A stretch of 63,769 nucleotides of DNA from Candidatus Gastranaerophilales bacterium (GTDB taxonomy: Bacteria > Cyanobacteriota > Vampirovibrionia > Gastranaerophilales > Gastranaerophilaceae), in the NCBI GenBank assembly GCA_944326635.1, contig CALVEU010000002.1, positions 1 through 63,769 on the forward strand, given 5' to 3'. This document shows positions 1-63,769 of this stretch, piece by piece. Below the pieces are notes generated by a model that was not told the DNA's origin, did not search any database, and worked only from the letters and a program-made list of their open reading frames with translations. Each line of letters begins with the position of its first letter. The stretch's first letter is position 1. A program made the translations under genes and the position numbers.

Positions 1-114
1 CTTGATGATAATGCAGGTGCGGCAATTAAGTCAGCAGCTCCATTTAACCCATTTCCAAAATATTTCTTTAATGATGAAATTGTGATTATTTTGAATTTTA
101 ATTTTAGTTTATAG
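1..114 (+). CDS. TonB C-terminal-like protein, 3' end only
   Basis: The window opens inside this gene. Thirty-seven codons are visible, ending at TAG 112-114. The residues AIKSAAPFNPFP followed by a short strand ending FNFSL resemble the end of a TonB C-terminal domain, which typically has a helix rich in Ala/Lys, a PFPPFP-like turn and a last strand alternating V/F/L. TonB-type domains reach across the periplasm to outer-membrane receptors. The end overlaps the convergent TonB-like gene that ends at 104 by 11 nt. The N-terminus, any membrane anchor and the start are outside the window, so the family call rests on a short tail. Confidence 0.55.
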   Translation, partial: LDDNAGAAIKSAAPFNPFPKYFFNDEIVIILNFNFSL

Positions 115-940
115 TGATTTCATAATCACCATTGGTAATTTTAAAATTCATTCTAATTATTTCTCCATTATATTCATTAGGTGGAGGTGTGAATCTTGGT
201 ACACTCATCATCATATAGTATACAGTATCATTAAGTCCCTTATTAGAAGATTCTTTTGTAAATTTTCTGTTTATTAATTTACCAGTTTTATCTACTGAAA
301 ATTGAATAGAACATTCTCCAGATCCTTGAATACTGCCTACTGCAAATTTTGAAAATAAAGCAGCTCTTAAAAGATTTTTATATCTCAGCATTTCAATGCT
401 ATTGGGATTATATACAGGCTTTTGTGGCTCTTTTGGAATTTGTGGCTGAGATAAAATATTTTGTTTTTGTTGGGCCTTTTTTACATTATTTTTTTTATTA
501 ATTGTTTGGGTCGTATTTTCGGGTAAACTTTTTATGCGCCTGGCATAGTCAACAGACGTTGACGTTAACGGTATTGGTGTTTGGATGTTAACTTCCGGCT
601 GTTGCTCTTGTCTTTTAGGTTCATATATTGGTGTATCATCCCAAATTTTATCGATGTTTGGAATTGTTTTGTTAATATTTGTCTTTTGTTTTGTTTGAGT
701 CGCTTTTTGTTTTTTTGCAGGAGTATTACCAATAGGGATTGACCAAATTATAATTGATAAAATTATACATAGTGTAAAAAATATTCTTGATACAAGTTCT
801 GATTTTTGTTCAAGAGAAAGTGGTGTTTTTTCTTTTTTTATAATAATTTTATCTTCTATATAATCGAATGTATTATTTCCACAATCACAGTATTCGACTT
901 TTTCTTTATATTCAGTTTTACATTCTTTACATATATACAT
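104..940 (-). CDS. Zinc-ribbon, membrane-anchored TonB-like protein
   Basis: This 278-aa protein starts with a zinc-ribbon-like cluster (CKEC near residues 4-8 and CDCG near 18-21). One membrane segment follows at about 52-70. Next comes a long Pro/Gln/Lys/Asn-rich linker at about 75-180, then a C-terminal domain of about 85 residues resembling TonB_C (GECSIQFSVDKTGKLINRKF, then a PRFTPPP turn and terminal strands). The expected topology is a cytoplasmic zinc ribbon, an inner-membrane anchor and a periplasmic linker plus C-domain. It is the last gene of a tightly packed leftward operon, 7 nt after a 59-aa membrane protein. A zinc ribbon fused to a TonB-like protein is unusual. The function is inferred from architecture only. 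Confidence 0.6.
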   Translation of the reverse strand: MYICKECKTEYKEKVEYCDCGNNTFDYIEDKIIIKKEKTPLSLEQKSELVSRIFFTLCIILSIIIWSIPIGNTPAKKQKATQTKQKTNINKTIPNIDKIWDDTPIYEPKRQEQQPEVNIQTPIPLTSTSVDYARRIKSLPENTTQTINKKNNVKKAQQKQNILSQPQIPKEPQKPVYNPNSIEMLRYKNLLRAALFSKFAVGSIQGSGECSIQFSVDKTGKLINRKFTKESSNKGLNDTVYYMMMSVPRFTPPPNEYNGEIIRMNFKITNGDYEITIN

Positions 941-947
941 AACAAGA

Positions 948-1127
948 TTATCCTATCATAAATAAACTAAATTTATAAATCCCGAAAAATATTATTGCAA
1001 TTATCATCATTATAATTATGATTGCTGTTTGTCTAATGATGTCAAATTCTTTTTTTGCTTGAATATATTTAAAAATAAATGGTATTTCTATTAAAATACA
1101 AAGAGCTATTAAAATAATTTTCAACAT
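948..1127 (-). CDS. Small membrane protein, 59 aa
   Basis: A 59-codon frame starts at ATG 1127 and ends at TAA 948. A clear GGAG lies 7 nt upstream of the ATG. The product has two hydrophobic segments, at about residues 3-19 and 36-55, separated by a charged stretch (KYIQAKKEFD), so it should be a two-pass membrane hairpin. Its start directly follows the stop of the 46-aa frame at 1128-1268, and its stop lies 7 nt before the TonB-like gene at 940. That spacing argues for a real gene of the operon. No family is recognised. Confidence 0.6.
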   Translation of the reverse strand: MLKIILIALCILIEIPFIFKYIQAKKEFDIIRQTAIIIIMMIIAIIFFGIYKFSLFMIG

Positions 1128-1268
1128 TTATTTACTCCTTTTGAATATAATATTTTCAAGCATAATTGTTTTGTGCATTTTTGGTTTTATATTTGCAGTA
1201 AATGAAGTTGCTACTGCAATTATTATTAAAAATATAATTGTAATTATTGCAATTTTTGTCGCATTCAT
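1128..1268 (-). CDS. Tiny membrane protein, 46 aa
   Basis: A 46-codon frame begins with an ATG that overlaps the stop of the upstream TonB-like gene by one base (TGATG at 1266-1270), the usual sign of translational coupling. It ends at 1128, directly before the next start at 1127. One strongly hydrophobic segment lies at about residues 5-24, followed by a basic tail. The frame also carries, near its end, the ribosome binding site of the next gene. It could be a small accessory subunit of the envelope complex encoded by the operon. The one-base overlap is the main support, and no homologue is recognised. Confidence 0.5.
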   Translation of the reverse strand: MNATKIAIITIIFLIIIAVATSFTANIKPKMHKTIMLENIIFKRSK

Positions 1269-2077
1269 CAGTATGTAACCCTTTCGTAATCTGAAAAATT
1301 GCTAGGAGTAGAATATCTTTCTTCTAGCCCGATAAAGAAATAACCTTGTACAACTGTAGATTTTCTTTGAGTCCCTTTGGGAAATGTTAATATTGGTTGG
1401 TTTTGTAACTTTGAAATAGCAGTTTTTACGTTATTTCTTGCAACATCCATAAAATTTGGATTAGAGCAATCGACTTTTATATTGTAGACATTACCGTATT
1501 TATCAACGACAAAATTAAAAGAAAACATTGTACCTAGAGGAGCGTATTCAATATTTGAGTTTCTCATGATTTGATTTTGAACATTACTTCTCCATATGTT
1601 CCAGGCGATAATTTCTTCCTGTTCAGTCATATATGGATTTTTGAAATTGTTGTTTTGTGTTTTTTGAGTATTTGTTTTTTGTTCTGTTTGCTGGGGCTCA
1701 TTTATTTGAGTATTATATTCTTTTTCTACTTCATTTAGCAGTTTTTGAAGAAGTTCTATTTGTGAAATATTTTCATTCTGGCTATGTTCTAATTCTTTAT
1801 TACTTGGTGGAGGTTCAATATTTTCGGTTTGAATATATTTTGTATTAGTTTGTTCTATTTGTTTTTGAGGTTTTATTTCATTTTGATTTTGAGTAGTTTT
1901 CACTTTTATTGTTGAATTTGTAGTAATATTTTTTGCTGGTAAATTATCGCTAATTCTTATTAGCTTAAAGTTTTCATCTTCTATAATTAACGGAAGGTGC
2001 ATTCTTGGATGAAATTTAAGCGTAAATATAGTTACTATAAGAAATGATATTACAACAAATATTTTTAAAAAATCCAT
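1268..2077 (-). CDS. TonB-like energy-transducing protein
   Basis: This 269-aa protein has an N-terminal membrane anchor (about residues 5-20) and a long linker rich in Gln, Asn, Thr, Glu and Pro (about 55-150). Its C-terminal domain of about 110 residues includes FSFNFVVDKYGNVYNIKV, the strand-turn-strand pattern of TonB_C. The domain begins with a helix resembling the W..W....Q start seen in TonB/TolA-like modules. It sits 2 nt downstream of the FHA-like membrane protein and is coupled to the 46-aa frame below. Together with the genes at 1-114 and 104-940, this makes three TonB-like proteins within 2.1 kb. Family membership is likely. The partner receptor is not in the window. Confidence 0.6.
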   Translation of the reverse strand: MDFLKIFVVISFLIVTIFTLKFHPRMHLPLIIEDENFKLIRISDNLPAKNITTNSTIKVKTTQNQNEIKPQKQIEQTNTKYIQTENIEPPPSNKELEHSQNENISQIELLQKLLNEVEKEYNTQINEPQQTEQKTNTQKTQNNNFKNPYMTEQEEIIAWNIWRSNVQNQIMRNSNIEYAPLGTMFSFNFVVDKYGNVYNIKVDCSNPNFMDVARNNVKTAISKLQNQPILTFPKGTQRKSTVVQGYFFIGLEERYSTPSNFSDYERVTY

Positions 2078-2079
2078 AA

Positions 2080-3693
2080 TTAATCTTTATCAACTTTTGC
2101 CAATAATTCGTCACAAGCATAGATATCAAATTTTGTTTGGCTTAACATCATTGTTTCTGCAATTAAAAGTGCAGTAGGAACAAGTGCAGCTACTAAACTT
2201 AAGAACATTCCCTGCATATCTCCGCCTATTTCTGTCATAAAATATGATACGTTCATTGCAAATTCAATAAATATAATTGCACAAGCTATTGCAAGAGATC
2301 TGTTTTTCTCCGAATTTAATCTTCTTACACCTTCAAGTCCGTATATTGTACCTCCGTGGTGCTGGTAATCAGAAAAACCATCTTGTTTAATTACTTGTGA
2401 TCCTTGAATTTTTTTAGTACAGAAAAAAGCGTTTACAAAAGAGAAAAATGCGAAAATAATTAAAAATGTTGCAAGAGTCAAAAATACCGGACTTATTCTT
2501 AATCCTGAAATTCTTACCCATCCTGCAGCTTCTGGAAAGCACATTGCAAGAGTATTTGATACACCATAAGCCAAAAATGGTGCTGTTAATATTCCAACAA
2601 CAATTTCTCCTACTGATTTTAATTGAAGGTTAAACATTTTGTCTTTTATATATTGCAATTTAGAATTACTTAAACTGTTAATATATCTTTCAATCCATTG
2701 CCTGTAAGATTTTATAACGCTTTCAAAATCTTCTCTATATTCATATTTATCAAGTGTTATGGCCCATTCAACACCGTTGCATTTGAAATATCCGCAGCTT
2801 ATGGCGAGAACTGCCATTATTCCTGAGAAAAAGAATGAAATAAATATTGCAAATGTCATAAAATCATTCAAATTCATGTAATAAATAAGGTTTACTACAT
2901 AAATTCCAAGCACAAATATTAATGAGAAAATCAGCATAAAACTTTGTCCTAATTTTGCTGATTTAGACATTTCTTTTTGAATATTGCTTTGTAAATATAA
3001 ATATATACCTTGTTTTAAAAGTAAGCATATTCCATAAATCAAAATAGTGTATACGCCCCAAACTTTTATGTTAGTCGGCATATGTAAAAAGTTTGCACTC
3101 TCTTTGATTTCAAGTCCCATAAGGTAATTTGAAACACCAAAAGCACATACCATAGAGCTTAAAAACATTGCTATGTGTAAGAAGATACTTGTTTTTGAAT
3201 TCGTTGATAATTTTTGTTTTAAATCGTTAATATGAAAAGCAACTTGTTTGATGATTGCAACTCTAGCATCTTCTAAGTCTTCTTTTTGTTTTTCAAGTTT
3301 TACTTTTGTGACTGCATTAACATCTTTTCCATATAATCCTTTTATATCTTCTTCTGTAAAATCTTCTTTACCGATTGAAGTTACTGTTTTTGTATTATTA
3401 ATAGGAGCTTCTGCTATAATTTTTACACTTAAAAATTCGTTTGTATCTGCAAACATAAGTTTACATACATTTCCAACTTCAACACGTTTTATTGGTTGAC
3501 CTTTGAATAGTACTTTATCATTTTTGAATGTGTTTATGATAACACATTTGTTTTCTGACACTTTGTATTCAAGAGTTAATAAAACATCGTATACTGTATT
3601 TAAAATTACATCGCAATTTGGGTTTGTACCGACATTTATAACATCTTTGTTAAATACTTTTTCCCCTTGTGAAGTTGATATTACTATAGCCAT
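2080..3693 (-). CDS. FHA-like domain fused to a polytopic membrane protein
   Basis: This 537-aa protein has an N-terminal domain of about 95 residues with an FHA-like pattern (NVGTNPNCDVILN followed by short strands). FHA domains usually bind phosphothreonine. A charged helical linker follows (about 125-165). The rest holds at least eight hydrophobic segments, for example near 170-190, 210-230, 250-275, 280-300, 365-385, 400-425, 465-490 and 495-515. It lies between the VWA gene (34 nt upstream) and the TonB-like gene (2 nt downstream). The canonical FHA residues (GR..S..H) are not fully preserved, so phosphopeptide binding is uncertain. A role as membrane platform of the operon's complex is inferred from context. 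Confidence 0.5.
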   Translation of the reverse strand: MAIVISTSQGEKVFNKDVINVGTNPNCDVILNTVYDVLLTLEYKVSENKCVIINTFKNDKVLFKGQPIKRVEVGNVCKLMFADTNEFLSVKIIAEAPINNTKTVTSIGKEDFTEEDIKGLYGKDVNAVTKVKLEKQKEDLEDARVAIIKQVAFHINDLKQKLSTNSKTSIFLHIAMFLSSMVCAFGVSNYLMGLEIKESANFLHMPTNIKVWGVYTILIYGICLLLKQGIYLYLQSNIQKEMSKSAKLGQSFMLIFSLIFVLGIYVVNLIYYMNLNDFMTFAIFISFFFSGIMAVLAISCGYFKCNGVEWAITLDKYEYREDFESVIKSYRQWIERYINSLSNSKLQYIKDKMFNLQLKSVGEIVVGILTAPFLAYGVSNTLAMCFPEAAGWVRISGLRISPVFLTLATFLIIFAFFSFVNAFFCTKKIQGSQVIKQDGFSDYQHHGGTIYGLEGVRRLNSEKNRSLAIACAIIFIEFAMNVSYFMTEIGGDMQGMFLSLVAALVPTALLIAETMMLSQTKFDIYACDELLAKVDKD

Positions 3694-3727
3694 TAATTAT
3701 CCTCTTTTATTATTAATTTAAAACTTT

Positions 3728-4402
3728 TTATCTTCCTAATGCGTGTAGGAATCTTCTGATTGATTTATCAATATTTTGTTTTGGAGCCACAATCAAATGA
3801 TTTTCTCCTAAAACAGGTGTAAGCTTTTCTTTTGCTAAATCAAGTTTAGCAGGATGTGCATCTAAGAACATCATTGAAATATCAGGTGCATATTTTTTAA
3901 TGTTTTGAACATTTTTAGGTAAAATATCCCAGTTAATTTGTTTTTCAATAGCTCCCTCATTTTCAAGATCACCAATTACAACAACTGCAGGTACATAGCC
4001 ATTCTTTTTCATTGTGAGAGCGTGTGAAAAAGCTTTTTTTAACCCGACGCCATATGCTGTGCCATAATCTTTTTCATCATATTTTGTGAAAGCATCCATT
4101 GATTTTGTAATAGTGCTACCATTCATTGGACTTCCTTCATAAATCAGATATGCATCTTCTGATACTCTTAAAATTTTAATTTGGTCTTCTGGATCTAAAA
4201 GGTTACAAATCTGTCTTAAAGTTTTTTTCTGATCAGGTAAATACTTTTGGTTAGATGCAGATGAATCAACAACAAAAATAACTGCTGCAGGGTGAAAATC
4301 ATCTACTTTAATCTGTTTTAATCCTGTCCAGATAAATTTTAAAGTAACTGACAGTATCAGTATTAATAATCCTAATGTAACCAATCTTTTATTTAACTTC
4401 AT
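3728..4402 (-). CDS. Membrane-anchored VWA-domain protein
   Basis: A von Willebrand factor A domain follows one N-terminal membrane segment (about residues 8-27). The metal-binding MIDAS motif is seen as VVDSSAS (DxSxS, near residue 46), with a supporting Asp in GDLENEG near residue 144. Such domains bind a divalent metal and a protein partner. I chose ATG 4402, which gives 224 aa and a start KLNKR just before the membrane segment. An upstream ATG at 4447 would add 15 residues but has no ribosome binding site and begins 11 nt after the previous stop. It belongs to the leftward envelope operon, between a secreted protein and the FHA-like protein. Confidence 0.7.
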   Translation of the reverse strand: MKLNKRLVTLGLLILILSVTLKFIWTGLKQIKVDDFHPAAVIFVVDSSASNQKYLPDQKKTLRQICNLLDPEDQIKILRVSEDAYLIYEGSPMNGSTITKSMDAFTKYDEKDYGTAYGVGLKKAFSHALTMKKNGYVPAVVVIGDLENEGAIEKQINWDILPKNVQNIKKYAPDISMMFLDAHPAKLDLAKEKLTPVLGENHLIVAPKQNIDKSIRRFLHALGR

Positions 4403-4457
4403 ATTATTATCCAATTTAAAACCTATTTGCCAATAATAATATATCATAATTTTAGGC

Positions 4458-5288
4458 TTACTGCAATGATTTATTATAATAAGGATAGGTATTTAATGGT
4501 TGACTTAGTTTTAATTCAATTGTAGTACCGTTAGGGATATCAACATCTTTTCCTCTCTGCATAGCTCCTCTAATTCCACCGCCTGCAGCTCCAAGTCCTC
4601 CATATATTAACATATTTCTTCCCCAATCATCGCCGCCACCTATTGCCGTAAAAGCAGCTCCAACCAGCATACTGCCTAATGCCCCGATTAGCATATCTCT
4701 TGTCATTTTTTTAGCTCGTTCACTTTTTTCTTCTATATAAATTTTTTCTGTAGAAATTTCAATCATATTTCCATCAGGGGTGATAATTTGATTGAAATTA
4801 ATTTCTAAAGCTCCGCTTCCATATGCATATCCTGCATTTTTTGCATAAGTTGCATTCCCATATACAAGACTGCCTGCTGGGGCAATAATTGTGCCGTTAT
4901 ATATAAAATCTTTTGTGAGAGATGCAATAAGTTTGTCATTTTTCTCAAGGCTTCCTGAATTTATACCAGAATCAAATGTTATATAAAAAGTTGTTCCTTC
5001 CGGTATTTCTATTACAGAACCTGTGAGAGTTTTATTTTGTATTGTTATGGTTTCAAGATTAATTGGAGTTTCTTTGTTTAATTCTATAGGTGTGTAATTA
5101 GTTCTTTCATTGTTGTTATTTTTTATTTCTGTTTTATTTCTTTTTTTAGAAAAATCAGTGCTATTGATATGAAATTGTTTATATTTTCTATCAAATTCTG
5201 CTTGAGCTTCGTCTGAAAAATCATATTCAGCGAATGCAGGAAGAAAGATAAATTGAAGACATAAAAATAAAACTAAAAACTTTTTCAT
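4458..5288 (-). CDS. Secreted/periplasmic protein with beta-rich and glycine-zipper regions
   Basis: This 276-aa protein has a signal peptide (basic start, hydrophobic LVLFLCLQFIFLPAFA, cleavage near residue 20). A polar region follows, then a beta-rich segment (about 75-175, with EGTTFYITFDSG and APAGSLVYGNATYA). That segment resembles the surface-exposed barrel of TrbI/VirB10-like proteins. A glycine-rich hydrophobic stretch lies at about 200-250 (ALGSMLVGAAFTAIGGG). It is the first gene of the leftward operon and probably shares the 75-nt spacer to plsY as a divergent promoter region. The VirB10 resemblance is weak and based on residue pattern only. Confidence 0.5.
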   Translation of the reverse strand: MKKFLVLFLCLQFIFLPAFAEYDFSDEAQAEFDRKYKQFHINSTDFSKKRNKTEIKNNNNERTNYTPIELNKETPINLETITIQNKTLTGSVIEIPEGTTFYITFDSGINSGSLEKNDKLIASLTKDFIYNGTIIAPAGSLVYGNATYAKNAGYAYGSGALEINFNQIITPDGNMIEISTEKIYIEEKSERAKKMTRDMLIGALGSMLVGAAFTAIGGGDDWGRNMLIYGGLGAAGGGIRGAMQRGKDVDIPNGTTIELKLSQPLNTYPYYNKSLQ

Positions 5289-5311
5289 TATTTATATATT
5301 ATAATAGATTG

Positions 5312-5340
5312 TTGAATTATTACAACATCTTTGTTATAAT
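5312..5340 (+). promoter_or_regulatory. Sigma-70 promoter of plsY
   Basis: TTGAAT (5312-5317) and TATAAT (5335-5340) are separated by 17 nt and lie 23 nt before the plsY start. A ribosome binding site (GAGAGGGA) sits between them and the ATG. The same spacer must also serve the divergent operon that begins at 5288. Confidence 0.65.
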
Positions 5341-5363
5341 TTGTCATACAAGAGAGGGAAATT

Positions 5364-5969
5364 ATGGAAAAAATATTGGAATTATTAGCGGTAGTAATCA
5401 GTGCATATATAATTGGTTCTATACCTACAGGGTATATTATTGTAAAAGCTTTTACTGGGGAAGATATTAGAACTATTGGTTCAGGTTCTACCGGTGCTAC
5501 TAATGTAAAAAGAGTTATGGGTAAAAAATGGTTTTTTATAACTCTTTTATTAGATGCATTTAAAGGAGCTTTGCCTGTTGTATTGGCTGCAATGTTTGCA
5601 AAATCTTTTACAGGAATAGGATTGTTGCCGGTATTGGCTGCTATTGCTGTAATTCTAGGTCACAGTAAATCAATATTTTTAAAGTTTACAGGTGGTAAAT
5701 CTGTAGCATCAGGAGTTGGAACTATTTTGGCTTTAAATTGGCAAGTTGGATTAATTATTGCAGCGATATGGGCTGTAATTACATTTTTCTCAAGATATGT
5801 ATCTGTAGGATCTATTATAGCTTTAGCTATTTCTCCTTTTATTATGTGGGCGTTTAAAGCTCCAATTGCTTATGTAGGCTATTGTACATTAGGTGCTTTG
5901 TATATAATATGGCTTCACCGTTCAAATATTCAAAGACTTATTAAAGGTGAAGAAAATAAGGTTAGATAA
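5364..5969 (+). CDS. plsY: Glycerol-3-phosphate acyltransferase PlsY
   Basis: PlsY moves the acyl group from acyl-phosphate to glycerol-3-phosphate, the first step of phospholipid synthesis at the inner membrane. The 201-aa length is normal. Hallmarks visible are IGSIPTGYII near the start, GSGSTGATN (about residues 41-49, acyl-phosphate loop), a middle LGHSKSIFLKFTGGKSVASG that matches the GGK.VAT.. block, and five to six membrane segments. The start has a strong ribosome binding site and its own promoter. The stop TAA is immediately followed by the ATG of a 68-aa membrane protein. Confidence 0.95.
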   Translation: MEKILELLAVVISAYIIGSIPTGYIIVKAFTGEDIRTIGSGSTGATNVKRVMGKKWFFITLLLDAFKGALPVVLAAMFAKSFTGIGLLPVLAAIAVILGHSKSIFLKFTGGKSVASGVGTILALNWQVGLIIAAIWAVITFFSRYVSVGSIIALAISPFIMWAFKAPIAYVGYCTLGALYIIWLHRSNIQRLIKGEENKVR

Positions 5970-6176
5970 ATGGATTTTACTTTTTTATTAATAGGTTTAG
6001 GTATAATAATTGTTCTTTTTATAATTGGAAAGATTTTTGCAATTTTAACAAAAATCTTTTTGATTATAATTCTTGTTGCAGCTATTGCTGTTGGTTTTTT
6101 CTTTTGGCAGAATAACAATAAAGAGATTAATCCTCAAAAAACAAGTTATATTACTTCTTCTTTGTTTTATCTTTAA
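5970..6176 (+). CDS. Small membrane protein downstream of plsY, 68 aa
   Basis: The ATG directly abuts the TAA of plsY, so translation is probably coupled. The product is almost entirely hydrophobic over residues 4-45 (two adjoining membrane segments) with a polar tail from about residue 47. No ribosome binding site separate from the plsY end is obvious. The last 26 nt overlap the convergent gene that ends at 6151. No family is recognised. It may be a small partner of PlsY or simply a co-transcribed membrane peptide. Confidence 0.5.
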   Translation: MDFTFLLIGLGIIIVLFIIGKIFAILTKIFLIIILVAAIAVGFFFWQNNNKEINPQKTSYITSSLFYL

Positions 6177-6621
6177 TGTAGTTGATTAAAAGGCTTATTC
6201 CTAATCCTATAGTTGCACCACCTAGCGTTTTTAGTGCAATTTTAAAAGGAGCTTCTTTTTTTATTATTTTTTTTTGTTGTTTGAAACACTCTTTATTTCT
6301 TGTTAAAAAGTTTTTACGTTCGTTTTTTAGTTTATTTATAATTTCTCTTTCGTGTTGTTCACAATTTTGTTTTGTATCTATTTTATCGACTTTTCTAGCA
6401 AGTGATAAAATATTTTCATATAACTCTTCTCTTTTTAATTCAGATTCTTTACTTTCTGTAACTGTTTTTAGCCAAACTTTGTAAGTATTTCTATTTTGAA
6501 GCAATTCGTTTTTTGTGTTGAAAATTTCTTTTGTTCCCCAAACTATTCCACCTGTAGATGCAAGTATTATATTTTGTTTTGGATTTTTTTTATTGTCTGA
6601 AGAACTAATTTTGGGAATCAT
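6151..6621 (-). CDS. Hypothetical protein with terminal membrane segment, 156 aa
   Basis: This protein of unknown function begins 4 nt after the 835-aa gene upstream and is surely co-transcribed with it. It has a weakly hydrophobic segment at about residues 17-30, a long Lys/Glu-rich helical, probably coiled-coil middle (about 35-120), and a C-terminal hydrophobic segment with glycines (ALKTLGGATIGLGISLLINY, about 128-147) followed by a basic tail. Cysteines occur near residues 86 and 109. No catalytic motif is visible. Pairing with the duplicated 835-aa protein suggests a joint membrane-associated role, which is inference. Confidence 0.55.
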   Translation of the reverse strand: MIPKISSSDNKKNPKQNIILASTGGIVWGTKEIFNTKNELLQNRNTYKVWLKTVTESKESELKREELYENILSLARKVDKIDTKQNCEQHEREIINKLKNERKNFLTRNKECFKQQKKIIKKEAPFKIALKTLGGATIGLGISLLINYIKDKTKKK

Positions 6622-6625
6622 TTTA

Positions 6626-9133
6626 TTAGCCTTTAATCATTTTTGAAAGTTTTGAATTATTTGTAAAATTTATATTTTGTTGTTTAGTTTCTTGTTTATT
6701 ATTATCTATTTTAGTTTCTGTATTTTTAGGAGTAACTTCGTAAGATTTTATTGAACGTTTACCTGTTAATCGTTTCATAAAGTCATAGTATTTTCTAGTG
6801 AAGCCAGTTGCTTTATTTTGTTTTTCTTCAAGCGCAATTAATTGATCTCTTGAGTGAGTACCTACTGCAACACCTACAGATTTTCTTGTCAGCCATTCAC
6901 CTATTGTTGTATTTGTCAATGTAATCCAGCTCATTCCGAATAATGATTGATGGTATTGTTTGCTGAATGTGCTGTTGAATAGGTCAATTAGCAATGTTTG
7001 ATAGAATAATCTAGAACCTTCTTGTACAAATCTTTCTTTGAATTTTGTTTTAGCACCTTCGACATCATTACCATTTGATTTCAACATTACCATGTTGTAG
7101 TTATCTGTCATAAGGAACCAGATTGTAGCTGCCAGAGCTGCTGTTTTTGCAAGGTTTGATAATTCACTGTTAGATACGTTAGACATTGTATCAACGTTAA
7201 ATGATTTCAATATATTGTCTTTTACATAATCTTGGAATTCTTTTGGTGATAAGTTCTTTTTAGCAGCTTGATGCCCAATGTTTTCAATACTTTTTGCAAG
7301 AGATGATACATTTGAAATTCTTCTTAGTAATTCTTCTTCATCTGCTGACAATTTTGTATTTTTTGCAATTTTACCGCTTGAAACATTTTGTATAAATTCT
7401 TCAAGAGCTTTTGAGTCTGGAACATTTTTTTCTTTTGCATAATTTTTTACAATTGTGCTAAGAGTATTTTTATCTTTTATATCTAATTTTAAGAAACTTG
7501 ATTTTTTACTTAGTGATTTGATCGCATCATCAATTACAGTGTAAGGTAGTGTTCCATATTTCCATACAAATTTGAATGGAGCTAAGAAGAAGTTTACGAA
7601 TGGTTTAATTTTCTTATCTTTTGCTCCAAGACTTATCGTTCCGTCAGGATTTGTTGAAGTTTTTGCAATTTTTCTGTATTCTTCAGCTAAATTATTGAAG
7701 CCATTTTTATCAAGAACTTTAGTAATTTCATTGAATTTTTCTTTTGAGATTCTGTAATCTTTAATTTGAGTTAATTCATTATAATGTTTTTTAAAGTATC
7801 CTGAGAATGATTTCCAAGCATTATCTATTGTAGAAACTTTTCTAAGTCCTTTTACTGCAAATCCTCCGCCAATAATTACACCTACTGCTTTGAGTACTGT
7901 ATTTAAAGATAGTAGAGGTTTTTGTTGTTTTTCTTTATCTTCTTTATTTTCTGATGCTTTGAATGATAAATCAGGTTTAATATTAGCTTCAGGTGCGTGA
8001 TTTTTCTCATTTTCAGCTCTTGCTTCTTCTGGAGTTAATCTTGTGATATGTTTACCGTTGATTACACGAGAAAACGCTTCTGTTGTAAGTGTTGTTAACG
8101 CTGTCATCAACATAATACCCATTTTAGAATTGTTTATGTATTTGTTTAAAGCTCCTAATGTTACAAGAGTTATATATGCATTGAAGCCTATTCTTGCCAT
8201 TTCTTGTTTAAATCTTACTTTTTGTTCCTGAGATGCTGCTTTTTTGTCATCGTCCATCATTCTTGATAGGTTATAAGCATCGTTAGCAAGGAATATTGCA
8301 GGAGGAAGACCTGATACTAATCTATTTAGAGATCTTTCATGTTTTGTATCATAGTTTCCTGTTTTTGGGTCAAACATTTTTACTGATTGTCTGAATATTT
8401 TAGATGAAATTTCAGCATCAGATTTTCCTTTTACATCTTTCATTGTTTCAAATAAGCCGCGTAAAGAGTTTACTTTTGCATCTACTTTTGAACGTTGTCT
8501 TATTGATTTGAAAAATGGTTGTTGAAGAGTTTTGTCAGCCCATCCTTTAAGTGGTTTAATTTTTCCTGCTAATGTAACAATTCCGTTTAGAATATCAGCA
8601 GGAAGAATTTTTATTGGATAAATTAAGCCGTCCCAAATAAGTTGTGGAATAGTTTTTTTGTTGAAAGTGATTTTATCTCCGTTGATTTCGACCATTTTCT
8701 TTGTAAGTTCGGAATCTCGGACGCTTTCAAATAATTCTTGACCAATAGAGGATTGAATTTTCTCTCCGTTTTTACCAGTTTTTTCTATTCCTGTATGTTT
8801 TTTTGCAAATTGCAAAAATTCATTTATGCTGTATTCGCCTGCTTTTTTATAGCTTGGAGCAAATCTTAAAGCTAAGCCAGTAGCTATTAGAGCACCTACA
8901 GTATAAAGAAGTGGTTTCATTTTGTCATCTTTTGGAGGTTGTTTTTTATCCCCATTAAAAGAAAGACCTTTAAAAGATAAATCGGTTGAAATACTTTTTA
9001 AAGGTCTCTCGTTTATTAAATTTTTTGATGACAAGAACTCGGAAGAAAGAGGAACATGTTTTGGAGATAATTCTCCTGCTGACTTTTGTCGTTGTTTCAC
9101 TGTGTCGTAGTTCGTTAATCTTCCTATAAGCAT
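6626..9133 (-). CDS. Large lineage-specific protein with internal duplication, 835 aa
   Basis: No known family is recognised. I chose ATG 9133 because GGAAGGA lies 8 nt upstream. The in-frame ATG at 9154 has no ribosome binding site, and its own first codons contain that GGAAGGA. Near the N-terminus is LSFKGLSFNG (about residues 52-61), a short motif recurring in other unknown proteins here. The protein then shows two copies of one layout. Each has a membrane-like segment, a positively charged helical region, a second hydrophobic block with ANDAYNL (first copy) or MTDNYNM (second copy), a KFK-containing amphipathic helix, and a block ending R..NGK or R.SVG. The C-terminus is polar. It is co-transcribed with the 156-aa gene below. 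Confidence 0.6.
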   Translation of the reverse strand: MLIGRLTNYDTVKQRQKSAGELSPKHVPLSSEFLSSKNLINERPLKSISTDLSFKGLSFNGDKKQPPKDDKMKPLLYTVGALIATGLALRFAPSYKKAGEYSINEFLQFAKKHTGIEKTGKNGEKIQSSIGQELFESVRDSELTKKMVEINGDKITFNKKTIPQLIWDGLIYPIKILPADILNGIVTLAGKIKPLKGWADKTLQQPFFKSIRQRSKVDAKVNSLRGLFETMKDVKGKSDAEISSKIFRQSVKMFDPKTGNYDTKHERSLNRLVSGLPPAIFLANDAYNLSRMMDDDKKAASQEQKVRFKQEMARIGFNAYITLVTLGALNKYINNSKMGIMLMTALTTLTTEAFSRVINGKHITRLTPEEARAENEKNHAPEANIKPDLSFKASENKEDKEKQQKPLLSLNTVLKAVGVIIGGGFAVKGLRKVSTIDNAWKSFSGYFKKHYNELTQIKDYRISKEKFNEITKVLDKNGFNNLAEEYRKIAKTSTNPDGTISLGAKDKKIKPFVNFFLAPFKFVWKYGTLPYTVIDDAIKSLSKKSSFLKLDIKDKNTLSTIVKNYAKEKNVPDSKALEEFIQNVSSGKIAKNTKLSADEEELLRRISNVSSLAKSIENIGHQAAKKNLSPKEFQDYVKDNILKSFNVDTMSNVSNSELSNLAKTAALAATIWFLMTDNYNMVMLKSNGNDVEGAKTKFKERFVQEGSRLFYQTLLIDLFNSTFSKQYHQSLFGMSWITLTNTTIGEWLTRKSVGVAVGTHSRDQLIALEEKQNKATGFTRKYYDFMKRLTGKRSIKSYEVTPKNTETKIDNNKQETKQQNINFTNNSKLSKMIKG

Positions 9134-9179
9134 TGTCTTTTTCCTTCCCGTCATGTATTTTTAACTGAACATGTTTTTT

Positions 9180-9191
9180 TGACAAGTGGCA
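9180..9191. promoter_or_regulatory. Operator-like motif, TGACAAGTGGCA
   Basis: This 12-bp imperfect inverted repeat lies upstream of the 835-aa gene. On the minus strand it directly follows a TATACT box (9192-9197), so it would cover the transcription start. Close variants occur at 10409-10420 and 32268-32279, all between genes. The regulator is unknown. Confidence 0.35.
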
Positions 9192-9225
9192 GTATATACA
9201 AAATTTACAGTATTTAACAAATTTT

Positions 9226-10026
9226 TTATAAATGCTGTAATATTGATAAAATCAGGCTTTTAAATTTTATTTTTGCGCTATTTGCTGCTTCAATAACTTC
9301 TTCATGAGATAATTTCCCACTTGTTTCAGAACTTGCAGCATTTGTAATGCAGCTTATCCCTAGGATATTTAATCCGCAATAATTCCCGACGATAGCTTCT
9401 GGTACAGTAGACATTCCAACAGCATCTCCGCCGAGTTTTCTAATCATTTTTATTTCTGCAGGTGTTTCATATGATGGTCCCGAATTTGCCCAATATACAC
9501 CTTTTTTTATATCTATATCTAAATCTTTAGCACATTTTTCAGCTATTTTGATTAATGATTTTTGATAAACTTCTGTCATATCAGGGAAACGCTCCCCTAA
9601 TTTTTCATCATTAGGACCAATCAGAGGATTTGAGCCCATATGATTTATATGATCAGTTATCAACATTAAATCTGCAGGTCTGTATTCTTCATTTACAGCT
9701 CCAGCTGCGTTTGTAAGAATTAGAGTTTTTATTCCAAGTTCTTTCATTATTTTAATAGGATAAGTTATTTCCTGCATGGAATGACCTTCATAAAAATGGT
9801 TGCGTCCTTGCATCATTAAAACTTTTTTACCTTGAATTGTTGCAAAAACTAATCTTCCTTTGTGCCCATGTACAGTAGATTTGATAAAGTTCGGGATTTC
9901 ATTATAATTAATCGCATAATCACAGTATTCATCAGCTAATTCTCCAAGTCCAGAACCTAGTATAATAGCTATTTCCGGTTTAAAATCGTTAGTTTTTTCC
10001 CTGATAAATTCGATTGTGTTTTGCAT
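9226..10026 (-). CDS. punA: Purine nucleoside phosphorylase
   Basis: This enzyme splits inosine or guanosine with phosphate into the free base and ribose-1-phosphate in purine salvage. Family marks of the trimeric (inosine/guanosine) type are IILGSGLGELA near the start, VHGHKGRLVF, MQGRNHFYEGHS, LILTNAAGAVN, the GPSYETPAEI block and AVGMSTVPEAI (GMST-type base-site loop). The start at ATG 10026 has AAGGAG 7 nt upstream. An in-frame ATG at 10047 would add seven residues but lacks a ribosome binding site. A terminator-like hairpin sits just upstream with no room for a promoter between, so expression probably depends on read-through from the omega-like gene. Confidence 0.93.
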   Translation of the reverse strand: MQNTIEFIREKTNDFKPEIAIILGSGLGELADEYCDYAINYNEIPNFIKSTVHGHKGRLVFATIQGKKVLMMQGRNHFYEGHSMQEITYPIKIMKELGIKTLILTNAAGAVNEEYRPADLMLITDHINHMGSNPLIGPNDEKLGERFPDMTEVYQKSLIKIAEKCAKDLDIDIKKGVYWANSGPSYETPAEIKMIRKLGGDAVGMSTVPEAIVGNYCGLNILGISCITNAASSETSGKLSHEEVIEAANSAKIKFKSLILSILQHL

Positions 10027-10048
10027 ATATAAACTCCTTTTACCCATT

Positions 10049-10079
10049 AAAAAAGTTAGAGTAATCTCTAACTTTTTTA
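10049..10079 (-). terminator. Terminator-like hairpin (possible attenuator) before punA
   Basis: GTTAGAG (10055-10061) and CTCTAAC (10066-10072) form a stem with a 4-nt loop flanked by A and T runs, so it would work in both directions. For leftward transcripts of the omega-like gene it lies only about 12 nt before the punA ribosome binding site, which suggests partial termination rather than a full stop. Confidence 0.65.
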
Positions 10080-10107
10080 TAAAACTTTATCCTTTTGTTT
10101 AGTGAAA

Positions 10108-10350
10108 TTAACCTACTAAACGATCATCATCAGCTTCTGCAGCTTTAACCATTATGGCATGTTCCACAGGATTTTCTTTTTTATAAGTTGTGTCAAAATT
10201 TTCTTCAAAATTAAAATCGTCATGAGCTTTTTTAGCTTGATTTTCATCTACAAGTTTTTTTGCAAGCTCTGCAATTTCATATACTAATTGATATCTGTTG
10301 TCGGTATTTTCGTTTAAATCCCAAGCAACTCTTATTATTTGATCCATCAT
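10108..10350 (-). CDS. rpoZ: RNA polymerase omega subunit-like protein
   Basis: This 80-aa acidic protein has the layout of RpoZ: an N-terminal segment with NRYQLVYEIAELAKKLVDE, then KENPVEHAIMVKAAE, matching the conserved K.PV..AI.E.A.G region of omega. Omega helps fold and assemble the beta-prime subunit. Two adjacent ATGs (10350 and 10347) are possible starts, with GAGG about 10 nt upstream. It is followed by a terminator-like hairpin and punA. The small size makes the family call less than certain, and no other omega candidate occurs in the window. Confidence 0.6.
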   Translation of the reverse strand: MMDQIIRVAWDLNENTDNRYQLVYEIAELAKKLVDENQAKKAHDDFNFEENFDTTYKKENPVEHAIMVKAAEADDDRLVG

Positions 10351-10408
10351 AAGTTAAAACCTCACTTTTGTTTAATATATATTTAATACTATAATACAAA
10401 AAAAAATT

Positions 10409-10420
10409 TGGCAAGTGGCA
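10409..10420. promoter_or_regulatory. Operator-like motif, TGGCAAGTGGCA
   Basis: The motif is a variant of the elements at 9180 and 32268. It lies in the divergent spacer between the omega-like gene and the MCE gene, overlapping the expected -35 position of the MCE promoter (-10 TATAAT at 10439-10444). Confidence 0.35.
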
Positions 10421-10438
10421 AAAAAACATGAATTGTTG

Positions 10439-10444
10439 TATAAT
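10439..10444 (+). promoter_or_regulatory. -10 box placing the start site at the MCE ATG
   Basis: A perfect TATAAT ends 6 nt before ATG 10451. The usual 6-7 nt from a -10 box to the first transcribed base puts the transcript start at the ATG itself. A weak -35-like GTGGCA (10415-10420) lies 18 nt upstream. No ribosome binding site precedes this ATG, so the mRNA is probably leaderless. Confidence 0.55.
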
Positions 10445-10450
10445 TGGCTT

Positions 10451-11080
10451 ATGAAAATTTTTGACGGAATTCACAAATATATTTTAATAGAATTCGTTAT
10501 TTGGTTTTTTATATTATGTGTTGCAGTAGCTGGTATTAAAATTCACCATTATCACAAGGAAAAAGAGCTTGTGACTTACCAGATTTTTATGCCTGATGTA
10601 GATGGCTTAATTGTTGGTTCTCCTGTCAAGTTTATGGGGGTTCCGGTCGGATATATTGAGAAGGTTAAGATCGTTTCTAATGAAGTTTATTTAAAGATTG
10701 TTATAACTGATAAAGATGTTGAATTGCCAAAAGGTTCTATCGCAACTGTTGAGTTTAACGGTATGGGAGGATCTAAATCTTTAGAAATTTATCCTCCGAC
10801 AGATGAAAGTATTGCAGAAAATAAATTGATTGTAGTTCAATCTCCTAAACGCTTACATGATTCTTTAGGTTTGTTGAATGATATGTTTGATAAAATAGGC
10901 TCTATATCGACAAAACTTTCTTTTTTTGCAAAAGAAACAGGTGCTGTTGAAATGGGTAAAGGTATTAATGTCGGAGAAATTCAAAGTAATATGGGGCTTT
11001 TGGATAAATGGTTAAAAGAGTTTTCTACTTTAAAAAAAGAAGGGGTAAAATATGAACAAAGAGAAAGTCAGAATAATTAA
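10451..11080 (+). CDS. MCE/MlaD family lipid-transport protein
   Basis: This 209-aa protein has an N-terminal membrane segment (about residues 11-31) and one MCE domain (about 42-130) with the typical DGLIVGSPVKFMGVPVGYI and a later GMGGSKSLEIYPP. MCE proteins form hexameric rings that move phospholipids between membranes with an ABC transporter. I took ATG 10451 as start. An in-frame GTG at 10415 gives 12 more residues but would lie upstream of the -10 box. The end overlaps upp by 29 nt. The permease and ATPase partners are not in the window. A single MCE domain with a short tail resembles MlaD and cyanobacterial homologues. Confidence 0.82.
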   Translation: MKIFDGIHKYILIEFVIWFFILCVAVAGIKIHHYHKEKELVTYQIFMPDVDGLIVGSPVKFMGVPVGYIEKVKIVSNEVYLKIVITDKDVELPKGSIATVEFNGMGGSKSLEIYPPTDESIAENKLIVVQSPKRLHDSLGLLNDMFDKIGSISTKLSFFAKETGAVEMGKGINVGEIQSNMGLLDKWLKEFSTLKKEGVKYEQRESQNN

Positions 11081-11702
11081 TAATCCTGTTGTGTTATTAA
11101 ATTTATGTACAATGCGTGATAAAAATACAGATAGTCAAGGGGTTAGAATTGCGACAAGAAAAATTACAAGATGTCTTTTGTATGAAGCTGCAAAAAATTT
11201 GCCTTTAGTCGATACTCAGGTGACTACTCCTTTAACTACATTTACTGCAAAAACTGTTGATCCGAATATAAATTTAATTATTTCTCCAATTTTACGAGCA
11301 GGACTTATTTTTACTGATGAAGCTATAGATATTTTGCCTCAGGCTTGTATAAGACACATTGGAATGTATAGAGATGAAAAAACATTAAAACCTGTTTGGT
11401 ATTACAATAAAGTTCCAATGGAAGCTCCTAATCCTGAAAAATTTTATATATATATAACAGATCCAATGTTAGCGACAGGAAATTCTTTGATTGAAGCAAT
11501 AAAATTATATGCAGATAAAGGAATTCCTATTGATAATATTAAAGTAATTTGTATTATTGCGGCTCCTCAGGGAATTGAGAATATTCAAAAACATTATCCG
11601 GATATAGAAATTATTACAGCAGCAGTGGATGAATACTTAAATGAAAAAGGTTATATTGTCCCAGGTATGGGTGATGCAGGAGATAGAATTTTTAATACTT
11701 AA
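11052..11702 (+). CDS. upp: Uracil phosphoribosyltransferase
   Basis: Upp joins uracil and PRPP to give UMP in pyrimidine salvage. The 216-aa length fits. Visible marks are LISPILRAGLIFTDEA (the PILRAG loop), the PRPP-binding block ITDPMLATGNSLIEAI (DPMLATG, about residues 136-142) and the C-terminal PGMGDAGDRIF, which matches the uracil-binding PG.GD.G.R.FGT end. It overlaps the MCE gene by 29 nt, has GGGGT just before the ATG inside that gene, and is followed by a strong terminator, so the two form a short operon. Confidence 0.96.
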   Translation: MNKEKVRIINNPVVLLNLCTMRDKNTDSQGVRIATRKITRCLLYEAAKNLPLVDTQVTTPLTTFTAKTVDPNINLIISPILRAGLIFTDEAIDILPQACIRHIGMYRDEKTLKPVWYYNKVPMEAPNPEKFYIYITDPMLATGNSLIEAIKLYADKGIPIDNIKVICIIAAPQGIENIQKHYPDIEIITAAVDEYLNEKGYIVPGMGDAGDRIFNT

Positions 11703-11729
11703 TTTGATTTGTAAACAAATATAAACATA

Positions 11730-11778
11730 AATAACGGTATTTTTTAAAGTCTGTTTAAAAATATACCGTTATTTTTTA
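11730..11778 (+). terminator. Terminator after upp
   Basis: AATAACGGTAT (11730-11740) pairs with ATACCGTTATT (11763-11773), followed by a T run. The loop is about 22 nt. Confidence 0.75.
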
Positions 11779-11806
11779 TGTGTGTAAGAAATAGGAATAT
11801 TATTAT

Positions 11807-13621
11807 ATGGATTTTCAAATTACGAGTGTGAATGCAAGTACAAATATCGGTTCAACTGAAGCTAAAAAAGATATTGAAAAATTAAAAAAAGAAGCTAGGG
11901 CTAAGGGTGAATATATCGTGACAGTAAGTGGTAATGAGACTGGATTAAGTGCCATTGCTCGTAAATTTAATATGTCTTTAAGTGGTTTTAAAAAACTTAC
12001 AGGTCTTACAAAAGATACTTTAACTAAAGGGCAGGTTATAAAAAATGTTCCGCACGAAAAAATTCCTGATGGTAAAGGTTTAAAATATTTAGCAGAAAAA
12101 AATGGAATGAGTTTAGATGAATTGTTAAAATTAAATGGTTTACATAAAAATTATCAACCTTCAAAGGGTGAGTATTTTTATGTTTATCCAAAAGATTCTG
12201 GTGATGAAAAAAAATCAGAAAAAATGATTGAAAAATCTAAGCCAAAACCGGTACATGAAATTAAAGAAACTGATATTCAGAAAAAAGAAAAGTCTTCTGT
12301 AAGTCCTCAAAAAATTGCAGAACAAATTAGAGATGCTGTATCTTCAAATTATGGTGCTGTTGGAAAAGAAGATTTTAGTAAAGCATTTTTGCAAATAAAT
12401 GAAAAAAATGTAAAACAAGTAATCAAAGCTTATGATGAATTACCTGATAATGATGAATCTTTAATTAATGCGATATCTTCTGAGGTATGGAGTTCTAAAG
12501 ATTTACGGAAAGATGCAATAATGAATGTCTATGATAATTTGGCTAAGCAAACTAAAACTGTTAATGCTTCGCAAAGACAAGAATTTAAAGCAGAATTAGA
12601 TAAACAATTTGGAAAATTTATTGGTATGGTAAATACTGAAAAATTGGATTCGATGATTAATAGTATGATTAATCAGCAGGCTGTACCATCAAAATCTAAA
12701 GGAGCATCACCATCTACTCCTATGGAAATTATGAAAAGTTCAAATGGAGGAAGTAGTGAAGACATTACAAGTTCTACTTTAACTAATATAAAAGACGGCA
12801 GTGGAAATTATGTGACTGCTGGTACATTGAAAAAATGGGCTATAAGTAGTGGTAAAAATGATAAAGGTTTTAGTAAGGTCGAAAACCCTTATATTGTAAG
12901 GCCTTTACCAAATTATAATACTGAAACTAAAAAAATTGAGGCTTTAACTGAGTTAAGAGAAGCTACAAGTAATGGTGATTTGAATGGTAAAGTAATAATT
13001 TTAAATTCCGGGCATGGCGGTTATCAACAAAACAATGGGTATTTTGATCCTGGAACAGTTTTGTCTGTTAAAAATGCAGAAGGTAAAGAAATGCCGATTG
13101 AAGAATGGCGTGTAGCCCAAAGTTTTGTAGATAAGTTATCTGATGAATTAAGAGGCAGAGGTGCTAATGTTATTTTTGTTTCAGGTGCTGTAAGAAATGG
13201 TGGAATGGCAAAACAACAATACCTAGAAAATTTAATTGCCGGTAAAAAAGGTTCTGATGAAGTGAGAGAATTGATCAGTGATACTGATAAATCTGATATG
13301 TTGTTTCTTTCTGTTCATGTGGAATCAGCAAAAGAAAGACCTGATTCTAGAATGTGTACAGTGAGATATTCAAAAGATATTGATAAAGAGTTGTCAGACA
13401 ATATTAACAAACACTTAAAAAAAGGTTTTATGGCTTTAACTCCAGATGTTACGCATGATAATTTATATGTAAATAATGCTACTAAAGGTGTTCCGTCTTC
13501 ATTATTAGAAATTGGAAATATTGCAAATGGAGATATTACAAATTCTCTATTATCTAGTTATGATCAAAAAAAATATATGAAATGTGTCGCTGATGCGATT
13601 GAAGAGACTATGAATAATTAA
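11807..13621 (+). CDS. LysM-containing N-acetylmuramoyl-L-alanine amidase
   Basis: This 604-aa protein has two LysM-like repeats near the N-terminus (about residues 37-80 and 83-127), a Lys/Ser-rich linker, a helical middle (about 165-290), and a C-terminal Amidase_3 domain (about 395-604). Zinc-ligand features of the amidase are visible as ILNSGHGGYQ, the Glu in EEWRVAQ, LSVHVES and SSLLEIGNIAN near the end. Such enzymes cut the bond between N-acetylmuramic acid and the stem peptide. No classical signal peptide is seen, so export is unexplained. It is followed 9 nt later by a LysM lysozyme, which suggests a cell-wall remodelling pair. Confidence 0.85.
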   Translation: MDFQITSVNASTNIGSTEAKKDIEKLKKEARAKGEYIVTVSGNETGLSAIARKFNMSLSGFKKLTGLTKDTLTKGQVIKNVPHEKIPDGKGLKYLAEKNGMSLDELLKLNGLHKNYQPSKGEYFYVYPKDSGDEKKSEKMIEKSKPKPVHEIKETDIQKKEKSSVSPQKIAEQIRDAVSSNYGAVGKEDFSKAFLQINEKNVKQVIKAYDELPDNDESLINAISSEVWSSKDLRKDAIMNVYDNLAKQTKTVNASQRQEFKAELDKQFGKFIGMVNTEKLDSMINSMINQQAVPSKSKGASPSTPMEIMKSSNGGSSEDITSSTLTNIKDGSGNYVTAGTLKKWAISSGKNDKGFSKVENPYIVRPLPNYNTETKKIEALTELREATSNGDLNGKVIILNSGHGGYQQNNGYFDPGTVLSVKNAEGKEMPIEEWRVAQSFVDKLSDELRGRGANVIFVSGAVRNGGMAKQQYLENLIAGKKGSDEVRELISDTDKSDMLFLSVHVESAKERPDSRMCTVRYSKDIDKELSDNINKHLKKGFMALTPDVTHDNLYVNNATKGVPSSLLEIGNIANGDITNSLLSSYDQKKYMKCVADAIEETMNN

Positions 13622-13630
13622 GGTAATAAT

Positions 13631-14917
13631 ATGTTTGGTTTAGGATTTTTAGATTTTATAGCAGATTTATTTGGTTTTTCTTCTGATAAAAAAATTGAAC
13701 AGAAAAATTCAAATAAAAAACAATTGCCAGTTACATATCACAAGGTAAAAGCTGGAGAAACTTTATATTCTATTGCAAAAGCTAATGGGATTTCTGTTGA
13801 AACTCTAAAAGCTGCTAATGGAATAAAAGATGATATGTTATCTGTTGGTCAAAATTTAAAAATCCCAACAAAATCTTCAGAAACAATATTTCCAAAAACT
13901 AAAAAATCTGAAAATTCAGGTTTTCAAATGTATAGAGAAATTTCTGATGAAGAAATTGCAAGAGAAAATGCTAGAAATAAATTTGTAAAAATAACCAAAA
14001 ATCCACCTTATACAATAAAAGCAGGTGATACCGCAGAATCAATTGCTAAACAGTTTAATGTTTCTCCTGATGCAATTATTGCTCTAAATTCTTTAGATGA
14101 GAAATCATTAAAAATCGGTAAGGTAATTAAAATCCCTGAAACAAGAACTGTGAAGAATGTAAAAAATATAAACGATGTAGCTAAAGCTACAGGCTTCAGT
14201 TTAGAATATTTAAAATCTCTTGAAATTATGGAGGAAAAACATAATAAAATTTATACTGACAAAAATGGTGTAAAAACTATAGGTATTGGACATGCATTAT
14301 CTAATTCTGAAGCAAAAAGGTTTGTTGGTAAAAATTTATCAGATTCCCAGATATATACTATGCTTGCTCAGGATTTATTAGTTAGAGAACAGAATATAAA
14401 AATGATTGTTGGAGAGAATGTTTATAAAAAAATGCCTCAACCTGTTAAAGATGCTGTGATGGATTTTGTGTTTAACAGAGGTGAGACAATATTTGAGAAT
14501 AAAAAGGATTTGGTAGATAGTTTGAAAAAAGGTGATTATAAGTCTGCTATTTCTCAAATGGATACAGATTATTCTCTGATGAAATTTAAATCATCTGAAG
14601 AATTGCAAGCATATATGGCTAAATTTAAGGATAAAAGAATTTTTCTGGTCGAAAAAGATGGAAAAACATTGAGAAAATATTTAAGTGGCCTTGATAAACG
14701 TAGATTATTTGAAATTGCTCATGCAAGTAAAATATATAAAAATAATATTCCTAAAGAAATAATATCTTCCGCCCAAAATTTATATAATAGAGGATTATAT
14801 TTTCTGAGTATTGAAACTCAGAACAGGACTTATCCACAACAAGCATATCAAAATATAAAAGCTGATTTTAATATTTTGGTGAATGATTGGTTTGATGGAA
14901 AAATAAAAATGAAATAA
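13631..14917 (+). CDS. LysM-containing GH24-type (T4-like) lysozyme
   Basis: This 428-aa protein carries two LysM repeats (about residues 36-77 and 122-165). A lysozyme domain follows with the GH24 catalytic pattern: Glu in MEEKHNKIYTDKNG, then TIGIGHAL, giving the E-8-D/C-5-T layout. A helical C-terminal extension of about 120 residues follows. GH24 enzymes cleave the glycan backbone of peptidoglycan and are common in phages, but no phage genes surround this one. It pairs with the upstream amidase (9-nt gap). No signal peptide is visible, although the N-terminus is hydrophobic (LGFLDFIADLFGF). Confidence 0.82.
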   Translation: MFGLGFLDFIADLFGFSSDKKIEQKNSNKKQLPVTYHKVKAGETLYSIAKANGISVETLKAANGIKDDMLSVGQNLKIPTKSSETIFPKTKKSENSGFQMYREISDEEIARENARNKFVKITKNPPYTIKAGDTAESIAKQFNVSPDAIIALNSLDEKSLKIGKVIKIPETRTVKNVKNINDVAKATGFSLEYLKSLEIMEEKHNKIYTDKNGVKTIGIGHALSNSEAKRFVGKNLSDSQIYTMLAQDLLVREQNIKMIVGENVYKKMPQPVKDAVMDFVFNRGETIFENKKDLVDSLKKGDYKSAISQMDTDYSLMKFKSSEELQAYMAKFKDKRIFLVEKDGKTLRKYLSGLDKRRLFEIAHASKIYKNNIPKEIISSAQNLYNRGLYFLSIETQNRTYPQQAYQNIKADFNILVNDWFDGKIKMK

Positions 14918-14926
14918 TCAATAAAA

Positions 14927-15682
14927 TTATTGATGACCGTTTCTTTTTACTAATTCTAAAAGTTGGAGCATTTTTCTTTTTAATTTTAAATTTTCATCTT
15001 TTAGATTTGCAATTTCTTCTTCGTATTTTTGATTATCGTTTGTAAATGTAGTTTCCGGTTTTGGAACAGTATTATAATCAAGGATGAAACGCTTTTTAGC
15101 TTCTTCTTTAAGAATAACTAAAGCTTTTATGTCATCTTCTGTTACAAAACCAAGAGAAATTAAGATTTCTCCAAATTTTTTAGGGTTTCCTGATTCTTGA
15201 GCATCTCTATTTGCTAATATTGCTTGTTGTAACTGATCTACAGAGATAACTCCTTTTTGCTTAAAGTATTCTCCAATTCTAAATTTTCCTGCAATAAATC
15301 CAGCCATAGCATGAATTTCTTTAGAATCAGGGACTTTTATAAAATTTTGTTCAAGGCATAATTCATAATATTTTGCGACTTCTTCCATAGAAAGGAATGT
15401 ATTTACAGAAATTTCTAACATTGAATATTCATTTGCACAACCTTGTAAAAAGTTATAAATATTGTTATCAAGACCGCATTTTCTTTCAGTCAATTCTGTT
15501 TTACCTTTAAATGTAAGTGTTGGAATGAATGTAGAAAAAGTGTCATTTGGGTTGTTTCTTAGAAAATCTTCACAAGCAAGAGCTTGCATTTCTTTGCTTA
15601 ATTTTAAATAAATTACTTGTTTAACCCATAAAGGAACATTTAAAACTTTTTCCAAAAACAAATCAAGAATATTTTTTTTCAA
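14927..15682 (-). CDS. Protein with GspE/MshE N-terminal-like domain
   Basis: This 251-aa protein of uncertain role has a segment at about residues 132-200 (RIGEYFKQKGVISVDQLQQA, then KKFGEILISLGFVTEDDI). It matches the repeat pattern of the N-terminal domain of type II secretion/type IV pilus ATPases (LG..L...G.I....L..AL), a module that in MshE binds c-di-GMP. No ATPase domain follows, and the C-terminus is a coiled coil (about 215-245). The motif PTLTFKG lies near residue 53. It could be a stand-alone regulator of the pilus machinery whose parts lie elsewhere in the window. That link is inference. Confidence 0.55.
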   Translation of the reverse strand: MKKNILDLFLEKVLNVPLWVKQVIYLKLSKEMQALACEDFLRNNPNDTFSTFIPTLTFKGKTELTERKCGLDNNIYNFLQGCANEYSMLEISVNTFLSMEEVAKYYELCLEQNFIKVPDSKEIHAMAGFIAGKFRIGEYFKQKGVISVDQLQQAILANRDAQESGNPKKFGEILISLGFVTEDDIKALVILKEEAKKRFILDYNTVPKPETTFTNDNQKYEEEIANLKDENLKLKRKMLQLLELVKRNGHQ

Positions 15683-15865
15683 ATCAACCTCGCATAATCA
15701 ATCTATATATGTTTATTATTATACCATATAATATGAATTTATTCAAGTTTAGGATTAGGCAAAAGATTTTAGATTCTCCAAAAGGTGGATTTATTTATTC
15801 TTCTTTATGCTATTGATTTATAATAATTAAAATTGTATTATAGATTTATAATAGGAGAAGTATGT

Positions 15866-17059
15866 ATGCAAAAAGAAACTAAGAAAAAGATTGCAATAGG
15901 TGTTATTTCTTTAATAGGAATTGTTACAACTATTAAACTTGCAATAATATATTTTAATGCAAATTTTAATCCATATGCATTATCAAGTTTTTGTTCTATT
16001 AATGAATTTATTGACTGTGATGGTATTGCAAAAACGACAGAAGCTCAATTTTTAGGAATACCGCTTGCTTATTGGGGAATGTTTTTCTATTCATTTGTAT
16101 TTGTAATGTTATTCGCTCAAAAATTAAAGAATTTTAGATTATTCAAGTTTATGGAAGTATTTAAAAATCCGATGGATTATATAGCTTCTTTAGGTTTAAT
16201 TTCTTTTTTAATTTCAATGATTTTATTATGTTTGAGTTTATTTGAAATTAAAAAATTATGTGTACTTTGTGCATTTACTTATATATTAAATTTATTAATC
16301 GGTTGTATTGCTACAGATTTTAAAAATGGTGGGTTTGTTCATTCTATCAAACAAAGTTTTGTAGACTTTTTAGATGCCGTTAAAATAAAAAAATACTTAA
16401 TAGCTTTTATTATTGTAATGCTAATTGCGGGTGGATTTTTAGCTTATACAAGAATTACTTTTGTATTTGCTCCACAAGTAAAAAGACAGTATGAATTTAA
16501 AGAATTTACTCATAAGAAAAATAAATATGCTATAAAAGGTAATATTTTAGGAGATGAAGACGCAAAAGTTATAATTTATACATATTCTGATTATCAATGT
16601 CCAATATGTCCTGTTCATAATTCAATGATGCACAAGTTAGCAAAAGAGATGAAAGGGATTAAGATCGTACATAGAAATCTTCCTCTAGATACAGATTGTA
16701 ATAAATATTTGCAAGGACCTTTCCATATTGGCTCTTGTATTGATGCTAGATATTCAATTGCTGCAGAAAAACAAGGAAAGTTATGGGATATGAATAATAT
16801 GTTGTTTGAGAAAAAACCTCAAACTGAAGAAGATGTATTAAAATATGCAGCGGATATGGGATTTGATATGGAAAAATTGCAAGAAGATGCAAATAGCCCA
16901 GAAACTGAAAAAGAAATTAAAGATCAAATTGATGATGCATACAAAAGAGGTATTCAAGGTACACCTTCTACAATGATAAATAATGAGGTATACATTGGTA
17001 TTAAAACATATAAAGAATACCAAGAATGGGTGGAAAAACTTGGAGCAGAAAAAAGATAA
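15866..17059 (+). CDS. VKOR-DsbA fusion, disulfide bond formation protein
   Basis: This 397-aa protein joins an integral-membrane vitamin K epoxide reductase-like domain (about residues 8-140: outer Cys pair in SFCSINEFIDC, quinone-side pair CVLC) and a DsbA/thioredoxin-like domain (about 205-390) with the active site QCPICP and a cis-Pro loop GTPST. VKOR oxidises the thioredoxin domain with quinone, and the domain then forms disulfides in exported proteins. Such fusions are typical of cyanobacteria and relatives. I chose ATG 15866, which has AGGAG 8 nt upstream, over the in-frame ATG at 15833. queH starts within the last 20 nt. Confidence 0.88.
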   Translation: MQKETKKKIAIGVISLIGIVTTIKLAIIYFNANFNPYALSSFCSINEFIDCDGIAKTTEAQFLGIPLAYWGMFFYSFVFVMLFAQKLKNFRLFKFMEVFKNPMDYIASLGLISFLISMILLCLSLFEIKKLCVLCAFTYILNLLIGCIATDFKNGGFVHSIKQSFVDFLDAVKIKKYLIAFIIVMLIAGGFLAYTRITFVFAPQVKRQYEFKEFTHKKNKYAIKGNILGDEDAKVIIYTYSDYQCPICPVHNSMMHKLAKEMKGIKIVHRNLPLDTDCNKYLQGPFHIGSCIDARYSIAAEKQGKLWDMNNMLFEKKPQTEEDVLKYAADMGFDMEKLQEDANSPETEKEIKDQIDDAYKRGIQGTPSTMINNEVYIGIKTYKEYQEWVEKLGAEKR

Positions 17060-17585
17060 AATAGTACTTCATACTTGTTGTGCAATATGTTCAGGATATC
17101 CTATATCTTTATTAAAAGATATGGGATATCAAGTTATTGCTTATTTTTATAATCCTAATATTTATCCTATTGAAGAATACCAAAAAAGATTAGATGCAGA
17201 AATTTCTTTGTGTAAAAATTTAAATTGTGATTTGGTAATAGGGGATTATGAAACTGATTTGTATTATGAAAAAGTTGCAGGGCTTGAAAACGAACCTGAA
17301 AAGGGTAAAAGATGCGATAAGTGTTTTGAATTAAGGTTATTAAAAACTGCCCAATTTGCAAAAGAAAAAGGAATTAAAAATATAACCACTTCTATGGTGA
17401 TAAGTCCACATAAAAATTTTCAAAAGTTGACATTAATAGGTGAGAATATTGCAAAAGAATATGAGCTAAATTATGTTGCAATAGATTTTAAGAAAAAAGA
17501 CGGTTTTTTAAAAACAAATAAAATTTCTAAAGAATTTGGTTTATATAGGCAAAATTATTGTGGATGTAAATTTGCTTTAAGATAA
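17040..17585 (+). CDS. queH: Epoxyqueuosine reductase QueH
   Basis: QueH performs the last step of queuosine synthesis in tRNA, reducing epoxyqueuosine, with an iron-sulfur cluster and a second metal. All family cysteines are visible: HTCCAICSGYP near the start, GKRCDKCFELRL in the middle and NYCGCKF at the end, plus the TTSMVISPHKNF block. I take TTG 17040 as start because GGTGG lies 6 nt upstream and the family begins just before the first Cys pair. An upstream in-frame ATG at 16983 lies deep in the previous gene. Overlap with the VKOR-DsbA gene is 20 nt. Confidence 0.93.
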   Translation: MEQKKDKIVLHTCCAICSGYPISLLKDMGYQVIAYFYNPNIYPIEEYQKRLDAEISLCKNLNCDLVIGDYETDLYYEKVAGLENEPEKGKRCDKCFELRLLKTAQFAKEKGIKNITTSMVISPHKNFQKLTLIGENIAKEYELNYVAIDFKKKDGFLKTNKISKEFGLYRQNYCGCKFALR

Positions 17586-17688
17586 ATCATATATTTACAC
17601 TATGTTTATAAAAAAAAATGTTATATAATAAAATAAAAGATTGATTTTTGTAAAAAAATAATTAAAAATAAAAAAAAAGGATGTATGT

Positions 17689-18708
17689 ATGAATAAGAAG
17701 ATTGTTTGGTCATTAGCAGTATTATTATCGTTAAGTTCTGTTGTTGCTTGTGCCTCAAGTATAGATAAACTTGAGCCAATAGCTCCGCCTCAAAGAAATG
17801 CAAATGTTACAAACAATTCCTCTAAAGCTTCTTCAGAAAGTGAAAAAGAGGAGCTTCCAACTTTTTCATTTGATTTTGATAAAGATACAATATATTATCC
17901 AAATGCAAATATTAAAAGTGTAGTTGCTAAATATAAAAAAGGTAATTATACAGGTTGTTTGCAAGAATTATTTTCATTAACTAAAAAAGATCCTTCAAAT
18001 GCTCTTGCATATTATTACATGGCATTAGCCTATACTCATATTAATATGAAAAATGAAGCTGTAGAAGCTTATGAAAAAGTGATAATGTTGAATCCAAATA
18101 ATTATCTTGTTGAATATGCAACAAAAGGTCGTGATTGTTTAACAGATGGTCCTGCTTGTCACCCTGAGCCAGAGAAAAAAGAACAACCTGTTGAAGAATT
18201 GGATGAGTTGGATAAATTCATTAGAGCTCCTTATGGTAATGGTTTATCTCCAGAGTTAAATAAAGAAATCAGACAAAAGCAATTAATTAATATAAAAGAA
18301 ACTATAAATAAAAAAGAAGAACTAGAAAAAAAAGATATTGAAAAAATTAAGAAATTTGATAAAAATAAATCAACTTTAAAAGATGTTGATAATGAAAAAA
18401 TTGCTCAAGTAAGTGATGAAGATGTCTTGAATGCGATTAAAACATTGAAAGATGCAGGATTATCAATTTCAGTTCAATCAGAAAACCCATATGCTCAAAT
18501 GATGCAATATCAAAATCCTCAAATGGCAGAAATGAGTATGCTATTAGGAAATAATAACAATAATAATAGTAATAGTATGATGAATATGTTGCCTATGCTA
18601 ATGACTCAAGCTCAAAAGGGTGAAAATATTGACCCTAGATTTATGCAAGCTATGATGATGAATTCAATGATGGCTGATTTTAGTTTCAATAACGATAATA
18701 ACAAATAA
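17689..18708 (+). CDS. Probable lipoprotein with TPR-like region
   Basis: This 339-aa protein starts with a signal peptide ending VVAC, a fair lipobox with Cys at about residue 21, so a lipoprotein is likely. A TPR-like pair of helices lies at about residues 75-150 (GNYTGCLQELFSLTKKDPSN, then ALAYYYMALAYTHINMKNEA). A Lys/Glu-rich helical region follows, then an Asn- and Met-rich tail (about 265-339, including a run of six Asn). TPRs mediate protein contacts. The next gene, 9 nt downstream, encodes a second TPR-like protein, so the two probably work together. The exact function is unknown. Confidence 0.65.
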   Translation: MNKKIVWSLAVLLSLSSVVACASSIDKLEPIAPPQRNANVTNNSSKASSESEKEELPTFSFDFDKDTIYYPNANIKSVVAKYKKGNYTGCLQELFSLTKKDPSNALAYYYMALAYTHINMKNEAVEAYEKVIMLNPNNYLVEYATKGRDCLTDGPACHPEPEKKEQPVEELDELDKFIRAPYGNGLSPELNKEIRQKQLINIKETINKKEELEKKDIEKIKKFDKNKSTLKDVDNEKIAQVSDEDVLNAIKTLKDAGLSISVQSENPYAQMMQYQNPQMAEMSMLLGNNNNNNSNSMMNMLPMLMTQAQKGENIDPRFMQAMMMNSMMADFSFNNDNNK

Positions 18709-18717
18709 TAATTTATT

Positions 18718-19320
18718 ATGATTATAGATTATAAAAAAGCTAAAGAAGAATTGTTGACAGAATTAAATTATGACTGTCAGCAATTTTTCGTTAAAAAAGG
18801 TTATATTTTAGAAAATGCTTATTATGAATTATTGTCAGATAATTTAGAAAAAGCAAAAATTTTATTTAATGCTATTAAAGAGAATGATATAAGAGCCCAT
18901 TGGGCGTGTTTTATGATTTCAATGATTGAGGCAAATGTAAGGGAATATCCTTCATATTTTGAGCTGAGAAATTTTTTAGAAATAGATTTGAATATTTTAA
19001 TTCATTATTTCAAAGGTGATTATGTTGAAAAAATTGTAAGATATGCTGATTTTATGTTTACAATTAATCCTGAAGTCCATAAATTTATAGGTCGTGTATT
19101 TTATAATAACGGTTATTTAGATCAAGGAATGTTCTTTTTAGATAGAGCGAAGAATTATTTTTACCATGATCCTGAACTACATTATTTGTTAGCTTATATT
19201 TATTATAACAATAGTCAAATTGAAAAAGCGCAAAAAGCATTAGAAGATTGTATAAGAATTTTGCCAGATTATTTCCCTGCAGTGAATTTGCTAAAAATAA
19301 TTAAGAGTAATATAAAATAA
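18718..19320 (+). CDS. TPR-like helical protein, 200 aa
   Basis: This soluble helical protein has a C-terminal TPR-like array at about residues 115-195 (GRVFYNNGYLDQGMFFLDRA, then AYIYYNNSQIEKAQKALEDC). No signal peptide or membrane segment is visible, so it should be cytoplasmic. It starts 9 nt after the putative TPR lipoprotein without a clear ribosome binding site, probably by coupling. It contains no catalytic motif. A role as an adaptor is inferred from the fold alone. Confidence 0.55.
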   Translation: MIIDYKKAKEELLTELNYDCQQFFVKKGYILENAYYELLSDNLEKAKILFNAIKENDIRAHWACFMISMIEANVREYPSYFELRNFLEIDLNILIHYFKGDYVEKIVRYADFMFTINPEVHKFIGRVFYNNGYLDQGMFFLDRAKNYFYHDPELHYLLAYIYYNNSQIEKAQKALEDCIRILPDYFPAVNLLKIIKSNIK

Positions 19321-19383
19321 TTTGTTAAGATAAATTGTTCGTGGTACACTTATTTTTGCCGATTATTAAAATAGGAGAAAACT

Positions 19384-20433
19384 ATGATTATAATTATGGA
19401 GCGTAATGCTACCAAAGTTCAAATACAAAGAGTAATTGATTTTTTGAAAGACAATGGCTTTGATATCAGATTTAATCAAGGTCAAGTTCATTCAGTGATT
19501 GATGCGATAGGTGATAAAACTACAGTTACACCTGGTAGAGTTTCAGCATTTGATGGTGTAAAAGAAGTTAAAGTTATAAGAGAACCATTCCGATTAGCTT
19601 CAAGGGATAGAAAACCTGATGATACCGTAATTGAGTTTGCAAACGGAGTAAAAATTGGTGGAGGCAACAAGCCTGTTTCAATGGTGGGACCTTGTTCTGT
19701 TGAAGAAGATTATGATGGACTTATAAAAGTTGCACTAGCTGCCAAGGAAATGGGATGTGAATTTTTGCGAGGTGGAGCATTTAAGCCTAGAACTTCACCA
19801 TATGATTTTCAAGGTTATGGTGAAAAAGCATTAAAATATTTAAAAAGAGCGAGTGAAGAAACTGGCTTATTGACAGTATCAGAAGTAATGGATGCTTCTG
19901 ATTTGGATATGATGTGCGAATATGTTGATGTATTGCAAATTGGTGCAAGGAATGTTCAAAACTTTAAATTATTGCATGCAGTAGGTAGATGCAGAAAACC
20001 TGTTATTTTAAAAAGAGGTTTAGCGAGCACAATCAGAGAATTTTTGCTTGCAGCAGAACATATTATGTACAATGGAAATCCGAATGTAATTCTTTGTGAA
20101 CGTGGTATAAGAAGCTTTGACAGCGCATTTACTCGTAATGTAATGGATATAGCATCAATTCCTGTTATTAAGAAATATTCTCATTTGCCTATAATTGTAG
20201 ATCCAAGTCATGGTACTGGACAAAGATATTTAATTGAACCTATGGCGAAGGCAGGTTTAGTTGTTGGAGCTGATGGTATTATGATGGAAGTTCATCATGA
20301 TCCAGAGAATGCTTTATCAGATGGTAAGCAGAGTCTACCTATCCCAATGTTTAAGGAAGTTATGGGGCGTATTAATCAGTTTAATAACAGATTACATTAT
20401 GAAAAGACTTGTTTATCAGTAAATGTAGAATAA
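19384..20433 (+). CDS. aroF: 3-deoxy-7-phosphoheptulonate (DAHP) synthase
   Basis: DAHP synthase joins phosphoenolpyruvate and erythrose-4-phosphate, the entry step to aromatic amino acids. The 349-aa length and layout fit the type I-beta enzymes. An N-terminal ferredoxin-like regulatory domain (about residues 1-70, ending VIREPFRLASR) is followed by a TIM-barrel with MVGPCSVE, LRGGAFKPRTSPYDFQG, QIGARNVQNF, VILKRGLAST and VDPSHGTGQ. The start ATG 19384 has GGAG 6 nt upstream. The gene is followed by a terminator whose stem also contains the -10 box of the next pilin gene. Confidence 0.95.
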   Translation: MIIIMERNATKVQIQRVIDFLKDNGFDIRFNQGQVHSVIDAIGDKTTVTPGRVSAFDGVKEVKVIREPFRLASRDRKPDDTVIEFANGVKIGGGNKPVSMVGPCSVEEDYDGLIKVALAAKEMGCEFLRGGAFKPRTSPYDFQGYGEKALKYLKRASEETGLLTVSEVMDASDLDMMCEYVDVLQIGARNVQNFKLLHAVGRCRKPVILKRGLASTIREFLLAAEHIMYNGNPNVILCERGIRSFDSAFTRNVMDIASIPVIKKYSHLPIIVDPSHGTGQRYLIEPMAKAGLVVGADGIMMEVHHDPENALSDGKQSLPIPMFKEVMGRINQFNNRLHYEKTCLSVNVE

Positions 20434-20451
20434 TAAAAATATTGAAAATAT

Positions 20452-20491
20452 AAAAACAATCTGCTATAATTAATATAGCAGTTGTTTTTTA
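20452..20491 (+). terminator. Terminator after aroF, overlapping a pilin -10 box
   Basis: CTGCTATA (20461-20468) pairs with TATAGCAG (20474-20481), extended by AAAACAA/TTGTTTT and a T run. TATAAT at 20465-20470 lies in the stem and loop and resembles the -10 boxes in front of the other pilin genes, so terminator and promoter seem to share sequence. Confidence 0.7.
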
Positions 20492-20507
20492 TAGAAAGGA
20501 GTTATTT

Positions 20508-21239
20508 ATGAAAAAATTTAAAAATTTCGGGGGGGGGGGCAGATTAACCGCTCCTAATAAGGGATTTACATTAGCAGAGGTTTTAATAACATTGGGAATT
20601 ATCGGTGTTGTCGCCGCAATGACGATGCCTAGTATAGTTGGAAAATATCGAGCAAAAGTTTTAAGAACCAAGTTTTTACAAGCTAATGTTATTGTACAGG
20701 ATAGTGTATCTCAAATGCGAAATGATGAAGTTGATTTAAATGAAGTAATTAATAAAAGGGATTCATCTACCATAAATAAATATTTTAAGAATGGAAATTG
20801 TGTTTTGCCAGAAAATGCAAGTAAAGTTGGTTATAAAAATCTTAGTGGATCTCAGTTTGCTGATACAGCCGTTGCTACTGTGTTAGAGCAGCCGTATTGC
20901 CTAGCTAATGGAATGACTTTATGGTTTGTAAGATTAAAGGAAACTAATATTGTTGGTGATTGGAGTTCTGGTTTTGTAGATATTAATTATTCTCTTCTTG
21001 CAGTAGACATTAATGGATGGATGCAACGTCCTAATGCATATGGTAAAGATGTATTTTTTTGGTTTTATAATGGAAATACCGGAGCGCTTAGTCCAACTGG
21101 TTCTACTTTTAATATTGATTCAAATGTTTCTAATTTGTATACAAAATGTAATAAATCAAGTATTCATGCTGAAAGTGGAGCTGGATGTACTGCTGAGGCT
21201 TTGAATGATCCGTATTATTTTGATAAATTGTCTTTGTAA
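20508..21239 (+). CDS. Type IV pseudopilin A, poly-G tract in frame (ON)
   Basis: This 243-aa prepilin-like protein has the leader MKKFKNFGGGGRLTAPNKG, cut by prepilin peptidase before FTLAEVLITLG (Glu at +5 present). A hydrophobic helix and a globular domain follow. The four leader glycines are encoded by 11 G plus C at 20529-20540. With 11 G the reading frame is open from ATG to stop, so this copy is ON. The C-terminal half has DINGWMQRPNAYGKDVFF, a diverged form of the D.NG..GPN..G.D.F motif shared by all five family members here. Ribosome binding site GAAAGGAG precedes the ATG. mutL lies convergently 22 nt downstream, with no clear terminator between. Confidence 0.88.
   Translation: MKKFKNFGGGGRLTAPNKGFTLAEVLITLGIIGVVAAMTMPSIVGKYRAKVLRTKFLQANVIVQDSVSQMRNDEVDLNEVINKRDSSTINKYFKNGNCVLPENASKVGYKNLSGSQFADTAVATVLEQPYCLANGMTLWFVRLKETNIVGDWSSGFVDINYSLLAVDINGWMQRPNAYGKDVFFWFYNGNTGALSPTGSTFNIDSNVSNLYTKCNKSSIHAESGAGCTAEALNDPYYFDKLSL
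20529..20539 (+). repeat. Poly-G tract, 11 G, in pilin A leader
   Basis: An uninterrupted run of 11 G lies within codons 8-11 of the leader, upstream of the prepilin cleavage site. Lengths of 8, 11 or 14 keep the frame. 10 or 12 would truncate the protein. Confidence 0.9.
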
Positions 21240-21261
21240 TTAATTAAAATTATTAATGAAA

Positions 21262-23049
21262 TTATGCATTTCTTTGGAAGAAAGCTGCGATTTCTTTATG
21301 CGGGAAAAATTTTACAATTGGACGTCCATGAGGACAGGTGTATGGCATTTTTGTTGTACGCCATTTTTTTATAATTTCCTGCATTTGCCAAGTTGAAAGT
21401 TTTTGACCGGCTTTTACTGATGCTTTACAAGAGGTTGTAATTAGGATTTTTTCTTCTAATCTATCAATATTTCCGTCTATATTTTCTAAAATGTCTGCTA
21501 AAATCTCTTTAGGATTTACTTTTGCAATCATTTGAGGAACTTTGCGGAAAATAAGTTCATTATCTTTCAAAAATTCTATTCCATATCCGAATTTTTCAAA
21601 TTTATCAATGTTTTCTTTTATAAGTTCAGCTTCTGAACTTGATACAGGGACAACATCTGATACAAAAAGCATTTGAGATACAATATTTTTTTCAGACATT
21701 AATTTTTCATAAATGTATCTTTCTTCTGCGATGTGTTGGTCAACAATTTCCAGTCCATCTTCTTTTTCAACAAGAATATATGTGTTTTTATATTGACCTA
21801 CAATATTTTCTTCAGGTTCAGCTTCTTTTTCAACAGGAACAAAAAATTGTTTTTGTTCTGTTTGTTCAACTTGAGTTTCTTTTAATTTTTTGGTTTCTTG
21901 CTCCATTAATTTATCAGATACATAAATTGTATCGTCTTTTTTGTCAAAGAAAATATCTCCAGATTGTTCTATTTTAGGCTGAACAAAATCTATAATATGG
22001 CTTTGTTGAAAATTTTCATTTGGATTAAATTGTTGCGGCGGATTAATTGTGTTTTTTTCAACATAATTTGCAAGCCCAGCTTGAATTGAAGTGTAGATGA
22101 AATTGAATATTTGGTTTGTATTTTTGTATCTTACTTCTTTTTTTGTCGGGTGGACATTCACATCAACATCTGATGGTGGAATTTCTAAATTCAATACAAC
22201 AAAAGGGTATTTGCCATTTGCAATAAGGCTTTTATAAGCTGTATCTATTGCTTTTTGGAAAATAGGACATTTAACTGTTCTTGAATTTATGTAGATATGA
22301 TAACTTTTTTTGCTTGATCGAGTGTAATCTGGTGTACTCACATATCCTGATATTTTTAATCCTGCAAGATTGTCTGTTTTTAAGACTTCTTTTAAATTTG
22401 CTATTACATCTGCCGAGTAAACTTCTTTAATTGTTTGTAAAAGATTATTTTGCCCAGATGTTTTAAGCATTGTTTTCCCGTTCTTTTTAAGTTCCAAAGA
22501 ACATTCCGGATGTGCAAGGGCTATTGCTTGTACGAGTTCTTGAATATATGAAAATTCGGTATTCGGACTTTTCAAAAATTTTAAACGTGCAGGTAGATTA
22601 TAAAAAAGATCTTTGATATCCATAATCGTTCCGACAGCACAGCCTGTTTCAACTTGTTTTACTTCAGAATTCTCACATTTAACTTTTGTCCCAGTCTCAA
22701 AATCAGCAGTTCTTGTAGTACAAGTTAATTTTGAAATTGAAATAATGCTAGATAATGCTTCCCCTCTAAATCCGAGAGTATGAATATTGAATAAATCTTC
22801 ATCTGACGCAATTTTGCTTGTTGCATGTTTTGAAAACGCAAGCATAATATCATCAGGGTGAATTCCGCAGCCGTTATCAGCAACTCTTATATCTCTACAA
22901 TCATTATTTATTTCAATACTTATTTTAGATGAGCCTGCATCAACAGAGTTTTCTACAAGTTCTTTTACAACAGATGCAGGTCTTTCAATTACTTCTCCCG
23001 CTGCAATTTGGTTTATTAAATGCTTTGATAACTGCTGAATTCTAGCCAT
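21262..23049 (-). CDS. mutL: DNA mismatch repair protein MutL
   Basis: MutL links mismatch recognition by MutS to strand removal. The GHKL ATPase domain shows LVENSVDAG (with ERPASVVKE before it), DNGCGI, HATSKI and GFRGEAL. The C-terminal domain carries the endonuclease signature VDQHIAEERYIYE (Ile replaces the usual Ala of DQHA), plus ACKASVKAG near the end and CPHGRP, a metal-binding element. So this is the endonuclease type found in bacteria without MutH. The 595-aa length is normal. The downstream neighbour is the ON pseudopilin gene. MutL activity would influence slippage at the poly-G tracts. Confidence 0.96.
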   Translation of the reverse strand: MARIQQLSKHLINQIAAGEVIERPASVVKELVENSVDAGSSKISIEINNDCRDIRVADNGCGIHPDDIMLAFSKHATSKIASDEDLFNIHTLGFRGEALSSIISISKLTCTTRTADFETGTKVKCENSEVKQVETGCAVGTIMDIKDLFYNLPARLKFLKSPNTEFSYIQELVQAIALAHPECSLELKKNGKTMLKTSGQNNLLQTIKEVYSADVIANLKEVLKTDNLAGLKISGYVSTPDYTRSSKKSYHIYINSRTVKCPIFQKAIDTAYKSLIANGKYPFVVLNLEIPPSDVDVNVHPTKKEVRYKNTNQIFNFIYTSIQAGLANYVEKNTINPPQQFNPNENFQQSHIIDFVQPKIEQSGDIFFDKKDDTIYVSDKLMEQETKKLKETQVEQTEQKQFFVPVEKEAEPEENIVGQYKNTYILVEKEDGLEIVDQHIAEERYIYEKLMSEKNIVSQMLFVSDVVPVSSSEAELIKENIDKFEKFGYGIEFLKDNELIFRKVPQMIAKVNPKEILADILENIDGNIDRLEEKILITTSCKASVKAGQKLSTWQMQEIIKKWRTTKMPYTCPHGRPIVKFFPHKEIAAFFQRNA

Positions 23050-23050
23050 A

Positions 23051-24073
23051 TTAGCCTCCTATGAAGTGAGAGAAAAAGAAATGTTTTACATAATCAAATT
23101 GAGTTAATAGTACTACAACAACAATTGATACAATTAAACCTAATGTTACTTTGTACAAGTCTTTGATAATGTGTTTATACATTTTTTTAGGTGATTCAAA
23201 TCTTAATCTTTGGTACAGAGCAATTTCTCTACCAGCTAAAAGACCTATAAATACCCAAGTTGTTGACATTGGAACATTGTTTAGGTTTATAAAATACATT
23301 AATAAAAATGCATAAATAATATCAATAATAGTTGCAGAACGAGGATCTTGTACATTTGTTTTCATTTTAACGATTTTTTGAATATCCCCGCCTCGTTTGT
23401 ATGTAAGTATTCCTAAGAATATTGTGAAACATACAAGTACAAATAATAGTTCCCCAATGGACGCTTTTCTAGGTAGGTAAATGAATAATTTTGCAGAATC
23501 CTGCATTAACCATTGTGACCAGATGAATGCTGTAGAACACCATTTTGCAGCCATCCACCATTTTGAAATTTTAGCATCACCTGAACGTTTTTGTGTATAG
23601 TAAAAATATCTTTCAACAGGACGACCAATGATGTTATAAATAATAATTGCGACTATAAATGCTATGACATAGCCGAGTACAGATTTTGTAAGCATCATCC
23701 AAATAACAGAGACATCACTTACCGAAAATACACTCAGAACTAGAAATGTTGTTGCAACAGGAATTCCCCACCTTGTCAAAATGATTAAAATAATAGGTGG
23801 TAACAGGTATAAAAATGTATAATTTTCAGTTACAGGAATTCTTGTTAAAAGGCCGAATGACATATCACCGTCATTGACTATCCAGCCTATTCCAATTGTT
23901 AAAACTAACACTATAACAGAAAAAGCCCATAAATAATAAAATGGGGTCTTTTTGTTGGCACTTAAAAAAGTACCTAAAGTTTGAATAATATCGTTTGATA
24001 CGCAGGCGTACATTGAAAGTAAAAAACCTGCTATTCTATAAAAATCGCTTAGTGTAAATGCTCCCTCGAACAT
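23051..24073 (-). CDS. PiT-family-like inorganic phosphate transporter
   Basis: This polytopic membrane protein of about 340 aa has around ten hydrophobic segments. Two regions match the duplicated PiT signature: YACVSNDIIQTLGTFLSA near the N-terminus (GANDV.N..GT in classical PiT) and NVPMSTTWVFIGLLAGRE near residue 270 (P.STT...G...G in PiT). These proteins import phosphate with protons or sodium. The first ATG (24076) is almost on top of GGAGG, so the second (24073) is a better start. It precedes mutL by 1 nt. The signatures are degenerate (CVSND for GAND), so the substrate is not certain. Confidence 0.62.
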   Translation of the reverse strand: MFEGAFTLSDFYRIAGFLLSMYACVSNDIIQTLGTFLSANKKTPFYYLWAFSVIVLVLTIGIGWIVNDGDMSFGLLTRIPVTENYTFLYLLPPIILIILTRWGIPVATTFLVLSVFSVSDVSVIWMMLTKSVLGYVIAFIVAIIIYNIIGRPVERYFYYTQKRSGDAKISKWWMAAKWCSTAFIWSQWLMQDSAKLFIYLPRKASIGELLFVLVCFTIFLGILTYKRGGDIQKIVKMKTNVQDPRSATIIDIIYAFLLMYFINLNNVPMSTTWVFIGLLAGREIALYQRLRFESPKKMYKHIIKDLYKVTLGLIVSIVVVVLLTQFDYVKHFFFSHFIGG

Positions 24074-24194
24074 CATACCTCCATCTATTTTTCAATCTAC
24101 AACAAACACAAATTCATCTAAATGTTTGATTACAAATTTGAAACATTTCTATAAGATGCTATAAAGAGAAAATTTTTTATAGGGAGATATAGAC

Positions 24195-25070
24195 TTGGTA
24201 AGAGCGAGAATTAATACGAAATTAAAACCTTCTAAAAAAGCTGATTTGCAGGTAGTAAAACCTGTTAAAACAACTAAATATAGCGATATTGATTTAAATA
24301 ATTGGAAAGCATATGATCATGTAAAAACTGATACTTTATGGGAATTCCCAAGTCGTTTGCGAGAAGGTGGACATTCAAACGAGTATCATGGAAATTATAT
24401 TCCTCAAATCGCTCAACAATTATATGAAAGATTTACTAAGAAAAATGATGTTGTGCTAGATTTATTTTTCGGTTCAGGAACATCTGGGATTGAAGCTGTT
24501 AATATGGGCAGAAGATGTATTGGAGTTGAATTAAAAGATGAATTAGCAGAGAGTGTATCTCAAAAATTTACACCAAAACAATTGGTAACAGATGTTCGTA
24601 TTATTTGTGCGGATTCTGCTTCAGAAGAAGCAAAAGAAAAAGTTCAGGCAAGTCTTGATATTATGAGAGAAGAAAAAGCTCAATTTTTAATTCTTCATCC
24701 GCCTTATGACGATATTATCAAGTTTTCTGATAAAAAAGAAGATTTATCTAATTGTGAATCTACTGAAGAATTTTATGATTTGTTTGCAAAAGTTGCCAAA
24801 AATGGTTATGATATGCTTGAAAAAGGCCGTTTTGCAGCATTAATTATTGGAGATAGTTATAAAAATTCAGAAGTTCAGCCTCTAGGTTTTGAATGTATGG
24901 CTAGAATGATGAATTTAGGTTTCAGATTAAAAGGCATCATTGTAAAAGATATTCAAGGTAATGAACGAGCAAAGGGTAAAACTGCAAATTTATGGCGTTA
25001 TAGAGCACTTGCTGGTGGATTTTTTATCTTTAAACATGAATATGTAATGATATTCCAAAAAGTTAAATAA
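24195..25070 (+). CDS. Orphan DNA methyltransferase (N4/N6 amino type)
   Basis: This 291-aa protein has an S-adenosylmethionine-binding motif DLFFGSGTSGIEA (motif I, about residues 92-104) and a catalytic motif ILHPPYDD (motif IV, about 169-176), where His replaces the usual Asp/Asn/Ser of (D/N/S)PPY. The order catalytic-after-SAM motif and the N-terminal WEFPSRLREGG fit site-specific amino-methyltransferases. No restriction enzyme or specificity subunit is adjacent, so it is probably a solitary methylase. The start TTG 24195 has GGGAG 8 nt upstream. A methylated RNA or protein substrate cannot be excluded. Confidence 0.7.
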   Translation: MVRARINTKLKPSKKADLQVVKPVKTTKYSDIDLNNWKAYDHVKTDTLWEFPSRLREGGHSNEYHGNYIPQIAQQLYERFTKKNDVVLDLFFGSGTSGIEAVNMGRRCIGVELKDELAESVSQKFTPKQLVTDVRIICADSASEEAKEKVQASLDIMREEKAQFLILHPPYDDIIKFSDKKEDLSNCESTEEFYDLFAKVAKNGYDMLEKGRFAALIIGDSYKNSEVQPLGFECMARMMNLGFRLKGIIVKDIQGNERAKGKTANLWRYRALAGGFFIFKHEYVMIFQKVK

Positions 25071-26540
25071 TTATCTTTGGGTTGTAATATTTAATGTATT
25101 TACAACTCTCAGCATTAATTCATTCCAAGTTTCTTTTTTTTCTAAGCGGAATAATTTAACGCTGTCATACCAGTCGCAGTGGGTTAAATCCATATGCCAT
25201 CTCCAGTTGTAATTATAAGGTAGCAGAACAATACAAGGTTTACCCATAGCTCCTGCAAGGTGTGCTAAAGATGTATCACTGCATATTACTAGATCTATAT
25301 TTTCTAAAGCTCCTGCTGTGTCAGAAAAATTTTTAAAGCTGCTAGCTAAATCAGTTATGTCGTATTTGGAAGATAATTTTTCAAATTCTTCTGAACCTTC
25401 AAATGTTTGAGCTGAATATACTTTTACATTTGGGATGTCAAATAGTGGAGCAAAAGCTTCTACATTTATTACTCTATCAGTTTCGTAATAAGTGTTCCCT
25501 TGCCATTTTATTGCGATTTTAAATTTATCATTGTTAAAGAAGTTTTCTTTATAATACTGAACTTTTTCAGGTACAGCTTTTAAATATTTATCGTGATACA
25601 TAAATACTTCTTCATTATTAAGCCCTAAAACGTATGGCAGGCTAAGAAAAGGAAGGTGGACATCAAAATTGATTTTGTCTTCTTCGTAAAATAAATTCAT
25701 AATTTCCACGTTAGGGAAATTATCTTTAAATAGTTGTACTAAAGCTTTTTGGGGTTTTAGAATTATTTTTTTACATCTTTTTTGAAGTTCTGGAAGGTAT
25801 CTTGCAAACATAATCATATCGCCAAAACCAGCTTCATAGTATGTGTATAAGGTCTTATCTGAAATATCTTCTCCTCTCCATATTGGAGCTTTTTTTATAA
25901 TATTTGGATATGTTACTTGCTGGGATATAATTGCAGTATTTCTGCATAGTCTGTTTTCAAAATACTTTAGTCCTGTTTGGTAGTCTTTTATTCTTAAATA
26001 TCCCAAAGATAAGAAATATAAAACCTCTTTGTCATTAGGATTTATTTCATGACATTTTTGAAAATATTCAATTGCCTTTTCTGGTTTATTTAAAAATAGG
26101 TATAAACTTGCAAGGTTGTAACATGCTTTCTCTGATTTAGGATTTATTTCAATGGCTTTGAGGTAAGCTTTTTCATATTCTATATTATTTTTATAGGCAA
26201 GTCCTAATAAAAAGTATATTTCAAATCCGCAAGCTATAGTGTTAGCAGCTTCTTCAAGTGCTTCTATTTCTTTTGAAAAGTCTTTTTTTGCTTCATAAAC
26301 TTTAGCTAAATTTTCATAGAAGTAGGCATCTTTTTTTATTGATAGTGCTTTTGTAATATATTTTTCTGCTATAACTAATTCATTTTTTGCAATCTTTAAA
26401 ATTCCTAATAAATTTAAAACTTCTGCATTATCAGGTGTTTCTTCTAAAATTTCCTTATAAATAGTTTCAGCTTGGTCTAATTCCCCTTTGGAGTGTAATT
26501 TAAACGCTTTATTAAATTTTTCTTTTTCCAAAATATCCAT
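25071..26540 (-). CDS. TPR protein with GT9-like glycosyltransferase domain
   Basis: This 489-aa protein has TPR repeats over about residues 5-200 (for example HSKGELDQAETIYKEILEET and CYNLASLYLFLNKPEKAIEY). A C-terminal domain of about 270 residues follows with YEAGFGDMIMFARYLP, KIAIKWQGN and ENIDLVICSDTSLAHLAGAM, then GKPCIVLLPY. This matches the widespread TPR-linked family related to heptosyltransferases (GT9), where the D.....T...H.A.A..KP block binds the nucleotide sugar. It probably glycosylates a protein or envelope glycan. It is monocistronic, convergent with the methyltransferase gene (no gap). Confidence 0.75.
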   Translation of the reverse strand: MDILEKEKFNKAFKLHSKGELDQAETIYKEILEETPDNAEVLNLLGILKIAKNELVIAEKYITKALSIKKDAYFYENLAKVYEAKKDFSKEIEALEEAANTIACGFEIYFLLGLAYKNNIEYEKAYLKAIEINPKSEKACYNLASLYLFLNKPEKAIEYFQKCHEINPNDKEVLYFLSLGYLRIKDYQTGLKYFENRLCRNTAIISQQVTYPNIIKKAPIWRGEDISDKTLYTYYEAGFGDMIMFARYLPELQKRCKKIILKPQKALVQLFKDNFPNVEIMNLFYEEDKINFDVHLPFLSLPYVLGLNNEEVFMYHDKYLKAVPEKVQYYKENFFNNDKFKIAIKWQGNTYYETDRVINVEAFAPLFDIPNVKVYSAQTFEGSEEFEKLSSKYDITDLASSFKNFSDTAGALENIDLVICSDTSLAHLAGAMGKPCIVLLPYNYNWRWHMDLTHCDWYDSVKLFRLEKKETWNELMLRVVNTLNITTQR

Positions 26541-26865
26541 AATCGATTATATACAGATTTCTTTAAAAAAATCAAAAAATCTCATGCATTTAAAGGATAA
26601 AATATCTAAAAATGTAGTTTATTCTATGAATATACATCAGGTGTGTGGTAAAAATACTAAAAAGCATGCCCTAAAAGAGACAATATTACAAAATATTAAC
26701 CAAACTTGAAGAAATGTAAAATTAGCTGAAAACATGTCATCATCATGGTTTCGGGGAAAATTTAAAAGCGGAGGAACGGTTTAAAATAAAAAAGTTGTCC
26801 ACCTTAGATGTATAGAGTACAATTAATAATATATTCAACTTCTTGTAGAGGTAGGATGATTATTT
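26541..26865. other. 325-bp intergenic region before yggS
   Basis: No convincing gene is seen. A short open frame at 26488-26709 overlaps the start of the TPR gene and has no ribosome binding site or family resemblance. Near 26745-26785 the sequence becomes unusually GC-rich for its surroundings (TTTCGGGGAAAA then GCGGAGGAACGG), which may be a structured RNA fragment. The yggS promoter (26795-26823) lies downstream of it. Confidence 0.4.
26795..26823 (+). promoter_or_regulatory. Promoter of yggS-sepF
   Basis: TTGTCC (26795-26800) and TACAAT (26818-26823) are spaced 17 nt. The start of yggS follows 42 nt later, with AGAGGTAGGA as ribosome binding site. Confidence 0.65.
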
Positions 26866-27531
26866 ATGGACAATACAGTTAGACAAAATCTTTTACGGAT
26901 ACAGGAAGAAATCGCACCTTATACACCAAATATCATAGCGGTTACAAAGTATTTTGACGAAAGTGCAATGATCAATGCATATAATGCAGGATTAAGAAAT
27001 TTCGCAGAATCGAGAGTAATTGAGGCAATTGAGAAGATAAATAATCTTCCTGCAGATGTGAAAAATAATTCAAAATTTCATTTTATCGGACATCTCCAAA
27101 CAAATAAAGTGAAAAAAGTTATAGGTCATTTTGATTATATTCATTCTGTAGATTCATATAAACTTGCAAAAGTAATATCAGATGAAGCTTGTCATGCTGA
27201 GAAAGTTCAAAAAATTCTTCTTCAAGTCAATAATGCAAATGAAGAACAAAAATTTGGATTTTCTAAAGAAGAAATATTTGAGGTCTTTAATTCAATAAAA
27301 GAACTTCCAAATATTGAAATTTGTGGGTTAATGAATATGGCACCTTTAGGGGCTCAAGAGGAAGAATTAAATTATTTATTTGAAGATATTTTGCAAATTA
27401 AATTGAGACTTGAAAAAGAATTTAATTACAAATTAAAAGAATTGTCTATGGGGATGAGTCAGGATTACAAAATCGCAGTAAAACACGGTGCGACAATGCT
27501 TAGGATTGGTAGAAAATTATTTATAAAGTAA
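26866..27531 (+). CDS. yggS: PLP homeostasis protein, YggS/PROSC family
   Basis: YggS proteins bind pyridoxal phosphate in an alanine-racemase-like barrel and help control free PLP. No catalytic reaction is established. The PLP lysine is visible in IIAVTKYF (about residue 24). HFIGHLQTNKVK, the family's most conserved block, follows at about residues 72-83, with GLMNMAP, LSMGMSQDYKIAVKHGATMLR near residue 200, and IGRKLF at the C-terminus. The length of 221 aa is normal. It precedes sepF by 19 nt, the same order as in cyanobacteria, where both lie with division genes. Confidence 0.95.
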   Translation: MDNTVRQNLLRIQEEIAPYTPNIIAVTKYFDESAMINAYNAGLRNFAESRVIEAIEKINNLPADVKNNSKFHFIGHLQTNKVKKVIGHFDYIHSVDSYKLAKVISDEACHAEKVQKILLQVNNANEEQKFGFSKEEIFEVFNSIKELPNIEICGLMNMAPLGAQEEELNYLFEDILQIKLRLEKEFNYKLKELSMGMSQDYKIAVKHGATMLRIGRKLFIK

Positions 27532-27550
27532 GATAAACGGAGGAAAAACG

Positions 27551-28054
27551 GTGGCAGTAGTAACAGACAAAATTAAATCAGTAGTAGATTTTTTAGTAAA
27601 AGGTTTTGAACCAAGAGAAACAATTTTTGATGAGATGGCTCAGGAAGCAGATATTGATTATCCTGTAGAAGATAACGTAGCTCTTCAGCCAGAATATTCT
27701 TATCAACAACCTTCAGTTGACAGAACAAATGAAATTAAAGTTGTAAGCCATCCTAATTTTAAAGGTTATGAAGTAAAAGTTATGGAACCTCGCTCTTTTG
27801 AAGATGCAGCTACTATTGTTCAACATCTAAGAAACAGAAAAACCATCGTTTTAAACCTTCACCTATTGGATAAAGAACAATCACAAAGAACAATTGATTT
27901 TGTATGTGGTGCTGCTCATGCATTAGATGGCAAACCTCAAAAAGTTGGCGATTTAGTATTTGTATTTACTCCAAGCAATGTAACTTTGTCTGTTGATGTA
28001 AATGCTAATCAAAATAAATTTAATGACTCATTGTGGAGAGCTCCTTTACAATAA
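27551..28054 (+). CDS. sepF: Cell division protein SepF
   Basis: SepF links the FtsZ ring to the membrane. This 167-aa protein has an N-terminal amphipathic segment (VVTDKIKSVVDFLVKGF), an acidic linker with Gln and Pro, and a C-terminal domain (about residues 72-155: VKVMEPRSFEDAATIVQHLR, then VLNLHLLDKEQSQRTIDFVCG and GDLVFVFTPSNV) that is the standard SepF fold binding the FtsZ tail. The start GTG 27551 is preceded by GGAGGA. It is followed by a terminator. ftsZ itself lies 1.9 kb downstream. Confidence 0.95.
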   Translation: MAVVTDKIKSVVDFLVKGFEPRETIFDEMAQEADIDYPVEDNVALQPEYSYQQPSVDRTNEIKVVSHPNFKGYEVKVMEPRSFEDAATIVQHLRNRKTIVLNLHLLDKEQSQRTIDFVCGAAHALDGKPQKVGDLVFVFTPSNVTLSVDVNANQNKFNDSLWRAPLQ

Positions 28055-28092
28055 GTCAAAATAATATGAGAAAGAGAGAGATAGTTGAATAT

Positions 28093-28117
28093 GAGGCATT
28101 TTATGCCTCTTTTTTTT
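28093..28117 (+). terminator. Terminator after sepF
   Basis: GAGGCAT and ATGCCTC form a 7-bp stem with a 3-nt loop (28093-28109), followed by eight T. Confidence 0.85.
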
Positions 28118-28145
28118 ATATGTTGAAAAGATTGTAAAATTTTGT

Positions 28146-28151
28146 TATAAT
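28146..28151 (+). promoter_or_regulatory. -10 box of pilin B cassette
   Basis: TTGTTATAAT occurs 28 nt before the ATG of pilin B. The identical ten bases occur 27 nt before the ATG of pilin C (38561-38570), and GCTATAAT before pilins A and E, which suggests a common promoter design. Confidence 0.6.
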
Positions 28152-28179
28152 TAATTTGTATAGTATGAAAGGAGCATTT

Positions 28180-28904
28180 ATGTTTAGATTGTTAAGTAAA
28201 GTAAGCCGGGGGGGGGGCATAATTTAGGCTCCTACAGAGGTTTTACTCTCGCAGAAGTATTAGTAACTTTGGGTATTATTGGCATTGTTTCAGCAATGAC
28301 AGTTCCGACTTTGATGCAAAATTATCAAAGAAAAAGTTATGTTATTCAATTACATAAAGTTTATAATGAAACTTTGCAAGTACTGGAAATGTTTCAAACA
28401 GATAGAAATGCTGTAAATTTGAAAGAAGCTGGTTTAACATCGCAAGATTCAGTAGATAAAATGATTAAGACTTATTTTAAAGTTATTAAAGAGTGTGATT
28501 CAATGACTGAATGTTTTGCAGATCAGTATAAAAAACTTGATGGTACAGTTGAAAATGATAAAATGTTTTCTAGAAATTTAAAATCTTATGTTTTAGCAAG
28601 TGGTGCATCGATTAGACCTGCATATTATGTAGAGGGACCTAATAAAATAATCAATATGGCTGTTGATGTGAATGGAGCACAAGGACCGAATGTTCAAGGT
28701 CGGGATTTGTTTTGGATTTATATATATAATAATGGCAGGGTTGATGATTTTGGAGATGATGCTAATGTTAATGCTCCTTTGACCAATGAACAAAGAGAGG
28801 ATATATATAAAAAATACTGTCAATCTCTAGAAGAAGCTCCAGATGCAGGTGGTGGAGGTTGTTTTGGTAGAATTCTTAATGATAATTGGGAAATGACTTA
28901 TTAA
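28180..28904 (+). CDS. Type IV pseudopilin B, frameshifted at poly-G (OFF)
   Basis: From ATG 28180, with GAAAGGAG 6 nt upstream, translation runs into a G tract (28208-28217, 10 G) and stops at TAG 28225-28227 after 15 residues. Adding one G opens a frame that aligns residue for residue with pilin C: ten leader residues, GGG, HNLGSYRG, then FTLAEVLVTLG and a pilin body ending NDNWEMTY at 28904. No in-frame ATG exists between the tract and the pilin helix, only a TTG inside the helix. So the intact gene needs 8 or 11 G. The body carries DVNGAQGPNVQGRDLF and several Cys. It is read here as phase OFF. A sequencing error is the alternative. Confidence 0.82.
28208..28217 (+). repeat. Poly-G tract, 10 G, in pilin B leader
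   Basis: An uninterrupted run of ten G follows CC and precedes CAT. One more G would restore the pilin frame. Confidence 0.9.
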
Positions 28905-28907
28905 ATC

Positions 28908-28937
28908 AAAAAAGAGCTTTTTATAAGCTCTTTTTTA
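28908..28937 (+). terminator. Terminator after pilin B
   Basis: AAGAGCTT and AAGCTCTT form a stem flanked by A and T runs just after the TAA. It makes pilin B a self-contained unit. Confidence 0.85.
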
Positions 28938-28976
28938 TTTGCTTAAATAATAAAATTATGTTATATTTGCTTCGTT

Positions 28977-29780
28977 ATGGAAATGAAAAATTTTGCTGTT
29001 TGTTATAATCAAGAAATATCTCATTCTGTTGAGATAAAAGATAAGCTCGTTAAAATTCTTATAAGTAAAGGACTGACTGTTGAGGTTTTGAATATTGATG
29101 GTTTAAAAGATGGCTTTGATTTTGTCTTTGTAATAGGGGGAGATGGTACTATTTTAAAAACGGCAAGATTTTATGCAAAGTATAAAACTCCAATTTTTGG
29201 TATAAATTTAGGACGTTTAGGCTTTTTGTCACAATCTTCTAAAGAGGATATTGAAAAATCTGTTGATGAGATTTTAAAAGGTAATTTTGTTATTGAAGAT
29301 CGTATAATGTTGCAAAGTGGGCATTTTACCGCATTGAATGATTTTGTGATTAGGGGCCAAGATATGGGAAGAACATCTCGTTTCTCTTTGAAAATTAATG
29401 ATAAATTTGTATGTGACTATCTTGCTGATGGTATTATTGTTTCAACACCAACTGGTTCTACAGCTTATGGGTTATCAGCTGGCGGTCCTGTTTTATCTCC
29501 AAGTTTGAATGTTTTTGAAATTGTCCCGATTTGTCCCCATACTTTGACAGCAAGACCAATCGTTGTTCCGGATTATGAAAAAATTACAGTTTCTACAGAT
29601 TCAAGTTCAAAATCCGTTTTATCTACTGATGGTCAAGAATTGTATGAAATTAATTCAGATATTGTAATTGAAAAATCTATTTATACTGCTAAACTCGCGT
29701 TGTTGAAAAATTCGGAATTTTACTCTATATTAAAGAATAAATTACATTGGGCAATGCCGCCTGCCTACGAAAATTATTAA
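28977..29780 (+). CDS. nadK: NAD kinase
   Basis: NadK phosphorylates NAD to NADP. Visible motifs are VIGGDGTILKTAR (GGDGT, about residues 52-64), FGINLGRLGFL, LNDFVIRG (the NE/D-type adenine site, about 121-128), DGIIVSTPTGSTAYGLSAGG and HTLTARPIVVP. The length of 267 aa fits. The ATG has no ribosome binding site. A TTATAT box (28961-28966) ends 10 nt before it, with TTGCTT 16 nt further upstream, so the mRNA may be nearly leaderless. Confidence 0.95.
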   Translation: MEMKNFAVCYNQEISHSVEIKDKLVKILISKGLTVEVLNIDGLKDGFDFVFVIGGDGTILKTARFYAKYKTPIFGINLGRLGFLSQSSKEDIEKSVDEILKGNFVIEDRIMLQSGHFTALNDFVIRGQDMGRTSRFSLKINDKFVCDYLADGIIVSTPTGSTAYGLSAGGPVLSPSLNVFEIVPICPHTLTARPIVVPDYEKITVSTDSSSKSVLSTDGQELYEINSDIVIEKSIYTAKLALLKNSEFYSILKNKLHWAMPPAYENY

Positions 29781-29854
29781 TATTATCTTTTTGTAATTTG
29801 ATTAGCATTATTCCGATTTATATTAATTTTTGTTCATATTTTTTAAGTAAATTC

Positions 29855-29883
29855 TTGTACTTTTTTTCTATTTAAAATAGTAT
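29855..29883 (+). promoter_or_regulatory. Possible ftsZ promoter
   Basis: TTGTAC (29855-29860) and TAGTAT (29878-29883) are spaced 17 nt. A second -10-like TATACT lies at 29889-29894. The 156-bp spacer between nadK and ftsZ has no terminator, so read-through is also possible. Confidence 0.4.
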
Positions 29884-29938
29884 GTTATTATACTATTGTA
29901 GATAGACAACTATACAATTATATAAAAGAGGTAACAAA

Positions 29939-31126
29939 GTGGAAAATTTCGTATCAGATATCTTTGCTAAAAAAGATGAAACAACAAGCAATGATCAAAC
30001 TCAAAGGTCTCCAATTAATCCTACTAATATTAAAGTAATCGGTGTTGGCGGCGGCGGTGGAAATGCTGTTAACCGAATGATTAAAGCAGGACTTTCTGGT
30101 GTTGAGTTCTGGTTAATGAATACAGATTTACAAGTTTTAGAATACGGCCAAACTAAAAATAGAATTCAGCTAGGTGCTAAATCTACAGCTGGTCTTGGTG
30201 CTGGAGGAGATCCTTCAGTAGGAGAAAAAGCTGCAGAAGAAGCTCAACAAGAAATTACTGAAGCATTAGATGGCGCTGATATGGTATTTATCACAGCAGG
30301 TATGGGTGGTGGAACTGGTACTGGTGCTGCTCCTGTAGTTGCAAAAATTGCTAAAGAATTAGGAATTTTAACAATCGCAGTTGTTACAAAACCTTTCACT
30401 TGGGAAGGTCGTAAAAGACAAAATCAAGCTAACCAAGGTTTAGAAAAACTAAGAGAAGCTGTTGATGCTGTAATTATCATTCCAAATGATAAATTGCTTC
30501 AAGTTGTTGATAGACAAGTAACATTGACAGAATCATTTATTATTGTAGATGAAGTATTATTAAGAGGTGTTCAAGGTATTTCAGATATTATTACTGTTCC
30601 TGGACTTATTAACGTTGACTTCGCAGATGTTAAATGTGTTATGCAGGCATCTGGCTCAGCCCTTATGGGTATTGGTCGTGGTCAAGGTGAAGGTAGAGCT
30701 GTTAAAGCTGCTGAAATTGCTATCAATTCTCAACTTCTTGAATCTTCAATCAATGGTGCAACTGGTGTAATTGTTAATATCACCGGTGGCCCTGATATGA
30801 CTCTTCATGAAATATCTGATGCTGCAAATATTATTCATGACGCTGTAAATGATGATGCTACTGTAATTATTGGTACAGCTGTTAATGAAAATATTCAAGG
30901 AGAAATTCAAATTACTGTAATTGCTACAGGTTTTGAAATGAAAAATCAGCAACCAGAAGTAAAAACTGATGTAAAACAATTGAGTGCATCTGATTTCTTT
31001 GCTGGTACATTTAATTCAAATTCAAATGTAAATTCTCAACCTCAGCAAACAGTTAGAAGATCTTCAATGCCGGAAGTTTCTCCAAGTTTTACTAATATTG
31101 AAATTCCGGATTTCTTAAAAAAATAA
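29939..31126 (+). CDS. ftsZ: Cell division protein FtsZ
   Basis: FtsZ is the tubulin-like GTPase that forms the division ring. Hallmarks are [16 protein letters not shown] near residue 32, MNTDLQVL, the tubulin signature [15 protein letters not shown] (about residues 121-135), the T7 loop [11 protein letters not shown], and a short C-terminal tail ending IEIPDFLKK, the usual contact site for SepF and other partners. The length of 395 aa is normal. The start is GTG 29939 with AGAGG upstream. It is followed by two hairpin terminators. Confidence 0.98.
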
Positions 31127-31161
31127 ATCACACTAACTAAAGTTGGAATATGAGAAAGATT

Positions 31162-31193
31162 AAATAGAGTGGTTATTAACCACTCTATTTTTT
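31162..31193 (+). terminator. Terminator after ftsZ
   Basis: AATAGAGTGGTT (31163-31174) pairs with AACCACTCTATT (31178-31189), followed by a T run. Confidence 0.85.
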
Positions 31194-31222
31194 ATTATTT
31201 CTAATAAGTATAAATAAACAAT

Positions 31223-31259
31223 AAAAAACGCTTTTTGTTTTACACAAAAAGCGTTTTTT
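31223..31259. terminator. Bidirectional terminator between ftsZ and fba
   Basis: A perfect 15-bp stem (31223-31237 with 31245-31259) with a 7-nt loop is flanked by six A and six T, serving chiefly the leftward fba transcript. Confidence 0.85.
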
Positions 31260-31277
31260 AAGTTTAAAAATTTAAAA

Positions 31278-32237
31278 TTAGTCTTTAGCGTGTCCAGCTG
31301 TACCAAGAACGTCACGCATTTTGTGCATAACCATTTCTTTAACAGCTGTTCTGCCAGGTCCCATGTATTCACGTGGGTCAAATTTTTCAGGGTGTTCAAC
31401 AAAGAATTCTCTGATAGTTGAAGTCATAGCTAATCTTAAATCTGTATCGATGTTAATTTTAGCTACACCGTGTTTAGAAGCATATGCTAACATATCTTCT
31501 GGAACACCTTGAGCGTTTGGTAATTGTCCACCGAATTGATTACATTTAGCAACAAATTCAGCTGGAACTGAAGATGAACCGTGTAATACTAATGGGAAGT
31601 CATATCCTACAGCTTCGTTTACTGCTTTTTTAATTTCAGCAAGTCTTTCGAAGTCTAATTTAGCTTCGCCAGAGAATTTGTAAGCACCGTGAGATGTTCC
31701 GATTGCTACTGCTAATGAGTCACAACCAGTTTCTTTAACAAATCTAGCAGCTTCTTGAGGATCAGTGTATGTTGAATCTGCAGCATGAACTTTAACATCA
31801 TCTTCAACACCAGCAAGTTTTCCAAGTTCTGCTTCTACAGATACGCCTCTTTCATGAGCATAATCTACAACTTTTTTTGTTAATGCGATGTTTTCTTCTA
31901 ATGGGAATCTAGAACCATCAATCATAACTGATGAAAATCCGCCATCAATACAAGCTTTACAAATTTCAAAATCAGCACCGTGATCTAAGTGTAAAGCGAT
32001 AGGAACTGTAGTTGTAGCTAAAGCAGCTTCAACTAATTTGATTAAATAAGTTTGGTTTGCATATTTTCTAGCACCTGCAGAAACTTGTAAAATAATAGGT
32101 GATTGAGTTTCTTCAGCAGCTTCTGCAATACCTTGCAAAATTTCCATGTTGTTAACATTGTAAGCACCAATAGCGTATCCGCCTGCTAATGCTTTTTTGA
32201 ACATTTCGCCTGTTCCAACTAATTTTCTTTCACTCAT
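31278..32237 (-). CDS. fba: Class II fructose-bisphosphate aldolase
   Basis: This zinc enzyme splits fructose-1,6-bisphosphate in glycolysis. Marks are AIGAYNVNNMEILQG near the N-terminus, ALHLDHGADFEICKACIDGG (zinc His and catalytic Asp), VMIDGSRFP, SVEAELGKLAGVEDD, VAIGTSHGAYKF, LVLHGSSSVP and KINIDTDLRLAMT. I chose ATG 32237 with AAGGAG 7 nt upstream, giving 319 aa. An upstream in-frame start at 32273 adds only basic residues and lies beyond the ribosome binding site. It is monocistronic with its own terminator. Confidence 0.95.
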   Translation of the reverse strand: MSERKLVGTGEMFKKALAGGYAIGAYNVNNMEILQGIAEAAEETQSPIILQVSAGARKYANQTYLIKLVEAALATTTVPIALHLDHGADFEICKACIDGGFSSVMIDGSRFPLEENIALTKKVVDYAHERGVSVEAELGKLAGVEDDVKVHAADSTYTDPQEAARFVKETGCDSLAVAIGTSHGAYKFSGEAKLDFERLAEIKKAVNEAVGYDFPLVLHGSSSVPAEFVAKCNQFGGQLPNAQGVPEDMLAYASKHGVAKINIDTDLRLAMTSTIREFFVEHPEKFDPREYMGPGRTAVKEMVMHKMRDVLGTAGHAKD

Positions 32238-32266
32238 TTGAGTTCTCCTTCTTTTTATTTTTCTAG

Positions 32267-32280
32267 CTGACACTTGTCAG
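32267..32280. promoter_or_regulatory. Perfect inverted repeat upstream of fba
   Basis: CTGACA and TGTCAG are separated by two bases. It lies 30 nt before the fba start, in the 5' untranslated region or promoter. It matches the elements at 9180 and 10409 (TGACAAGTGTCA on the minus strand). Confidence 0.45.
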
Positions 32281-32525
32281 AATTTTTTTTTTAGGAAAAA
32301 CCCTTATTTGGGTACATTTATATTACACATGTAAAGTACAACAAACAAAGAAACGGTGCAAGTGTAAAGAAATATTAATATCGTATATACTATTTTACAA
32401 AACCTGATATGACCTGATATAATAGGCTTGTAAGGGAATTAATGAATAAATTGTTAGCAAAAAAAATTTTTTACTTGCTTTGTATAAGCAAGTAAAAGTG
32501 ACGTAAGGAAAATGGAGTATAGACT

Positions 32526-33668
32526 ATGACAATTAGACCTGTGACATCTGCAACTTTAGTAAGTAATTTAAATCAATTAAATTTTGAAGGTAAAAAGAAA
32601 AAAAATTCAAATGCATCTCAACCAGTAAATCAAATTTCTCATAAATTGGCGGTACCTCTTGCAGCTACTGTTTTAGCTATGAGTCCGATGGCTAAGACTT
32701 CAGCTAATTCTAATTTATATGATGTTAATTCTGAAAAAATTGAAGTGATGACTCCAGAAAATAATTTGATAAATGAAGGAAATGTAATAAAAACAAAATC
32801 ATTTGTATTGAATAGAAAATCTGCAGGAGGAGTTCCTTATACTGCAACTTATGATGTAAATTTTGTAAGTAATGATAATGATGATTCAAATTTTGAAAGT
32901 ATACAAATTCTTTATAAAGAAGGTAATGGTGGACCTTCTAAGGGAAGACTTTATACAGTAAATAAATTCAATACTTATAAATTCGGAATAGTTTCAGAAG
33001 ATGGTTCTGAAAGTAATAATTTTTCGCTAGATGAAATCGAGGCATATGATACTCGTATGGGTAAAAACACGTATGGAAATAAAACATATATTACAGATAA
33101 ACCAATTTGTGATTATATTAAATCTCAAATAAAATTGAATGGTAATAATTCTGATGTAAAACCAAATGTCATAGCGAGAAAGATAAGACCTTCATCTGAC
33201 TTAAATTTGCAAAATGTTGCTCCAAAAAATAAAATAAAGGATGCAGCTCCTATTGTTCGTAATAATTATAAACGTGTAGGTTCTGATGATATAGAAGGAT
33301 CTAACGGACAATATAAATTAACTTACTATTCTATGCCTAATAGTGATGAGGTTGATTTGATAACTCTAAAAAAAGATGGATCTCCAGAATTAGCAGTTGG
33401 TAAAAATATTATAGCTACTGGAATATTTAATAGTGGAGATAGTTCTCCTGTTAAGTTAGTGTATGGAATCACAGAACTTTATGATAATAATATGGAAAAA
33501 TATTATTTATCTGATAAAGATTTAGCTATTTTCCTAGTAAATGCTTATAATAGTCCAATAACAAGTGGTATGGTATTTAATTGTGAATCAGTTGAAAGAG
33601 AATATATTTGCCATAGTGGTGTAGTAATGCCATTAGATGGTGAAGATGAGTATGAAGATTTTGAATAG
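32526..33668 (+). CDS. Hypothetical protein with NFEG motif, 380 aa
   Basis: No known family is recognised. The N-terminus has NQLNFEGKKKKN (about residues 16-27), then a hydrophobic stretch (LAVPLAATVLAMSPMA, about 42-57) that could be a signal-anchor or late signal peptide. The remaining 310 residues are polar and beta-rich, with two similar sections around 85-160 and 250-330. The upstream region has a hairpin (32473-32493) and GGAG 7 nt before the ATG. The gene is the first of a pair with the 881-aa protein, but a terminator-like hairpin lies between them. Confidence 0.55.
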   Translation: MTIRPVTSATLVSNLNQLNFEGKKKKNSNASQPVNQISHKLAVPLAATVLAMSPMAKTSANSNLYDVNSEKIEVMTPENNLINEGNVIKTKSFVLNRKSAGGVPYTATYDVNFVSNDNDDSNFESIQILYKEGNGGPSKGRLYTVNKFNTYKFGIVSEDGSESNNFSLDEIEAYDTRMGKNTYGNKTYITDKPICDYIKSQIKLNGNNSDVKPNVIARKIRPSSDLNLQNVAPKNKIKDAAPIVRNNYKRVGSDDIEGSNGQYKLTYYSMPNSDEVDLITLKKDGSPELAVGKNIIATGIFNSGDSSPVKLVYGITELYDNNMEKYYLSDKDLAIFLVNAYNSPITSGMVFNCESVEREYICHSGVVMPLDGEDEYEDFE

Positions 33669-33686
33669 TTGATTGTAAATAATTGT

Positions 33687-33731
33687 AAACATATCAAAAC
33701 ATGTTGAAATACATGTTTTTGGTATGTTTTT
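33687..33731 (+). terminator. Imperfect terminator hairpin
   Basis: AAAACATG (33697-33704) pairs with CATGTTTT (33712-33719), and an outer AAACATA/TATGTTT extends the stem, followed by T-rich sequence. Confidence 0.55.
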
Positions 33732-33767
33732 ATAAATATATGATGTAAAAAAATCAAGAGAGAGCAT

Positions 33768-36413
33768 ATGTCAGGTATAGATAACAATATATCTTTTAAA
33801 ATAAATAATAATGGAATTGAGAATAATACAGTAACAAACAATGCTGCATCTGCAAACAATGCTTCTCAAACTATTCCTTTAGTTCAAAAATATACAGAGG
33901 AAGAATTACTAAAAAAACTAGGTATTACTAAAGATGTTTTAAATGCAATACTTTTAAAACATCCAGATGCCACATCTTTACCTTTGGATAAATTACAAGT
34001 ATTAGTTAATAAAGAAATTGCATCAAATCAGTTAAATGAAAATTCAGAAGCTAATATCCATAATAAAGATTTAGAACCTGATAATAATATTAAGCCTGAT
34101 TCTAATGAAAAATTAAATTCTCAAGATGACTCTGCATTATCAGATACTCAAAAACCTTTTGATAAAGGGGAATTTATAAAATTATCTCCTGATAAGAAAG
34201 CTAATGTTATTGCTTTAGAATTAGCTAAAAATAGATTTTTGTATTCTGATTCAGACAATCCAAAAACAGAAGAAGATTGGAATAATTTAACAGAAGAAGA
34301 ACGTCAAAATTTATTTAAATCAAGTTTAGAAGTTGTAAAAAATGATAAAAATGGCTTAGCAAAGTTGCTTACAAATTATGGTAAAAGCTCTATTGCTGAT
34401 TCTACTATGACAAAAATCCAAACTGCCAATATGAATGGAATGTCTCTTGAAGATTTTCAAAAATTATCTCAAGTAGAAAAAGAAGAATATGTATATAGTT
34501 ATTTAGATACAGAAAAGAAATTGGCAGAAGGAAAAGGTAGAAAACCTGAATTTACAAAATCTGAAAGAGATTTTTGGAATAGAAATAATTTGCTTGCAGA
34601 ATCTGTAAATAACTATTATAAACAAAAAGGTATAGAAAGATCTGTTTGTCCAGGTGATGTTTCTCAAGTTTTGCGTGAAGAAAACTTAAATCTTGAACAA
34701 GTTCAGTTTGAATATTTAGATAATAAAATTAAACAAGGTCAAAATTTATCTAAATATGAAAAATATCAATATAAATATTTATCTGAAGCTAAAGATTATT
34801 TTGAAACAGATTCTCAATTAAATAATCTTGCAAATGAAGAAAATCAAAAATTACAAGAACCTCCTTCATTGTATTCTAAAATTCAAAGTACAGAGTTTGC
34901 GGAAAAGTATAATGATGCATTTCCAAATGAAAAAGTTGAAATTTTATATGGTATTTTGAAACAAGAAGCAGGAAATGATAAAAAAGTTTTGTATGATAAT
35001 TTAATGGCTTCTGCATCAGATGCGTATAAAAAAGGTGATAGAGCTCTTGCAAGCGATTTAGCTAAAAAAGCTAGATTGGTAGATAGAGTTCGTTATATTT
35101 CTGTTGATAAAAATGCATCAGCAACAGAAATATCATTGAAAACTAAATCAACAAAAGATTTATCAGTTGAAGAAGCTGTTGAATTACATAAAAATATTGG
35201 AAATAATGAGAATGAAGCTATTGCTGAAGCTGGCGGAATAGCTTTAGTTGGCCGTTCTTCAGATGAACAAGCTCTAGAAATATCTTATGTCGGCTCAAAA
35301 TTCGCAAAAGTCGATAATGCGATGTACGATAGAGCTACAAAGGTTAAAGATATTGAGAATGCAGAGATTATATATACCAATGTCAGAAATGGTGCAGCTC
35401 AAGAAACTTTAAATTATGTTGCAGCGAATGCTGATAAGGCTCAAGCAGAGTTGCAAAGTCCTGTTTTGAAGATGTATACAGAAGGTAACAAAGAAGCAAC
35501 TCAAGCTGCAATTGATGCAAAAACTGTTACAAGATTTTATGCACAAAATCAAACAGAAGGTTTAAATACTTTAAAAAATAATGCAGAGACCTTAATGGAA
35601 AAAGGTGAAGCAATAAAGGCTTTGAATTTATTGTCTGATCAAATTCAAGATTGTCATAAAGATAATCAATTAGATATGCACAAAAGTATGATGCAATCTA
35701 AATATTCTGAAGTTCAAGAACATGCAGCAGGAAACATTAAAGACTATGATCCTACTGTTCAATCTCAAGCATTAGATGTAGTATATACATTAGGTAATGA
35801 AAAAGCTATTGAAAAAGCTGTTACAAGTCTTGAAAATGCTCCTTCATATTTGCAAGAAGCAGAGCTCCCAAGAATTATTGGAGAAACTGCTGTAAGAAAT
35901 AATCAAGATGTTTTAAATATTTTAACAAATGATGCTGATTCTAATGTTAATTTAAAATCAAAAATTGCAAGTGGTGCTTCTTTAACTCCTAGTGAATATA
36001 ATAATCTTTCTTCTGCAGAGAAAAAAGAATATTTCACAAATTATTTTAAAAAATTACCATTAGAACAAAAAATTAAATTGTTATCATCTATTCCTAATGG
36101 CGCACAAAAGAAAACAATTTACGTTATGATAGCAAGAACTGATTCTAATTTATTTAATGCAATTGTAAAAGATAAAGATAGAGCAGATGCATTATTATCT
36201 ATGGGCTTGCCTAACGATGTAAATAACAAAATTGCAAATGTTGTTAAATTTTTAGCAGTGTCTGATATAGGTTATCAAAATATTGCTAAAAAACACGATA
36301 TTGATTATAAAAATCAAGATAAACCAAATAATATTTCATATAATACAAATCCTTATGGTTTTGATTCAAAAGAATTATTCAGAAAAGATAAAAATGGAAA
36401 TTTAGTATTTTAA
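33768..36413 (+). CDS. Large helical protein of unknown function, 881 aa
   Basis: No family is recognised. It starts with GIDNNISFKINNNG, close to the ISFxG-type motif of other unknown proteins here. A low-complexity Asn/Ala region and a Lys/Glu/Gln-rich body that should be almost entirely helical follow. Residues about 440-760 look like degenerate armadillo/HEAT-like helical repeats (many short Ala-rich helices such as NAAQETLNYVAANADKAQ-like units). No signal peptide or membrane segment is visible. The ribosome binding site is AGAGAG. It ends with a strong terminator. A structural or scaffold role is possible but not shown. Confidence 0.55.
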   Translation: MSGIDNNISFKINNNGIENNTVTNNAASANNASQTIPLVQKYTEEELLKKLGITKDVLNAILLKHPDATSLPLDKLQVLVNKEIASNQLNENSEANIHNKDLEPDNNIKPDSNEKLNSQDDSALSDTQKPFDKGEFIKLSPDKKANVIALELAKNRFLYSDSDNPKTEEDWNNLTEEERQNLFKSSLEVVKNDKNGLAKLLTNYGKSSIADSTMTKIQTANMNGMSLEDFQKLSQVEKEEYVYSYLDTEKKLAEGKGRKPEFTKSERDFWNRNNLLAESVNNYYKQKGIERSVCPGDVSQVLREENLNLEQVQFEYLDNKIKQGQNLSKYEKYQYKYLSEAKDYFETDSQLNNLANEENQKLQEPPSLYSKIQSTEFAEKYNDAFPNEKVEILYGILKQEAGNDKKVLYDNLMASASDAYKKGDRALASDLAKKARLVDRVRYISVDKNASATEISLKTKSTKDLSVEEAVELHKNIGNNENEAIAEAGGIALVGRSSDEQALEISYVGSKFAKVDNAMYDRATKVKDIENAEIIYTNVRNGAAQETLNYVAANADKAQAELQSPVLKMYTEGNKEATQAAIDAKTVTRFYAQNQTEGLNTLKNNAETLMEKGEAIKALNLLSDQIQDCHKDNQLDMHKSMMQSKYSEVQEHAAGNIKDYDPTVQSQALDVVYTLGNEKAIEKAVTSLENAPSYLQEAELPRIIGETAVRNNQDVLNILTNDADSNVNLKSKIASGASLTPSEYNNLSSAEKKEYFTNYFKKLPLEQKIKLLSSIPNGAQKKTIYVMIARTDSNLFNAIVKDKDRADALLSMGLPNDVNNKIANVVKFLAVSDIGYQNIAKKHDIDYKNQDKPNNISYNTNPYGFDSKELFRKDKNGNLVF

Positions 36414-36436
36414 GGTACGAAATTTGTAGTGGATAA

Positions 36437-36472
36437 GAAAAGAGTCTCTTTGTAACAAGAGGCTCTTTTTTT
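36437..36472 (+). terminator. Terminator after the 881-aa gene
   Basis: AAAAGAGTCTCTT pairs with AAGAGGCTCTTTT across a 6-nt loop, with seven T at the end. Confidence 0.8.
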
Positions 36473-36553
36473 GTTGATTTTTTATATTGTTTATATTTTA
36501 ATATTTGTACAGCGTTAAAAACGCGAGTTCTATAGAAAGAAGACAATTATACA

Positions 36554-37432
36554 TTGCCTGAAAATAAAAAAGAAATTAAATTAGCCAAATATGCAGGTTT
36601 TTGTTACGGTGTAAAAAGAGCCGTTGAAACTGTTAAAAAATTAAAAAATGAAAATCCTGATAAAAAAGTTTTTGTATTAGGGGAACTTATCCACAATACT
36701 CAAGTTATTCATGAGCTTGAAACTTTGGGGATAAAGACTTTGAATGAAATTCCTGAAAAAGGTGAGGGAATTTGTGTAATCAGAAGTCATGGTGAAAGTC
36801 CTCAAGTTATTGAAAAAATTAAACAAGCAGGATTTGAACCTGTTGATTTGACTTGTCCTGATGTTAAAAAAGTTCAACAAAAAGCTGTGGAACTAGCAAA
36901 AGATGGATATTTTGTAGTTATTGTCGGAAAATCAGAACATCCTGAAGTTATTGCAATAAGAGCAAATGCAGAATTATGGAGTGACAATGTTATAGTAGCA
37001 GCGTCTGTTGAACAATTAAAAGAATTTGAAGCAAGAATTAAAAGTCATAAAAAAGTTGGAGTTGTTGTTCAGACAACCCAAAGACTTGTTACTTTAAATT
37101 CAATTGTTGAATATTTGACATCAATTGCAAAAGAAATTCATATTGCAAATACTATTTGCCAAAGTACATCTATGCGTCAAAAAGAAGCTAGAGAATTAGC
37201 AGATGAAAGTGATTTAGTTATAGTTGTAGGCTCTAAAAAAAGTGCTAATACAACTCACTTGGCTGAAATTTTAAAAGATATTACTAAAACTATTCATATT
37301 GAAAAAGATGATGAACTTGATAATTACAAAGATTTGATTGTCAATTCAAATCATATTTCAGTTACTGCAGGAGCATCTACTCCGCAGAATATCATAGAAA
37401 ATGTAATTGAAAAACTTAGAAAGGAAATATAA
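36554..37432 (+). CDS. ispH: 4-hydroxy-3-methylbut-2-enyl diphosphate reductase
   Basis: IspH is the iron-sulfur enzyme of the last step of the MEP isoprenoid pathway. The three cluster cysteines are visible in AGFCYGVKRAV (near residue 13), VDLTCPDVKKVQ (about 103) and ANTICQSTSMRQKEA (about 203), with ELIHNTQVIHEL and RSHGESP also present. The start is TTG 36554, directly upstream of the conserved N-terminus. The length of 292 aa is normal. rpsA follows after 5 nt, an arrangement also known from bacteria in which IspH and S1 are fused. Confidence 0.95.
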   Translation: MPENKKEIKLAKYAGFCYGVKRAVETVKKLKNENPDKKVFVLGELIHNTQVIHELETLGIKTLNEIPEKGEGICVIRSHGESPQVIEKIKQAGFEPVDLTCPDVKKVQQKAVELAKDGYFVVIVGKSEHPEVIAIRANAELWSDNVIVAASVEQLKEFEARIKSHKKVGVVVQTTQRLVTLNSIVEYLTSIAKEIHIANTICQSTSMRQKEARELADESDLVIVVGSKKSANTTHLAEILKDITKTIHIEKDDELDNYKDLIVNSNHISVTAGASTPQNIIENVIEKLRKEI

Positions 37433-37437
37433 AAAAC

Positions 37438-38514
37438 ATGACAACAACATTAGAAAAAACAAATTTAGATGAATTCGAAAGATTATTAGAAGAATCTTTC
37501 GCTAAATCTTACTCAGTAGCTGATATTGTAGAAGGTACTGTTGTAAAAAAAGAAAGTGATGGATATTTAATTAGCGTTAAAGGTGCTAAAACTGAAGCAT
37601 TTTTACCTGTTAAAGAAATTCCAGCTTCTGAAGGTATCGACAATTTAGAAATCGGAGAAGAAAAAGAATTCTATGTATTAAAAGAAGAAAATGATGAAGA
37701 AGGAATGCTTTTATCATTGAAACGTTTAGCATTCGCTCAAGCTTGGGCTCAATTAAATGATGCAAAAGTTCAAGGTGATACAATTTTAGCTAAAGTTGTA
37801 TCAATTGTTAAAGGCGGTGTATTAGTTGACGTTGCTGATTTAAAAGGATTTATTCCATCTTCTCAATTAAGAACAGGAACTCCTTTTGACGGTTTAATTG
37901 ATACAAAAATTGAAGTTAAAGTTCTAGAAGCTGATCCTAAGAAAAACAAACTTATCTTATCTCAAAGACAAGCTGTTGCAGAACAACGTGATCAAGTTGT
38001 AGATAATATTTTATCAGAACTTCAAGAAGATCAAGTTGTAAAAGGTGAAGTTGTAAGAATTGCAGATTTCGGTGCTTTTGTTGATATTAATGGTATCGAT
38101 GGTCTTCTTCCAATTTCTGAAATTTCTTGGTCAAGAATTAAACACCCTTCAGATGTAATTTCTTTAGGTGAAACTATTGAAGTTAAAATTATTAAAATTG
38201 ATAATGAATTAAAAAGAATTTCATTGTCTTTAAAAAGAATGGGCGAAGATCCATGGCAACAAATTGAAGGTCAATTTGAAGAAGGACAAGTAATTACAGG
38301 TACTGTTAATAAAGTAACTGGTTTTGGTGCATTTATTAACATTTTCCCTGGAGTAGAAGCATTATTACCAGTTTCTGAAATGGCTGAAGAAAATGTAAAT
38401 CCATTCAATACATTCAAAGTTGGTGACAGTGTAGAAGTTCTTATTAAAAAATTCACCCCACAAGAACATAGAATTGCATTGAGTATTAAAGATATTAATA
38501 AAGATGCTGAATAA
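37438..38514 (+). CDS. rpsA: Ribosomal protein S1, four S1 domains
   Basis: S1 helps load mRNA onto the 30S subunit. This 358-aa protein has four S1 RNA-binding domains, at about residues 30-100, 112-180, 198-265 and 282-352. They show the typical GTVVKKESDGYLISVKG, VVRIADFGAFVDINGIDGLL and VNKVTGFGAFINI patterns. The length is near the cyanobacterial/chloroplast type rather than the six-domain protein of enterobacteria. It is probably co-transcribed with ispH and ends at a very strong terminator. Confidence 0.92.
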   Translation: MTTTLEKTNLDEFERLLEESFAKSYSVADIVEGTVVKKESDGYLISVKGAKTEAFLPVKEIPASEGIDNLEIGEEKEFYVLKEENDEEGMLLSLKRLAFAQAWAQLNDAKVQGDTILAKVVSIVKGGVLVDVADLKGFIPSSQLRTGTPFDGLIDTKIEVKVLEADPKKNKLILSQRQAVAEQRDQVVDNILSELQEDQVVKGEVVRIADFGAFVDINGIDGLLPISEISWSRIKHPSDVISLGETIEVKIIKIDNELKRISLSLKRMGEDPWQQIEGQFEEGQVITGTVNKVTGFGAFINIFPGVEALLPVSEMAEENVNPFNTFKVGDSVEVLIKKFTPQEHRIALSIKDINKDAE

Positions 38515-38527
38515 TTGATATATTATA

Positions 38528-38562
38528 AAATATGCCCGAACTTGAAAAGTTCGGGCATATTT
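38528..38562 (+). terminator. Terminator after rpsA
   Basis: ATATGCCCGAACTT and AAGTTCGGGCATAT form a 14-bp stem with a 3-nt loop, flanked by A and T. The pilin C -10 box begins right after it. Confidence 0.9.
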
Positions 38563-38597
38563 GTTATAATTACTATATAAATACGAAAGGAACGTTT

Positions 38598-39335
38598 ATG
38601 TTTGGATTGTTAAGTAATTTAACTCCGGGGGGTGGACATAATTTAAGCTCCTATAAGGGATTCACCCTTGCCGAAGTTTTAGTAACTTTAGGAATTATTG
38701 GTGTAGTATCTGCAATGACAGTACCTACTTTGATGCAAAATTATCAAAGAAAGTCTTATGTCGTTCAGTTGCATAAAGTTTATAATGAGTTTCAACAAGC
38801 TGCTTTACAATTAATGACTGATAAAAATGCTCTTAATTTATCTGAGGCAGGTCTTAATAGTGATGATGCTGCTGGCAATTTTGTTAAAACTTATTTCAAG
38901 ATTGTCAAAGATTGTGGTACAGATGCAGCAATGTGTTTCCCTGAAAAAGATAATTATAAGAAAATTTCTGGAGATAAAGTGACTTTTTGGTATGGCAAAC
39001 GTCATTTTGTATTAGCGAGTGGTGCATCAATTGCAACTTATTACAATGCTAGATCTGGCTTAATTATGGAAATATGGGTTGATACCAATGGTGCTAAAGG
39101 TCCTAATATTATTGGTAGAGATATGTTTGTTATGTTTTTATACAATAATGGTGTACTAGATGATTTAAATAGTCAAAATGATGCTGATGATAATGTTACA
39201 GGATATGCTAATGTGCCTTTATCTAAGGAGTTAAGAGAAGAGAAATTTAATAGATATTGTATGGCAGGCAGTGGTGTAAATATTCATGGCTGTTTTGGAA
39301 AATTATTAAATGACAATTGGGAAATGACATATTAA
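38598..39335 (+). CDS. Type IV pseudopilin C, tract interrupted and locked in frame
   Basis: This 245-aa prepilin-like protein starts at ATG 38598, which has GAAAGGA upstream. A longer frame from 38532 would run through the terminator and is not used. The leader MFGLLSNLTPGGGHNLSSYKG is cut before FTLAEVLVTLG (Glu +5). The three leader glycines are encoded by six G, a T and two G, so no long homopolymer exists and the frame is stable. The body has DTNGAKGPNIIGRDMF and ends NDNWEMTY like pilin B. It is a stand-alone unit between terminators. Confidence 0.88.
   Translation: MFGLLSNLTPGGGHNLSSYKGFTLAEVLVTLGIIGVVSAMTVPTLMQNYQRKSYVVQLHKVYNEFQQAALQLMTDKNALNLSEAGLNSDDAAGNFVKTYFKIVKDCGTDAAMCFPEKDNYKKISGDKVTFWYGKRHFVLASGASIATYYNARSGLIMEIWVDTNGAKGPNIIGRDMFVMFLYNNGVLDDLNSQNDADDNVTGYANVPLSKELREEKFNRYCMAGSGVNIHGCFGKLLNDNWEMTY
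38627..38635 (+). repeat. Interrupted G tract in pilin C leader
   Basis: Six G, one T and two G occupy the place where pilins B and E have ten uninterrupted G. The T fixes the length and frame. Confidence 0.85.
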
Positions 39336-39364
39336 AAAAGGAGATTTTAAAATCTCCTTTTTTT
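39335..39364. terminator. Bidirectional terminator, pilin C and sigA
   Basis: GGAGATTTTAAAATCTCC is a palindrome flanked by six A and seven T. The convergent sigma factor gene ends inside it. Confidence 0.85.
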
Positions 39365-40361
39365 ATTCTCCAAAATAATTTTTTAAGCCTACTGCTAATT
39401 TTTTATTTTTACAAAGTTTTTTTAGTTTTGCTATTGCTCTATTCTCAATTTGTCTTATACGTTCTCTTGAAACTCCATATTGAGATCCGATTTCATCAAG
39501 AGTTTTTTTGTTTCCGTTATTATCAAGCCCGTAGCGAAGGATTAGTACATCTCTTTCTTTTGGACTTAATTGATTTAACATTTTTCTGATATCTTCGAAT
39601 AAATTTTCTTGAGATACTCTGCTGTCAGGAGTTATAGAATCTTCATCTACAATAAAATCTGCAATTTTTGAAGAATCTTCAGATGAATTAGCAGGAGTTT
39701 CCATGCTAATTGTAGATTGAGCTGATTTTATTATTTGAGTTAATTTGTTTACTGGAACGCCTAAGCGATATGCAATTTCTTGTTTTGTTGGAGTATGACC
39801 TAATTCTGTTGTCAAATCAATAGTTGCACGTCTGATTTTCCCAAGAGATTCAATCATATGTATAGGTAAGCGGATAATTCTTGCTTTATCAGCTATTGCT
39901 CTAGTTATTGATTGTTGAATCCACCAAGTTGCATATGTAGAAAATTTATAACCTTTTGTGTAATCAAATCTTCCTGCAGCTTTCATTAGTCCCATATTTC
40001 CTTCTTGGATTAAATCAAGAAAAGAAAGTCCGCGCCCGATGTATTTTTTTGCAATACTTACTACTAATCTTAAGTTTGCGTTTACTAATAAATTTTTAGA
40101 GAAATCATCGTGGTCTTCATATATTTTTTTTGCAAGATCTAATTCTTGTTCACTTGATAATAGAGGTATTTTCCCTATTTGTTGTAAATATATTCTAACG
40201 CTGTCATCAGAATTTACTGATGATAAATTTTCTTGAACTTTCGGGTCTTCTACTGTTTCTAAAACATCTTCTTCTTCTGGAATTTCAAGTTCATGAAAAT
40301 TTACATCTTCATCAGATATTTCTTCAGTCAGCAGACCGTATTTTTCAAGTTCTTTTTTCAT
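39363..40361 (-). CDS. sigA: Primary-type RNA polymerase sigma-70 factor
   Basis: This 332-aa protein has region 1.2 (DDSVRIYLQQIGKIPLLSS), region 2 (LLVNANLRLVVSIAKKYIGR, then GLMKAAGRFDYTKGYKFSTY and ATWWIQQSITRAI), region 3 (LPIHMIESLGKI) and region 4 with a helix-turn-helix (TLDEIGSQYGVSRERIRQIE). Length and motifs match the primary or group 2 sigma of cyanobacterial relatives. The start is ATG 40361, 6 nt after AGGAG. An upstream GTG at 40379 would include that ribosome binding site in the coding region. Whether it is the housekeeping factor or one of several group 2 members cannot be told from one window. Confidence 0.9.
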   Translation of the reverse strand: MKKELEKYGLLTEEISDEDVNFHELEIPEEEDVLETVEDPKVQENLSSVNSDDSVRIYLQQIGKIPLLSSEQELDLAKKIYEDHDDFSKNLLVNANLRLVVSIAKKYIGRGLSFLDLIQEGNMGLMKAAGRFDYTKGYKFSTYATWWIQQSITRAIADKARIIRLPIHMIESLGKIRRATIDLTTELGHTPTKQEIAYRLGVPVNKLTQIIKSAQSTISMETPANSSEDSSKIADFIVDEDSITPDSRVSQENLFEDIRKMLNQLSPKERDVLILRYGLDNNGNKKTLDEIGSQYGVSRERIRQIENRAIAKLKKLCKNKKLAVGLKNYFGE

Positions 40362-40411
40362 TTCTCTCTCCTGTATCACATTAATATGATTAATTTATGT
40401 AATTATTATAG

Positions 40412-41146
40412 TTAATTTTTTAATTTTTGTCTAACTGTTTCAAAAATTATAGCACTTAGTGCATTTGAAACATTTAGAGAGTTAAATTCTTTAAGCATTG
40501 GTATTTTTACAATGAAATCAGATGCTTTTAACAAAGATTTTGATACACCTGCATGTTCTGCTCCCATTATTAGAGCAAAATTCATATTATTGTATTTAAT
40601 ATCATAATAATTATCTTTTGCACTAGCGTCGGTTGCAACTACCCACCAGTCGGAATTTTTTAATTTTTGTACTGCATTTACAAGGCTATTTACTTTTATT
40701 ATTGGGATATGATTAATAGCTCCTGCACTTGTTTTTTCAACTGTTGCGTTGACTTGTACATTACGCCTTGAAGGAATAATAATACCTGATACACCAGCGC
40801 ATACACAAGTCCTTATTATTGCTCCTAAGTTATGAGAATCTTCCACACCATCTAAAATGACTATAGAAGAATTTTCGTGCTTTTCTTCTAAAAAATCATC
40901 TAAATCTTTGTATCTAATAGGTGAAATTTGAGCAATAATTCCTTGATGATTGTATTCAGAGTAAGGTTGGAATTTTTCTTTTGCTACAAATTGAAAAACA
41001 ATATCACGTTCTTTTGCAAGTTCTTTTATTTTGTTTAATTTTGCATCAGAGTGGATATTTTTGGAAATTAAAATCTTATTGATTTCTCGTTCCCCACTAA
41101 TTAGCGCTTCTGTTATTGCATTTTTACCAAAAATTATATTATCCAT
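40412..41146 (-). CDS. rlmB: 23S rRNA 2'-O-ribose methyltransferase, RlmB/TrmH family
   Basis: SpoU-type enzymes methylate the 2'-O of guanosine in 23S rRNA (G2251 in E. coli). This 244-aa protein has the N-terminal substrate-binding domain (FGKNAITEALISGEREI) and the SPOUT knot motifs: LDGVEDSHNLGAIIRTC, NVQVNATVEKTSAGA and IPMLKEFNSLNVSNALSAII. tRNA methyltransferase TrmH is the main alternative, but the N-terminal domain favours RlmB. It lies 9 nt downstream of nadA. Confidence 0.9.
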   Translation of the reverse strand: MDNIIFGKNAITEALISGEREINKILISKNIHSDAKLNKIKELAKERDIVFQFVAKEKFQPYSEYNHQGIIAQISPIRYKDLDDFLEEKHENSSIVILDGVEDSHNLGAIIRTCVCAGVSGIIIPSRRNVQVNATVEKTSAGAINHIPIIKVNSLVNAVQKLKNSDWWVVATDASAKDNYYDIKYNNMNFALIMGAEHAGVSKSLLKASDFIVKIPMLKEFNSLNVSNALSAIIFETVRQKLKN

Positions 41147-41155
41147 TTCCTATTC

Positions 41156-42064
41156 CTATTTTGAGACTTCAAGCATTCGGTTAATACATTTTAGAGCTTT
41201 TTCAGAAATTTCTTTATCAACTTCGATTTCAGGAGTTTCATTTTTCAAGGCGTAATAAATATCCAAAACGGTATTTAATTTCATGCTTTGACAAATTGAA
41301 GGTACATCATGAATGTAATAGAATTGTTTGTTTGGATTATCGCGTTTTAATCTGTCAATCACACCTTTTTTTGTTTTTATAATAAATTGTTTTTCATTGC
41401 TGTTTTTAACAAAATTCATAATTCCTGAGGTGCTACCGACATAATCTGCTCGAGAAGAAAAGTCTTCAGGACATTCAGGGTGTGCGATTACAAGTGCATT
41501 CCGATATACATATGCAGTTTCTCGTATGCTGAATGGGTCAAATTTAGCATGAACCGGGCAATAGCCGTTGTATGTTATAACTTCAACATTTCCAAGTTGT
41601 TTTTCTACCCATCTGCCGAGATTTTTATCAGGCAAAAATAACACTTTTGGAGCGTTTAAGCTTTTTACAATTTGTACAGCATTTGAACTTGTGCAACAAA
41701 TATCGCATTCTGATTTAACTTCAGCTGTTGAATTTATATAGCATACTGTCGGAATATTCGGGTATTTGCTTTTAAATTCTCTTAATTGTTGTAAGTTTAT
41801 CATATCAGCCATTGCGCAGCCTGCTTTAAGATTTGGCATAATAACTTTTTTATTTGGATTAAGAATTTTTGCTGTTTGAGCCATGAAATAAACTCCTGCA
41901 AAAATAATTATATCTGCATCAGTTTTTTTAGCCATTTGGCTTAAATAAAGAGAGTCTCCAACATAATCAGCGACTTGGTCTATCTCTATATTTTGGTAAC
42001 AATGTGCCAGTACTACAGCATTTTTGTCTTTTTTAAGTTTGTTTATTTCGGTTATGTAATTCAT
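41156..42064 (-). CDS. nadA: Quinolinate synthase NadA
   Basis: NadA condenses iminoaspartate and dihydroxyacetone phosphate to quinolinate in NAD synthesis, using a 4Fe-4S cluster. The three conserved cysteine regions are visible: KAGCAMADM (about residue 82), SECDICCTSSNAV (about 119-124) and AHPECPEDF (about 195). Also present are VLAHCYQNIEIDQVADYVGD and the final VPSICQSMKLN. The length of 302 aa is normal. GGAGG lies 12 nt before the ATG. The partner nadB is not in the window. Confidence 0.95.
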   Translation of the reverse strand: MNYITEINKLKKDKNAVVLAHCYQNIEIDQVADYVGDSLYLSQMAKKTDADIIIFAGVYFMAQTAKILNPNKKVIMPNLKAGCAMADMINLQQLREFKSKYPNIPTVCYINSTAEVKSECDICCTSSNAVQIVKSLNAPKVLFLPDKNLGRWVEKQLGNVEVITYNGYCPVHAKFDPFSIRETAYVYRNALVIAHPECPEDFSSRADYVGSTSGIMNFVKNSNEKQFIIKTKKGVIDRLKRDNPNKQFYYIHDVPSICQSMKLNTVLDIYYALKNETPEIEVDKEISEKALKCINRMLEVSK

Positions 42065-42177
42065 TGGGTTGCTCTTCCTCCATTTAGTGTAAATTTATGT
42101 TAAATTTGCAATCTTTATAAAATATATTGTATAATAAAAATGTATTAGAGTAAATAATTAGTAAGAAAAAGATTATT

Positions 42178-43899
42178 ATGGATTTAAATAGTATTTTAGC
42201 ACAATTAGGTGTTGGTAGTAAAGATACAATTTATTTGTCAGTTACTCCAGGTGTAGGTTTAGAGCTAATTCAACTTGATATCGCTAGTCGTTCGGTTAAA
42301 AATTATGCATATAGACCTTTGGAATATAACGAAGCATTGAGAGAGCTTTCAAATCTTGAAGCTTTTAAAAATGCAGTGAAAGAACTTTTTGAGGAGTTAA
42401 AACTTCCATTTAAAACTAGTGTCGTCTTAAATTTGCCAATGGTATTTTTTGGCAGTAAAGAGTTGCCGCTATTATTGGCAGATGATGCTGTGACTGAGGC
42501 ATTAACTTCAGAGGTTGAACAGTCTTATATATTTAAGCGTTATGAACCTGTTATAAGTTGGGCAGATGCTACTAATACTCAGTCTGGAGATTTGAGAAAA
42601 CTTTTTTATTCAGCAATTCAAAAAAATGTAATTGAAGATATAAAGGCTGCATTGAATGAACTTGGTATTACTTTAGCAGGAATAGAAGTTTCTTTAATAT
42701 CAATGTTGAAAGCATTGGCTTTCACTGGATTAGCAACAGAACAAATGAAAGACAATGTGTCTTGGAATTTGATGTTAGTATCTCAAAATGGATATTCAAT
42801 TTGTTCTTTAATTGGAAAAAATATTGTAGATTATTATGAAGAGCCTTTAGCGATAAAATCTTTTGAAGGTGAAGAAATTTATAATGCAATAAATGCTTCT
42901 GCTCAAATTACTTTAATGAGTTATCCGGCTAATTATTTATATGTTATATCGGAAACTGATATGGTAAGTGCAGAACTTTTATCTAAAAGATTGCAAACTG
43001 ATGGCATTGTTAATTTTTGGGAGAATAATAGCTTCAAAAAACAAGACCCTTTGCCTGTTAGTTTAGAAGTTTTGGAAGAAACTGCTCGTAAGATTTCACT
43101 TGAGGCAATTGGTTTAGCTGCTGGTGCTAATGTAAGTTTGCCATTAAAGTTTAACTTTTTAGGAGCTTCTTCTTCTGATGGGATGATGGAAGATCCTAAT
43201 GAACCAATTCATGTTGTGTTAGGTTCTAGTGAATTTGATATTTCCCCAAATGGGGCAAGAAATATTGCAGTTGTTATAGCTCTAATTCTTTTAATACCTG
43301 CTGTAATTGCTTTTTTTGTTGTCCCAATGGTTGTAAATCAAAAACAAGCTCTGCTTGATGAAGTTACATCAAAATTAGAACGAACTGATGCCGAAATTAA
43401 AAAGTTACAAGAAGAACAAAATAAACAAAATGATTTTGATGTAAATGCTGAGATAAAAAAAGTAATGGAAAATAACCGTTCTAAACTAATGGCTTATACA
43501 GCATTGGGCGAAGCTGTTCCTAAAAAATTATGGATGACTTATTTTGTTGCCAAAGATGATGGAAAATTTGATATAAAAGGGGAATCTTCAAATGTTGAAG
43601 ATATATATTTATTCTTTAGAAATATGAAAGATTCTTTGATTAATACAAAATTAAGACTTCATAAGTTAGAAATGAAATCAAATTCTGTAGATGATGCAGT
43701 TACAATAGATCCAAATCAGCCTACTGATTATGAGTTTGAAGTGACTAATATGACTGCTTCTGAATTAAACCCCCCACCGCCTCCAGATCCAAATGCTCCA
43801 CAGCAACAACAAAATCAGCAGGCAACAGATGATAAAACTAAGACTGGTGGTAATGTGAGTAAACCGTTATTGAACTTTGGAAAAGATGAAAATAAATAG
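42178..43899 (+). CDS. PilM/PilN-like fusion, type IV pilus platform
   Basis: This 573-aa protein has a cytoplasmic N-terminal part of about 350 residues with the layout of actin-like PilM (ASRSVKNYAYRPLEYN, then a KNVIEDIKAALNELGITLAG segment). A single membrane segment follows (NIAVVIALILLIPAVIAFFV, about 362-381), a coiled coil (about 388-425) and a periplasmic domain ending in a Pro/Gln-rich tail, which is the PilN layout. PilM and PilN normally bind through a short PilN tail, so a fusion is plausible. The next gene is PilO-like. No pilin or ATPase is adjacent. The call is from architecture and neighbours. Confidence 0.6.
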   Translation: MDLNSILAQLGVGSKDTIYLSVTPGVGLELIQLDIASRSVKNYAYRPLEYNEALRELSNLEAFKNAVKELFEELKLPFKTSVVLNLPMVFFGSKELPLLLADDAVTEALTSEVEQSYIFKRYEPVISWADATNTQSGDLRKLFYSAIQKNVIEDIKAALNELGITLAGIEVSLISMLKALAFTGLATEQMKDNVSWNLMLVSQNGYSICSLIGKNIVDYYEEPLAIKSFEGEEIYNAINASAQITLMSYPANYLYVISETDMVSAELLSKRLQTDGIVNFWENNSFKKQDPLPVSLEVLEETARKISLEAIGLAAGANVSLPLKFNFLGASSSDGMMEDPNEPIHVVLGSSEFDISPNGARNIAVVIALILLIPAVIAFFVVPMVVNQKQALLDEVTSKLERTDAEIKKLQEEQNKQNDFDVNAEIKKVMENNRSKLMAYTALGEAVPKKLWMTYFVAKDDGKFDIKGESSNVEDIYLFFRNMKDSLINTKLRLHKLEMKSNSVDDAVTIDPNQPTDYEFEVTNMTASELNPPPPPDPNAPQQQQNQQATDDKTKTGGNVSKPLLNFGKDENK

Positions 43900-43910
43900 G
43901 GAGAGGTATA

Positions 43911-44648
43911 GTGGACAAATATTCTATTTATCTAAAAAAATTTAAAATAGCTTTAGGAATTGTATTTGCAGCTCTTTTCCTATTCATATTTCTAATTACA
44001 AAAACAGTTCCGGAAGCTCAAAAGATTTCACAAATTCAAAATGATTATGCAGCAAAAACTTCTTCTTTAGCTGATTCTGAAAGAAAATTGCAAGATTTAA
44101 AAGATGCAGCAAAAAGAAGAGAAGCTGAAAATGAGAGTATTGCAAAAGTATTTTTTAAACCTATAAATGAAGGATTAGATACTGAGGCTGCTATTTCTGA
44201 TGAATTTGGTGAAATTTTACAACTGATTAGAGAAAATAAAATTAAAACTAGATCTGTAAAATATGATTATGATCCTCAAGATGATAATTTTGTAAAAAAT
44301 GCTGCAAACAGATATCATGTATGCCGTGTTACTGCAGAAATGATTGCTAGTTATTCGAGTTTTGCTAATTTCTTAAGAGATTTGTATAAACATGAACACT
44401 TTTTAGAAATTTCCAAAATAGAAATAGCTCCATATTTAAAAAATAAAAGAATTTTGTTGATAAATTTACAAATAAAATTATATGCACAGAAAGATCCTTC
44501 TTCTGTTGTTGACACTCCTGCGGTACAACCTGCAGCTCCAGATGCTTCTGCAAATGGACAGGAAGCAGGAGCTCCTAATGCAGCAACACCTCCAGCTCCT
44601 ACTCCTGTATCTCAAGAAGGTGGAGTTTCTCCAGAGGCTGCTCAATAA
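43911..44648 (+). CDS. PilO-like pilus assembly protein
   Basis: This 245-aa protein has a short cytoplasmic start, one membrane segment (about residues 13-31), a coiled coil (about 45-78), a ferredoxin-like periplasmic part (about 85-195, with MIASYSSFANFLRDLYKHEHFL matching the PilO/GspM pattern S...N.L..L......) and an Ala/Pro-rich disordered tail. PilO forms a complex with PilN in the inner membrane. The start GTG 43911 has GGGAGAGG upstream and lies 11 nt after the PilM/N-like gene, so the two are one operon. Confidence 0.65.
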   Translation: MDKYSIYLKKFKIALGIVFAALFLFIFLITKTVPEAQKISQIQNDYAAKTSSLADSERKLQDLKDAAKRREAENESIAKVFFKPINEGLDTEAAISDEFGEILQLIRENKIKTRSVKYDYDPQDDNFVKNAANRYHVCRVTAEMIASYSSFANFLRDLYKHEHFLEISKIEIAPYLKNKRILLINLQIKLYAQKDPSSVVDTPAVQPAAPDASANGQEAGAPNAATPPAPTPVSQEGGVSPEAAQ

Positions 44649-44650
44649 TT

Positions 44651-45508
44651 TTATTGAAATAATTGAAAATTTATTCCAAATAATTTTTCTTTATTTTTTA
44701 TACAAGTTGAACAGAATGATGTTTCAAGAGTGTTGTGTCTTGAGAAGTCTTTGAAATCAGAGCCGCATCTACCTCTGTGGTCATTTGCGAGAAATGGGCA
44801 GCTATAAATGCCCTTTGTGGTCAAAATTCTACCATATTCACAATCAAGGCTACGCCATTCCCATTCAGAAACATCATCTGTCTTTTTATTTTTATCATGG
44901 TATAAATTTATAGTGAAATTGTTTTCATTTGCTTCATATCCGTTTTTTAAACAAATTTTTTTGAATTCTTCTATTAGTGTCTTTTTATCTTCATTGTAAT
45001 AATTTGTAATACATAAAATCGGGTTAAATCCATATTTAGCAAGGCTTTTTATCGCGTGAACTGTTTGTCTGTAAGATCCTCTCCCTCTAATATCATCATT
45101 TTTGACCTCATTATAGTGGTCAATGCTTAATTTAAATATAATTTCAAAAGAACTTTCATCTTCTACTCTTTTTAAAAATCTTACTTTTTTTTCATTAATA
45201 AATGTTCCATTTGTAAATATACATACATTTGAAAGTTTTAGGCACATTCTTAAAATTGAGTTAAAATCTGGATGTGTCATAGGTTCAGCACCTGTTAAAT
45301 ATATGCACTCTATGTTTTCTTTTTTTGTGTCATTAATTGCATCTTTTATAGTGTCTAAGGATATAAAATCTTTAACATTTTTACTTAGTGGAAAATCAAT
45401 ATAGCAGTGTTTACAATGTTGGTTACAATTTTTTTCAGTAAGTTCAATAAAAAGATTACTAAGTGATTTTAATTGGCATACAGGTGTTTGTAAAATAGTA
45501 TTTTTCAT
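44651..45508 (-). CDS. Radical SAM protein with C-terminal Cys cluster
   Basis: This 285-aa protein has the radical SAM motif NCNQHCKHCYIDFP (CxxxCxxC, about residues 31-38), a GAEP-type SAM motif (IYLTGAEPMTH) and a C-terminal cysteine-rich part (LDCEYGR, CPFLANDHRGRC and FCSTCIKNKE) that looks like a SPASM/twitch auxiliary cluster. Such enzymes often modify peptides or make cofactors. No precursor-peptide gene is seen within 150 nt. AAGGAG precedes the ATG by 10 nt. It converges with the pilO-like gene with a 2-nt gap and no terminator. The substrate is unknown. Confidence 0.72.
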   Translation of the reverse strand: MKNTILQTPVCQLKSLSNLFIELTEKNCNQHCKHCYIDFPLSKNVKDFISLDTIKDAINDTKKENIECIYLTGAEPMTHPDFNSILRMCLKLSNVCIFTNGTFINEKKVRFLKRVEDESSFEIIFKLSIDHYNEVKNDDIRGRGSYRQTVHAIKSLAKYGFNPILCITNYYNEDKKTLIEEFKKICLKNGYEANENNFTINLYHDKNKKTDDVSEWEWRSLDCEYGRILTTKGIYSCPFLANDHRGRCGSDFKDFSRHNTLETSFCSTCIKNKEKLFGINFQLFQ

Positions 45509-45614
45509 ATAATTTTAACTCCTTTTTAATTTATCATTATTTTATAAATCAAAAAATTAAAAAGAAATTCACCTATAGGGTAATATATCTATCAATATTG
45601 TTTAATGTAAAAAT

Positions 45615-45935
45615 TTAATTTTTAGAATTAAAATCATTAGGTTTTTGGTTTTCAAGCCATTTACTCATAATGTAATGCTCATAACTTAGGGCATAATTAT
45701 ATAATGCATTTACAAGAGTTCTTCCACTTTCGGATTTGCCGACTATTAAAAAATCACCTGATTTATTTTCTGCAAGCATAATTTCTTTATGAACAATTTT
45801 ATCTACATGATTTTTGGGATTTTTGTTAATTACAATTTTAATCCAATCGCAGAGAATTTTTGTGCCTGTCGTTTTTCCAGATGTAATATCTTCGTTTTTA
45901 GATTGAATATATTTTGAAAATTCATTTAATATCAT
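45615..45935 (-). CDS. Hypothetical protein downstream of comF, 106 aa
   Basis: This small soluble protein has no recognised family. It is Lys/Asn-rich with a possible helical end (YNYALSYEHYIMSKWLEN). I chose ATG 45935, just 11 nt into the end of the comF gene. An upstream in-frame ATG at 45986 would overlap comF by 41 nt and neither has a clear ribosome binding site. It is followed by a 106-bp spacer without visible features before the radical SAM gene. It could belong to the comF operon. Confidence 0.45.
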   Translation of the reverse strand: MILNEFSKYIQSKNEDITSGKTTGTKILCDWIKIVINKNPKNHVDKIVHKEIMLAENKSGDFLIVGKSESGRTLVNALYNYALSYEHYIMSKWLENQKPNDFNSKN

Positions 45936-45945
45936 AATAAAATTA

Positions 45946-46590
45946 TTACTCAAATGGGGTTGTTGCTGCAAGGCATATGATATCATTTATGCCATTTTTT
46001 TTCAATTCTTTTATCATTTCTTCAAAAGTTGAGCCTGTTGTGCAAATGTCATCAATTATTAGTAATGTTTTCCCATTGTATTTACTTTTATCAACTTTAA
46101 AAGCATTAGATAGATTTTTTATACGTTCTTCTCTTTTTAATTTATATTGAGGTTTTGTATCTTTTATTCTTGTAATAAGCTCTGTATTCAGTGTATTTGA
46201 TGTGATTCTGCAAAATTCTTTACCTACCAAATTCATATGGTTATATTTTCGTTTTTTTTCTCTTTTGGGGAATATTGGAACAGGAATAATTTCTAAATCT
46301 GTTCTATTTGTAATTTGATTAAAATATTCTGCCATGAATTTTGCTAGATAGTAAGCTAAATCTCTTTGATTATGATATTTTAGTCCTCTTATTAATTTTT
46401 GTAGATTCTTTGAATATATTCCTGCGCAATAAATCTTTTTCCCTTCAATTGTTCGATTAGTTTTAATTGGTAAAAAATCCATTTGGGCATAGCATTTTGA
46501 GCACATTCTTACAGCTTCTTTTGAACTTTTGCAAAAGTAGCATTTCTTTTTATATATCCAATCTAGTAAGCTTTCTAATTTTTTTAACAT
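45946..46590 (-). CDS. comF: ComF family phosphoribosyltransferase-like protein
   Basis: ComF-type proteins carry an N-terminal zinc-finger (CYFCKSSKEAVRMCSKC) and a PRTase fold; ComF helps DNA uptake in naturally competent bacteria. Marks here are LIRGLKYHNQRDLAYYLA (KY.......LA), PVPIFPKREKKRKYNHMNLV (PVP....R...RG.N) and IDDICTTGSTFEEM (D-D-TTGST PRPP loop). I chose ATG 46590, whose start overlaps the stop region of the kinase gene by coupling. An ATG at 46614 adds eight residues. The protein also occurs in bacteria not known to be competent. Together with the PilM/N/O-like genes it may hint at DNA uptake. Confidence 0.85.
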   Translation of the reverse strand: MLKKLESLLDWIYKKKCYFCKSSKEAVRMCSKCYAQMDFLPIKTNRTIEGKKIYCAGIYSKNLQKLIRGLKYHNQRDLAYYLAKFMAEYFNQITNRTDLEIIPVPIFPKREKKRKYNHMNLVGKEFCRITSNTLNTELITRIKDTKPQYKLKREERIKNLSNAFKVDKSKYNGKTLLIIDDICTTGSTFEEMIKELKKNGINDIICLAATTPFE

Positions 46591-46592
46591 TT

Positions 46593-47864
46593 TTATAGTG
46601 GTAATTTTATGCAAAATTCAGTACGAACATTTTCTTCACTTTGTACAGTTATTTCTCCGCCGTGAGATTTAATGATTTGTTGTGACAGATAAAGTCCAAG
46701 ACCTGTTCCTATTTTTCTGAATTTTTTAGCTGCAGAATAGTATTTATTAAAAATTAACTGTAATTCTTTTTCAGGGATTCCCTGTCCGTAATCTATTATT
46801 GAAATAGTTATGTATCCTGGTATTTCTCCAGTTTTAATGTCTATTCTATCTTTTGTATTGCTATGAGATATTGCATTTGAAATTAAGTTTTTAATAACTC
46901 TTTCTAATTGCATAGAATCAGCAGTTACTTTAATATCTCTAGATGGAGTAAAATATATTTTAATTCCGGAATTATTTGCAATTGGTTGTGTACTATCAAC
47001 TATGCTAGATATGAATTTGTTAAGCATAATATTTTCTTTTAATAATTTAATTCCGGTTTCTTTAATTTTGTATGTTTCAAGAATTATTTGTACAAGATCT
47101 ACAAGTTCTTCGTTTGATTTTTTCATATTTAAAAGGGCAACTTGTTGTTTTTCTGTTATTTCTCCAAAAGTTCCATTGAGTAGAAAATTGATAATATTTG
47201 ATTCTGCAACAATTGGAACTTTCAAGTCATGTGTTAAAGTCGCAACGAAATCTTCTTTTAATGTTTCAATTTCTCTTTCTTTAGTTACATCTTTTATAAG
47301 AATTACATATCTTTTTTTATCGTCATCTAAAGACAATTTAATTGAGTGCATTACAAAGTTATTAGTAGGTGTGTGTTTTACAAAGACATCTTTATTTTTT
47401 AATCTTTCGATGGGAGTATCATCGCTAATTTGTATGTAATCAAATATGTTTGTACCTATAATTTCTTGTCCTTTAGCTCCAAACCATTCACTAATTTGTG
47501 GTGTTGCTCGTAAAATAGCATGTTTATCATTTATAATTAAAATTCCGTCAGAAAGAGAGTTGATAACAGATTCTAATAATTTATTTTGACGCATTAATTC
47601 TGTTTGGTATTCAACAATCATTTTTTCTCTGTCGTTAAGAGTTTCTACCATTCTGTTAATACTGTCTGTTACGTTTTGGTATGTCGGATGATTTATTTCC
47701 TCTATTTTAGTAGATAAATTCCCATATCTTACAGAATTTACTGTATTTGTTACCATGCCCAAATAATCATTGATTTTAGACCATCTTTTATTTGTTTGTC
47801 TTGCAATAAGAAACAATATTACGAATACCAGAATGATGCTTAAATTTAATAAATACCAAAGCAT
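46593..47864 (-). CDS. Membrane sensor histidine kinase with PAS domain
   Basis: This 423-aa protein has an N-terminal membrane segment (about residues 4-21), a HAMP-like/linker region and coiled coil (about 25-95), a PAS domain (about 100-205), a HisKA domain with the phospho-acceptor His in VATLTHDLKVPIV, and a HATPase_c domain with LISNAISHSN (N box), IIDYGQGIPEKEL (G1), and GTGLGLYLSQQIIKSHGG (G2). No response regulator is adjacent, so it is orphaned here. No periplasmic sensory domain exists. The signal is probably sensed inside through PAS. It lies upstream of comF in one operon. Confidence 0.9.
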   Translation of the reverse strand: MLWYLLNLSIILVFVILFLIARQTNKRWSKINDYLGMVTNTVNSVRYGNLSTKIEEINHPTYQNVTDSINRMVETLNDREKMIVEYQTELMRQNKLLESVINSLSDGILIINDKHAILRATPQISEWFGAKGQEIIGTNIFDYIQISDDTPIERLKNKDVFVKHTPTNNFVMHSIKLSLDDDKKRYVILIKDVTKEREIETLKEDFVATLTHDLKVPIVAESNIINFLLNGTFGEITEKQQVALLNMKKSNEELVDLVQIILETYKIKETGIKLLKENIMLNKFISSIVDSTQPIANNSGIKIYFTPSRDIKVTADSMQLERVIKNLISNAISHSNTKDRIDIKTGEIPGYITISIIDYGQGIPEKELQLIFNKYYSAAKKFRKIGTGLGLYLSQQIIKSHGGEITVQSEENVRTEFCIKLPL

Positions 47865-47918
47865 TTGTTTTTCCCTCTCTTTATGTTAAAATTATAGCAG
47901 ATAAGGGGTATTTTGTAT

Positions 47919-48401
47919 ATGGGCAAATTAAAATTACCTAAAACAATAAAAATGGTTATAACCGATTTTGATGGAGTTGTAACAGATAATTGTGTGTATA
48001 TTGCAAATGATTTTACAATGTCTAGAAAATTAAATTTTAAAGATATAATGGCGTTTTCTATATTACGAAAAAATAATTATAAAATAGGGATTATTTCCGG
48101 GGAGCAAAATGCGGCAATAGAAACGCTTGCTAAAAAATTTCAAATAGAAGAAGTACATCAGAATATAAGAATAAAAATAGACGTTTTAAAAGATATAGTT
48201 GAAAGATATAAATTGTCTAAGGAAGAATTTTTATATATTGGTGATGATATTAATGATGTTGAATGTTTAGAATTTGCTAAATATAAAATTACAGTTCCTC
48301 ACTCTGTTCAAAAAGTAAAAGAGGTAGAAAATATTCAAATAACTGAAAGTCAAGCTGGTAATGGAGCATTTAGAGAGGTAGTAGATTGTCTGATTGGGTA
48401 A
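47919..48401 (+). CDS. kdsC: KdsC-like HAD phosphatase
   Basis: This 160-aa protein matches the small cap-less HAD family of KDO 8-phosphate phosphatase: motif I MVITDFDGVVTDN (nucleophile and acid Asp), IISGEQNAAIETLAKKF (motif II), a Lys before YIGDDINDVECL (motif IV) and the typical end QAGNGAFREVVDCLI. KdsC makes 3-deoxy-D-manno-octulosonate for lipopolysaccharide or a related sugar. Sialic-acid-like enzymes with the same fold are the alternative. The ATG 47919 was chosen. A TTG two codons earlier is possible. The TPR gene downstream starts inside its last 16 nt. Confidence 0.8.
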   Translation: MGKLKLPKTIKMVITDFDGVVTDNCVYIANDFTMSRKLNFKDIMAFSILRKNNYKIGIISGEQNAAIETLAKKFQIEEVHQNIRIKIDVLKDIVERYKLSKEEFLYIGDDINDVECLEFAKYKITVPHSVQKVKEVENIQITESQAGNGAFREVVDCLIG

Positions 48402-49885
48402 AGAATATAATTGATAAAGTTAAAAGCTTGAATAGTTCTGTAGATAAGTATAAGCAAGAGACTGTAATTCAGTCATTACCTTCTTATACTTATGTAAATA
48501 GAGCAAAATTGTTGATAGAACAAAATAAATATAATGAGGCTTTAGATATTTTGTTGAAGGCTTTAGAATTACCTCAAAAAGATGCTCTTGTGTATAAATA
48601 TCTTGGGACTGTGTATGAAAGATTGGGTGATTTTGAAAAATCTGTTGAAAATTATCAAATTTCAGCAGATTTAAATCCTCAAGATAGACATATTTGGCAA
48701 AGGTTAGGCTTTTCATTAATTTCTGTCGGAAAATTTGAAAACGCTGTAAAATCTTTTGAAAATGCAAATAAGATCCAATCAAATAATTCTGATACATATA
48801 CTGGTTGGGGTATGGCATTAATGAAACAGAAAAAGTATGCCCAAGCTCATGATAAATTTATTGAAGCTGCAAAACATAACAAATATAATTTTTCAGCAGT
48901 ATTTTTGTGTGCAGTAATGGAAATTAAGTTAGAAATGTATGATAAAGCTGAAATGAAGCTTACTTTTTTAGCTAATGTCTGCCCAAATGCTAATAATACA
49001 TATGAATTTGCAAGATTAAAATATTTGAAAAATGATTATGAAAGTGCAATTCATTATGCACAAAAGTCTTTGGATTTTAATTCAAAAATGTTGCCTTCTT
49101 ATATTTTATTAGGACAGTTATATGCAATTAAATATGATAAAGAATCTTCTTTAAAATGTTTTGTACAAGCTCAAGAAAAGGAGCTTACAAATGCAACTTT
49201 ATATCTTGAATGGGGTAAAGTATTGGAAAAATTTGAGGATTATGAGGGTGCAAAATTTAAACTATTAAAAGCTCTTGAATACGAACCTGAAAATTCTGAA
49301 ATTTTGGCATATTTGGGTTTATGCTGTGCCTCAAGACATGAGATTGAAGAAGCGCAACCTCTTTTAGAAAAGGTATTGGAAAAAGAACCTGAAAATAAAA
49401 TTGTAAAACAGGCTTTAGGTATAATTGCATATGAAAAAGATGATATTGAAAAGTCTATAGAACTTTTAAGGGTAGAAGATGAAGATGCTGTGAATTCATA
49501 TTATCTTGCGAAATGTTATGAAAAACTTAAAAATGATACTAAAGTAAAAGATTATTACGAAAATGCAATATTGCATAATCCTAAATATATTGCAGCTTTT
49601 ACTGATTATTCAAAATATTTGATATCCCAAAATGATTATGCAGAAGCCCAAAGGAAACTTCGTAAAGCTATAAAAGCGGATGAGAATAATTTAACATTGT
49701 TAAATTTAATGTTTTATGTGAGTTACATACTTGTCAAAGAAAACCTTTGTGAATATAATGTAAAAGAAACACTTTCCTTTGCGGAAAAAATTGAAAATAT
49801 AAATAAAGACTTATTTGAATACCCTGAGCAAAAAGCTGAATTAACAGCAATTTTGCAAAATAGTTCAGAAAGAGATTTAAATTGA
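48386..49885 (+). CDS. TPR-repeat protein, 499 aa
   Basis: About eleven to twelve TPR units cover residues 30-460 (for example AKLLIEQNKYNEALDILLKA, KYLGTVYERLGDFEKSVENY and WGKVLEKFEDYEGAKFKLLK). TPR arrays mediate protein contacts in assembly or regulation. No signal peptide or membrane segment is visible. The start TTG 48386 has GAGAGG 8 nt upstream and overlaps the KdsC-like gene by 16 nt; its end overlaps lysC by 4 nt (TTGA). So the three genes form one operon. No specific role is indicated. Confidence 0.7.
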   Translation: MSDWVKNIIDKVKSLNSSVDKYKQETVIQSLPSYTYVNRAKLLIEQNKYNEALDILLKALELPQKDALVYKYLGTVYERLGDFEKSVENYQISADLNPQDRHIWQRLGFSLISVGKFENAVKSFENANKIQSNNSDTYTGWGMALMKQKKYAQAHDKFIEAAKHNKYNFSAVFLCAVMEIKLEMYDKAEMKLTFLANVCPNANNTYEFARLKYLKNDYESAIHYAQKSLDFNSKMLPSYILLGQLYAIKYDKESSLKCFVQAQEKELTNATLYLEWGKVLEKFEDYEGAKFKLLKALEYEPENSEILAYLGLCCASRHEIEEAQPLLEKVLEKEPENKIVKQALGIIAYEKDDIEKSIELLRVEDEDAVNSYYLAKCYEKLKNDTKVKDYYENAILHNPKYIAAFTDYSKYLISQNDYAEAQRKLRKAIKADENNLTLLNLMFYVSYILVKENLCEYNVKETLSFAEKIENINKDLFEYPEQKAELTAILQNSSERDLN

Positions 49886-51150
49886 GAAAAATTATTGTAC
49901 AAAAATTCGGCGGAACTTCAGTCGCAGATACAGAAAAAATTAAAAATGTTGCTAAAACCGTAATTAGGGAAAAAGAAAATGGAAACGATGTAGTAGTCGT
50001 AGTTTCTGCTATGGGACATACTACTGATTACCTTGTTAAAATGGCTAAGGATTTAAGCCCTAATCCATCAGGCAGAGAGATGGACATGCTTTTATCTACT
50101 GGTGAAGGTGTATCTATTGCTCTTTTGGCTATGGCAATTCAAGCTCAAGGATATGATGCTGTTAGTTTTAATGCTATGCAAATTGGTATAATGACTGAAA
50201 ATATTCATTCAAAAGCTAGAATTATAGATATAAAAACAGATAAATTAAAAGAAAATTTAAGACAGGGCAAAATTATTGTAGTTGCAGGTTTCCAAGGTGT
50301 AACTGAAGATGGTGAAATTACTACTTTAGGAAGAGGTGGCTCTGATACATCTGCTGTAGCTCTAGCAGCTGCATTAAATGCAGAAAGATGTGATATTTAT
50401 ACAGATGTTGAAGGTGTTTATACAACTGATCCTCGTGTTGTTCCTAATGCATCAAGATTAGGTGAAATATCTTATGAAGAAATGCTTGAATTGGCACATG
50501 CTGGTGCGAATGTCTTGCACCCAAGAAGTGTAGAAACAGCGAAACAATTCAATGTTCCTATGCGTGTTAGAAGTAGTTTTAAATTAGATAATTTAGGTAC
50601 CTTAATATTAGGAGTTGATAAAATGGAAATTTATAAACCAGTAGCTGGTGTTGCAGCTGATTTATCTCAGGCTAGAATTGTTGTTTGCGATGTTCCAGAT
50701 AAACCAGGTGTTGCTGCTAAATTATTTAGTAAGTTAGCTAAAGAAAATATTTCAGTTGATATGATTATTCAATCATATGCAAGAAAAGTTTCTAATACTA
50801 ATGATATTGCATTTACTGTAGATGCTGCTGATTTACCTAAAACTGTAGAAGCTTTGGAGGCTTTAAAAACTGAAATAGGAGCAACTGGTGATATTCAAGT
50901 AGATGAAAATATTGCAAAAGTATCAATTGTTGGTGCTGGTATGATTGACAGACCTGGTGTAGCATCTACTATGTTTGAAACATTAGCAGAACAAGGAATA
51001 AATATTAGAATGATTTCTACAAGCGAAATTAAAATTAGTTGTCTTGTAGATAAAGATCAAGCACAAAAAGCTGTTAAAGCATTACATGAAGTGTTTGAAT
51101 TGGAAAGCTCTGAAATTGCTGAAGTGAAAGGTGATTTACCTAATATCTAA
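49882..51150 (+). CDS. lysC: Aspartate kinase
   Basis: Aspartate kinase phosphorylates aspartate, the first step to lysine, threonine and methionine. Visible are IVQKFGGTSVADTEKI (N-terminal K-F-G-G-T-S), VVSAMG, LSTGEGVSIALL, LGRGGSDTSAVALAAAL, TDPRVVPNASRL and two ACT domains in the C-terminal third (about residues 270-415, with DVPDKPGVAAKLFSKLAKEN and MIDRPGVASTMFETL), which mediate feedback inhibition. The 422-aa length is the usual alpha form. The start TTG 49882 overlaps the stop of the TPR gene (TTGA). A terminator follows. Confidence 0.96.
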   Translation: MRKIIVQKFGGTSVADTEKIKNVAKTVIREKENGNDVVVVVSAMGHTTDYLVKMAKDLSPNPSGREMDMLLSTGEGVSIALLAMAIQAQGYDAVSFNAMQIGIMTENIHSKARIIDIKTDKLKENLRQGKIIVVAGFQGVTEDGEITTLGRGGSDTSAVALAAALNAERCDIYTDVEGVYTTDPRVVPNASRLGEISYEEMLELAHAGANVLHPRSVETAKQFNVPMRVRSSFKLDNLGTLILGVDKMEIYKPVAGVAADLSQARIVVCDVPDKPGVAAKLFSKLAKENISVDMIIQSYARKVSNTNDIAFTVDAADLPKTVEALEALKTEIGATGDIQVDENIAKVSIVGAGMIDRPGVASTMFETLAEQGINIRMISTSEIKISCLVDKDQAQKAVKALHEVFELESSEIAEVKGDLPNI

Positions 51151-51174
51151 TATTTCGCGAATTGATATTATTAT

Positions 51175-51207
51175 AAAAAAGGACTGTATTTAATACAGTC
51201 CTTTTTA
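51175..51207 (+). terminator. Terminator after lysC
   Basis: GGACTGTATT (51181-51190) pairs with AATACAGTCC (51192-51201), flanked by A and T runs. Confidence 0.85.
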
Positions 51208-51528
51208 TCTTAAATAAATAAAAAAAAAGGAGCTCAAATCTCTGTATGTGCAGAGGGTAAGCCCCGTTGGAATTAAGAATAGCTGGAAGTATGAAAAAGA
51301 TTTAATGATTATATTTAACAGAATAAGTGTTATTTTTACAATTACCTATTAGTCTAATATGAAAAATCCAGTTGGATTATATATTTTTTTATATATTACC
51401 CATGCTTCTATATTAAATTTACTCAACTGAAATATTTCTGAAAAGATTAAGTGTAAACGTTGCACTTAATGTGAAAACCCTTGCAAATCAATGGTTTTAA
51501 TTTTCTTAATAAAACTTTATTGTAGGGG
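51208..51528. other. 321-bp region without a gene
   Basis: No protein-coding frame of interest is seen. At 51252-51268 a small hairpin can form (CTCTG and CAGAG with a 6-nt loop), followed by GGTAAGCCCCGTTGG, which is GC-rich for this genome. Further on the sequence is AT-rich. It may contain a small RNA but no promoter could be placed with confidence. The region ends at the strong promoter 51529-51557. Confidence 0.4.
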
Positions 51529-51557
51529 TTGACAAAATATTTTTTATAGTTTATAGT
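51529..51557 (+). promoter_or_regulatory. Near-consensus promoter of the 95-aa protein gene
   Basis: TTGACA (51529-51534), 17-nt spacer and TATAGT (51552-51557). A hairpin with arms AAGTGTT/AACACTT (51572-51590) follows in the 5' untranslated region, then GAGAGGAGG. Confidence 0.75.
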
Positions 51558-51621
51558 AAAAGTGTTAGATGAAGTGTTAAAAAAACACTTAATAAGAAAA
51601 CCTCACGAGAGGAGGACGAAA

Positions 51622-51909
51622 ATGATAACAGTAAATCCAGTAAAATTTAATACAGTAAAAACTATCTCTTTTGGAGAAGGAAATCTTAATAATTTAACCC
51701 CAAATGTAGCGATTTTATCGTTACAAAATCCAAATGCGAAAATTAATTTCGAGAATGATTTGAATCGTACTCAAAAAGCTGATATGGTTCAAAATCCGAA
51801 TATGCTAAACGCTTTAGGCGCAAAGCTTCGCAAGACTTATAATATACTATTTTCACCTGATTATGATAGAGCAAGCAAAAGTCCTAAGCACATTTCATTC
51901 TTAGGTTAA
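51622..51909 (+). CDS. Small protein with ISFG/ISFLG end motifs, 95 aa
   Basis: This 95-aa protein of unknown function has an unusually strong expression setup: TTGACA-17-TATAGT promoter and GAGAGGAGG 6 nt before ATG 51622. An in-frame start at 51562 would lie at the transcription start and is unlikely. The N-terminus has KTISFGEG (about residues 13-20) and the last five residues are ISFLG, so a similar short motif marks both ends. The middle is Asn/Leu-rich. No membrane segment or signal peptide is visible. Confidence 0.6.
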   Translation: MITVNPVKFNTVKTISFGEGNLNNLTPNVAILSLQNPNAKINFENDLNRTQKADMVQNPNMLNALGAKLRKTYNILFSPDYDRASKSPKHISFLG

Positions 51910-52002
51910 TGAAATAGGGCAATTGCATGTTCTACACTTACCCCACCCCAAAACTTACTACATTGATATAAACATGTTGCTAAGTATTTATTTTATAACT
52001 TG

Positions 52003-52038
52003 ATATATCCTTTCTGTGTAACAGTAGAAAGGATATAT
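52003..52038 (+). promoter_or_regulatory. 13-bp hairpin covering the rhodanese ribosome binding site
   Basis: ATATATCCTTTCT (52003-52015) and AGAAAGGATATAT (52026-52038) are perfect complements with a 10-nt loop. The 3' arm holds the AAGG ribosome binding site of the gene starting at 52044. It could also act as a weak terminator, but it lacks a T run. Confidence 0.55.
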
Positions 52039-52043
52039 TATTT

Positions 52044-52427
52044 ATGAACGAAAAAATTAAAGAAATCCGTTTTGATACTAAAAGAGCTCAATGTTTTTTC
52101 CAAGAACTTTTAGCCTATACATTAGGCCCTATAGAATTAAAAGATTTATTGGTTGATGGGAATGTTAATCTTGTAGATGTAAGACGTTCAGAAGATTATG
52201 AAGTTGCACATATTCCTGGAGCTATTTCAATTCCAAAAGAGAGATTGGCTGATAATACAAATATGCTGTCAAAAGAAAATATAACGGTTGTTTATTGTTA
52301 TAATCAGCAATGTCATTTAGGAATTGAGGCTTGTTTAATTTTAGCTGAATATGGTTATCCTGTAATGATTTTAGAGGGTGGTTTTAAAACTTGGACTGAG
52401 GACTTTAGATTTGCAACTATTAATTAG
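52044..52427 (+). CDS. Rhodanese-domain protein
   Basis: This 127-aa single-domain rhodanese has an N-terminal segment of about 25 residues, then NLVDVRRSEDYEVAHIPGAI (family VDVR...E...GHIPGA), the active-site loop VVYCYNQQCHLG with the likely catalytic Cys in NQQCH (about residue 92), and LEGGFKTW at the end. Rhodaneses transfer sulfane sulfur. Some act as sulfur carriers or regulatory modules. The active-site loop is a little longer than CRxGxR-type loops, so activity is unproven. The ribosome binding site is masked by a strong hairpin. Confidence 0.82.
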   Translation: MNEKIKEIRFDTKRAQCFFQELLAYTLGPIELKDLLVDGNVNLVDVRRSEDYEVAHIPGAISIPKERLADNTNMLSKENITVVYCYNQQCHLGIEACLILAEYGYPVMILEGGFKTWTEDFRFATIN

Positions 52428-52451
52428 GATAGTAGAACTATCCTGTTTTTT
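52426..52451 (+). terminator. Terminator after the rhodanese gene
   Basis: AGGATAGT and ACTATCCT (52426-52444) form an 8-bp stem with a 3-nt loop, followed by G and a T run. Confidence 0.75.
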
Positions 52452-53151
52452 ATATATTTGCACCACCATCATTTTTGATTTTATCTATGACGTTTTTGCT
52501 TCCTTCTTTAGATTTTGCAAGTTCAAGAGCAAATGATGTTGCCTCTTGGTCTCTTGCAATTGCTTCTTTTAGTCCGGTCATTTCATCAAGATTAAGGTTT
52601 GAGAAAACAGTGTTGTTTGAATTTAGAGATATTTTAAATATTTTTTGTGACATAAAGTCAAATCCTGGCAATCCCATATTTAGTGCGTACCATTTGTAAA
52701 ATTGATGAACCATGTAATATGTGTCAATTTGTCCGTTTCGCATAATAAACATAGGTTTCGATTTTAGAGAAAACCCTGAATTTGTAATAATATTTATATA
52801 TAAAGCTTCAATTCCTTCCAGTTCTGTAATCAAACCTTCTTCTTCATTGATGACAGATAATATTTTGTCTGCATTATCAATTTTTATTACTTTTGTTCCT
52901 TTGCTTTCGATAAATGCTAAAAGTTTTGCAGGATCATTGTTGCAAGACTTAATTATATCGGTAACATTTTTCTTTACTAATTCTTTGCTTTTTTCTGTTT
53001 CTGCATTAAAAGTAACTGTAACATCTTTGGAGACAATGGTTTTGGACGTTTTATTAGAACTAGAATTTTTAAGATGTTTGTTTAATTTTTTAGATAAAGC
53101 TTTCTCTTGTTTTTCTAAAAAGTAATATATAATTTGTTGAAAAATATTCAT
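52450..53151 (-). CDS. Hypothetical protein, 233 aa
   Basis: No family is recognised. The protein is soluble and rich in Lys/Asn/Ser, with an N-terminal helical start (FQQIIYYFLEKQEKALSKKL), a polar linker, and an alpha/beta body (about residues 60-215, for example EALYINIITNSGFSLKSKP, GQIDTYYMVHQFYKWYALNM). There is no ribosome binding site before ATG 53151. Instead a TATACT box (53158-53163 on the minus strand) ends 6 nt upstream of it, which suggests a leaderless transcript. The gene is divergent from adhE, with 159 bp between. Confidence 0.55.
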   Translation of the reverse strand: MNIFQQIIYYFLEKQEKALSKKLNKHLKNSSSNKTSKTIVSKDVTVTFNAETEKSKELVKKNVTDIIKSCNNDPAKLLAFIESKGTKVIKIDNADKILSVINEEEGLITELEGIEALYINIITNSGFSLKSKPMFIMRNGQIDTYYMVHQFYKWYALNMGLPGFDFMSQKIFKISLNSNNTVFSNLNLDEMTGLKEAIARDQEATSFALELAKSKEGSKNVIDKIKNDGGANI

Positions 53152-53237
53152 ATTAAAAGTATATCTTACTTTATAATTAAGTCTTTCATCTAAATAAATG
53201 AAATATTAAATTTGTATAAAGATTGTAAAAAATACAC

Positions 53238-53266
53238 TTGCTTTTGTGCTAAGTTTATTTTATAAT
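53238..53266 (+). promoter_or_regulatory. adhE promoter
   Basis: TTGCTT (53238-53243) and TATAAT (53261-53266) are spaced 17 nt. The start of transcription should fall near 53273, inside the Rex-like element. Confidence 0.7.
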
Positions 53267-53270
53267 ATAA

Positions 53271-53288
53271 TTGTGAAATAAATCACGA
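53271..53288. promoter_or_regulatory. Rex-like operator at the adhE transcription start
   Basis: TTGTGAAATAAATCACGA matches the Rex consensus TTGTGAAATATTTCACAA at 15 of 18 positions and is an imperfect inverted repeat. Rex represses fermentation genes when NADH is low, and adhE is a classic target. A position over the start site fits repression. Confidence 0.6.
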
Positions 53289-53310
53289 ATAAAATAGGAG
53301 ATATAAATTT

Positions 53311-55983
53311 ATGACAACAAAAAACAAAAAAGCTGTTGAAAACCTAGAAAAGGCTTTAAATCAGTCTACAGTGGTTGACAGCGCTGAAAAATTAGAAATG
53401 CTAATTGCAAGAGTAAAAAAAGCTCAAAAAATTTATTCTAATTTTACTCAAGAACAAGTTGATGCAATTTTCAAAGCAGCAGCTACAGCTGCTGACAAAG
53501 CTCGTATCCCTTTAGCTAAAATGGCTGTTGAAGAAACTGGTATGGGCGTTTTAGAAGATAAAATTATTAAAAATCACTTCGCATCAGAATACATTTATAA
53601 CAAACATAAAAATGTAAAAACTTGTGGAATTATAAAAGAAGATAAAGCAAATGGTATTAAAACAGTTGCAGAACCTCTAGGTGTTATTGCAGGTATCGTT
53701 CCTACAACAAACCCTACATCAACAGCAATTTTTAAATCATTAATTGCTTTAAAAACTAGAAACGCAATTATCTTTTCACCACACCCAAGAGCAACAAAAT
53801 GCACAATTGAAGCTGCTAAAATCGTTTTAGAAGCTGCAGTTAAAGCAGGTGCTCCTGAAGATATTATTGGTTGGATTGATATCCCATCAATTGATTTATC
53901 AAACCAATTAATGAAACACCCTGATATCGCTTGTATCTTAGCTACAGGTGGTCCCGGTATGGTTAAAGCTGCTTATTCATCTGGAAACCCTGCATTAGGT
54001 GTTGGCCCTGGTAACGCTGCAGCTGTAATTGATGAAACTGCTGATATTAAAATGGCAGTATCTTCAATACTTATGTCAAAAACTTTCGACAATGGTATGA
54101 TTTGTGCATCTGAACAATCAGTTGTTGTAGTTGATAAAGTATATGAAGAAGTTAAAAAAGAATTTATCTATAGAGGTGCGTACTTAATTAATGAAGCTGA
54201 AGAAAAGAAAATGATTGATCTTCCATTCATTGATCCAAAACGTGGTACAGCTCACCCTGATATCGTTGGTCAACCAGCTTGGAGAATTGCAGAATTAGCA
54301 GGATTCAGCATTCCAAAAACAGCAAAAATTATTTTAGCTGAAAGACCATCAGTAGATTGGGATGATCCATTCTCTAGAGAAAAATTATCTCCTGTATTGA
54401 CTATGTACAGAGCAAAAGATTTCGAAGAAGCAACAGAAATGACTTATGAATTAGTATCAAAAGGTGGTGCTGGTCACTCTGCAGACCTTTATACAGATAC
54501 TCGTAGTCAAGAAAGAGTTGACAAATTCGCAGAAAAAATGCCTGCATGTAGAGTATTAATCAACTCACCATCAGCTCAAGGTGGTATCGGTGATTTATAT
54601 AACTTCAAATTAGAACCTTCACTTTCTCTTGGTTGTGGTTCTTGGGGTAAAAACGCCGTATCTGGTAATATCGGTGTAGAAAATTTATTGAACTACAAAA
54701 CAGTTGCAGAAAGGAGAGAAAATATGCTTTGGTTCAAGGTTCCACCAAAAGTTTACTTCAAAAGAGGTGCAGTTGATCTTGCACTTCGTGAACTTGAAGG
54801 TAAAAAACGTGCCTTTATTGTAACTGATAGATTCTTATTCAATTCAGGAGCAGTAGATAGTATCGTTAAAGTATTAGATGAAGTAGGTATTGATCACCAA
54901 ATCTTCTTTGATGTAAAACCAGATCCTACATTATCTACAATTAACCAAGCAATGGAAATTATCAGACCTTATGAACCTGATGTAATTATTTCATTAGGTG
55001 GTGGATCTCCAATGGATGCTGCTAAAATTATGTGGTTAATGTATGAACAACCAGATACAGTATTCGAAGATATTTCTATGAGATTCATGGATATCAGAAA
55101 AAGAATTTGCCGTATCCCTGAATTAGGTAAAAAAGCTACAATGGTTGCTATTCCTACAACTTCAGGTACTGGTTCAGAAGTTACTCCATTCGCAATTATT
55201 ACAGATGATGAAACTCATGTAAAATATGCGATTGCAGATTACGCGTTAACTCCAAATATGGCAATTATTGATCCAAACTTTGTAGACGGTATGCCAAAAG
55301 GTTTGACAGCTGCATCTGGTATTGATGCTTTAGTTCACGCAACAGAAGCTTATGTATCTGCTTTAGCTACAAACTTTACAAATTCAAATGCTTTAGAAGC
55401 AACTAAATTGGTATTCAGATACTTAGAAAGATCTTACAATGAAGGTGCTAATGATCCTATTGCTAGAGAAAAAATGCACTATGCTGCAACAATTGCAGGT
55501 ATGGCATTTGCTAACTCATTCTTAGGATTATGCCACTCTATGGCTCACAAATTAGGTGCTATGTTTAACGTACCTCACGGTGTAGCTAACGCATTGTTAA
55601 TCAGACAAGTAATTAAATACAACGCAGTAGATTGTCCTAAAAAACAATGTATCTTCCCTCAATACAAGTTTCCTAATGCAAAAGCTAAATATGGTCAAAT
55701 TGCAGATGAACTTGGCTTAGGCGGTAAAAATGATGATGAAAAAGTTGAATTGTTAATTGAAGCAATTGATAAATTGATGAAATCAATCAACTTACCAAAT
55801 TCTATCAAAGATTTCGGTGTATCAGAAGCTGACTTTAACGCTAAGTTAGATGAAATGGTAGAACTTGCATTCGACGATCAATGTACAGGTGCTAACCCAG
55901 CATATCCATTGATGGAAGATATTAAAGCTATCTACAAAGATGCTTATGAAGGTGTTGTAAGAGATTACTACGCAACTAAGTAA
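53311..55983 (+). CDS. adhE: Bifunctional aldehyde-alcohol dehydrogenase AdhE
   Basis: AdhE reduces acetyl-CoA to acetaldehyde and then ethanol, using two NADH. The 890-aa length is normal. The N-terminal CoA-acylating aldehyde dehydrogenase (about residues 1-440) has VGPGNAAAVIDETAD and the catalytic Cys in GMICASEQSV. The C-terminal iron alcohol dehydrogenase (about 470-890) has SLGGGSPMDAAK, PTTSGTGSEVTPF and the iron ligands HATEAYVS, GLCHSMAHKLGA, NVPHGVANA. It has its own promoter and a Rex-like operator. This indicates mixed-acid/ethanol fermentation under anaerobic conditions. Confidence 0.97.
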   Translation: MTTKNKKAVENLEKALNQSTVVDSAEKLEMLIARVKKAQKIYSNFTQEQVDAIFKAAATAADKARIPLAKMAVEETGMGVLEDKIIKNHFASEYIYNKHKNVKTCGIIKEDKANGIKTVAEPLGVIAGIVPTTNPTSTAIFKSLIALKTRNAIIFSPHPRATKCTIEAAKIVLEAAVKAGAPEDIIGWIDIPSIDLSNQLMKHPDIACILATGGPGMVKAAYSSGNPALGVGPGNAAAVIDETADIKMAVSSILMSKTFDNGMICASEQSVVVVDKVYEEVKKEFIYRGAYLINEAEEKKMIDLPFIDPKRGTAHPDIVGQPAWRIAELAGFSIPKTAKIILAERPSVDWDDPFSREKLSPVLTMYRAKDFEEATEMTYELVSKGGAGHSADLYTDTRSQERVDKFAEKMPACRVLINSPSAQGGIGDLYNFKLEPSLSLGCGSWGKNAVSGNIGVENLLNYKTVAERRENMLWFKVPPKVYFKRGAVDLALRELEGKKRAFIVTDRFLFNSGAVDSIVKVLDEVGIDHQIFFDVKPDPTLSTINQAMEIIRPYEPDVIISLGGGSPMDAAKIMWLMYEQPDTVFEDISMRFMDIRKRICRIPELGKKATMVAIPTTSGTGSEVTPFAIITDDETHVKYAIADYALTPNMAIIDPNFVDGMPKGLTAASGIDALVHATEAYVSALATNFTNSNALEATKLVFRYLERSYNEGANDPIAREKMHYAATIAGMAFANSFLGLCHSMAHKLGAMFNVPHGVANALLIRQVIKYNAVDCPKKQCIFPQYKFPNAKAKYGQIADELGLGGKNDDEKVELLIEAIDKLMKSINLPNSIKDFGVSEADFNAKLDEMVELAFDDQCTGANPAYPLMEDIKAIYKDAYEGVVRDYYATK

Positions 55984-56005
55984 GTCGTATAGTAAAATAT
56001 AACCT

Positions 56006-56041
56006 AAAAAACACACTCTCTATTTGGAGAGTGTGTTTTTA
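56006..56041. terminator. Bidirectional terminator, adhE and pilin D
   Basis: ACACACTCTC and GAGAGTGTGT form a 10-bp stem with a 6-nt loop between A and T runs, serving both convergent genes. Confidence 0.85.
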
Positions 56042-56048
56042 TAATTAA

Positions 56049-56818
56049 TTAATTTGAAAAATCTGCGCCAGCTTCATAATTAGAATATTGTAATTCTTCA
56101 TCTACAAGTACTGAGTCTATTTTAGTATGCCAATTAGCTATTTGCTTATTTGTTATTATGAAGCTGTATACATCTGCACCTAATTGGTTTGGACCTTTTA
56201 GACCATTTGCATCAATTATCATAGTTCCACATTGTTTAGAATAAGTTTCTTTGGTTTGGTAACCACCATTCCCGTCAGGGATCCAGTTGCCGTTACTATC
56301 AGTTAATTTATCGGTAAAAATTCTACCACAATTTGAATCTCCCCCTACATATGGCAATATCGCAATAGACGATCCATCTGTTAAAACTGCTTTATAAAAA
56401 CGGGTTGTTGTGACTGTTCCATTTTTACCTTGTCCATTATTTTTTGCTTTTGGATATTTTATATATTGTTCCATACAACCATTTTTGCCTTGATTACAGA
56501 TTTCGATTATTTTTAGGTATGAAAAAAATTCTTCTGCAAGTGCTTGTGTCGTTTTATTTTGGTCGAAAATTCCAGAAAAATCATCTGCACCTTTATCATA
56601 TTTCCATTTATCAAAAGCATTCAAAATAGTTGAATATGTCTTTTTTGTCTGTGTAATGTAGACTTTATTTTTGTAATTTGCAATTAATGTTGGTATTGTG
56701 AGGGCCGCAACAATACCTATTATTCCGAGTGTAATTAGGATTTCTGCAAGAGTGAAACCTCTCTCTACGCAATGTTTTTGCGGGGGGGGGGCACTCTCAA
56801 AGCTTCTTGATTAAACAT
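56049..56818 (-). CDS. Type IV pseudopilin D, frameshifted at poly-C/G (OFF)
   Basis: ATG 56818 (minus strand) has GGAGG 7 nt upstream. Translation gives MFNQEALRVPPPRKNIA and then stops (TAG) because the tract at 56782-56791 has 10 bases. With 11 (or 8) the frame would read VPPPPQKHCVERG, then FTLAEILITLGIIGIVAAL with Glu at +5, and continue to the stop at 56049. No in-frame start exists between tract and pilin helix. The body has DANGLKGPNQLGADVYSF and four Cys. The leader differs from pilins A, B, C and E, so this is a distinct subfamily. It ends at the terminator shared with adhE. Confidence 0.82.
56782..56791 (+). repeat. Homopolymer tract, 10 G (C on coding strand), pilin D
   Basis: Ten uninterrupted G on the plus strand read as C in the pilin D leader, coding for Pro. 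One more base would restore the frame. Confidence 0.9.
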
Positions 56819-56879
56819 TTTTCAACCTCCATCTTTTTTCTCATTATTTATTATTTTTTATTATTTGTCAATACTAATC

Positions 56880-56908
56880 TTGACTTTTATTTATTTATTT
56901 CGTATTAT
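56880..56908 (+). promoter_or_regulatory. Promoter of tRNA-Cys
   Basis: TTGACT (56880-56885) and TATTAT (56903-56908) are spaced 17 nt and lie 14 nt before the tRNA. Confidence 0.7.
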
Positions 56909-56922
56909 AAAGTAACAAAGAT

Positions 56923-56993
56923 GGCGACATGGCCAAGTGGTAAGGCAGGAGCCTGCAAAGCTCTTATCCCCCAGTTCGAATCTGGGTGTCGCC
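56923..56993 (+). tRNA. tRNA-Cys (GCA)
   Basis: A complete 71-nt cloverleaf: acceptor GGCGACA/TGTCGCC, D-arm GGCC...GGC, anticodon stem GGAGC/GCTCT with loop CTGCAAA (anticodon GCA), T-arm CCCAG TTCGAAT CTGGG. CCA is not encoded. A T run follows at once. It lies between the divergent pilin D gene and an uncertain small frame. Confidence 0.93.
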
Positions 56994-57029
56994 TTTTTTT
57001 ATGAGGTGTTTATATGTTAAAAATTTTTA

Positions 57030-57239
57030 ATGGGGGGAAATGAAGGTCTTTTGATTAAAAGATTTAAAGACTTAACTTTAAATCATACTTCAACTACGCT
57101 TTCAAAAAAGATGCAGTTTGATACTTTTAAGGCTGCAGAACCAATATATAATATTAAAAAAAAGCCACAAAAAAATAATTTTAAACCTTATGCTTTTTGT
57201 AATTTAGAAACAGTTTTGAAATATTTTAAAGTGTTTTAA
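57030..57239 (+). CDS. Uncertain small protein, possibly frameshifted at a G6 run
   Basis: A 69-codon frame starting at ATG 57030 has no ribosome binding site. A better start, ATG 57014 with GAGGTG upstream, is in another frame and stops after nine residues because of a run of six G at 57032-57037. Five or eight G would join it to this frame. The product would be basic and Lys/Phe-rich without membrane segments. It may be a short real gene, a decayed gene or noise. Confidence 0.3.
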   Translation: MGGNEGLLIKRFKDLTLNHTSTTLSKKMQFDTFKAAEPIYNIKKKPQKNNFKPYAFCNLETVLKYFKVF

Positions 57240-57249
57240 TTTTTAACAA

Positions 57250-57278
57250 TTGACAAATTTTAAAATCAATGCTAGTAT
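57250..57278 (+). promoter_or_regulatory. Promoter giving a leaderless TPM transcript
   Basis: TTGACA (57250-57255), 17 nt and TAGTAT (57273-57278). Only 6 nt separate the -10 box from ATG 57285, so transcription should start at the ATG. Confidence 0.7.
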
Positions 57279-57284
57279 CAAATT

Positions 57285-57983
57285 ATGTTAAAAAGGTGCT
57301 GGTTATTAATTGTAAGTTTATTAATTATAAACTGTTTATCTGCAAATGCAATTACATTGAAGTTTACAGGTTTCATTGCTGATGAGGCAAATGTTTTATC
57401 TCCACAAGTTGAAAATGATTTAAACATGACACTTTGGGATTTGCAAAAAAAATCTGGAGCAGATTTAGTTGTAGTTACTTTGCCATCATTGAATGGTAGA
57501 ACTGTTGAAGAAGTTGCTCTTGATATAGGACGTTCTTATAAATTAGGAGCTGTTGGTAAAAATAACGGAATGGTATTTTTAACAGCACCCAATGAACGTA
57601 GAATGAGAATTGAATTGGGAACAGGGCTTGAAAATAAAATAAGTATTCAAACTTTAGAAAATATCAGAGACAATGATATTTTCCCATATTATAAGCGTGA
57701 AGAGTATGAAAAAGGTATTACTCGCGGTGCTTATGTATTGGCAGAAACAGTTGCTCAGGCTGAAGGTGTGACAATTAAAACTCAAGGTTATTGTCCGCCT
57801 CAATTAACAAAAACTAATAACTCTAGAAGCGGTTCTAATTCTGAAAACATGCCTTGGTGGGCATTTCCTTTAGCTATAATAATGGCAATTATATCTCCAA
57901 GACGAAGATTTAATTCTGGCAGTTTTGGTGGTTTTGGCGGAGGCGGAGGCTTCGGCGGTTCTGGTTGCTCAGGTAGTTGGTAG
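57285..57983 (+). CDS. TPM-domain membrane protein (YgcG-like)
   Basis: This 232-aa protein has a signal peptide (LLIVSLLIINCLSANA, cleavage near residue 22) and a TPM domain (about residues 28-165: IADEANVLSPQVENDLNMTL, then ADLVVVTLPSLNGRTVEEVA, NERRMRIELGTGLE), a membrane segment (about 185-200) and a Gly/Ser/Phe-rich tail ending GCSGSW. TPM domains are found in periplasmic or lumenal proteins, some with phosphatase or photosystem-repair roles. The reaction in bacteria of this type is not known. The start is ATG 57285 without a ribosome binding site. Confidence 0.8.
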   Translation: MLKRCWLLIVSLLIINCLSANAITLKFTGFIADEANVLSPQVENDLNMTLWDLQKKSGADLVVVTLPSLNGRTVEEVALDIGRSYKLGAVGKNNGMVFLTAPNERRMRIELGTGLENKISIQTLENIRDNDIFPYYKREEYEKGITRGAYVLAETVAQAEGVTIKTQGYCPPQLTKTNNSRSGSNSENMPWWAFPLAIIMAIISPRRRFNSGSFGGFGGGGGFGGSGCSGSW

Positions 57984-58017
57984 TCGTGTAAATAACTAAT
58001 TATAAAAAGGATTAAAG

Positions 58018-58719
58018 ATGAAAAATTTGGATAAGTTTGTTGAAGAATTAAAAAATACTTTGGGTGAAAATCTTTTATCGGTGATAGCATTTGGTTCACA
58101 AGCTAATGTTGAAGATGCAAAATCTAATCTTAATTTAATGATTGTAACCAATGAATTAACTGCTGAAAATTTATACGATATATCTAAACCTGTAAAAAAA
58201 TGGGTAAAAGGTAAAAATCCTATTCCTGTAATTATGAATAGAGATGAGTGGTATTCATCTTTTGATGTTTATGCTATTGAATATGCTGATATAAAGGAAA
58301 ATTATAGAATTATATATGGAGAAGATTTAATTCCAACAATTAGCATAAATAAATACTTTTTACGTTTGCAGTGTGAATCTGAGTTGAAAAGCCTTTTATT
58401 AAAATATAAAAATAATTTCTTAATGAATGTAAAATCTGATAGAGAAATGAAAAAACTTTTAAATAATGTAATAAAAACATTACTAGTTATTTTTAGATCA
58501 GTATTACGACTTCATGATAGTGCTGTTCCATATAGAGCTGTTGATATCATTGAATTTGCTTCAAATTATTTGTCTTTTAATAAAATTGTAATGTCAAAAA
58601 TTGCAAAAGTCAGATATGAAAATGAAGATTATACTAAACAAGAATTATTATTTATTGAAGCAGAATTAGTAAAAGATATTCAGAATATTTTAAAACAAGT
58701 TGATGCAATGCATTTTTAG
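58018..58719 (+). CDS. Nucleotidyltransferase-like protein with degenerate active site
   Basis: This 233-aa protein begins with the nucleotidyltransferase-fold layout LLSVIAFGSQANVEDAKSNL. The usual GS...(8-12)...D.D pair is seen as GSQ....SNLNL, that is, both catalytic Asp are Asn. A helical C-terminal part follows (about residues 110-233). It may therefore bind a nucleotide or another protein without catalysing transfer. AAGGA lies 8 nt before the ATG. The gene is followed by a hairpin terminator. Confidence 0.6.
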   Translation: MKNLDKFVEELKNTLGENLLSVIAFGSQANVEDAKSNLNLMIVTNELTAENLYDISKPVKKWVKGKNPIPVIMNRDEWYSSFDVYAIEYADIKENYRIIYGEDLIPTISINKYFLRLQCESELKSLLLKYKNNFLMNVKSDREMKKLLNNVIKTLLVIFRSVLRLHDSAVPYRAVDIIEFASNYLSFNKIVMSKIAKVRYENEDYTKQELLFIEAELVKDIQNILKQVDAMHF

Positions 58720-58810
58720 AAATATTGTGCTATAATTGATTTATTGAAAATATTTCAGTTGATTGAAATTATTTAAAGTAGAGTTTTATCAACCTTTGTA
58801 ATTAAAACTC

Positions 58811-58897
58811 GGGTGATTAGCACTCTGCCGAGCAAAAGATTAGTAATCTTTTTTCGAAAGGGGTAGCGCACCCAATCAAAAACGGAGTTTTTGATTG
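58811..58897 (+). other. tRNA-like fragments and hairpins upstream of tRNA-Val
   Basis: GGGTGATTAGC (58811-58821) resembles the first bases of the tRNA-Val at 58915, and GGTAGCGCACC (58862-58872) is identical to its D-arm. Between them lie a CTCGG/CCGAG hairpin and a terminator-like hairpin, and after them a perfect 11-bp hairpin (58873-58897). It may be a decayed tRNA copy. Confidence 0.35.
58834..58854 (+). terminator. Terminator-like hairpin
   Basis: AAGATTA and TAATCTT (58836-58850) form a 7-bp stem with one base between, in A and T runs. It probably ends the nucleotidyltransferase-like transcript. Confidence 0.6.
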
Positions 58898-58914
58898 ACA
58901 ATTGAATATATTTT

Positions 58915-58987
58915 GGGCGATTAGCGCAGTTGGTAGCGCACCACATTGACGTTGTGGGGGTCATGTGTTCGAGTCACGTATCGCCCA
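58915..58987 (+). tRNA. tRNA-Val (GAC)
   Basis: A 73-nt cloverleaf: acceptor GGGCGAT/ATCGCCC with discriminator A, D-arm GCGC...GCGC, anticodon stem CCACA/TGTGG with loop TTGACGT (anticodon GAC), and T-arm ATGTG TTCGAGT CACGT. CCA is not encoded. Confidence 0.93.
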
Positions 58988-59031
58988 GTTTTTCAATAAT
59001 GCTAGTATATTAAAATTGAGGACTTAATCTT

Positions 59032-59376
59032 ATGCAAGATGTTATTATTATGGAATTAGAAACGAATTTATCTTTTAAAGCATCAATAGATAATCCTCCT
59101 GAAGTAAAACATAGTTTTACAACGGTATATGTTGATGAAAAACTTGTAAAAAGACCTACTGTATCCCAAGTGAATGGCTTGTTAGAAGTTAAATTGTCAA
59201 ATCCTAATAATACTATTTCCAATTTTATACAGCAATGGAATAAAAGCCGAAAAAGAATTAATTTAATGATTGAAACAGATGATCATATGTATTTGATAAA
59301 AGGGTGTTCAATAAAACGTTTTGAAACACCCAAGAAAACTTTTACTATATTTTATAATACATTTAAAGAAGCCTAA
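59032..59376 (+). CDS. Hypothetical protein, 114 aa
   Basis: This small protein of unknown family is beta-rich, with ELETNLSFKASIDNPPEV near the start (again an LSFK-type motif) and FIQQWNKSRKRINLMIETDD in the middle. GAGGA lies 10 nt before ATG 59032. The last 4 nt overlap the convergent gcvPA stop. No membrane segment or signal peptide is present. Confidence 0.5.
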   Translation: MQDVIIMELETNLSFKASIDNPPEVKHSFTTVYVDEKLVKRPTVSQVNGLLEVKLSNPNNTISNFIQQWNKSRKRINLMIETDDHMYLIKGCSIKRFETPKKTFTIFYNTFKEA

Positions 59377-60614
59377 ATATATTTGATATAATTCTCAATA
59401 TCTTCTTCTGTTATCATTTCTGTTGTAGCTACAAGAATTTTGTTGTTATCAAGTTTTAAGCCGCCGATAATATTGTGTTCTTTAAGATTTTTTAATGTTT
59501 GATTAGCGTTATCTACTTGGATTACAAACTCGTTGTAAAATTGGGAGTTAAGAGTTTTAATACCTTTATCTGCAAGTTTTTTAGATAAAAGGTGTGCATT
59601 TTTAGTTGATAAATATGATGCTTGTCTTAATCCTTTTTCACCCATTACGGTAAGATATAAAGTTGCACAAAGTCCTATTAATGCTTGATTAGAACAAATA
59701 TTACTTGTTGCTTTTTCTCTTTTTATATGTTGTTCTCTAGTTTGAATAGTCAGACAATATGCAGGGTTGCCGTCAGCATCAACAGTTCTACCTGCAAGAC
59801 GTCCTGGTATTTGGCGCATAAATTTTTCTTTACAAGCAATAAAGCCGGCGTGAGGTCCGCCAAAGCTCATAGGTATTCCAAGAGTTTGAATGTCTCCAAC
59901 TACTATATCAGCTTGTGAAGGAGGCTCTAAAATTGCTAATGAAGAAATATCTGTACAAACAATTAATAAAGTGTCATTAGTTTTTTCAATTTTTTTGATT
60001 TCTCCATAAAAATCTGGATTTTGAACTAATATACAAGCATAATCATTTGTATTTGAAGGTATTTCATCAAATAGTTCCAATTCAATTTTATTAGCCCAGC
60101 AGTAGGTTTTAACTGTATCAATGTATTCAGGATTTAAGTTTTTTGATACAAGAACTTTATCTTTTTTCGAAATTCTAACTGCCATTAATATAGCTTCAGC
60201 GCAGGCACTTGCAGCATCGTATATTGTGGCATTGGAGATATCCATTCCTGTAAGTCTGCAAATCATCGTTTGGAATTCGTACATAACTTGAAGTGTACCT
60301 TGAGAAATCTCAGGTTGATATGGAGTGTATGCAGTCAAAAATTCAAATCTGTTTGCAACTTGAGAAATGCAAGCCGGTATAAATTTATTGTAAGTTCCAG
60401 CTCCTAAAAAAGTTACAAAATCAGTATTATTTTTTTTAGCTAGAGATTTAATCTTTTTTTGTACTTCCATTTCACTTAGAGGTTTTTCAAATCCCAATTC
60501 GTCCATACGAGCTTTTTGAGGAATTTGTTTGAATAAATCCTCAACAGATTCAACATTAATGCTGTTTAGCATTTCTTTTTTTACTTCATCACTATGTACT
60601 AAAAAATTTTTCAT
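59373..60614 (-). CDS. gcvPA: Glycine dehydrogenase (decarboxylating) subunit 1
   Basis: This 413-aa protein is the P1 subunit of the two-part glycine decarboxylase, which splits glycine with PLP. Marks are FLGAGTYNKFIPACISQVAN (F.G.G.Y.H), TAYTPYQPEISQGTLQ (YTPYQ.E..QG), ASACAEAILMAVRIS and GRLAGRTVDADGNPAY. P1 lacks the PLP lysine, which sits on the P2 subunit. It follows gcvH by 3 nt. The P2 gene is not in the window and the next gene is convergent, so the operon ends here. The C-terminus is slightly short compared with the usual 440 residues. Confidence 0.93.
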   Translation of the reverse strand: MKNFLVHSDEVKKEMLNSINVESVEDLFKQIPQKARMDELGFEKPLSEMEVQKKIKSLAKKNNTDFVTFLGAGTYNKFIPACISQVANRFEFLTAYTPYQPEISQGTLQVMYEFQTMICRLTGMDISNATIYDAASACAEAILMAVRISKKDKVLVSKNLNPEYIDTVKTYCWANKIELELFDEIPSNTNDYACILVQNPDFYGEIKKIEKTNDTLLIVCTDISSLAILEPPSQADIVVGDIQTLGIPMSFGGPHAGFIACKEKFMRQIPGRLAGRTVDADGNPAYCLTIQTREQHIKREKATSNICSNQALIGLCATLYLTVMGEKGLRQASYLSTKNAHLLSKKLADKGIKTLNSQFYNEFVIQVDNANQTLKNLKEHNIIGGLKLDNNKILVATTEMITEEDIENYIKYI

Positions 60615-60617
60615 AAA

Positions 60618-61004
60618 TTATTCCAATTCTTCTTTGTAGTCTTCATATTCTAAAAGATCATTTTGTTCATTAGCAGCATCACCAGTTGCTTCAATTTTAA
60701 CAAGCCAGCCTTTTTCATAGCTGTCTTCATTTAAAATTTCTGGTGAATCAACTGCTTCTTCATTGATTTCAATAATTTTACCGCTTATTGGCATATAAAT
60801 TTCTGAAGCTGCTTTTACAGATTCAATAGTAGCAAAAGTTTCGCCTTTTTTGTATTTAGTATCAACTTCTGGTAATTCTAAAAATACGATATCTCCAAGT
60901 TGTTCTACTGCGTAATCTGTAAGTCCGATTGTAAAAGTGTTATCTCCATTATCTAATAAGAATTCGTGAGATTTAGAACATAAGATTTTTTCTGTAATAC
61001 TCAT
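60618..61004 (-). CDS. gcvH: Glycine cleavage system H protein
   Basis: H protein carries the lipoyl arm that moves the aminomethyl group between P and T. The lipoylation Lys is in TIESVKAASEI (about residue 60). Other marks are FTIGLTDYAVEQLGDIVF and the C-terminal EKGWLVKIEATG. The 128-aa length is normal. AAGGAG lies before the ATG. It sits between gcvT (20 nt upstream) and gcvPA. Confidence 0.96.
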   Translation of the reverse strand: MSITEKILCSKSHEFLLDNGDNTFTIGLTDYAVEQLGDIVFLELPEVDTKYKKGETFATIESVKAASEIYMPISGKIIEINEEAVDSPEILNEDSYEKGWLVKIEATGDAANEQNDLLEYEDYKEELE

Positions 61005-61024
61005 TAATTTCTCCTTTTTGTATA

Positions 61025-62128
61025 TTATAATTTGATTTTATTTCTTTTTTCAACAAATGGTCTTTTTACGATTTCTGCATCGTGTAATTTTTCTCTTATC
61101 ATAACCTGAACAATAGAGCCTGTGCAAATTTCTTTATCATTTTTTACATATGCTAAGGCAATATTTGCTCCTAAAATTGGAGATGGTCCACCACTTGTAA
61201 TTATTCCGATTTTTTCGCCATCTTTGTATACTTCATATTCATGTCTTGCAATTGATTTATCAAGCATTTTTAAGCCTACAAGTTTTTTTGCAGTCCCGTT
61301 TTTAATTTGATCCATTATAACTTCTTTTCCGTTATAATCTGCAACTTTATCTTTTGGAATAGACCAGCTTAGACCTGCTTCAATCGGTGTTGTATTTTCA
61401 TCTAGATCGTTACCGTATAAATGCAATGCCGCTTCTAATCTTAAAGTATCTCTAGCTCCTAATCCGATAGGTTTGATGCCGAATTCCTGCCCATCTTCAA
61501 GGATTTTGTCCCATAAATATTCTGAATGTTTGTTTTCTACAAGAATTTCATACCCGTCTTCTCCAGTATAGCCAGTGCGTGATGCAAGTACTTTAACCCC
61601 TGCAATTTTCGCAGGTTTTATAGTGAATGAATCTTGCTGTGTATTAAGTCCCATTTTTCGCATTAATTTGTCAGCAAAAGGGCCTTGTATCGCAAGTAAA
61701 GAGAATTCATGAGATCTGTTGTCTATTTTAACATCAAAGCTTTTGCTGTTTCTAACCATCCAGTTAAGGTCTTCATCTATTCTTGAAGCGTTGCAAATTA
61801 CTAAATATTCTAAAATTCCTAATTTGTATATAATTAAATCGTCAATTAAGCCACCATTTTTATTCGGTAGTTGACAATACACAGCTTTTTCATAATTAAG
61901 TTTGGAAATATCTTGGGGAACTATTTTGTTAAGAAATTCCATAGCGTCTTTTCCTGATACAAAGACTTCTCCCATATGAGAAACATCGAATAAGCCCACT
62001 TTTTCTCTTACTGTTTTGTGTTCTTCAATAATTGATGTATATTGTACAGGCATATGCCAGCCTGCAAAATCAACCATCTTTGCTCCCAAATTAACGTGTT
62101 TTTCGTGTAAAAAAGTTTCTTTAGTCAT
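61025..62128 (-). CDS. gcvT: Aminomethyltransferase, glycine cleavage T protein
   Basis: T protein transfers the one-carbon unit from the H protein to tetrahydrofolate. Marks are MVDFAGWHMPVQYTSIIEEH, GLFDVSHMGEV, LLAIQGP, SRTGYTGEDGYEI and LGARDTLRLEAALHLYGNDL. The 367-aa length is normal. GGGGGA lies before the ATG. No glycine riboswitch is recognisable in the 127-bp spacer upstream, which contains the pilin E promoter in the other direction. Confidence 0.95.
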   Translation of the reverse strand: MTKETFLHEKHVNLGAKMVDFAGWHMPVQYTSIIEEHKTVREKVGLFDVSHMGEVFVSGKDAMEFLNKIVPQDISKLNYEKAVYCQLPNKNGGLIDDLIIYKLGILEYLVICNASRIDEDLNWMVRNSKSFDVKIDNRSHEFSLLAIQGPFADKLMRKMGLNTQQDSFTIKPAKIAGVKVLASRTGYTGEDGYEILVENKHSEYLWDKILEDGQEFGIKPIGLGARDTLRLEAALHLYGNDLDENTTPIEAGLSWSIPKDKVADYNGKEVIMDQIKNGTAKKLVGLKMLDKSIARHEYEVYKDGEKIGIITSGGPSPILGANIALAYVKNDKEICTGSIVQVMIREKLHDAEIVKRPFVEKRNKIKL

Positions 62129-62219
62129 AAAAAATATCCCCCATAGATTATATTGTCTTTGTAATGAGGGATATTGTCAATAATTTATTGAGTTTATTGA
62201 AGTAAATTAGAAGGTATGC

Positions 62220-62225
62220 TATAAT
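62220..62225 (+). promoter_or_regulatory. -10 box of pilin E cassette
   Basis: TGCTATAAT lies 30 nt before the ATG. It resembles the boxes of pilins A, B and C, and the leader GAAAGGAGCATTTATG is identical to that of pilin B. Confidence 0.55.
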
Positions 62226-62255
62226 AAAAAAGGAATTAAATAGAAAGGAGCATTT

Positions 62256-63016
62256 ATGATTAAAATGTTAAGGAATGTAACTTGGGGGGGGGGCATAATT
62301 TAAGCTCCTATAAAGGTTTTACCCTTGCTGAAGTGTTGGTTACTTTAGGTATAATCGGAGTAGTGTCAGCGATGACTGTGCCGACATTAATGCAAAATCA
62401 TCAGCGAAAAACTTATTCTGTTCAAGCTCATAAATTTTATAATGAAATGCAGCAAGCTTTGACTATGTTTATGACAGATAATAATGCTGTAGGTATAAAT
62501 GAAACAAAATTAAATAATTCTGATTTTGATATATCAGTTACTCCATTTGTAAAAAATTATTTTAAAGTAGTTCAAGATTGTGGCGCTACTCCTCAACCTT
62601 GTTTCGCAGATGAATATAAATCATTATCTGGAACAACAATAGCAGGTTCAAAGGTTGGTAGAGGACAACCTATTAGATGTTTCTCAATAGCCAGTGGTGC
62701 AAGTTTTTGTATGGGACCTTTTTCTGGAAATGCAGATACCGGAGCCGGATATATTTATGTAGATACTAATGGTAGCCAAGGGCCTAATATTGGTTGCAGG
62801 GATTATTGGCGAATGTTTTACTATTCTGATGCATCTGTAGATGGCTGGCAATTAAGTCCTGGTTGTAAAAAAAATGGAGCATTGTGCCCAGATGGAGGTT
62901 CTGTTGAAGCAGAAAGAAAATATGATTGGGATGAAGGTTGCGGAAATCCAGCAGAGCCAGAGGATATTGATGGTATTGGTAGATTAATAGGCAACGGTTG
63001 GGAAATGGATTGGTAA
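62256..63016 (+). CDS. Type IV pseudopilin E, frameshifted at poly-G (OFF)
   Basis: ATG 62256 (GAAAGGAG 6 nt upstream) reads MIKMLRNVTWGGGII and then stops (TAA), because the tract at 62284-62293 has ten G. With 11 G the leader would read ten residues, GGG, HNLSSYKG and continue FTLAEVLVTLG, aligning exactly with pilin C. The body has DTNGSQGPNIGCRDYW and ends GNGWEMDW. It carries eleven Cys, more than its relatives. A TTG at 62282 could give a shorter in-frame product but has no ribosome binding site. The gene is a stand-alone unit with its own terminator. Confidence 0.82.
62284..62293 (+). repeat. Poly-G tract, 10 G, in pilin E leader
   Basis: Ten uninterrupted G lie between CTT and CAT. 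Eight or eleven would open the pilin frame. Confidence 0.9.
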
Positions 63017-63018
63017 AA

Positions 63019-63048
63019 AAAAAAGAAGGTCATTTGACCTTCTTTTTT
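63019..63048. terminator. Bidirectional terminator, pilin E and dnaJ-like gene
   Basis: GAAGGTCA and TGACCTTC form an 8-bp stem with a 2-nt loop between A and T runs. Confidence 0.85.
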
Positions 63049-63769
63049 ATAATTCTGCAATTTTTTTGTAAAGTTCTATTTGTTTGTCTGATATGTTTTT
63101 CGGAATAACAATTTTAATTTTAGCATTTAAATTGCCGTATCCTCCGCCTTTTTTAGGTAAGCCTAAATCTTTTAACCTTAGAGCTTGCCCTGATGATGTT
63201 TTTGGAGGTATTTTAATGCCGATTTTCCCATGGAGTGTTTCTATGTCTTTTTTGCATCCTAAAACTGCTTCTGGAGGTGTAATTTCTATTTCTTTCGTTA
63301 AATCTGCTCCGTTTACTTCGTAAGCTTTATCTTTGACATTTATTACAAGATACAAATCACCTTTTCTTCCGTAAGAATCAGATTTCCCTTCTCCTTTAAT
63401 CCTGATTTTTTGTCCTTCAGTAATATTTGGAGGTAATTTTACTTTTATAGATTTTGGCTCAGATTTAAAACCTGTACCGCCGCATTCGCTGCAATAACCA
63501 CCGTTACCTGAGCATTTTGTGCAACGTTCTATGTTGTTAAATTTTACATTTACCGGTTTTTGATCAAATATATCTTTTACTGTAACATTTAAGTTCATTG
63601 TCACATCAAGATTTTCAGCTTTAGGAGCTTGTTGTTGGCGTTTTCTTGAAGAAGAAGCTTGTTGTGCTCCTCCAAAATCAAATCCGCCAAAATTCATTCC
63701 CTGAGTTCTTGCACCTCCGCCCATCATATCTCCGAATAATGAGCTGAAAAAGTCAGAGAACCCTCCTAA
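63047..63769 (-). CDS. dnaJ: DnaJ-like chaperone, N-terminus outside the window
   Basis: At least 241 aa of a DnaJ family protein are visible. The Gly/Phe-rich linker (GGFSDFFSSLFGD at the window edge) is followed by the C-terminal substrate-binding domains (about 90 residues each, with LPPNITEGQKIRIKGEGK and LPKKGGGYGNLNAKI). The zinc region is reduced: CTKCSGNGGYCSECGGTG holds only two CxxC, where full DnaJ has four CxxCxGxG. The J domain with HPD lies beyond the edge and cannot be checked. With the J domain it would stimulate DnaK. It may be one of several DnaJ paralogues. Confidence 0.82.
   Translation of the reverse strand, partial: LGGFSDFFSSLFGDMMGGGARTQGMNFGGFDFGGAQQASSSRKRQQQAPKAENLDVTMNLNVTVKDIFDQKPVNVKFNNIERCTKCSGNGGYCSECGGTGFKSEPKSIKVKLPPNITEGQKIRIKGEGKSDSYGRKGDLYLVINVKDKAYEVNGADLTKEIEITPPEAVLGCKKDIETLHGKIGIKIPPKTSSGQALRLKDLGLPKKGGGYGNLNAKIKIVIPKNISDKQIELYKKIAEL

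Follow-up and report, generated by a model that had tools for sequence, protein, structure and literature searches.

Pilin B, a type IV pilin gene of a Candidatus Gastranaerophilales bacterium, is probably one of about 75 phase-variable (contingency) pilin genes which, as far as can be judged from sequence, are OFF by default and would be switched by slippage of a homopolymeric tract. The gene lies in a stretch of 63,769 nucleotides (the window), which is contig C2 of a metagenome-assembled genome of 149 contigs and 1.84 Mb (G000).

Pilin genes of the window

Pilin B is encoded on the forward strand and is preceded by the Shine-Dalgarno (SD) sequence AGGAG (28170-28174), in an SD-ATG-tract arrangement that is repeated at about 200 loci. 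Its leader consists of the ATG and 25 further nucleotides 5' of the tract (28180-28207, codon register 1), followed by ten G residues with a C on either flank (28208-28217). The frame opened by the ATG at 28180 is 15 codons long and ends at a TAG (28225-28227), a stop which is conserved in the gated loci. The tract is one base short (OFF) and must gain one base, or lose two, to reach the pilin frame. The pilin body (28233-28904) is intact and remains open for 223 codons up to 28904, shows 60% identity with the body of pilin C, and matches at its start the Pfam N_methyl profile (PF07963) with a score above the cut-off. With 11 Gs the leader of pilin B would read MFRLLSKVSRGGGHNLGSYRGFTLAEVLVTLG, the counterpart in pilin C being MFGLLSNLTPGGGHNLSSYKGFTLAEVLVTLG, and the earliest start codon in the pilin frame of pilin B is a TTG at 28269, already within the helix.

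These features bear out the first-pass annotation, which had described pilin B as out of frame by exactly one base at G10, with a leader that aligns with that of pilin C when a G is added, no other in-frame start before the helix and an otherwise undisrupted body. The offset itself is real; however, since every frameshift is displaced by one base modulo 3, it says little by itself, and the weight must come from the context. Informative instead are the recurrence of the same offset at about 185 loci and the conserved stop in the unshifted frame. The first-pass annotation had missed this stop, as well as the presence of about 75 gated loci in the genome, the C-G10-C motif and OFF as the default state. 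Its implied reading, a slippage-gated pilin in the OFF state rather than a decayed gene, is supported by the analysis.

Four other pilin genes were found in the window. Pilin A (20508-21239, forward strand) is gated by 11 Gs (20529-20539) and is in frame (ON), while pilin D (62256-63016, forward strand), with ten Gs at 62284-62293, is one base short (OFF). Pilin E (56049-56818, reverse strand) shows the opposite polarity, with a coding-strand C10 at 56782-56791, and is also OFF by one missing base. Pilin C (38598-39335, forward strand) is ungated: downstream of its ATG at 38598 the 11-nt tract is interrupted (C GGGGGG T GG A) and reads GGGGGGTGGA, and these substitutions lock the gene in frame (ON). 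The window contains 17 runs of seven Gs, counted with overlaps, versus 0.46 expected, so the tracts are not due to chance. Pilin A, the sole gated pilin of the window that is ON, adjoins a MutL-like gene on the opposite strand (both within 20508-23049); a mismatch repair system seems to be present, a point of relevance to slippage rates.

Gated pilin repertoire of the genome

A profile search with PF07963 identified 91 pilins in G000, which share the prepilin motif G/FTLAE and the hydrophobic helix; the genome contains one prepilin peptidase (PF01478) and one PilC/GspF platform gene. Nearly all of its 77 G or C runs of at least eight residues are located between an SD with start codon and a pilin motif. 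Some gated loci have longer leaders, of about 30 codons, and about 25 further pilins lack the tract and have an ordinary in-frame start. In 70 gated loci the start codon could be scored, and tract length determines if start and body are in the same frame. At length 10, one base is missing from 60 loci and one locus is in frame; the six loci of length 11 are all in frame, and three loci have length 9. Seven of the 70 loci are ON. All tract lengths here and below are the majority length in the assemblies. One gated pilin (L091:1-110, contig C66) shows a stop within the FTLAE motif (FTLA*) and is likely a truly dead copy. In the pairs L013/L014 and L021/L024 the sequences after the tract are near-identical and the leaders differ, as if they had been exchanged at the tract.

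Addition of the loci of several species gave a pooled set of 222 unique tract-pilin loci, which are related by descent, and their counts are not independent trials. In this set, 185 of the 10-mers are a base short (82, 78 and 25 in the three codon registers), at most four require two bases and a handful are in frame. Only 14 of 210 loci are ON, where one third would be so in the absence of bias (p about 2e-20, for loci that are related and not independent). When leaders were clustered by similarity at 75% identity, 51 clusters resulted, and 45 of them fall in the same in-frame length class.

Unshifted-frame stop and integrity of the pilin bodies

In the unshifted frame, the stop past the tract lies at a median of 7 nt, versus 26 nt for the second of the two non-productive frames. 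It is mostly provided by the first leucine codon past the tract, which yields TAA or TAG in the unshifted frame at 149 of 159 loci, compared with 37% of the leucines of the body and with only 15 of 84 second leucines (p 5e-51 for the first-leucine bias, a value that overstates independence because the loci are related). Where valine or isoleucine replaces the first leucine, the NTA-R pattern is still present. The sequence GCTCC is also enriched after the tract.

Among the OFF loci, 179 of 184 bodies are intact (at least 150 amino acids), and stops or frameshifts do not pile up in them. No start codon lies between tract and motif in 95 loci with a short spacer. RNA structure was examined as pairing of the SD with the post-tract region, in which neither a conserved hairpin nor covariation was detected; a hairpin between SD and anti-SD across the tract was considered and dropped, as pairing with the own SD was no better than with permuted partners.

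Flanking nucleotides of the tract

In the G-strand orientation, C residues adjoin the tract at 194 and 197 of 201 G-coding loci on the two sides and at 28 of 29 C-coding loci on each side, and such flanks are usual in non-pilin tracts too. C-G10-C occurs in each of the three codon registers and on either strand. Since the flanks are kept though register and polarity vary, the constraint acts on the nucleotides and not on the peptide, and a GC clamp setting the slippage rate would be the simplest guess for their role. Length 10 is shown by 183 of 203 G-coding loci. The diversity of codon registers was discarded as proof of selection for length 10, as two point mutations can slide the tract with the frame kept. 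A few non-pilin genes (L096:1-1041 at G000 C101:5770, L118, L213 and L282) carry C-G10-C in frame inside their coding region, a rare situation.

Distribution and length differences among relatives

A survey of the genus found the layout in 30 of 33 species, with a reversed-pattern control near zero. Of 117 genomes of the class, 19 contain the exact C-G10-C layout; all 19 belong to the same family and represent five genera, and the layout was absent from 77 genomes of other families. In the closest sampled relative (G015), whose SepF is 100% identical, the gene directly 3' of sepF, the site that pilin B occupies in the window, is likewise a pilin whose tract is G10 and whose body is intact; this position is occupied by a gated pilin in G014 and by ungated pilins in G017 and G018. 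Viral contigs were searched for strain variants, and none of the 120 matches was a gated pilin. The database entry labelled Fusobacterium sp. CAG:439 (L143, L146) belongs to the same Gastranaerophilales-type genus as G000, judging by its gene content and its match to G001, another genome of that genus.

Tract length differs in three of 32 pairs of near-identical homologous loci. L037 and L147, with flanks 97% identical, have 9 and 10 residues, and L058 and L068 have 10 and 11. In addition, counterpart non-pilin genes show C10 and an open frame in one genome (L466, G011 C1) and C11 and a broken frame in another (L468, G001 C4); where readable, their homologues in other species have no tract. 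Both comparisons show that tracts do change in length.

The sample from other genera comprised about 60 loci, part of which were chosen for an exact length of 10. In genus g7 (G088) the 10-mers lack one base and the flanking sequences are different. In genus g5 (G121, G127) the sampled 9-mers lack one base, in-frame copies with the same downstream sequence type have length 10, and one copy is in frame at 8. Genera g3 and g9 show tracts of 10 or 11 that are often one base too long, with some in frame at 10. Contig ends or N gaps fall in or just past tracts more than expected (G001 C16, C51 and C78; L243, L240 and L228), perhaps through length mixtures or repeated leaders. The contig ends of G001 were not retained as evidence for length mixtures: they are ambiguous, as leaders are repeats too.

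Proposed mechanism and alternative explanations

Each gated gene would combine a strong ribosome-binding site, a short leader, C-G10-C and the prepilin cleavage motif. At length 10 the ribosome is predicted to stop a few codons past the tract, so that the pilin is not made; replication slippage that adds one base in a cell would place leader and pilin body in the same frame, and the pilin so switched on could join the single type IV pilus machine. Slippage around a usual length specific to each lineage would account for the differences between genera. Given that the usual length is OFF, the pilins shown by any one cell are probably the ungated ones together with a limited and shifting selection of the gated ones, and the pilus is likely to differ between cells in its minor or major subunits. 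We infer that switching is reversible in living populations, that the pilins are displayed on the surface and that the benefit is immune, phage or niche variation. Two observations weigh against slippage: tract length departs from 10 less often than is usual for a slippery repeat, and the offset is unidirectional in the window's genus, which free slippage by itself does not require. The C flanks and the conserved stop suggest a constraint beyond that of an ordinary repeat. We also considered a dedicated system of default-OFF combinatorial display, in which a conserved 12-bp C-G10-C element has spread through most pilin genes of this gut cyanobacterial lineage with one length, one OFF frame and a built-in stop, possibly with a protein that recognises or resets it, and each cell samples a few of the roughly 75 pilins; we regard this as unlikely.

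Programmed recoding would make the fixed G10 or C10 a device for a set, low pilin output, through +1 transcriptional slippage or -1 ribosomal frameshifting, with the stop ending the unshifted product. The uniform direction and length in the window's genus and in g7, the intact OFF bodies and the unshifted-frame stop conserved within 5-8 nt at 149 of 159 loci, well above background, fit this explanation. However, one fixed direction does not extend across homologues in general: the shift required in g3 and g9 is the opposite one, and some copies in g5 are in frame at length 10. Furthermore, C10 and G10 behave alike, in the same direction, despite proline versus glycine codons and different RNA polymerase hybrids, non-pilin genes carry the tract in frame, and no conserved RNA hairpin was detected between the SD and the post-tract region. 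The C10 loci and the genera with opposite offset weaken ribosomal frameshifting as a sole explanation, and the g3/g9 and g5 loci weaken the uniform +1 direction as an argument; we consider recoding improbable. The tracts could also have been undercalled by sequencers or assemblers, with true lengths one base longer and all genes in frame. The majority of loci are indeed one short in three genera, and annotated G-tract lengths are known to be possibly off by one (PMC9187656). Such an artefact is nevertheless very unlikely, since the 10-mers of g3 and g9 are one base too long, L096, L118, L213 and L282 have G10 or C10 in frame, 11- to 13-mers are called elsewhere and metagenome-assembled genomes from many assemblers agree. 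A stop codon selected in the supposedly false length-10 frame likewise argues against miscalled lengths. Several lengths and both directions of offset across genera favour slippage over a fixed recoding or a constant undercall.

There is also a small chance that C-G10-C serves a different purpose as a DNA element, such as protein binding or a recombination joint swapping leaders and bodies, and that gating is secondary. Its near-universal C flanks in every register and both polarities, most non-pilin tracts included, point that way, as do identical downstream halves with different leaders (C119 versus C47:3177; C104 versus C37). Against it, both the frame bias and the conserved stop depend on the reading frame, tracts of 9 or 11 are frequent in some genera, and neither a binding protein nor a recombinase was identified. 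That pilin B is an ordinary frameshifted copy in decay, as its being out of frame at the sequenced length might suggest, is extremely improbable. The first-pass annotation had disfavoured decay and had pointed to further frameshifts or stops in close relatives as the sign of a dead gene; these were looked for and not found, the site being intact in G015 and occupied by intact gated or ungated pilins in the relatives. Decay is rejected because the OFF bodies are intact, and the same offset recurs at the many gated loci.

Comparison with known systems

The antigenic variation of Neisseria pilE/pilS proceeds by gene conversion, and its silent copies, which have neither promoter nor start, take effect through recombination. 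The present loci resemble it in serving one pilus machine with a large and mostly silent repertoire of pilin variants, but here every gene carries an SD, a start and a complete body of its own. The poly-G loci of Campylobacter, Helicobacter and Neisseria involve varied genes and broad ranges of length; unlike them, the loci described here involve one protein family, one length, a common OFF frame and a conserved stop. In both, a homopolymer within or close to the coding sequence of surface genes switches translation through its length (for example PMC2823697, PMC5084427). Genes with programmed frameshifts (dnaX, IS elements; PMC5009743, PMC1088944) also combine a homopolymer with a close stop in the unshifted frame; in contrast, no stimulatory structure was found here between the SD and the post-tract region, the direction varies by genus, and both G and C runs work.

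The sortase-dependent pili of the gut bacterium Bifidobacterium breve have G10/G11 tracts in which the reference length is OFF and a minority ON state was detected by deep sequencing (PMC9187656). The two systems share a gut commensal as host, a surface pilus gene whose coding region contains a G10/G11 tract, an OFF reference and a one-base change that joins leader with body (PMC9187656). The systems differ in that B. breve has sortase pili at one or two loci per genome, compared with type IV pilins at about 75 loci with fixed C flanks here, and in that slippage, which was measured in B. breve (PMC9187656), is deduced here.

No report of phase variation in non-photosynthetic gut Cyanobacteriota was found in the open-licence literature. 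Confirmation of switching would place these pilins among the largest phase-variable repertoires formed by a single family in one small genome, and switching, if true, would explain the presence of about 100 pilins alongside one pilus machine in these bacteria. Annotation pipelines will label most of the gated genes as pseudogenes or misplace their starts.
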